Below, piece by piece: positions 1-21,992 of a DNA stretch of 21,992 nucleotides (position 1 is the stretch's first letter; the number at the start of each line of letters is the position of its first letter). The stretch comes from a virus: positions 1 through 21,992 of the IMG/VR virus record IMGVR_UViG_3300005529_000750. One strand, 5' to 3'. The translations under genes were made by a program, and so were the position numbers. The notes below the pieces were generated by a model, which searched no databases, was not told the DNA's origin, and saw only the letters and a list, made by a program, of their open reading frames with translations.

Positions 1-321
1 GAGGTTGTAGCGGCTGCGGGCGGCGGAGAGCGCGGATTCAAGGTCGAGTTTGGCCTTGTTCTCCTCGCGCTCCTTCTTCTCGGCCTCGCGCTCGTCGCGC
101 ATGGCCTTCAGCGCCGCCTCGGTTTCCTCCAGCTTGGCGCGCAGCGGGGCCACCAGCGGTTCGGCGGCCTCCTCGGGCAGCTTTACGTCGGTGGGCCACT
201 TCTCCTTGGCCTTGGCGCGCAGGGCGCGGCCGGCTTCGCCGCTGTCGTTCCAGAACTCGTTGAACAGCTCCAGGGCGCGCTTCTGGCCCTCGGTGATGGA
301 TTCGGGTGCGGGGTCGGCCAT
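1..321 (-). CDS. Probable head scaffolding protein (3' part missing)
   Basis: The ATG is at 321-319 and the frame stays open to the window edge, giving 107 residues; the C-terminus lies outside. After an N-terminal stretch beginning MADPAPESITEGQKRALELF, residues ~70-107 are almost all Ala, Glu, Lys, Arg and Leu in heptad-like spacing, so a coiled coil is expected. Charged coiled-coil proteins next to the portal are usually internal scaffolds that guide procapsid assembly and are then removed; that role is inferred from position and composition, not from a recognised domain. It is the last visible gene of the short leftward operon starting near 1025, and the capsid gene would be expected just outside the window. 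A GAAAGAAG stretch serves as a weak ribosome site. Confidence 0.6.
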   Translation of the reverse strand, partial: MADPAPESITEGQKRALELFNEFWNDSGEAGRALRAKAKEKWPTDVKLPEEAAEPLVAPLRAKLEETEAALKAMRDEREAEKKEREENKAKLDLESALSAARSRYNL

Positions 322-324
322 GGC

Positions 325-513
325 TTACTTCTTTCCGCCCGCCGAGCCGCCCACGTGATCGAGATTCATCCCCGGAGGGTTGACCCCGCCCTTAGGCAGG
401 CCGGACGAACGCGCGCCGATCCCCATCTTCGGGAAATCGACATATTCCATGACCTTGCCGTCCCCTTCCTTGGGAACGTCGTTGACATAAGCGCGGGGGA
501 AACGATCGGCCAT
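325..513 (-). CDS. Small phage protein, 62 aa, unknown
   Basis: A clean AGGAG site sits six bases before the ATG at 513, and the TAA stop at 327-325 lies three bases from the start of the next gene, so this is a translated operon member. The protein begins MADRFPRAYVNDVPKEGDGK and ends in a Gly/Lys-rich tail (GGSAGGKK). It has no membrane segment, cysteines or motif I recognise. Its place between two head-assembly genes suggests a virion or assembly accessory role, but nothing in the residues proves it. Confidence 0.6.
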   Translation of the reverse strand: MADRFPRAYVNDVPKEGDGKVMEYVDFPKMGIGARSSGLPKGGVNPPGMNLDHVGGSAGGKK

Positions 514-522
514 TTCGGGCTC

Positions 523-921
523 CTATTGCATCGCGGGTGGTTGGGGTTGTCCGCCGGGTCCGCTGGGGAACATGCGGTTCATGGCGCCGGCTTGGCCGCC
601 GGTCTGCTGTTGTCGCGCCATCTGGGCGAGCTGCTGAATGACGGCGGCCTGATCGCCATCGGCGCCGGCCTTGTCCAGGTGCTTGGCGATCTCGGTGATC
701 GCCTTGAGAACGGCGGTGTGCAGGTCCGAGCCCATCGGCAGACCGGCGAGGGATTTCTGAAGCGCCTCCACAGCCAGCTTCACGCCGACCATCGCCTGTT
801 GCGACTGTCCCTGCATGGGGCCGGGCTGGGTGGCCGCGCCGGTGCCGCCGGCGGGGTGCTGCATCAAAGCGGACATGCCCGGCGCGGGCGGCCCTCCCTG
901 TCCTTGCGGCGTCGGCAGCAC
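523..921 (-). CDS. Hypothetical head-region protein, Gln/Pro/Met-rich ends, 132 aa
   Basis: The start is GTG at 921-919, chosen because AAGGGGG lies six bases upstream. Both ends are low complexity: the first ~40 residues and the last ~35 are rich in Gln, Gly, Pro, Met and Ala and look disordered. The centre (residues ~42-95) is a regular amphipathic helical section (AVEALQKSLAGL, AITEIAKHLDKAG). Disordered tails around a helical core suit a small scaffold, capsid decoration or head-completion factor, but this is inference. It is followed after nine bases by the 62-aa gene and preceded by a hairpin that separates it from the 13-aa microprotein. Confidence 0.6.
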   Translation of the reverse strand: MLPTPQGQGGPPAPGMSALMQHPAGGTGAATQPGPMQGQSQQAMVGVKLAVEALQKSLAGLPMGSDLHTAVLKAITEIAKHLDKAGADGDQAAVIQQLAQMARQQQTGGQAGAMNRMFPSGPGGQPQPPAMQ

Positions 922-946
922 TGAAAACCCCCTTCAAAGCCCCGAA

Positions 947-974
947 TGGGCGGCCACCTTGCGATGACCGCCCA
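947..974. promoter_or_regulatory. Intercistronic hairpin
   Basis: Perfect 7-bp inverted repeat TGGGCGG (947-953) and CCGCCCA (968-974) with a 14-base loop, between the 13-aa microprotein and the 132-aa gene. No T-run follows on the minus strand, so an RNA stability or processing element is more likely than a full terminator. Confidence 0.4.
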
Positions 975-983
975 CGGAAAGGC

Positions 984-1025
984 TTACTTACGGCCCTTGC
1001 GGTGAGACTTACGCTTGGCGGTCAT
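984..1025 (-). CDS. Very basic 13-aa microprotein
   Basis: The peptide is MTAKRKSHRKGRK, eight of its thirteen residues basic, ending in TAA. It would be the first gene after the promoter at 1105-1076. An AGAAGGA ribosome site is eight bases before the chosen ATG (1025); an earlier in-frame ATG at 1034 would add only MPT and leaves no room for the site. A charged peptide like this could bind nucleic acid or the acidic scaffold. No family is recognised, and the ORF is short enough that it could instead be a leader peptide. Confidence 0.4.
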   Translation of the reverse strand: MTAKRKSHRKGRK

Positions 1026-1075
1026 CGTTGGCATCCTTCTGAAAAACCGGGAGACACCCGTATCCCGACGCCTGA

Positions 1076-1105
1076 AAAATACGGTCGCGTAAAAATCAGT
1101 GTCAA
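1076..1105 (-). promoter_or_regulatory. Candidate sigma70-type promoter for the leftward head genes
   Basis: On the minus strand TTGACA (1105-1100) is followed after 17 bases by GTATTT (1082-1077), or after 18 by TATTTT. The -35 is a full consensus match. The ~125-bp space between the divergent microprotein and portal genes makes it a natural promoter site, and it is needed because the inverted portal interrupts the leftward array. Confidence 0.55.
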
Positions 1106-1151
1106 TATAGCCTCGCTCTACGCCAGGACACGTTCTATAGGACGACATGGG

Positions 1152-2921
1152 ATGCGCATTCCGAAGAACCATCTTGAGAAATTCGTCAGACAAGTTGCTG
1201 ACGATTGCATGGCGTCTCAGAAGGATCGCACCAATCGAGGTGCTTTTTACAGAAACTACGTGTTGTTCGGCAGCGAAAAACCGGACAGTCCGGCGATGTA
1301 CAACAAGACATTCGCCTATATGGACGATCTGGAATCTCTGCTGTATTCGCCGATCTCGCTCAAGTTCCACATCGGCGACCCCGACCTTCCCAACATCCTG
1401 TCCCAGGCCAAGGGACGGGCGGCGGCGCAGAGGCTGCGCACCTATGCGCGGCGCTCAGACACCGACACCCATATTTCCGAGGCGGTGTTCTGGTCGCTGG
1501 TGAAGGGCAAGACCTTCATCAAGCAGACCTGGAAACGCGGCGGGTTTTCGCCCGCCCTGGTGCAGCCCGAGAACATGGGCGTGATGCACGAGCACCACAC
1601 GCAGTTGGACGAGGACATGGAGGCCTTCGTCCATTCGATGCTGATCACGCCCTATCAGTTCGAGCGCATGATCGCGCGCAACCCCGACCGCGACGCCCTG
1701 CGCAAACGCGCCCAGCGCTACATGAAGGAGATGCGCAACGGCCTGTCGCCCAGCGAGGGGTCGGCCAAGCAGGTGATCATCGGCGGCCTCTATCCGTTCC
1801 AGCCGGCCGGCGGCTCGCCCAGCAACACCCGAGGCATCGTCGATTGGATGGGCGGCCCGTCGCCCACGCTCTCGCCGCGCGTGATGCAGAGCTTCATGCA
1901 GTTGGACGAGGTGTGGGTCTGGGACGACGATCGAGACGGGTGGGCCACGTTCCAGATGATCGGCGACGACATGCTGATCTGGGGTAAGCACTTCATCGCC
2001 AACGCCCTGGCGTGGAACTCCAGTTCGCTGGCTGAAATCCCCGAACTGAAGGCCAAGCACCCGTTCAACGAGGTCTGCCCCAACCGCATGGCCGACTATT
2101 TCTGGGGCCGTTCGGAAGTGATCAATGTGGCCCTGTTGCAAGAGGCGATCAACGCCCGGATCAGCGGGATCAACCGCCTGTTGCGCAAGCAGGAAGACCC
2201 GCCGCGCTATTTCAAGATGTCCACGGGGGTGAATCAGGTCGCCCTGTCGCGGTTCAACAAGCCCGGCGGCTTCTGGACCGACAACAACCCCCAGGCCGAC
2301 ATGAAGGAGCTGACGCCCGAGATCAAGGCGGACCTGTGGGCCTCGCTGCACGAGTACGAGCGGATGTTCGACGAGATGGGCGGCCTGCCGCCGATCGCCA
2401 AGGGCCATGGCGAGGCCGGGGTGCGATCGGCGGGCCATGCGGAGACCCTGGTGCGGATGTTCTCGCCCCGCTTCAAGGATCGCGCCCTGCTGGTCGAGCG
2501 CGATGTGGAGGGGATCGGTTCGCTGATGCTCGACCTGGCCCGGGTGCATGACCCGAAGAAGATGGTGGCGTGGATTCCCGAACCCCTGGCCGGGCTGGAG
2601 GGGGTCAAGGCCGACCCGCTGATCGTGCCGCCGGCCGAAGGGCTGGTCGCCGCGCCGTTCAGTTTCGACGACCTGGACGACGACGTGACCCTGACGGTGG
2701 ACGCCCACAGCGCCTCGCCTGCGTTCCAGGCCGAGGCCAAGGCGCTGGTGTTCGACCTGCTGAAGATCGGGGCCATGGGTCCGGAGGACGTGGTGGAGCA
2801 CGTCGATATCGGCGATCCGGGCGAGCTGGAGATGGGCATCGTGCGCCGCCGCATCGAACAGGCTAAGGCGCAGGCGCGCGACCAGCAGCTCAAGCTGGTC
2901 GCCCAGGCCGGGCGGCGCTGA
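1152..2921 (+). CDS. Phage portal (head-tail connector) protein
   Basis: 589 residues from the ATG at 1152; AGGA lies nine bases upstream, and the reading frame before it is divergent promoter DNA, so the longer form from 1002 was rejected. Portal proteins form the dodecameric ring at one capsid vertex through which the terminase packages DNA. Support comes from length, composition and context: an N-terminal section with YNKTFAYMDDLESLLYSP, a WVWDDDRDGWATFQMIGDD strand pair, the conserved-looking CPNRMADYFWGRSEVINVA helix, then HEYERMFDEMGGLPPIAKG and a receptor-like RSAGHAETLVRMFSPR segment, all typical of podophage-type portals beside TerL and a scaffold. It is the only plus-strand gene among the packaging/head genes, and its TGA (2919-2921) directly abuts the stop of the opposing gene. 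Fold assignment is from memory of the family rather than a search. Confidence 0.8.
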   Translation: MRIPKNHLEKFVRQVADDCMASQKDRTNRGAFYRNYVLFGSEKPDSPAMYNKTFAYMDDLESLLYSPISLKFHIGDPDLPNILSQAKGRAAAQRLRTYARRSDTDTHISEAVFWSLVKGKTFIKQTWKRGGFSPALVQPENMGVMHEHHTQLDEDMEAFVHSMLITPYQFERMIARNPDRDALRKRAQRYMKEMRNGLSPSEGSAKQVIIGGLYPFQPAGGSPSNTRGIVDWMGGPSPTLSPRVMQSFMQLDEVWVWDDDRDGWATFQMIGDDMLIWGKHFIANALAWNSSSLAEIPELKAKHPFNEVCPNRMADYFWGRSEVINVALLQEAINARISGINRLLRKQEDPPRYFKMSTGVNQVALSRFNKPGGFWTDNNPQADMKELTPEIKADLWASLHEYERMFDEMGGLPPIAKGHGEAGVRSAGHAETLVRMFSPRFKDRALLVERDVEGIGSLMLDLARVHDPKKMVAWIPEPLAGLEGVKADPLIVPPAEGLVAAPFSFDDLDDDVTLTVDAHSASPAFQAEAKALVFDLLKIGAMGPEDVVEHVDIGDPGELEMGIVRRRIEQAKAQARDQQLKLVAQAGRR

Positions 2922-3494
2922 TCACTTCAGCCGTTCGGTGCGCACTTGACGCAGCGGGCTTTGGCCGGTCGAGCCGGGCACCACCTGCGAGGGATTGATG
3001 GCCATGCCCCGGAAGGCGCCGGCGATGGCGCGGCGCTTGAGCAGTTCGGCCTGACGCGAGCCCAGACCACGCTCGGCCAGTGGGTTTTTCGAGAAGAAGT
3101 TGTCGGCCTGCTGCTGCATCTGGCCCGGCAATTTCGGCGCCATGGCGTCTCCGGGGCGCAGATTGTCGCGCAGATCGGTCATCTTGTGGTCTTCCATGAC
3201 GATCTTGGCGGTTTCGTCCACCGCCTTGACCAGCGGCTTGTCGCCGATGTGGCCGGGCGGGATGCCGGTCTCCACGATGCGCTGGAAATTGGCGGTTCCC
3301 TTCTCCACCTGCTCGCGGATGGCCGCCTCGACGCATTTCTTCTTCGGGCATGGCTTGTCCTTGGCGGTCAGTTTGGTGGTCGTGTATCTGTATTCCTTGC
3401 CGCATCTGTGGCACAGGCAAGTAATGCGATATCGCTTCGGCTGTAGATAGCCGTCCGGTTCAAGCAACTCAGAGCCGACGTAGGATTCGCTCAT
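2922..3494 (-). CDS. Zinc-finger-like phage protein, 190 aa
   Basis: The start MSESYVGSELLEPDGYLQPK at 3494 is chosen because its ATGA overlaps the stop of the upstream gene. Residues ~25-55 hold CLCHRCGKEY followed by CPKKKC, four or five cysteines spaced as in a zinc ribbon. The rest is polar and helical, including MQQQADNFFSKNPLAERG and a basic C-terminus. It ends the terminase operon: its stop (2924-2922) touches the portal stop on the other strand. Function is not recognised; its position between terminase and portal suggests a packaging or DNA-contact role, which is inference. Confidence 0.7.
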   Translation of the reverse strand: MSESYVGSELLEPDGYLQPKRYRITCLCHRCGKEYRYTTTKLTAKDKPCPKKKCVEAAIREQVEKGTANFQRIVETGIPPGHIGDKPLVKAVDETAKIVMEDHKMTDLRDNLRPGDAMAPKLPGQMQQQADNFFSKNPLAERGLGSRQAELLKRRAIAGAFRGMAINPSQVVPGSTGQSPLRQVRTERLK

Positions 3495-3841
3495 GTCGCC
3501 GGCCTCCAGGCGACCGGCTTGAAGAGAACCGGCTGGCCGCCCGAGTTCCGCACCGACCAGAAGCCGATCACGCGCCATTTTCCGCCGTTTTTGTCCCATC
3601 TGCGGGTGTGGCGCCAGACCGCCTCCAGAATCTGCTTTTCCCCGCTCATCAGCAGCACCGGCTTGCCGTCGTCGGGCGCGCTGGACATGGCCTCCCAGCC
3701 CTTGGGGACGATCGCGCCTGGCTCTGCGACATCGGAGGGGGTCAATTGCTGGATGGCGGGCTGGAATCCGGCGTCCACCTCGACGTGGCCGTGGAGCGGC
3801 GGGCGCCCTCGCCGCTTGGGTTCAGGTCCAACGTCCGTCAT
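3491..3841 (-). CDS. DUF551-like protein with AT-hook-like N-terminus, 116 aa
   Basis: Overlaps terminase and the downstream zinc-finger gene by ATGA at both ends, so it is translationally coupled. The N-terminus has KRRGRPPLHG, matching the RGRP core of an AT-hook that binds the minor groove. Residues ~48-114 (GWEAMSSAPDDGKPVLLM ... VWRH ... WRVIGFWS ... FKPVAWRP) follow the Trp-spaced pattern of the small DUF551-like domain common in phages, whose role is unknown. The combination could tether it to DNA during packaging, but that is speculative. Confidence 0.65.
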   Translation of the reverse strand: MTDVGPEPKRRGRPPLHGHVEVDAGFQPAIQQLTPSDVAEPGAIVPKGWEAMSSAPDDGKPVLLMSGEKQILEAVWRHTRRWDKNGGKWRVIGFWSVRNSGGQPVLFKPVAWRPAT

Positions 3842-5742
3842 GACAGCCCCATGTCCACCCGCCAGCTTGGCCGGATATCCTCCATCTGCGCGCGCTGCTC
3901 CGCCGTCAAGAAAAACCTCTGCACGATCTGGTTCAGCGCCTTGTTCTGGGGCGTGGCCTTGCCGCTTTCCTCGTCCATCACCCGCTGCCAGGTCAGGCCC
4001 TGGCCGAGCATCTCCGGGCGTCGCCAGTTGATCCAGGCGCGCACCGCCAGGGCGGTGGCGAACACCCGGTCATCCTTGGAATTCTCGCCCGAGGACTCCG
4101 GCGCGCCGATTTCCGATCCGTCCACCACCACGATCCGCATCTCGTCCAGCAGCGGGATCGAGCGGATCACCAGTTCGCGGGTGATGTAGGCCCCGCGCAT
4201 CTGGTGCATGATCTCGCTCTTGGTGCGCCAGGTGGTCTCGAAATTCGCGGCGAAGCCCCGCCCCATGGTGTCGGGCCGATTGTAGAGGTACCAGCGGGCG
4301 TTGCCGAGCGCGTTCTCCCAGTCTCGGGCGCGCACCAGGCCTTCGTTCATCTGGGCGTTGAGCAGGTCGCGGACGTGCTCCCACTCCATCATCAGCGCCC
4401 GGCCGGGGCCGTTCAGGTCGATGTTGACGATGCAGTCGGTGTAGGCGCCGGCCAGGTGCGCGACCACCCAGGCCGCGTGCTTCACCTCGACGTTGGCGCT
4501 GGCGTATTCGGCCACCTGGATCAGCTTGTCGCCGAAGCAGCGGTACACCTCGATGCCGTGGCGATCCTTGTGGTCGTTGCGGCCCCAGGCCGGGTCCATG
4601 CCGATCACGTACTTGCCTTCGGCGACCGGCTCCTCCCACACGCGAAGTTCGATCTCGCGGTCCTCGCCGTCCTCGATCGGATGCAGCTTGATGTCGAAGA
4701 ACGAGCCGTCCAGCTCATAGCGGTAGGCGGCGTAACCGTAGCCGCCCTCCTCCACCGGCGCCGGCGGGGCGTCGATGATCTCCTTGATGTCCTTGGCCAC
4801 CTGCCGGGACTGGAAAAACGAGTAGCCGGACATGACGAAGGCGTCGTCTTCGGTCCAGGGCTGGTTCTGGGCGAAGATGCCGTCCGCCTCGCCCACGTTG
4901 TCCTGGCGCCAGCGAATCCAGGCCAGTTGCTCGGGCGTGATGCGCCAGCCGTATAGGTGGGCCACGGCGGCGACCCGCTCGCGCTCCTCGCCCGACGCGG
5001 CATAGGTCCCGTACTGGAGGAAGCGCGGATCGCTGCGGGGGATCGCGTTCATGTCGCTGGACCACCAGCCGCAGAACAGAGTGCGCTTGGTGTAGGGATC
5101 GTCCTTGGCGCTCATATACATGCTGCGCCACACGTTGAATCCGTTGGCCGTCGATTCGGCGATCAGCAGCCGGTTGGGGTTCTGCTGGGGCAGAGCCTCC
5201 ATGAACGACTCCACCCCGTCCGCGCTGCCGTATTTGCCCACTTCGGTGAGGTGCGCCATGACATAGCCGGCGCCTTCGGCCCAGGACACAGACTTGGCCT
5301 TTGTTCCTGCGACCAGCAGGTCTAAGCGGCTTCCGTTACTGAATTCGATAAACGATCTGTTGTCCTTTACGATATAGAATTCCTCGCCGAAGTAGTCTTT
5401 CGGGAAGCTGTTGACGTACTTCCGCAAGATCATCCGGTTGATGTCGCGGTTTTTTTCGTTGTCCGTGACCAGGGCGCCGAACATATTCTTGTTCATGGCG
5501 CACCAGAACAAATCCAGCGCCAAGGAGATGGTGGTCATGCCCAACTGGCGCGATTTCAGTGTGTAGAACTGCCGAATCCCGTCATCGAGCCCGGTCCCCA
5601 CGAAATTGAGGAACCGTCGCTGGCTCTCCCACAGCATCAGCGGGGCGCCGCGCTCGTCTTCGGACGGCGCCTCCTTGGAACTGATTCTCAGGTCCTTGAT
5701 GAAGTCTTCGAAGACGCTGATCCATTGTGAGGCTTTGGCCAT
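3838..5742 (-). CDS. Large terminase subunit (TerL)
   Basis: 634 residues from MAKASQWISVFEDF; the ATG at 5742 overlaps the TGA of the upstream gene, so the longer open frame to 5931 was rejected. TerL is the ATP-driven motor that threads DNA through the portal and cuts it. Visible motifs: Walker A-like SRQLGMTT (~64-71), Walker B-like VMAHLTEV with the catalytic Glu (~161-168), coupling motif AEST (~195-198), and an RNase H-like nuclease with acidic residues in VIGMDPAWG (D383), NIDLNGPG (D442) and KDDRVFATALAV (D558). Both ATPase and nuclease centres are intact and the length is normal. No small terminase is obvious nearby; the zinc ribbon or RHH gene upstream could fill that place but does not look like TerS. 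Confidence 0.95.
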   Translation of the reverse strand: MAKASQWISVFEDFIKDLRISSKEAPSEDERGAPLMLWESQRRFLNFVGTGLDDGIRQFYTLKSRQLGMTTISLALDLFWCAMNKNMFGALVTDNEKNRDINRMILRKYVNSFPKDYFGEEFYIVKDNRSFIEFSNGSRLDLLVAGTKAKSVSWAEGAGYVMAHLTEVGKYGSADGVESFMEALPQQNPNRLLIAESTANGFNVWRSMYMSAKDDPYTKRTLFCGWWSSDMNAIPRSDPRFLQYGTYAASGEERERVAAVAHLYGWRITPEQLAWIRWRQDNVGEADGIFAQNQPWTEDDAFVMSGYSFFQSRQVAKDIKEIIDAPPAPVEEGGYGYAAYRYELDGSFFDIKLHPIEDGEDREIELRVWEEPVAEGKYVIGMDPAWGRNDHKDRHGIEVYRCFGDKLIQVAEYASANVEVKHAAWVVAHLAGAYTDCIVNIDLNGPGRALMMEWEHVRDLLNAQMNEGLVRARDWENALGNARWYLYNRPDTMGRGFAANFETTWRTKSEIMHQMRGAYITRELVIRSIPLLDEMRIVVVDGSEIGAPESSGENSKDDRVFATALAVRAWINWRRPEMLGQGLTWQRVMDEESGKATPQNKALNQIVQRFFLTAEQRAQMEDIRPSWRVDMGLS

Positions 5743-5951
5743 CAGTGGATCGTGACCTCTATCCAGTCGGCGGTGCGCCCGCAATACCACTCCCCGCCGG
5801 CGCCGGCCACGAACGAGGCGGCGTCCTGCCAGCGCCCGGTCGGCTGGTTCTCGTCGTCGAACAGATTGGTGATCGGCAGCCGCCGGCCGTCTTCGGTGAC
5901 GACGAACCCGCCCCTGAGATTGATCGCGCACAGCCCCATGGCCCGGATCAT
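5742..5951 (-). CDS. Hypothetical 69-aa protein
   Basis: Starts MIRAMGLCAINLRGGFVVTE and ends DWIEVTIH, with its TGA sharing bases with the terminase ATG, so translation of terminase is probably coupled to it. The strand-rich pattern (RLPITNLFDDENQPTGRW, GGEWYCGRTADWIEV) suggests a small beta fold. No family or motif is recognised. It lies 25 bases downstream of the Ntn hydrolase gene. Confidence 0.6.
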   Translation of the reverse strand: MIRAMGLCAINLRGGFVVTEDGRRLPITNLFDDENQPTGRWQDAASFVAGAGGEWYCGRTADWIEVTIH

Positions 5952-5976
5952 GACCGCGACTCAGCGCAACCGCAAG

Positions 5977-6504
5977 TTACTCCAGGCCGAGCCGCTGGCG
6001 TAGCGTCTCCATAGTGGGAGTGTCGGGCTCGAACAGGATGCCGACCAGTTCGTCCTGTTCCGGCTCCGGGTCTGGCTCGGGCTCATGGCCTGCGATGGAG
6101 AGGACGCGCACCTCGCCGCCGGTGTAGGCGTCGAAGTCGCAGGCGATCAGCACCGCCTGCTCTGCGGTGGCGCCGAACGCCATGGCCCCGCGCGCGATAT
6201 CGCAGCCGGTGCCCCAGGCGTAGAACGGGGCCTCGCATATCTGCCAGCCGTGTTCGTCCCACTCTTTCACCTCGCCGTCGCGAGTGACGATGATCAGCGA
6301 GGATTCGCTGAGTTCCGGCGGGTCGCCCAGCGGCAAGTTAAGCCAGGCGCGACATTTGTGGAGTTGGCCGAGGTTGCCGGTGAAGCCCCACACCGATCCG
6401 TCCGGCAAGGCGCCGCATTTCTGCGTCCGCCCGGCGCAAACATGGTCGTCCCACACGAAACTGTCGGCGGCGATCTGGCCGTCCTTGAAGGCCACGGTGG
6501 TCAT
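5977..6504 (-). CDS. Proteasome-like (HslV/beta-subunit type) Ntn hydrolase, 175 aa
   Basis: The N-terminus MTTVAFKDGQIAADSFVWDD fits the T-T-[IV] start of HslV and proteasome beta subunits: removal of Met would expose the nucleophilic Thr2. The AADS Asp and the Lys in RTQKCGALPDGSVWGFTG sit where the family's Asp17 and Lys33 lie, and GAMAFGATAEQAVLIACDFD matches the late helix region with its family-like AV.IA pattern. Residues ~145-160 are a charged EPEPDPEPEQDE linker, followed by a short tail. Such proteins occur in phage genomes without a known substrate; peptide-bond or amide hydrolysis is inferred. No HslU/ATPase partner is present. The ATGA overlap with the zinc-ribbon gene shows coupling. 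Confidence 0.75.
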   Translation of the reverse strand: MTTVAFKDGQIAADSFVWDDHVCAGRTQKCGALPDGSVWGFTGNLGQLHKCRAWLNLPLGDPPELSESSLIIVTRDGEVKEWDEHGWQICEAPFYAWGTGCDIARGAMAFGATAEQAVLIACDFDAYTGGEVRVLSIAGHEPEPDPEPEQDELVGILFEPDTPTMETLRQRLGLE

Positions 6505-6686
6505 TCGGCGGCGTCCTCATCCACGGCGCGGACCAGCGGTTCCCTGACGGTGAATCGCAGCCTGCAATCCTGACAGCGGCAGCGGCGCCGGCGGTGGCCC
6601 AAACGGCGGCTGATCTCGGTGTGCTCGGTGACGCTGGGGCCGGCGCATTTCGGGCATTGGACCAACGGCGGCGCGATGCCGCTCAC
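6501..6686 (-). CDS. Zinc-ribbon protein with NrdR-like motif, 61 aa
   Basis: CPKC (C11, C14) and CRCQDC (C36/C38, C41) bracket an RRLGHRRRRC stretch, followed by RFTVRE. This resembles the N-terminal DNA-binding zinc ribbon of NrdR (C..C ... RRRR.C..C..RFTT.E) without the ATP-cone. It is probably a small nucleic-acid-binding protein. It overlaps both neighbours by four bases. A second NrdR-like ribbon lies at 14840-15136. Confidence 0.65.
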   Translation of the reverse strand: MSGIAPPLVQCPKCAGPSVTEHTEISRRLGHRRRRCRCQDCRLRFTVREPLVRAVDEDAAE

Positions 6687-6856
6687 GCAGCCTCCATGAC
6701 CTTGAGCGCCGAATCGATGATCTCGCGCGCCAGTTCGGTCTTCTTCACGCCGCGCTTGACCGCCATGGCCTCCAGACGCGCCTTCAGTTCGTCGTCAATC
6801 GGCACGTTGAGCTTGTGCGATTTGCGATTGGGGCTGACCCATCCGAGCGCCGGCAT
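6683..6856 (-). CDS. Ribbon-helix-helix DNA-binding protein, 57 aa
   Basis: The ATG at 6856 shares bases with the stop of the KTSC gene (TGATG). Residues ~14-55 (HKLNVPIDDELKARLEAMA, then VKKTELAREIIDSALKVM) follow the CopG/Arc pattern: a short strand with alternating hydrophobics, helix, Gly turn, helix. Such proteins dimerise and bind operators. Its targets are unknown; an autoregulatory role is possible but no operator was identified next to it. Confidence 0.7.
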   Translation of the reverse strand: MPALGWVSPNRKSHKLNVPIDDELKARLEAMAVKRGVKKTELAREIIDSALKVMEAA

Positions 6857-7056
6857 CAGTATCGCCCCTTGAGCATCTGGTTCCAGAACCGGCCCGCCGA
6901 GAAGGCGTCGCGCAGGCCCGCCCAGACCTCCGGCGGCACGTCCTGGTGATCGTAGCTGCGCCCGTTCAGGAAATTGACCGTCAGAACCTTCTTCTCCGCA
7001 TCGTAGGCGGCGCTGTCGATCAGCGAGGACGAGAAGGATTTCTGCTCTACTCCCAT
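6856..7056 (-). CDS. KTSC-domain protein, 66 aa
   Basis: The pattern SSLIDSAAYDAEKKVLTVNF, then NGRSYDHQDVPPEVWAGL and SAGRFWNQMLKGRY matches the KTSC domain (Tyr-Asp, L.V.F..G..Y.Y..VP, A.S.G.[YF]...[IL]KG.Y). KTSC domains occur alone or fused to replication and RNA-associated proteins; the biochemical role is unsettled. The start MGVEQKSF at 7056 overlaps the preceding gene by ten bases in another frame. Confidence 0.75.
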   Translation of the reverse strand: MGVEQKSFSSSLIDSAAYDAEKKVLTVNFLNGRSYDHQDVPPEVWAGLRDAFSAGRFWNQMLKGRY

Positions 7057-7256
7057 AGGATGGCCGCCGATCCCCCTTTGCCTTTAAAAGCCGTTTTCGC
7101 CGCGCGACGTGCGGCCTTGACCTCGCATCGGTCCAAATGACGATGCATCTGGCGCGTGAACCGCCCAGCAGGGGTGTTGGAGTACAAACGTCTCCGCGCG
7201 TCATTCTCGACGGATTCCCTGGCGATGGTGTTCTGGAGACCGGAATACTGGATCAC
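7047..7256 (-). CDS. Hypothetical basic protein, 69 aa, GTG start
   Basis: GTG at 7256 overlaps the TGA of the upstream gene as GTGA, which decides this start over the open frame continuing to 7325. The protein begins VIQYSGLQNTIARESVENDA and is rich in Arg, His and Lys (FTRQMHRHLDRCEVKAARRA). It has no recognised domain. A nucleic-acid-binding role would fit the charge. Confidence 0.6.
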   Translation of the reverse strand: MIQYSGLQNTIARESVENDARRRLYSNTPAGRFTRQMHRHLDRCEVKAARRAAKTAFKGKGGSAAILWE

Positions 7257-7462
7257 GCTGGTTGCCTCACGACGCGAGCGCCCTTGGTGGCGTGAACCGA
7301 ATGCAGGTAATCGCCCACTCGCCACTCCTTGAGAATGCGCCGATTCAACGAATGGGGCTTCATCCTGACGTAGCTGTAGGTCTCAGGATGACCTTCATCG
7401 TCAAGACGAGTGCGCAGATTGGACTCTCTGCGGCGGCGAAGGAGGGTGCGTGACTGGCTCAT
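7253..7462 (-). CDS. Hypothetical basic protein, 69 aa
   Basis: Begins MSQSRTLLRRRRESNLRTRL; contains KPHSLNRRILKEWRVGDYLH. It is strongly basic in the first 20 residues and has no recognised family. It is the first gene after a 37-bp gap holding a promoter-like sequence, so it may open the sub-operon that leads to terminase. Confidence 0.55.
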   Translation of the reverse strand: MSQSRTLLRRRRESNLRTRLDDEGHPETYSYVRMKPHSLNRRILKEWRVGDYLHSVHATKGARVVRQPA

Positions 7463-7468
7463 GCGCCT

Positions 7469-7496
7469 ATCTTATGGGATGATACGTCAGAGGCAA
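7469..7496 (-). promoter_or_regulatory. Candidate promoter before the terminase sub-operon
   Basis: On the minus strand TTGCCT (7496-7491), 16-base spacer, TAAGAT (7474-7469). The spacer includes an imperfect TATC...GATA dyad. It lies in the 37-bp gap between the o-spanin-like gene and the 69-aa basic gene. Confidence 0.35.
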
Positions 7497-7499
7497 GCG

Positions 7500-7769
7500 T
7501 TAAGACGCCGAGCAGGCCCGCAGCGCGTCGCGCAGCTTGTGATAGTCGGCCATGGCGCCGCTCAGCGGGTTGTCCTGAGACAGGGCGCGCAGGGCGGCGG
7601 CCAGGGCCTTCTGATGAGCGGGCGTGTAGCTCACGATCGGCGGGCACATCACCTTGACGGTCACCACCGGCGGTGGCGCAGCGGTGGCGCAGCCGTACAG
7701 CAGCCAGGCGAGCATCAGCAGAACCATCAGCGGCAGGGCCGCGATCGGCGAGGCGTAGTGGCGGCGCAT
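7500..7769 (-). CDS. Probable Rz1-like outer-membrane spanin lipoprotein, 89 aa
   Basis: Residues ~9-24 are a hydrophobic signal segment ending in the lipobox LYGC (24-27), so Cys27 should be lipidated. The mature part starts ATAAPPPVVTVKVMCPPIVSY and ends MADYHKLRDALRAC; the Pro-rich start, the conserved-looking second Cys and the DY..LR...RAC ending match LysC/Rz1-type proteins of phages. The o-spanin pairs with an inner-membrane spanin to fuse the membranes in the last step of lysis. Its neighbour 7769-8005 is the best partner candidate. Confidence 0.7.
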   Translation of the reverse strand: MRRHYASPIAALPLMVLLMLAWLLYGCATAAPPPVVTVKVMCPPIVSYTPAHQKALAAALRALSQDNPLSGAMADYHKLRDALRACSAS

Positions 7770-8005
7770 CAGAAGCTCCCCTTGTCCAGCGAGTCCTCGG
7801 TGTCGGATACGGAGGCCGGCTGGACTTCGGCCTGGGCGATGGCGGCCTCGGTCTTGGCGGCTTGGGAATCGGTCGAGGCCTGGACCTGGGCCTGACCCAG
7901 CGCTTGGGCCTGCTGCTCCTCAGGGGTGACGCGCTTGCCGCCGAACAGTTCGGAGACGATGAAGCCGATCCCGCGCGTGACAAAGGTCAACAGGAAACGG
8001 AGCAT
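7769..8005 (-). CDS. Possible inner-membrane spanin or membrane-anchored protein, 78 aa
   Basis: Residues 1-20 (MLRFLLTFVTRGIGFIVSEL) form a hydrophobic N-terminal anchor. Residues ~28-65 are Gln/Ala/Glu-rich (EEQQAQALGQAQVQASTD) and look like an extended helix or coiled coil. That layout (anchor plus periplasmic helix) fits an i-spanin, and it overlaps the lipoprotein gene by one base (TGATG). It is shorter than most Rz proteins, so this stays a context-based call. Confidence 0.5.
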   Translation of the reverse strand: MLRFLLTFVTRGIGFIVSELFGGKRVTPEEQQAQALGQAQVQASTDSQAAKTEAAIAQAEVQPASVSDTEDSLDKGSF

Positions 8006-8107
8006 TCAGTCATCCCCGAAAAACAGATCGCGCAGCAGCGGACCGCACAGGATCGCCCCCAGCCATCCGCCGCCGAACGCCAGCAGCAGCATCACCCACA
8101 CTGGCAT
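8006..8107 (-). CDS. 33-aa single-span membrane protein
   Basis: Starts MPVWVMLLLAFGGGWLGAIL at 8107 and ends RDLFFGDD; its stop is next to the ATG of the following gene and its ATG is one base past the previous stop, so it fits exactly between two genes. Residues ~3-22 form one transmembrane helix. It sits in a lysis-type cluster and may be a small holin, antiholin or lysis regulator; size and position are the only evidence. Confidence 0.55.
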   Translation of the reverse strand: MPVWVMLLLAFGGGWLGAILCGPLLRDLFFGDD

Positions 8108-8108
8108 G

Positions 8109-8462
8109 TCAGCCGGCGTTGACCGGATGGGTCGCCGGCAGCTTGGACATGGCCAGCGCGATCAGCGCCTGAAGCAGGGTCGAGCCGAGCTTTTCGGCCA
8201 GGGCCAGCAGTTCGCTGCCGGTGGCCTCCAGGGCGTTGAGCACGGCGGTTTCCCACTCGCTCAAAGTCTTGGACCCCTGCGCCTGGGACAGCACCGCGAT
8301 GATGAAGGTCAAAAGGTCTTGTAGCACCGTGGCTTCGGCCGAGGCCAGGACCGGCTGGAACAGGCCCAGCACGAACTTCTCGTCGGCGCTGAACTGCGCC
8401 TCCACGGCCTGAACGCCGCTGTTCCAGAGGGCTTGCAGCTTGGCCCAGAGAGTCGGAAACAT
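8109..8462 (-). CDS. Hypothetical amphipathic helical protein, 117 aa
   Basis: Begins MFPTLWAKLQALWNSGVQAV. It is almost entirely Ala/Leu-rich helix, with a hydrophobic section DLLTFIIAVLSQAQ (~55-68) and another LLQALIALAMSKL near the C-terminus. AGGAT precedes the ATG. It lies between a two-span holin-like protein and small membrane proteins, so a membrane-associated lysis or virion role is possible. No family recognised. Confidence 0.55.
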   Translation of the reverse strand: MFPTLWAKLQALWNSGVQAVEAQFSADEKFVLGLFQPVLASAEATVLQDLLTFIIAVLSQAQGSKTLSEWETAVLNALEATGSELLALAEKLGSTLLQALIALAMSKLPATHPVNAG

Positions 8463-8473
8463 GGTGGGTGATC

Positions 8474-8737
8474 CTATTTTATGGATTGGACGATCGAGAG
8501 CAGGTCTTTGATGGTCTGAATCTTGTCGTGGCGCTCCAGGAACGACCAGATCACCGCCGCGATGGCCGCCGCGCCGCCCAGCCCCCAGGCGATGAACGCC
8601 TGATCCTGGTCCTTGGTCAGGAACCCATGGTTGACCAGCGTGGTCCCCCCGGCCACCAGGATCACGCGCAGGAAAATCCCCACCACGGTGACCAGATAGC
8701 TCGGCGGCTGTTCTACGCGAACCTGTTGATCCGTCAT
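8474..8737 (-). CDS. Holin-like protein with two membrane spans
   Basis: 87 residues from ATG 8737 (GGGGG lies upstream); a GTG at 8743 would add two residues. The N-terminus MTDQQVRVEQPPSYLVTVVG is polar, followed by helix 1 (~VTVVGIFLRVILVAGG) and helix 2 (~AWGLGGAAAIAAVIWSFL), then a charged tail RHDKIQTIKDLLS. The size, two spans and place beside spanin-like genes fit a class II or Pam3-gp28-like holin, which makes the inner-membrane lesion for lysis. No endolysin gene is seen beside it. Confidence 0.6.
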   Translation of the reverse strand: MTDQQVRVEQPPSYLVTVVGIFLRVILVAGGTTLVNHGFLTKDQDQAFIAWGLGGAAAIAAVIWSFLERHDKIQTIKDLLSIVQSIK

Positions 8738-8789
8738 CGCCACCCCCGACCCTGGATGCGACCGAAGGTGGATTAAGCCATATTCGCGG

Positions 8790-8933
8790 TCAAGATAGCC
8801 GGCGCAGCTTCAGATGCAGGAAGTCCATGCGCACGTCGCTCAGCACCGCCTTGAACTCGATGCGCGCCAACCTCAGTCGCCGCAGCAGCGAGCGGCGCAC
8901 GCACTGGTCGATCAGGGCCTCTCGCGTGATCAT
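8790..8933 (-). CDS. Basic 47-aa hypothetical protein
   Basis: Begins MITREALIDQCVRRSLLRRL at 8933, where TGATG joins it to the lipoprotein gene; ends HLKLRRLS. It is Arg-rich and helical with no hydrophobic span. The one-base overlap supports translation. Function unknown. Confidence 0.55.
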   Translation of the reverse strand: MITREALIDQCVRRSLLRRLRLARIEFKAVLSDVRMDFLHLKLRRLS

Positions 8934-9226
8934 CAGTTGCTGGTCCCCAGATAGCCGTGGTCCTTCATGCAGGCTTCAGTCAGTTGCGCCAGCGACGGGC
9001 GGGTGGACGACATCGAGCCCACCACCGCCCCGCCGACCGCGCCGCCCACCAGGCCGCCGGCCACCACAGCGCCGAAGTCCTGGTGCGCGAAATAGTCGTG
9101 GATCGCCTGCTGCTTGCAGCCCGCCAGGGTCGCAGGCAGCTCCGCCGCCGAACCCGTGGTGGCGACGTACTGGTCCGAGGCGCAGGCCGAGAGCAGCAGC
9201 GCCACCATGACGACCAGCGGCTTCAT
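8933..9226 (-). CDS. Glycine-zipper lipoprotein, 97 aa
   Basis: The start MKPLVVMVALLLSACASDQY is chosen for its signal peptide and for the ATGA overlap with the upstream stop. Lipobox LSAC (12-15) predicts lipidation at Cys15. Residues ~53-70 (VVAGGLVGGAVGGAVVG) form a glycine zipper as in outer-membrane-associated lipoproteins. A pair of Cys in the mature part (GCKQ and EACMKDHGY) could form a disulfide. It may act at the envelope during lysis or superinfection exclusion; this is inference. Confidence 0.65.
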   Translation of the reverse strand: MKPLVVMVALLLSACASDQYVATTGSAAELPATLAGCKQQAIHDYFAHQDFGAVVAGGLVGGAVGGAVVGSMSSTRPSLAQLTEACMKDHGYLGTSN

Positions 9227-9582
9227 TGGCTCAGCCCTTTTCCGATCAAAGCCTGCAACCGCCGCCACGCGGCGCCCAGGAAGGACGGTTGGTCATCCTT
9301 CTGCGGCGCGGCGATGAATAGACATTCCACCGTGTCGCTCGGGCGCAGGGCCTCGCGTGTGTCCCACAGCTCTTCGCCGGGCTCGCCGACGACCGGGCGC
9401 CACTCAACCTTTGTCGGGACGCCGGACTTGGTGATGCGAACGCGATGCACCTCGCCGATGACCACCTCCGCCAGCCACACATAGCCCAAGCACACGTCGC
9501 CGGAGAGCACGCTCAAGGTTCCGGATGAACCGTTTTCGGCCGCTATCCCGACCGCCGTCTCAACCTCAGCGTCGTAAGCCAT
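9223..9582 (-). CDS. Hypothetical protein, 119 aa
   Basis: Begins MAYDAEVETAVGIAAENGSS. Alternating hydrophobic strands (LSVLSGDVCLGYVWLAEVVI, VHRVRITKSGVPTKVEW) suggest a beta-rich soluble fold, with a basic Trp/Leu tail AAWRRLQALIGKG. It overlaps the 45-aa gene before it in another frame by 17 bases and the lipoprotein after it by four. No family recognised. Confidence 0.6.
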   Translation of the reverse strand: MAYDAEVETAVGIAAENGSSGTLSVLSGDVCLGYVWLAEVVIGEVHRVRITKSGVPTKVEWRPVVGEPGEELWDTREALRPSDTVECLFIAAPQKDDQPSFLGAAWRRLQALIGKGLSQ

Positions 9583-9703
9583 CGCGCTTCACCCACTTCC
9601 CATCCACCTTCACCCAGCCCGCCGGCTTGCGCGCGCCCTTCGCCAGCTTCCGCTGCTCCGCCGCGCACCAGCGCCGATAGGCCACGATCGCGGGCTCGGT
9701 CAT
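9566..9703 (-). CDS. Basic 45-aa hypothetical protein
   Basis: Starts MTEPAIVAYRRWCAAEQRKL at 9703 (ATGA overlap with the preceding stop) and runs to TGA at 9568-9566. The second half is Lys/Arg/Trp-rich (GARKPAGWVKVDGKWVKRDG). It fills what would otherwise be a gap between overlapping genes. Function unknown. Confidence 0.5.
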   Translation of the reverse strand: MTEPAIVAYRRWCAAEQRKLAKGARKPAGWVKVDGKWVKRDGLRR

Positions 9704-9954
9704 CGGCTCTCGTCCAGCAAGACGTCGATCATGGCGCGGTAAACATCCGCCCCGTCCACGTAATCAAGCCAGGCCGTAACCAAATTGCCGGGCTCGCCAA
9801 ACTGATCGACGCACCGCGCGTTCTGCTGCGCCTCGGTCGGCTCCCGTATCGCCTGGAGAACGGCGACCACCACAGCCCTCATCCGATAGGCCTCAGAGCG
9901 GCTGAACGCGCCCCACGCCACCTCCGTCAGCCGCTCGATGTCCGACTTGCTCAT
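9700..9954 (-). CDS. Hypothetical helical protein, 84 aa
   Basis: Begins MSKSDIERLTEVAWGAFSRS and is predominantly helical (MRAVVVAVLQAIREPTEAQ, VYRAMIDVLLDES). Four-base overlaps at both ends support translation. No motif recognised. Confidence 0.6.
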   Translation of the reverse strand: MSKSDIERLTEVAWGAFSRSEAYRMRAVVVAVLQAIREPTEAQQNARCVDQFGEPGNLVTAWLDYVDGADVYRAMIDVLLDESR

Positions 9955-10283
9955 TTCGGCTCCTTCGCCTTCTTCGGGCTCGCCCCGCGCGGATCAACCG
10001 GCGTCCAGCCCCGATAGGCCCCGCGGGGCAGCGGATACCAGCCATCAGTCCCCGCCGCAGGCTCTCGCGCCGATGTCCCCACCAGCACCATCGACGGCGC
10101 GCCAACCCCGTTCGAACACCACCGGATCGACCGCACCTCTCCGCCGCCCGCAAACCGCTCCGGCTCGCGCAGCTCCTCCACATACCGCCCCTCCGGCAAC
10201 ACCGTGCGCCGATCCCAGCGCCAGCCCTCAGACCCAGGCTCCAGCGCCTCCCGCTGCTCGTCCGTCAAATCACGCCAGTTCAT
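9951..10283 (-). CDS. Hypothetical protein, 110 aa
   Basis: Begins MNWRDLTDEQREALEPGSEG, the ATG overlapping the stop of the XRE gene. The middle has strand-like VRSIRWCSNGVGAPSMVLVG and a Pro/Gly/Trp-rich GWYPLPRGAYRGWTPVDPRG; the C-terminus is Lys-rich. No family recognised. It is cotranscribed with the repressor-like gene. Confidence 0.6.
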   Translation of the reverse strand: MNWRDLTDEQREALEPGSEGWRWDRRTVLPEGRYVEELREPERFAGGGEVRSIRWCSNGVGAPSMVLVGTSAREPAAGTDGWYPLPRGAYRGWTPVDPRGASPKKAKEPK

Positions 10284-10726
10284 CGGTAAAGCCGCTCCTT
10301 GGTGATCGGATCAAACCCCTTCAGCACGCCCCGGCTCACTGGCTCTTTGACGATCTTTTTGCCCTTGGGAGCCGCACCGCCGGTTTCCGACGCCTCGACC
10401 TCGGGCCGCGCCTCCAGCAGGTCCACCCGCTTCTCCAGCTTCGCCAGCCGGTCGATCAGCTTGGCCAAAAGCCCCTCCATCGCATCAACCCCCGAGGGGA
10501 CCGGCGCGGCTTCTCCGCCCTTCACAGACCCCTTCAGCTCAGCCTTCACCGACAGCAGCGGGCCATCCGGCAGCGCCGACAACCGCTCCACGACACTCGC
10601 CTTGATCGGCGTCGCCCCGCTCTCGTAATTGCGCAACGTCCCACGGCTGATCCCCAAAAATTGCGCAGCCTCGCCCTGCGACAACCCCGCACCCTCACGC
10701 CACCTGATCAATTCCTCGCCGTCCAC
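10280..10726 (-). CDS. XRE-family HTH regulator with C-terminal coiled coil (repressor candidate)
   Basis: 148 residues from GTG 10726. The open frame continues upstream to 10915 but runs through the operator repeats and starts with unlikely Cys-rich sequence, so the GTG nine bases after GGGA was preferred; a TTG at 10741 is an alternative. Residues ~7-58 form a typical XRE helix-turn-helix: LIRWREGAGLSQGEAAQFLG, ISRGTLRNYESG. Residues ~100-125 (MEGLLAKLIDRLAKLEKRVD) make a leucine-heptad coiled coil for dimer or tetramer formation, then a Lys-rich tail. It heads the long leftward array, and the dyads 10744-10811 lie directly upstream, so autoregulation and control of the array are likely. 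No RecA-sensitive protease domain is present. Confidence 0.8.
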   Translation of the reverse strand: MDGEELIRWREGAGLSQGEAAQFLGISRGTLRNYESGATPIKASVVERLSALPDGPLLSVKAELKGSVKGGEAAPVPSGVDAMEGLLAKLIDRLAKLEKRVDLLEARPEVEASETGGAAPKGKKIVKEPVSRGVLKGFDPITKERLYR

Positions 10727-10743
10727 CTGTTCAATTCCCAAAA

Positions 10744-10811
10744 TTGTACAACCCCAAAACCATACCCGCCCTGTACAATTTGTACAGCAGCGAATTGCAC
10801 AATTTGTACAG
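10744..10811. promoter_or_regulatory. Three-site operator upstream of the XRE gene
   Basis: Site 2 is a 17-bp near-perfect dyad CTGTACAATTTGTACAG (10771-10787). Site 3 is TTGCACAATTTGTACAG (10795-10811), one half degenerate and exactly 24 bp away. Site 1 is TTGTACAA (10744-10751). A TATGGT -10-like hexamer (10764-10759, minus) lies between sites 1 and 2, so binding would block or tune leftward transcription. The sites are directly visible; the XRE protein as their ligand is inferred. Confidence 0.75.
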
Positions 10812-10815
10812 CCTT

Positions 10816-11365
10816 TTTGGGGCGGGGACGGATGGGGCCTCCATCCGTGACGATTCGCGCGGACCAACGCGGGCCGCCGAGCGCCTGGCCTAGGGTGGTC
10901 AGGGGCCTGCAACACCGATCACGGGCGCGTGAAAACGGCGTCTAATATGTAGTATCGGAAGTTTTTGCCAGTCCTAAAACGCCGCTTTTGAATGTTCAAG
11001 CCGCATTATCGGAAGTCACCGAACGAATGCAGTCTAAGCACGTTTTCAGAGGGTCTTCAACACTACCTGGGACGAGTCGCTATACTGGCCACCTAATCAG
11101 CTCGCCGAGCGACCTTACACGCGCGCAGGCGGCTAGAGCGAGAGGCGATTTCGGAGGTACGCCAGCCTCTCGCCTTTATCCGCGTCGCTGGTTTTTGTCT
11201 GGTCGACCGTTTGCCGAGGCGCGGCGTTGGTGTGGGTTTGTCTGGTTTGATCTGGGGTAGGTGGAGATAGGGGAGGAAGGATGGTTCGCGCACTCTAGTC
11301 GGGACGGGGCGGGGGTTTGCGCTGCGATGGGTCGCCGAGGCCTTGTGGGGCTTGCTGGCGGGCGT
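10816..11365. other. Noncoding stretch of about 550 bp
   Basis: No convincing gene. It holds two direct copies of TATCGGAAGT (10953-10962 and 11007-11016, 54 bp apart), a CGGCGT/ACGCCG inverted pair around the first copy, and a perfect 9-bp stem GCGAGAGGC (11138-11146) / GCCTCTCGC (11165-11173) with an 18-base loop. Around 11200-11400 the plus strand becomes G/T-rich, unlike the flanks. It may hold promoters or be remnant DNA. Confidence 0.5.
11138..11173. terminator. 9-bp hairpin, possible terminator
   Basis: GCGAGAGGC / GCCTCTCGC, perfect 9-bp stem with an 18-base loop, followed on the plus strand by CTTTATC. It lies downstream of the YdaU-like gene on the minus strand. The loop is long and the T-run poor, so a terminator role is only possible. 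Confidence 0.3.
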
Positions 11366-11854
11366 TCAGCGCTTGGGCAGTGTGTCGGTGCGCACTGGGC
11401 GTCGAGGGCGCTGGTCGGGCGCTGGGGGGCGATCTGGGGATGGCTCACGCTTGGGGGTGATGCCGAGCTGCTGGAAGGCGGTGGGCTCGGAAGGGGAGTG
11501 ATAGGCGTCTAGCCTTCGCTTGGCGGCTTGGGCCGCGCGGGCGCCGCCGCCGCGTGAGGCGACCAGCTTAATGGTCGTGGCCTTGGTTCGGCGTTCATGG
11601 TGATAGCGTTCGAGCGCTGGCTTGATGTCGGCGAAGACCTGCAGAACGTCCGCTCGGTGATGGCGCCAGGTCGGGCCGTGGGCTCGGGCGAGCTGGCGTA
11701 GGGAATAGTCGTCGCCGGGGAGGGGGCGCAGTTCCGTGTCCCAAAAATGGAAGCAGAGGCGCATGAGGGCGCCGAGCGCAGCGCCGGGCAGATGGATTGC
11801 GAGCGGGTGGCGCATGATCGGCTCGACGGGCATGGGATACAGCTTGCGCGCCAT
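11366..11854 (-). CDS. YdaU/DUF1376-like protein
   Basis: 162 residues from MARKLYPMPVEPIMRHPLAI. Pattern matches that I recognise: YPMP..P.MRHPLA, GALMRLCFHFWDTELRPLP, LRQLARAHGPTWRHHRADVL, then a basic KLVASRGGGARAAQAAKRRL helix and a Pro/Arg-rich disordered tail. The family is found in phages and prophages and is thought to take part in replication. No good ribosome site marks the start; the frame is open to 11968 with other ATGs at 11968 and 11953 and a GTG at 11881. Base composition (Arg/His-rich, different strand skew) differs from the neighbouring phage genes. Confidence 0.55.
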   Translation of the reverse strand: MARKLYPMPVEPIMRHPLAIHLPGAALGALMRLCFHFWDTELRPLPGDDYSLRQLARAHGPTWRHHRADVLQVFADIKPALERYHHERRTKATTIKLVASRGGGARAAQAAKRRLDAYHSPSEPTAFQQLGITPKREPSPDRPPAPDQRPRRPVRTDTLPKR

Positions 11855-12073
11855 GGGCTGAAGGTAGCGGCGTCGCGGGTTTTTCTCCACCGTCTCTATT
11901 TCATGCGACAAAACGCTTGCGCGCCGTTTAGTGCTGTGCTTATTATCTCCCATCCGCTTGGCGACCATGTGGTGAGCGTCTCGACGGCCCCCATGGTGGC
12001 TTTTGGGTTGCGCCAGAGGCCTTTGAACGCATCCCCATGCCCTATCGCGATAGCTTCGCGGGCGGGAACTGGT

Positions 12074-12247
12074 TCAAGGAAGATTGCGATTGGGCGGTCC
12101 CTTATCTCGCGCTGCGGCTGGACCGCGTGGATGTGCAAGGCGAGTCTGCCACGTGTCGGCCGGGAGGATGCAGCGGCGTCCGCAGTAGCGGCAATGGAGA
12201 CGGTCCCGGCCATGGATCGCGGCGCGGAGGCTCTTGCTGATAGCCAT
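12074..12247 (-). pseudogene. Remnant HNH endonuclease
   Basis: The frame from MAISKSLRAAIHGRDRLHCR continues with YCGRRC, the usual N-terminal zinc half of small HNH nucleases ([RA]D.[FH].C.YCG). The expected next block, LHIDHVxP, is not in frame; instead a neighbouring frame reads LHIHAVQPQ, lacking the Asp-His pair. The in-frame part then reads ARDKGPPNRNLP and stops, close to the NL. motif but without the AC..CN. So the gene seems to have frame shifts near 12145 and before the C-terminal half. It could alternatively be a short zinc protein. The partner YdaU-like gene follows. Confidence 0.45.
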
Positions 12248-12264
12248 GCGCCAAACTGTGACAT

Positions 12265-12279
12265 AGGCTAAAATAGCCT
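12265..12279. promoter_or_regulatory. Perfect 15-bp operator-like dyad
   Basis: AGGCTA AAA TAGCCT, 6+3+6 perfect palindrome between the divergent HNH remnant and the membrane microprotein genes, with a TAAAAT -10-like hexamer inside it on the plus strand. It is well placed to control rightward transcription at 12301. Confidence 0.5.
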
Positions 12280-12300
12280 GCAACGTGGAAGGACAAGATC

Positions 12301-12381
12301 ATGAGCTGGATCATCCTGGCATTAACATTCCTCTCTGGTTTTCTCTTCGGTCGAATGACCGTTGCAGGGCCGCAATCATGA
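12301..12381 (+). CDS. 26-aa membrane microprotein 1
   Basis: MSWIILALTFLSGFLFGRMT then VAGPQS; one transmembrane helix at ~3-17. AAGGA lies seven bases before the ATG. Its TGA overlaps the next start as ATGA. It is the first of three overlapping tiny membrane genes. Function unknown; such peptides in phages may modulate holins or host envelope enzymes. Confidence 0.5.
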   Translation: MSWIILALTFLSGFLFGRMTVAGPQS

Positions 12382-12455
12382 TCGGCGCAACCTTTGTCGT
12401 CGTCGCCCTGCTGGCGCTGTTCTGGGCGGTGGATCAGGAGCCGTCCCGTGATTGA
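12378..12455 (+). CDS. 25-aa membrane microprotein 2
   Basis: MIGATFVVVALLALFWAVDQ then EPSRD; a single span (~2-17). ATGA overlap with the preceding gene, and its last bases contain the GTG start of the next. No independent ribosome site, so translation should depend on coupling. Confidence 0.5.
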   Translation: MIGATFVVVALLALFWAVDQEPSRD

Positions 12456-12525
12456 CCCCACCAAGACATCCATAGGCGCGCTGGCGGCGATTCTGCTGGG
12501 CGCAGCGTTCCTGCTGGGCGGATGA
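12448..12525 (+). CDS. 25-aa membrane microprotein 3 (GTG start)
   Basis: VIDPTKTSIGALAAILLGAA then FLLGG; a single span (~9-24). GTG at 12448 overlaps the previous ORF by eight bases and its TGA overlaps the ATG of the CtrA-like regulator (ATGA). Tight nesting at both ends supports translation, though the ORF alone would be too short to call. Confidence 0.4.
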   Translation: MIDPTKTSIGALAAILLGAAFLLGG

Positions 12526-12908
12526 GCCTCGCCCGCCGCTATGATCACGAGGAACTGATCGCAGAGCTACAGGCCGAAGTCGCTTGGCTTCGCGCCGAGC
12601 TGGGCTATCGGGATGAGCGCATTCCCACCATTGGCCGCGTGCTCGGGCTTACGCAGCAGCAAGCCCATATCGTATCCATCCTGTATGGCGGGCGCGGCCG
12701 CTGGGTCTTGCGCACGGTGATCGACGACGAAGTGCGCATTGAGGCTCTTGTCGGTAAGCGATCCAACGGCGCGGTGGACACCCAGGTCTGCAAGATACGC
12801 CGCAAGCTGGGGTTCGACGCCATCCGCAGCGACGGGAGCGGAACCCTGGCTGCGCTCTGCCTATCGCGCGCGTTGGTCGCCAAGCTCGATCTCGTGTTTT
12901 CCCCTTAG
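12522..12908 (+). CDS. CtrA/OmpR-like winged-helix regulator without receiver domain, 128 aa
   Basis: Residues ~8-35 (DHEELIAELQAEVAWLRAEL) form a coiled coil. Residues ~40-115 follow the C-terminal DNA-binding domain of CtrA/OmpR-type regulators: LGLTQQQAHIVSILYGGRGR, then VIDDEV, then NGAVDTQVCKIRRKLGFDAI. There is no phospho-acceptor receiver domain, so the coiled coil probably dimerises it instead. A paralogue with the same two-part layout lies at 15140-15523. It may bind sites near the phage promoters or CtrA-like host sites; that is inference. It overlaps the membrane microprotein before it. Confidence 0.7.
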   Translation: MSLARRYDHEELIAELQAEVAWLRAELGYRDERIPTIGRVLGLTQQQAHIVSILYGGRGRWVLRTVIDDEVRIEALVGKRSNGAVDTQVCKIRRKLGFDAIRSDGSGTLAALCLSRALVAKLDLVFSP

Positions 12909-12913
12909 GGCGT

Positions 12914-12942
12914 TTGACCGGCGAACGACAGCAACCTGGAAT
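12914..12942 (+). promoter_or_regulatory. Candidate promoter upstream of the 58-aa membrane gene
   Basis: TTGACC (12914-12919), 17-base spacer, TGGAAT (12937-12942). A GCAACCTGGA repeat lies over the -10 region. A 110-nt leader would precede the gene at 13022. Confidence 0.3.
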
Positions 12943-13021
12943 CCGGCTCGACTCGGTTGGACCTGATCCTGTGGCAACCTGGACCGTGGCTGAGGCGTTT
13001 CCTCACAAAGGAGCCGCGCCC

Positions 13022-13198
13022 ATGACCCTGATCGGCCTTTTGGTTGTCGTCGTCGTGATCTGTCTGATCGTCTATCTGCTCCAGCGGCTTCCGCTGCCGG
13101 CGCCATTCAACTGGATCGCGCCCGCGATCGTGATCCTGTTCCTGATCGTGTGGCTGCTGGAGGGCCTGCCGGGGCTCGGCGCTCACCGATTGTTGTGA
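13022..13198 (+). CDS. Two-span membrane protein, Thivi_2564-like, 58 aa
   Basis: AAGGAG lies eight bases before the ATG at 13022, which decides this start over the longer open frame from 12914. Helix 1 (~3-19, LIGLLVVVVVICLIVYLL), a short QRLPLPAPFNW loop, helix 2 (~30-46, APAIVILFLIVWLL). The layout resembles the Thivi_2564 family of small membrane proteins, common in proteobacteria and prophages, function unknown. It precedes the structured RNA on the same strand. Confidence 0.65.
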   Translation: MTLIGLLVVVVVICLIVYLLQRLPLPAPFNWIAPAIVILFLIVWLLEGLPGLGAHRLL

Positions 13199-13205
13199 AC
13201 ACGGA

Positions 13206-13211
13206 TTGACA
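13206..13211 (+). promoter_or_regulatory. TTGACA, possible -35 of the structured RNA
   Basis: Exact consensus -35 just after the 58-aa gene. No convincing -10 follows (TAGCAA after 15 bases is the nearest), so it is only a possible promoter for the structured region that starts at about 13229. Confidence 0.25.
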
Positions 13212-13228
13212 GAACAGGCGGCACGGTA

Positions 13229-13660
13229 GCAACCTGAAAAAGTTGGGGCGGCCCAGTTAGTCGCTGGACCGCCCCGGAATGTCGTTTGCAGGAACGACAG
13301 AGCAATTGCCCAACCAATTTAGGGCAGTTCGGTTCCCGCAACAAGACGACATTTCACCGGGTCACGCCGTTGACAGCGCGTGGCGCGTCGGTGCCGGAGC
13401 AATCCGGACGGGGGCTTCCCGTATGGTGTCGTCAGCGACCCGACGCAGTGCGCACTGGTGAGGCCCGATCATAGCGCAACCCGAGTCCGAATAGGCGAAG
13501 CGGGGATCGGCAAGGGCTCGGAGACCCTTGTAAAGCAGTCGCCCCCACCGGCTCTCACCGAGTAGATGCCGGCGCACGCATTGGGCCTCGAAAGAGGCTC
13601 ACCGTGCAGGACCGCCCTTCGCGCCGTTCCGGCCGGAGGCTGGTCTTCCTGTGTCTTTTA
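13229..13660 (+). ncRNA. Candidate large structured noncoding RNA (about 430 nt)
   Basis: No convincing ORF on either strand, but a series of compatible stems. GGGGCGGCCCAG/CTGGACCGCCCC (13245-13256/13264-13275, one mismatch); TGTCGTT/AACGACA (13280-13286/13293-13299); TGCCC/GGGCA (13307-13311/13322-13326). GACGACA/TGTCGTC (13345-13351/13427-13433) encloses CACGC/GCGTG (13363-13367/13378-13382), CCGGA-GCAA-TCCGG (13394-13407) and ACGGG/CCCGT (13408-13412/13418-13422), i.e. a four-way junction. Then CCGATC/GATCGG (13465-13470/13505-13510), CAAGGG/CCCTTG (13511-13516/13525-13530), CCGGC/GCCGG (13548-13552/13568-13572) and GCACG/CGTGC (13574-13578/13603-13607) around GCCTC-GAAA-GAGGC (13585-13598). 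GNRA loops appear only when read on the plus strand. A terminator follows. I match no known RNA family; large phage RNAs such as GOLLD and ROOL are obvious comparisons. Confidence 0.6.
13629..13659 (+). terminator. Probable terminator of the structured RNA
   Basis: CCGGCC (13629-13634), loop GGA, GGCTGG (13638-13643; one G-U pair), then the pyrimidine-rich TCTTCCTGTGTCTTTT to 13659. The T-run is delayed, so efficiency is uncertain. Confidence 0.45.
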
Positions 13661-13768
13661 AAAAAGTCTATCCGTAACAATATCTTATCAGAGTCAGCTA
13701 AACGGAAAGATTCTCTCAAGCACTGGTGCTAGGAAAAATCGTCGCCGATTTGGAAAAAGGCTCGACCG

Positions 13769-13924
13769 ATGCGCTATCTCCCGCTTTGCCTGGCGACGTG
13801 GGCGACGCTGTTTCTGCTGGCGGGAACGCTGGCGTGGCTGATCGCGCATAACCCGCTGCTGGCTCTGCTGCTGGCGGTCGCCGTGGTCGTGGCGACGCTG
13901 GCGGCGGTGCTGCACCTCAGTTGA
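13769..13924 (+). CDS. Two-span membrane protein, 51 aa
   Basis: ATG at 13769 with AAAGG nine bases upstream; ends at TGA 13922-13924, six bases from the opposing gene's stop. MRYLPLCLATWATLFLLAGT starts helix 1 (~5-27), a short HNP turn follows, and helix 2 (~30-48) is LLALLLAVAVVVATLAAVL. No family recognised. AT-rich DNA at 13660-13768 is its upstream region and probably holds its promoter. Confidence 0.55.
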   Translation: MRYLPLCLATWATLFLLAGTLAWLIAHNPLLALLLAVAVVVATLAAVLHLS

Positions 13925-13930
13925 GGCGCA

Positions 13931-14545
13931 TCACGCCATCTTCCGCAGCCGCTCGGCCATCTGCTGCGGGGTCTCGCGCGTGGCGGGGACCGGCGGAGGA
14001 GTCAGCTTGAATTCCGCCAGCATGGCGCGGACTTTCTGGCGGTCCTCGTCGCTAATCTGGCGGGCGATTGGCGGCTTGTATTCGGCGATGCGCTTGGCCC
14101 GCCAGGCGGCGACCCTGATCTTGATCGCGATCGGCTCGGCCAGCTTGTAGAGCTGCGCCGGCTTGGGGAAATACTCACCTTCGCGGGCGTAAGCCTTGAC
14201 CGCCGCCTCTAGGGCGTCGAACGGCAGTTCGCCCAGCACGTCGATGTAGGTTTTCCAGAAGCTCGCCCACTGCTCCTCGTTGCGGTCCGCGAGCCCGTAG
14301 ACGCCCACCAGCGGCATGATCAGGATCGCCACGCCCTCAGCCCCGCACGGGCGCTGGCGGCGCTCCAGGGCGCTCCTGGCGGCGATGGCGTCGGCCCGCA
14401 TCACCGGGTCGCACGCCAGCTCGCGCACCACGTCGTCAGTCTTGCCGTCGCTGCTCAGCCGCGCGAACAAACCCTTGGAGCATTCGCCCCGTGCGCTCAT
14501 CGCGCCGCCGGGCGCCGGGATCAGGTCTAGCTTCTGGTTGGGCAT
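13931..14545 (-). CDS. Replication-associated protein, possible helicase loader, 204 aa
   Basis: Start MPNQKLDLIPAPGGAMSARG at 14545 follows GGAGGGG closely; ATGs at 14560 and 14500 are alternatives. The central part EEQWASFWKTYIDVLGELPF, DALEAAVKAYAREGEYFPKP and AQLYKLAEP resembles phage replication proteins that accompany a DnaT/O-like protein, where W...Y...L..LP...L..A......FP.P..L is a recurring pattern. The C-terminus is Lys/Pro-rich, ending in PQQMAERLRKMA. Its first ~37 codons overlap the end of the upstream replication gene in another frame, an unusually long overlap. Loader function is inferred; there is no Walker A motif. Confidence 0.6.
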   Translation of the reverse strand: MPNQKLDLIPAPGGAMSARGECSKGLFARLSSDGKTDDVVRELACDPVMRADAIAARSALERRQRPCGAEGVAILIMPLVGVYGLADRNEEQWASFWKTYIDVLGELPFDALEAAVKAYAREGEYFPKPAQLYKLAEPIAIKIRVAAWRAKRIAEYKPPIARQISDEDRQKVRAMLAEFKLTPPPVPATRETPQQMAERLRKMA

Positions 14546-14819
14546 AACCCCTCCGGACATGCTCGATATCGTCGGTCCAACGTTCCTGGTTCAACCAAGT
14601 TCCTGCATGAGGAACGAACCGAATATCGCCTGATTCGACCGCTGCGGCAAATAAGACAACCGCGTCACACAAGGTTTGCACCGGATCGCGGCCGCCGATC
14701 TTGTAGATCGCCTTGTCGAAAGCCTTGCGCGCTGCGCCTTTGCCCACCTTGCGCGGGTACAGAGCCCAGAAGGTCTCGAAATCCGCACGCGCCTCGTCGT
14801 CACCAAACAACGTGATCAT
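14436..14819 (-). CDS. Phage replication protein O/DnaT-like domain, 127 aa
   Basis: GGGGGG lies four bases before the ATG at 14819, fixing the start at MITLFGDDEARADFETFWAL. The signature YPRKVGKGAARKAFDKAIYK, then FVPHAGTWLNQERWTDD (~85-100) matches the conserved block F..FW..YPRK.GK..A..A ... FIP....WL...RW.D found at the C-terminus of phage replication initiators. Only that domain is present, so it probably works with the downstream protein. The C-terminal 40 residues are Arg-rich. Confidence 0.7.
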   Translation of the reverse strand: MITLFGDDEARADFETFWALYPRKVGKGAARKAFDKAIYKIGGRDPVQTLCDAVVLFAAAVESGDIRFVPHAGTWLNQERWTDDIEHVRRGYAQPEARPDPGARRRDERTGRMLQGFVRAAEQRRQD

Positions 14820-14839
14820 CGAACCCCCCAATGTTGCTG

Positions 14840-15136
14840 TCAGAGATCGTCCCAGTCGCGCATTCTCAGAAACCGCGTGAGCTGTCCGTTGAGCCTTTGA
14901 ATCACCTTGCTCAGGGTGGCGATGGTCTCCAGAAGCGCGATGCGCTCCGGGTCGTGGTCGGTGTCCACGAACACCACTTCGCGGGTGCCGATCCGCAAGC
15001 CGCAAGTGGTGCACCACCGCCGGCGCCGGATTCCGACCTGCTCAATCATCGCGCGGCTGTCGCGCACGATCATGAACCCATCGCATCCGGGCGCCGGACA
15101 ACGGAAACTGCGCCTGTCCCCTTCGTGCCTCGACAT
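14840..15136 (-). CDS. NrdR-like zinc-ribbon protein, 98 aa
   Basis: C13-C18 (CPAPGC) and C42-C45 (CTTC) with IRRRRWCTTCGLRIGTRE fit the N-terminal zinc ribbon of NrdR (DSR......RRRR.C..CG.R..T.E). The ATP-cone of real NrdR is missing; instead residues ~60-98 (ERIALLETIATLSKVIQRLN) form a helix. So it is probably a transcription factor or DNA-binding accessory using only the ribbon, possibly Ogr-like. It lies three bases from the CtrA-like gene stop. Confidence 0.65.
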   Translation of the reverse strand: MSRHEGDRRSFRCPAPGCDGFMIVRDSRAMIEQVGIRRRRWCTTCGLRIGTREVVFVDTDHDPERIALLETIATLSKVIQRLNGQLTRFLRMRDWDDL

Positions 15137-15139
15137 GGA

Positions 15140-15523
15140 TCAGGCCGCCTGCTTGGGCGCGGCGACGCCATCGCATAAGGCGATCCCCAGCGATGTCAGG
15201 CGGTAGCCGTGCCACCCGGCGGTCTCGATCACCGTCATGGGCGCGAACCGCTTGCGGATGCGATGGATGTAGACCTTGACGGTGTTCTCGTCGCGGTCGC
15301 GCGTGCGCCACCGAGGCAGGTTGTCGAGGATGAAGCCATCCTTGATGATCTTGCCGCGCGCCGCGTACAGGGTGGAAAGCACATAGGCTTCCTGCGGCGT
15401 GAGCTTGAACGCATGGCCAAGGCGGGCGATCTGGTCATCCCGCATCCCCAGCTCGCCCCGCAGATAGAGCACTTCGTCCTCAAGCTGCTGCCGGGTCATC
15501 TTGACTGGATCGACGCCGCACAT
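15140..15523 (-). CDS. CtrA/OmpR-like winged-helix regulator, second copy, 127 aa
   Basis: GGAGGGG precedes ATG 15523; a start at 15499 would create an ATGA overlap with rusA and is equally possible. Residues ~9-35 (MTRQQLEDEVLYLRGELGMR) form the coiled coil, and ~40-113 the winged helix: FKLTPQEAYVLSTLYAARGK, DENTVKVYIHRIRKRFAPM, IETAGWHGYRL. The last two motifs match the recognition helix and wing of CtrA-type domains (T.V..YI..LR.K ... I.T..G.GY.L) better than the paralogue at 12522. It has no receiver domain, so is not a phosphorelay output. Function inferred: controls replication-block or late genes. Confidence 0.75.
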   Translation of the reverse strand: MCGVDPVKMTRQQLEDEVLYLRGELGMRDDQIARLGHAFKLTPQEAYVLSTLYAARGKIIKDGFILDNLPRWRTRDRDENTVKVYIHRIRKRFAPMTVIETAGWHGYRLTSLGIALCDGVAAPKQAA

Positions 15524-15966
15524 ATCCCCTCCGATGGTTGTGGTTGAAGCGCCTCGATGCGGATGTCCACGCCGGGCTTTTCGCTGGCCACCTTGGTCGC
15601 GAACAGCCGCACCACCTGCTTGTCGTCATGGAAGCAAATGGCGTTGCAGGGGTCCAAGACAGCCTTGATCAAGTTGTCGAGATCATATGCGCCCATATAG
15701 GCCTCCTCGCCGGCCAGCACCGCGCGCCTGAGGCGCTGGGACATGCTCTTGGGCGTCGCCAGCCGAAAGCGCATGGACACGCTCAGTGGGCCTTCCAGGG
15801 GCTTCTGAGAGCCCATGGTGATCTTGGCGATCTTGGCCACGGCCAGCTCGTATTTCCGCGTCTTGCTGTCAGTGTAGACCCTGGCGTAGCCGCCGCGCAC
15901 CGTAGCGCGCGGGCGGCCCTTGCCGATGGGTGTTCCCGAAAACGAGAACAGGATCGGCTCGCTCAT
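15496..15966 (-). CDS. rusA: RusA-family Holliday junction resolvase
   Basis: 156 residues, start at 15966 overlapping the RMF-domain gene stop (ATGA). RusA cuts branched DNA made by recombination and replication so that it can be packaged. Motifs: GTPIGKGRPR (~11-20), YTDSKTRKYE (~31-40), then the catalytic block YDLDNLIKAVLDPCNAICFHDD (D95, D97, K101, D105, D114/D115) and KQVVRLFATK. All expected acidic residues are present. It fits the RecE/RecT genes on the other side of the divergent region. The C-terminal tail PQPSEGICAASIQSR is an extension. Confidence 0.9.
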   Translation of the reverse strand: MSEPILFSFSGTPIGKGRPRATVRGGYARVYTDSKTRKYELAVAKIAKITMGSQKPLEGPLSVSMRFRLATPKSMSQRLRRAVLAGEEAYMGAYDLDNLIKAVLDPCNAICFHDDKQVVRLFATKVASEKPGVDIRIEALQPQPSEGICAASIQSR

Positions 15967-16547
15967 TCGACCTCTGAGAACACGGCCTCGTCGGCGGTCG
16001 GCCCGCCCGGATCGGGCCCCGTGTCATCCTTGACGTAAGGGTTGTCCAGCGGCCCCATCTCGGCCTGGCGCTTGAGGAAGGCGGCGCGCACGATCTCCGA
16101 ACCCTGTTCGTGGCCCTTGCCGTATTCCTGGGCGCACTCCGGCGGGCAACCGTCCGGCGGCTCGTCCGGCCAGCCGATGCCGGCCAGACCGTTCTTATAG
16201 CCGGCGTTGAACCATTTCAGTTGGTCCCTGACCGGCTCGGGCGTGCTCTCGCCGCCGAACATTTCCAGTTGACTGCCCACCGGCAACCGCATGGCCTCGG
16301 CGTACCACTGACGTTCGGAGAAATCCGCCTTCACCTCTTCCGGTGTCCATTCCAGCATCCGCACCAGCGAATCCAGCGTGCCCAGGCTGATGCCCTGCGC
16401 CTTCAAGCCCTTGCGGAATTTGCCGATGGCGCCGTTCAGCTCGGCGCGCTTCTGGTTCCATTCCAACTGGGCGTGAACCGCCATCTGGATGTCTTCGTGC
16501 GAGGGACCGTTGCGCCCCTCCGTTTCGTCAGTTTTGGTCTTCGCCAT
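15963..16547 (-). CDS. RMF-domain phage protein, 194 aa
   Basis: Residues ~20-85 are helical and charged (MAVHAQLEWNQKRAELNGAI, GKFRKGLKAQG), a section typical of alphaproteobacterial phage proteins, followed by GSQLEMF. Residues ~112-149 (WFNAGYKNGLAGIGW, CPPECAQEYGKGHEQG) match ribosome modulation factor (G...GL.G......CP......W..G...G). RMF promotes ribosome dimerisation; whether the phage version acts on ribosomes is unknown. It overlaps the HTH gene by 20 bases. Confidence 0.65.
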   Translation of the reverse strand: MAKTKTDETEGRNGPSHEDIQMAVHAQLEWNQKRAELNGAIGKFRKGLKAQGISLGTLDSLVRMLEWTPEEVKADFSERQWYAEAMRLPVGSQLEMFGGESTPEPVRDQLKWFNAGYKNGLAGIGWPDEPPDGCPPECAQEYGKGHEQGSEIVRAAFLKRQAEMGPLDNPYVKDDTGPDPGGPTADEAVFSEVE

Positions 16548-16755
16548 TGATTCGGTCTTTCTGAGTGAGTTGGACGATCGCCGCTTCGATTTTGCGCAGG
16601 TTCGAGACGTAAAAATTGTCGCCGTTGCGCATCCGCGACCAAGTGCTTCTCGACACGCCCGCCTCGGTCAGCACGTCGATCATTTTCAATCTGTGTTGGA
16701 AAACAAGGCTTTGCAGGCGAACGACCTCAGGGTCCAAGGCGGGCGTGTCAATCAT
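16528..16755 (-). CDS. Small HTH protein, Cro/repressor-like, 75 aa
   Basis: Start MIDTPALDPEVVRLQSLVFQ at 16755 was preferred over 16794, which runs through the control region. Residues ~22-55 (HRLKMIDVLTEAGVSRSTWS, RMRNGDNFYVSNLRKIEAA) form an XRE-like helix-turn-helix with GVSRSTWSRMRNG as the recognition turn. It heads the replication operon and lies opposite the recombination operon, so it is a good candidate to bind the inverted repeat at 16788-16814. No clear ribosome site is visible. Confidence 0.6.
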   Translation of the reverse strand: MIDTPALDPEVVRLQSLVFQHRLKMIDVLTEAGVSRSTWSRMRNGDNFYVSNLRKIEAAIVQLTQKDRINGEDQN

Positions 16756-16787
16756 GGAACATTTTTCACCGTTAGTGCGACAAAACA

Positions 16788-16814
16788 CTTGCATATAAGA
16801 CAGGCCAGTGCAAG
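16788..16814. promoter_or_regulatory. Operator-like inverted repeat in the divergent control region
   Basis: CTTGCA (16788-16793) and TGCAAG (16809-16814) with a 15-base spacer. A TATAAG -10-like hexamer for the plus strand lies at 16794-16799; its -35 is poor. Likely bound by the neighbouring HTH protein. Confidence 0.45.
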
Positions 16815-16862
16815 CATAGCCATTGCTGAAACCCCGAACACGGACAACACAGGAGACACCCC

Positions 16863-16880
16863 ATGAGGTTCGGCGGCTAA
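16863..16880 (+). CDS. Five-residue mini-ORF (MRFGG) in the leader
   Basis: ATG AGG TTC GGC GGC TAA with AGGAG seven bases upstream, at the very start of the folded leader. The first hairpin covers codons 3-5. The strong ribosome site with so short an ORF suggests a regulatory leader peptide. Could be chance. Confidence 0.35.
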   Translation: MRFGG

Positions 16881-16949
16881 CCCCGCCGAAGCGCGCCAGA
16901 GCGAGCCAGCGCCCCCGCTGGTCGCCCTCCCAAGATCGCTCTGGCGCGT
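16863..16949 (+). promoter_or_regulatory. Folded leader RNA upstream of the recombination operon
   Basis: Two hairpins. Hairpin A: TTCGGCGG (16869-16876), six-base loop, CCGCCGAA (16883-16890), perfect 8 bp and overlapping the mini-ORF. Hairpin B: CGCGCCAGAGCGA (16892-16904) with TCGCTCTGGCGCG (16936-16948), perfect 13 bp, containing an inner CCAGCG/CGCTGG stem (16906-16911/16916-16921). No T-run follows, so it looks like a cis-acting leader or processing element rather than a terminator. The next gene's AAGGA site is at 16967-16971. Confidence 0.6.
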
Positions 16950-16978
16950 CCCCATGGGCTCACACGAAGGACATTGGA

Positions 16979-17185
16979 ATGACCGACAAACCGAAGGCCC
17001 GACGCGGATTCGCGGCCATGACACCGGAGAAGCGCCGCGAGATCGCCGCCATGGGCGGTCGTTCGCTCAAGCCGGAGGTGCGCTCGTTCGCGGCCGATCG
17101 CGAGCTGGCGGCCAGGGCCGGCGCGCTTGGCGGTCAGGCGTCGCACGGCGGCGGCCGACCCAAGAAGGCTGAGGCTGCGGAATGA
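16979..17185 (+). CDS. KGG-type stress-protein-like, 68 aa
   Basis: Start at 16979 after AAGGA with a seven-base gap. MTDKPKARRGFAAMTPEKRR then EIAAMGGRSLKP and AARAGALGGQASHGGGRPKK: repeated GG and [KR]RGFA.M.PE..REIA..GG match the KGG/GsiB-like motif common in phages and in stress proteins. It is small, basic and Gly-rich, likely disordered. It overlaps the next gene by ATGA. Confidence 0.65.
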   Translation: MTDKPKARRGFAAMTPEKRREIAAMGGRSLKPEVRSFAADRELAARAGALGGQASHGGGRPKKAEAAE

Positions 17186-17487
17186 GCCGGTCCCGTCCCG
17201 TCACCGCCAAGGTCTACATCGAGATCGAGATCGAAGTCGCCGGGCTCTATCTGCCGGGGACGCCGCCTCAGCCTCCCGCATACGCGCACGGCGGCTTGCC
17301 CGGCGACCCGGACGAACTCGCCGACCTGATGATCACCGGGATTCACGCCGACCGCCGAGGCGAGCGAATTGATCTGGTGGGTAACGCCTATAGCCAGCCG
17401 CACCCGTTCGCCGCCTTCAGGGACCACTTGTTGGAATTCGTCAAAGACCAAGCCATCGAGGCGCTTTTCGAGGCGGCTGAGAAATGA
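17182..17487 (+). CDS. Hypothetical protein, 101 aa
   Basis: Begins MSRSRPVTAKVYIEIEIEVA and includes strand-like KVYIEIEIEVAGLYLPG, then a Pro/Gly-rich turn and helix AAFRDHLLEFVKDQAIEALF near the C-terminus. No domain recognised. ATGA overlaps at both ends place it in the recombination operon. Confidence 0.6.
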   Translation: MSRSRPVTAKVYIEIEIEVAGLYLPGTPPQPPAYAHGGLPGDPDELADLMITGIHADRRGERIDLVGNAYSQPHPFAAFRDHLLEFVKDQAIEALFEAAEK

Positions 17488-17666
17488 CCCTGCTCCAGCC
17501 CTGGCCGGTGTTCGGCGGCTTCCGCATCGCCCGCGTGGGCATGTGGACGCTGGCCGGGCGCGACGCCGATCAGGGCTGGGATCAGGACTATGAATTCGTC
17601 GGCAAGCGCGTGTGGCCCACCGAGGCCGAATGCCAAGCCGCGATTGAGCGAAGGGATTTCCAGTGA
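17484..17666 (+). CDS. Hypothetical Trp-rich protein, 60 aa
   Basis: MTLLQPWPVFGGFRIARVGM, then WTLAGRDADQGWDQDYEFVG and KRVWPTEAECQAAIERRDF. The short strand-helix layout with FVGKRVWPTEAECQAAI resembles small phage accessory domains, but I cannot name it. It overlaps the RecE-like gene start. Confidence 0.55.
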   Translation: MTLLQPWPVFGGFRIARVGMWTLAGRDADQGWDQDYEFVGKRVWPTEAECQAAIERRDFQ

Positions 17667-18634
17667 CCGTCGAGATCACCCAGGACGACTTCAGGGCCGC
17701 CAACACCCAGCGGCCGAAGGACCGGCTCAGTTTCGTCAAGTGGGACGGAAAGCCGATCTGCGCGGCGGGCGCCTATGAGGACGTGCCGATGGACGCCTAC
17801 CACGGCCAACTGACGGTCGCGCCGTCGATCAGCTCCAGCGGCCTGCGCACGATCTGGAACCAGTCGCCCGCGCATTATTTCCTGGAGTCCTATCTCAACG
17901 AGGCGCGCGAGCCGCCGCCTGAACGCCCGCACTTCAGCCTGGGCCGCGCCGCGCATCATCTGCTGTTTCTGGGCCGCAAGGGCTTTGACGCCGAATTCGT
18001 GGTGCGCCCAGAGAAATGGTCGGACTGGCGCACCAAGGAGGCCAAGGAGTGGCGGGCCGACCAGATCGAGGCCGGGATGACCATCATCACCGACGCCGAG
18101 CTTGGCCACATCACCGGCATGGCCCGAAGCCTCGCCAAGCACCCGCTGGTGAAGGCGGGCATCCTCGACGGCGCGGTGGAGCGCTCGATGGTGTTCCAGC
18201 ACCACACCGGCGTGTGGCTCAAGAGCCGGCCCGACTGCATCCCGAACGATTCCGGTGATACCGCTGATTTGAAGACCGTGACCAGCGTGTCCGCCGACTC
18301 TCTGCGCCGGTCACTCCGAGATTATGGCTATCACGTACAAGCCGCCTTGGCCGGCATGGCCATGAAGGCGACGCTGGATATCGAGATGACCAGCTTCTCG
18401 CTGGTTTGGGTCGAAAAGACCCCGCCCTACTGCTGCCGGGTGACCGCCTTCACGCCGGAAGACCTGCTGCGCGGACAGATGCAGGTGGATGTCGCCGCGC
18501 GCATCTTCGGCGAGTGCCTGACCAGCGGCGACTGGCCCGGGCCTGGGGGCAATCAGCAAGACGCAGAATATCTCTCGCTCCCGTCCTACGCGGCGTCCGA
18601 CATCGACGCGCGCCTTGAACTGTTGAAGGAATGA
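17663..18634 (+). CDS. RecE-like PD-(D/E)XK exonuclease (DUF3799 type)
   Basis: 323 residues, start at 17663 overlapping the previous stop. The family degrades one strand at double-strand ends to give the 3' overhang on which RecT anneals. Motifs: GRAAHHLLFLG (~94-104), Glu173 (DGAVERSM), SRPD (~188-191), DLKTV (D202, K204) and the YGYHVQAALAG helix (Gln226), the usual order H-E-D-DxK-Q of this superfamily. Length and order are intact. It is followed directly by recT (ATGA), forming a phage recombination pair. YqaJ-type nuclease is a near alternative. Confidence 0.85.
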   Translation: MTVEITQDDFRAANTQRPKDRLSFVKWDGKPICAAGAYEDVPMDAYHGQLTVAPSISSSGLRTIWNQSPAHYFLESYLNEAREPPPERPHFSLGRAAHHLLFLGRKGFDAEFVVRPEKWSDWRTKEAKEWRADQIEAGMTIITDAELGHITGMARSLAKHPLVKAGILDGAVERSMVFQHHTGVWLKSRPDCIPNDSGDTADLKTVTSVSADSLRRSLRDYGYHVQAALAGMAMKATLDIEMTSFSLVWVEKTPPYCCRVTAFTPEDLLRGQMQVDVAARIFGECLTSGDWPGPGGNQQDAEYLSLPSYAASDIDARLELLKE

Positions 18635-19662
18635 CCGTGGCCGACTCAACGCAGATCGCCGTTCGCGAACCCGCTCAACTGGTGGCGGGGGGTGAAGTCG
18701 CCGGCCTCGTGCCGCAGACCATGGAGGAGGCTTATCGGCTCGCCAAAGCCATGCACGCCTCCGGCATGGTTCCGTCTTCGCTGAACAGCACCGAGAAGGT
18801 GTTGGTGGCGATCATGGCTGGCGCCGAGATCGGCCTCGCGCCGTTCCAGGCGAGCCAAGCCTTCGCCATCATCAACGGCAGGCCCGTGCTGTGGGGCGAT
18901 TCCATGCTGGCGGTGGTGCTGCGCAACGGCTTCAAGGTCGAGGAGTGGTTCGACAACGACGACGCCCCGACCAAGGCGTTTTGCCGTGTCACCCGCCCGG
19001 ACAATGGCCAGATCATCGAGCGGTCCTACAGCGTAGATGACGCCAAGAAGGCCAACCTGCTCAACAAGACCGGGCCGTGGTCCACCAATCAGAAGCGGAT
19101 GCTCCAGATGCGGGCGCGCGCCTTTGCGTGCCGCGACGGGGCCTCGGACGCGCTCAAGGGGTTCCAGATGCGCGAGGAAGTGGAGGATTACCCGAAGGAC
19201 CCGCCCGCCACCACCGGCGTGCTCGCCCGCCTACAGCAGAACGAAGACGAGCGCCCGGAAGGCTTCTCCGCTCAGCGCGCCATCGAGGACGCCGCCGAAA
19301 TCGAGCCCGCCGAAGTGCTGGACGCGATCCTTGAGGGCGACGACATCCCGTCGTTCGATCCCGAAACCGGGGAAGTGCGCGAGGAGACCCCCACAGAGCC
19401 GCAAGGAGACCCCGTGGCGGCCGAACCGGCGCGCGAGGCTCCAGACCTGCCGGCGGGCTTCGACGCCCCCTCATGGGCCGCTGGGGCGCACAGACACGCG
19501 CTCGACATGACGGACGCCGAGGCGGTGAGCGCATGGTGGAAGCACCCGGACACCGAAGCCAAATTCAGGGCGCTCGACGCCTATTCGCAGGGACTCGCCG
19601 CTCAACTGCGCGCGGCGGTCTCCAAACACAGAAACGAGCTGAAAAAGGGGAAATCACAATGA
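18631..19662 (+). CDS. recT: RecT-family single-strand annealing protein
   Basis: 343 residues, ATG at 18631 overlapping the nuclease stop. Core ~30-195: YRLAKAMHASGMVP, VLVAIMAGAEIGLAPFQASQ, FAIINGRPVLWGDSMLAVVL, RRMLQMRARAFACRDG-like helix, consistent with RecT-type annealases. Residues ~205-285 are an acidic, Pro-rich linker (EDAAEIEPAEVLDAILEGDD), and ~285-343 form a small C-terminal helical domain ending in a basic tail. It binds single-stranded DNA and pairs complementary strands made by the partner nuclease. It could instead be classed as another SSAP, but RecT is the best fit. Confidence 0.8.
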   Translation: MTVADSTQIAVREPAQLVAGGEVAGLVPQTMEEAYRLAKAMHASGMVPSSLNSTEKVLVAIMAGAEIGLAPFQASQAFAIINGRPVLWGDSMLAVVLRNGFKVEEWFDNDDAPTKAFCRVTRPDNGQIIERSYSVDDAKKANLLNKTGPWSTNQKRMLQMRARAFACRDGASDALKGFQMREEVEDYPKDPPATTGVLARLQQNEDERPEGFSAQRAIEDAAEIEPAEVLDAILEGDDIPSFDPETGEVREETPTEPQGDPVAAEPAREAPDLPAGFDAPSWAAGAHRHALDMTDAEAVSAWWKHPDTEAKFRALDAYSQGLAAQLRAAVSKHRNELKKGKSQ

Positions 19663-19883
19663 CCGCTCGCGTCATTCAACTGAAGAAGGTCCCGGCTGCG
19701 GACGGCTACTGCACCATCCCCGCCGACGCGCGGGATTCGTTCGCCACCTTGAGCGCCTTGGTCTCAGGCGTGCAGCGCACCTTCGCCGGCGCCTCCACCC
19801 GCACCGAGCAACTGGAGCTGGCCAAGGCCAACCTGCGCTGCATCGCCGAGATGGCCAAGATCACCGAGAAGGCCCTGCGGTGA
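19659..19883 (+). CDS. Hypothetical helical protein, 74 aa
   Basis: Starts at 19659, overlapping the recT stop (ATGA), so the longer frame from 19473 was rejected. MTARVIQLKKVPAADGYCTI, then a long helix ATLSALVSGVQRTFAGASTR and a second LAKANLRCIAEMAKITEKAL. No family recognised; a recombination accessory by position. Confidence 0.6.
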   Translation: MTARVIQLKKVPAADGYCTIPADARDSFATLSALVSGVQRTFAGASTRTEQLELAKANLRCIAEMAKITEKALR

Positions 19884-20260
19884 GCCGCGTCGTCCCCAAG
19901 ACCGGAGAGGCGCTGGACCTGGAGCCGCGCAAGCCGCTCACGCCCAAGCAGCGCGCCCAGGTCCACGCCGACAACGACGGCCTCTGCTACCTCTGCGGCC
20001 ATCCGATCGCTCTGGAGGAGATGCAGGACGAGCATGTCATCTGCCTTGGCATCGGCGGCTCGAACGATTTGCGCAACCGCAAGCCCGCGCACGCCGACTG
20101 CCACAAATTCAAGACCGCGCTCGACCGTCAAGTCATAGCCAAGGTGAACAGGATCAGGAAGCGCGAGGCCGGCGAGGTGAAGCCCAGCCGGATCAAATCA
20201 CGCGGGTTAGAAGGCTGGCGCACGTTCAACGGCTCCATTGTCAGACGGGGGGAGAGATAG
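19880..20260 (+). CDS. HNH endonuclease, 126 aa
   Basis: Zinc and catalytic layout: CYLCG (C36, C39), EMQDEHVICLGIGGSNDLRN (H52, N62), then HADCHKFKT (H71, C74, H75). It is complete, unlike the HNH remnant at 12074. In a recombination operon such enzymes may act on branched or nicked DNA, and in others in packaging; substrate not visible. The C-terminus is basic (KSRGLEGWRTFNGSIVRRG). It ends with TAG directly before the next ATG. Confidence 0.8.
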   Translation: MSRVVPKTGEALDLEPRKPLTPKQRAQVHADNDGLCYLCGHPIALEEMQDEHVICLGIGGSNDLRNRKPAHADCHKFKTALDRQVIAKVNRIRKREAGEVKPSRIKSRGLEGWRTFNGSIVRRGER

Positions 20261-20542
20261 ATGCGGACCTATGGCGAAACGAAGGATTGCTCCGGCTGTC
20301 GCTTCTGGAGCGAGATGATCGCTCAGTCTATCGGCGGGGGTCCTGTGGAGGCTCTATGCCTGTCAGGGACGGGCTCTAGGGCCGGGAAATTTACCACGGG
20401 CCGCATGACCTGCGAGGCCTGGAAAAGTGGCCATCTGGGCGCGGTGGACGACCCGCCGAACTACGGCGAAGAGACCCGCGCAGCCTACGAAGCCGAGGAG
20501 TCTGAACTTTCCCTCACCCCTACTGATGGGGAGGGGAAGTAA
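20261..20542 (+). CDS. Cysteine-containing hypothetical protein, 93 aa
   Basis: The stop of the HNH gene and this ATG are adjacent, with GGGGGAGAG nine bases upstream. DCSGCRFWSEMIA, then VEALCLSG and RMTCEAWKSGH form a C..C ... C ... C pattern typical of small zinc-binding phage proteins. The second half is acidic and disordered (EETRAAYEAEESEL). Function unknown. Confidence 0.65.
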   Translation: MRTYGETKDCSGCRFWSEMIAQSIGGGPVEALCLSGTGSRAGKFTTGRMTCEAWKSGHLGAVDDPPNYGEETRAAYEAEESELSLTPTDGEGK

Positions 20543-20929
20543 ATGAAGAGTCTCTACGCGCTCAATTCCATTCGCCGTACCGATCGCGCTGTTGTCGAGA
20601 TGTACGGGAACACTGGCGACGACAAGACCGGCGTCTTTGAACTGCCAAGTCCGGCGGATCAAGAGAGCATGATCGTCATAGCGTCCAATGACGCCGGTTG
20701 GGATCACGTCTCAGTCTCGCGCGCCGACCGCTGTCCCACATGGGAAGAGATGGAGCACGTGAAGCATCTCTTCTTCAAGCCCGAAGAGACGGCCATGCAA
20801 CTCCACGTGCCGCAGACAGATCATATCAATTGTCACCCGCATTGTCTGCATCTGTGGCGTCCGCATTTAGTGAAAATACCGAGGCCGCCTGCGGAATTTG
20901 TTGGCCCGGTCGCAGTCGGTGTAAAGTAA
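20543..20929 (+). CDS. DUF7694-type protein, 128 aa
   Basis: GGGGAGGGGAAG lies just before the ATG. The region DAGWDHVSVSRADRCPTWEE, MEHVKHLFFKPEETAMQLHV and INCHPHCLHLWRP matches the DUF7694 pattern W.H.S.S...R.PTW.EM..VK..FF....E..MQ.H, then H....CLHLW, common in phages and of unknown function. The C-terminus is Pro-rich (RPPAEFVGPVAVGVK). It is the last gene before the terminator. Confidence 0.7.
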   Translation: MKSLYALNSIRRTDRAVVEMYGNTGDDKTGVFELPSPADQESMIVIASNDAGWDHVSVSRADRCPTWEEMEHVKHLFFKPEETAMQLHVPQTDHINCHPHCLHLWRPHLVKIPRPPAEFVGPVAVGVK

Positions 20930-20994
20930 TGGCTCCTAGCTCACCAGAACGACCAGCAGTTCTCGGCGCTCCAAGTGCGCCGTCGGGTGATGGG

Positions 20995-21018
20995 GAGGGG
21001 CTGATGCTACAGCCCCTC
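20995..21018. terminator. Bidirectional hairpin terminator
   Basis: Perfect 9-bp stem GAGGGGCTG (20995-21003) / CAGCCCCTC (21010-21018) with a six-base loop. The stop codon of the minus-strand HTH gene lies in its loop. It separates the rightward recombination operon from the leftward HTH operon; no long T-run on either side. Confidence 0.5.
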
Positions 21019-21195
21019 AATATCCACGCTGAACCGCTCGACCAGCAGCAGGAGCAGCTCGACAGACCGTGGGATCACGGCGTCACCTGTCGCCCAGCGG
21101 CGCACCGTCCGCGCGTCCACATCAAGGAACCGCGCCGCGCCGATCTGAGACAGGCCGAGTCGTTCAAGGGTCGCGCGCAAGGCTTCGGCGGTCAT
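21007..21195 (-). CDS. Small XRE-type HTH protein, 62 aa
   Basis: MTAEALRATLERLGLSQIGA, ARFLDVDARTVRRWATGDAV and IPRSVELLLLLVERFSVD: a complete helix-turn-helix with LGLSQIGAARFLDVDARTVRRW, followed by a short helix. It is the second gene of a two-gene minus-strand operon. Likely a repressor of its own operon through the dyad at 21476-21490. Confidence 0.75.
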   Translation of the reverse strand: MTAEALRATLERLGLSQIGAARFLDVDARTVRRWATGDAVIPRSVELLLLLVERFSVDIEGL

Positions 21196-21201
21196 CGCAT
21201 C

Positions 21202-21426
21202 CTACCGGCGCAGAGCCGCAGCCGTGGCAGCAGCAAGCCCCATGGACGCGATCAGCGAATTGAAGTGTTCGGCGGTCTGCGCCTCGACGCCGAGGACCTT
21301 GACGCCTTCCGCGATCCGGGACCGAGCCCAGACTTCCGCGCGCTCAATGGTGTTGAAGTGGAAGCGGTTCTCGGTCCCGTCGTCGTTCAGGAACCGAACC
21401 GTAAACATGCCGGACAGCTTGGTCAT
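21202..21426 (-). CDS. Hypothetical protein, 74 aa
   Basis: MTKLSGMFTVRFLNDDGTEN, then a strand-helix arrangement RFHFNTIERAEVWARSRIAE and GVKVLGVEAQTAEHF. The C-terminus is Ala-rich. No toxin motif is visible. It lies six bases before the HTH gene and downstream of a good promoter, so it is cotranscribed with it. Confidence 0.6.
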   Translation of the reverse strand: MTKLSGMFTVRFLNDDGTENRFHFNTIERAEVWARSRIAEGVKVLGVEAQTAEHFNSLIASMGLAAATAAALRR

Positions 21427-21467
21427 CTCGTCCTCCAGCGGGCATGGGCGCCCTTCCGAATGCCCCC

Positions 21468-21497
21468 ACTGTATGCGGACATTTTGTCCGGAGTCAA
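21468..21497 (-). promoter_or_regulatory. Promoter with operator dyad
   Basis: Minus-strand TTGACT (21497-21492), then TACAGT (21473-21468) after 18 bases or ATACAG after 17. Between them is CGGACA-TTT-TGTCCG (21476-21490), a perfect 6+3+6 dyad, so a bound regulator would block RNA polymerase. Serves 21202-21426 and the HTH gene. Confidence 0.6.
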
Positions 21498-21509
21498 GGG
21501 GGTGTGGGG

Positions 21510-21992
21510 ATGATCGCGCCGTCGGCTGAGATGACCTACGGATCGGTCTGTTCCGGCATTGAGGCCGCGACCGTGGCGTGGGCGCCGCTGGGCTGGCGCT
21601 GCGCCTTCGTGTCCGAGATCGAGGCGTTCCCGCGCGCCGTGCTCAAGCACCATCACCCGGAGATCCCGCTGCATGGCGACTTCACGACGATCAAGTCTGG
21701 CGAGTACGACCCAATCGACCTTCTGGTCGGAGGAACACCTTGCCAGCCTTTCAGCATCGCGGGTCTCAGAGGCGGACTGGGCGACGACCGCGGCAGCCTG
21801 GCCCTCGAATATCTTAGGCTGGCTGACCGCCTGCGGCCCCGATGGCTGGTTTGGGAGAACGTCCCCGGCGTCCTGTCGTCGAACGGCGGACGGGACTTTG
21901 GAGCCATTCTCGGGGGCATGGTCGAACTCGGGTACGGGTTCGCCTACCGAGTGCTTGACGCTCAGTTCTTCGGAGTGGCCCAGCGACGCCGC
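21510..21992 (+). CDS. dcm: DNA (cytosine-5-) methyltransferase, 3' end missing
   Basis: 161 codons visible, open to the window edge. Catalytic-domain motifs in order: I (YGSVCSGIEAATVAWAPLGW, AdoMet binding), IV (LLVGGTPCQPFSIAG with the catalytic Cys in PCQ), VI (WLVWENVPGVLSS, ENV), and VIII (VAQRRR, QRR) at the edge. The target-recognition domain lies outside. Start ATG 21510; GTG 21504 and ATG 21531 (MTYGSVCSG) are alternatives. It methylates C5 of cytosine. No restriction nuclease gene is visible here, so a phage anti-restriction role is more likely than a full R-M system, which cannot be excluded. Confidence 0.93.
   Translation, partial: MIAPSAEMTYGSVCSGIEAATVAWAPLGWRCAFVSEIEAFPRAVLKHHHPEIPLHGDFTTIKSGEYDPIDLLVGGTPCQPFSIAGLRGGLGDDRGSLALEYLRLADRLRPRWLVWENVPGVLSSNGGRDFGAILGGMVELGYGFAYRVLDAQFFGVAQRRR

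Follow-up and report, generated by a model that had tools for sequence, protein, structure and literature searches.

A non-coding, strongly folding stretch between convergent genes of a tailed-phage fragment: a candidate RNA of no known family

ROOL RNAs, which are often encoded near tRNA islands, and GOLLD RNAs are large, foldable and non-coding, and both are found in phages. GOLLD RNAs are often longer than 800 nt, and often lie near tRNA genes (PMC12286853). The stretch described here is likewise large, foldable and non-coding, and is carried by a phage, but at ~430 nt it has about half the length of many GOLLD RNAs, it matches neither family in Rfam, and it has no tRNA gene nearby; a tRNA search of the 22-kb window, itself a fragment, found none. 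Convergent junctions with intrinsic terminators, a general architecture of bacterial and phage genomes, offer a second comparison, in that convergent genes, a non-coding gap and hairpin-plus-T patterns in both orientations all recur at this locus; here, however, a long distance separates each candidate terminator from the gene it would serve, and another 330 nt of folded sequence lies between the two terminators. Iteron-type replication origins are similar insofar as a replication-type gene adjoins the stretch and comparable junctions in related phages carry repeat arrays, whereas the stretch itself has neither an excess of repeats nor an array of repeated motifs.

The window, meaning the whole stretch of DNA analysed, is a complete IMG/VR record of 21,992 bases and a fragment of a tailed phage (Table 1). 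Records with a similar terminase reach 54-67 kb, which suggests that this one probably represents about a third of a genome. The convergent gene downstream of the stretch also weakly matches a protein of Caulobacter phage Sansa, which one record annotates as a replication initiation protein; no relative of this gene was found in IMG/VR. A scan of the AT-rich spacer with the sigma-70 consensus gave no good match on either strand.

Table 1. Features of the window, with candidate structures of the non-coding stretch
Position	Strand	Feature	Basis or reading
1002-2921	+	portal gene	
3838-5757	-	terminase gene	
13022-13198	+	upstream gene, 58-aa membrane-type protein	phrog_23151
13199-13660	+	non-coding, strongly folding stretch (the first-described 13229-13660, slightly extended)	ORF scan, GC by codon position, fold z
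13245-13275	-	hairpin of 12 unbroken pairs, then AACTTTTTC	candidate intrinsic terminator of leftward transcription
13278-13353	+	favoured 5' domain: AATGTCGTT pairs with GACGACATT around an inner hairpin	pair probability ~0.98
13345-13433	+	alternative four-way junction: GACGACATT and GGTGTCGTC close three hairpins, one with GCAA loop (13399-13402)	probability ~0.02
13582-13601	+	8-bp hairpin with GAAA loop (13590-13593)	within plus-specific 3' part
13606-13660	+	long imperfect hairpin, then TGTGTCTTTTA	weak candidate for intrinsic termination of rightward transcription
13657-13768		AT-rich spacer 3' of the stretch, 41% GC	possible promoter region, either strand
13769-13924	+	possible small gene, 51-aa hydrophobic protein	GC by position coding-like
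13931-14560	-	convergent gene	weakly resembles helicase loaders (phrog_2289)
17663-19662		exonuclease VIII and RecT genes	

The preliminary description of this locus, made from the letters alone, held that it contains no credible gene, and this was borne out, as 13199-13660 lacks any coding signature. The only stretch of at least 200 nt in the window without an open reading frame of at least 80 aa is 13199-13930. GC content by codon position is flat across the locus, with a contrast of 0.04-0.14 in scan windows starting at 13081-13561 against a window-wide median of 0.30, and the genuine genes of this phage have values of ~0.63/0.42/0.85; further stretches of low periodicity occur elsewhere in the window, such that the missing coding signal alone is not unique to 13199-13660. 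Four pseudo-translations of the stretch contained no Pfam domain. A hidden gene or gene remnant was rejected on the combined lack of codon periodicity, of a Pfam domain, and of a tblastx match in relatives. Codon periodicity is also low at 10950-11370, between two leftward genes, where GC skew rises to 0.42 and the fold is not unusual (z above 0).

The comparison with dinucleotide shuffles that the preliminary description had called for came out in favour of structure, with the plus strand beating all shuffles at z about -3.6 to -4.8. For 13229-13660 the plus strand folds at -200.0 kcal/mol (z -3.59, none of 100 shuffles as stable), and the minus strand reaches z -2.52 (2 of 100 as stable); extending the stretch to 13199-13660 gives z -4.82 and -3.93, respectively. 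When 50 windows were tiled and both strands folded, the target ranked first (z -4.0), narrowly, being nearly matched by the mostly coding tiles 1133-1564 (+, z -3.99) and 14957-15388 (+, z -3.71). The former is the start of the portal gene, which at z -4.0 lies almost as far beyond its shuffles as the stretch itself. Without the 5' hairpin at 13245-13275, the signal falls to z about -2.9 on the plus and -1.9 on the minus strand (13276-13605), and the minus strand of 13276-13660 reaches only -1.4. Stability is at chance in the middle part, 13434-13605 (z -0.65). The ensemble is somewhat better defined than that of shuffles, 14 of 120 being at least as well defined, and 8 of 120 having as many centroid pairs. 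The folding signal of this single sequence is real, but it is partly carried by a hairpin resembling a terminator of the other strand; the fold beats chance, yet is less striking than first described. The case shows how a candidate RNA can seem better folded than it is when the opposite strand carries a terminator-like hairpin.

The hairpin in question had been described as a 12-bp stem near the 5' end of a plus-strand RNA. A stem is indeed present at 13245-13275, but on the plus strand it is interrupted by a C.A mismatch, and only the minus strand pairs without a break, with energies of -25.6 (minus) and -22.9 kcal/mol (plus). Read on the minus strand, the GC-rich hairpin directly precedes a T-run (GGGGCGGTCCAG...CTGGGCCGCCCC AACTTTTTCA), which is the pattern of an intrinsic terminator, and the T-run is present on that strand only. 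By this pattern 13245-13275, the strongest terminator-like site of the region, looks like an intrinsic terminator of the minus strand. At the other end, folding of the 3' part (13566-13660) is clearly specific to the plus strand (z -3.9 plus versus -0.8 minus), and this part includes the described GAAA loop, which we confirmed within its hairpin. The tail TGTGTCTTTTA behind the imperfect hairpin at 13606-13660 is poor as a T-run.

Between these ends, the named stems of the preliminary description all sit where it placed them, although the ten or more that it considered mutually compatible are not all part of the preferred fold. The GCAA loop was found as described, inside CCGGA-GCAA-TCCGG. The four-way junction closed by GACGACA (13345-13351) and TGTCGTC (13427-13433) forms over three hairpins if enforced, but is not the favoured pairing, with a probability of ~0.02. 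Instead, the segment 13345-13353 is predicted to pair with 13278-13286 (~0.98 in the model) rather than with 13425-13433 (~0.02). The corresponding sub-regions differ in strength, the 5' domain reaching z -4.97 (plus) and -4.58 (minus), and the four-way junction z -2.28. The fold containing all listed stems sits 2.2 kcal/mol above the minimum, in which GACGACATT/AATGTCGTT is preferred. Such a difference falls inside the error of the energy model, and the sequence may be able to alternate between the four-way junction and the long-range 5' helix.

Kinship with GOLLD or ROOL, which had been raised as a possibility, was not supported, as the covariance models of Rfam 15, both of these families included, gave no match to the stretch, neither at the gathering score nor with E values up to 10; on this result and the empty tRNA search, a known RNA family, tRNA or tmRNA was rejected. 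Loci from eight relatives likewise matched nothing in Rfam. A blastn search of 50,697 phage records returned nothing, and a plasmid search returned only 35-nt matches. Degenerate scans with pseudo-translations of the stretch, run on IMG/VR (three frames) and on GTDB genomes (one frame), a method that sees only fairly close relatives, confirmed none. The stretch is absent from ~130 terminase relatives and two exonuclease relatives, among which the nearest by terminase (L005 and L006) are fragments ending before the equivalent place, and genome contigs scanned for the terminase yielded no prophage. Two single-sequence covariance models (13329-13433 and 13566-13655), run on 1.3 Mb of relatives, recovered the window itself and otherwise only near-matches with E values between 0.49 and 3.7. 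The top one, L098 (E 0.49), falls within a 368-aa ORF and was rejected; L032, L156 and L153 were weaker (E 1 to 3.7). Near-matches from blastn and nhmmer were taken as chance: L053 and L081, which are similar to each other and look protein-coding, and L090, which lies within a 541-aa open frame. By these searches the stretch is an orphan, with no homologue in any collection covered.

Two related phages, G006 and G005, have a non-coding junction upstream of the same DUF1376-like gene (L149:1188-1716 and L159:8232-8710, respectively), flanked in G006 by a DNA invertase gene on one side, and in G005 by a primase/helicase gene on one side and oppositely oriented genes on the other. These junctions fold strongly (z about -4 and -7), and their folding comes from repeat arrays unrelated to the window stretch. 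The arrays, of dense inverted and direct repeats (GCGTCACCTTTGCG; AACTGGGGCA/TGCCCCAGTT), lie close to the replication module, are far above chance and are possible replication origins. The invertase-type recombinase gene of G006 (L149:1717-2265, phrog_125) directly adjoins its repeat-rich junction. In the window stretch, 7- and 8-mers recur no more often than in shuffles, with 9 direct 7-mer pairs against 10.2 expected, and 16 inverted pairs against 13.1. The window stretch is therefore a non-repetitive fold, unlike the foldable junctions of its relatives. As strong non-coding folds occur in G006, G005 and the window with unrelated sequences, it may be that phages of this kind retain foldable non-coding sequence at such junctions.

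The most economical reading of these results is that the stretch is an untranslated junction between convergent genes, that its terminator-like hairpins face opposite ways, and that its folded core perhaps persists as a phage-specific plus-strand RNA; we give this account an even chance of being correct. The junction would separate a rightward group of small genes from the leftward replication-type gene. Rightward transcription running on beyond 13198 would include the folded sequence in its product and end near 13656, and leftward transcription would end near 13238; the core would most likely form part of these transcript ends, from which a stable, phage-specific plus-strand fragment may remain. 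Convergent gene order with a coding gap, hairpin-plus-T patterns in opposite orientations, a 5' hairpin that pairs completely, and more stably, on the minus strand, a plus-specific 3' part, the drop in signal once the 5' hairpin is removed, and the lack of a homologue in any collection searched are all consistent with this account. It sits less easily with terminators that follow the stop codons of the genes served only after ~460 and ~690 nt, with an unusual overlap of ~400 nt between the two transcripts, with the poor plus-strand T-run, and with a core that still beats its shuffles when the hairpins are taken away. A fold that beats all shuffles and tops 100 window-strands would suit a dedicated plus-strand RNA of ~400 nt, built of several domains, with GNRA loops on its hairpins and a terminator of its own; such an RNA might act as a regulator or scaffold, and might alternate between the four-way junction and the long-range 5' helix. 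In most parts the plus strand is the better-folding one, strongly so in 13566-13660, the ensemble is slightly better defined than shuffles, and the stretch is non-repetitive where foldable junctions of relatives are repetitive. We nevertheless regard a dedicated RNA as doubtful, given that no homologue was found and hence no covariation, that the promoter scan upstream on the plus strand gave no match, that the middle part is no more structured than chance, and that coding windows are nearly as extreme. That the stretch founds a new class of ~400-nt plus-strand phage RNA, with its own terminator and a switch between a AATGTCGTT/GACGACATT helix and a GACGACATT/GGTGTCGTC four-way junction, appears quite unlikely. 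If it is a dedicated RNA, it extends the so far few examples of large structured phage RNAs, and presents two near-equal folds open to chemical probing; as the evidence stands, it is a foldable untranslated junction without a known relative, and a candidate RNA.

Folding on both strands, the adjoining helicase-loader-like gene, four TGTCGTY sites within 155 nt, and the inverted and direct repeat arrays at the comparable junctions of G006 and G005 would suit a DNA element, for instance a replication origin or multi-site operator beside the replication gene, whose inverted repeats would fold on either strand. Repeated 7- and 8-mers at shuffle level, and an over-representation of TGTCGTY across the whole window that makes the motif non-specific to the stretch, render such an element unlikely. 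Finally, an RNA could be read from the minus strand, starting in the AT-rich 13657-13768, which lies upstream on that strand, and ending at 13245-13275, which is more terminator-like than any other site in the region. Minus-strand fold scores of z -2.5 to -3.9 would be compatible with such a transcript, but the minus fold is weaker overall (only -1.4 for 13276-13660), the scan found no good promoter, and the GNRA loops exist on the plus strand only, which makes a minus-strand RNA very unlikely, and the least probable of these explanations.

Several minor observations concern the wider window. TGTCGTY occurs 15 times in total against 4.6 expected (none of 100 shuffles reach 15), and its four copies at the stretch lie within 13280-13433. 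The octamer GCAACCTG, a motif chosen afterwards whose arrangement may be chance, is found exactly three times in the window, always on the plus strand (12931-12938, 12974-12981 and 13229-13236), the copies falling within 306 bp, ahead of the stretch as first described and at its beginning. The region is flanked by two distantly similar winged-helix (Trans_reg_C) proteins, encoded at 12522-12908 (+) and 15140-15523 (-), which are 30% identical. Lastly, the portal and terminase genes lie on opposite strands in the window and in the relative L002, and on one strand in phages MW202753 and MW202825.
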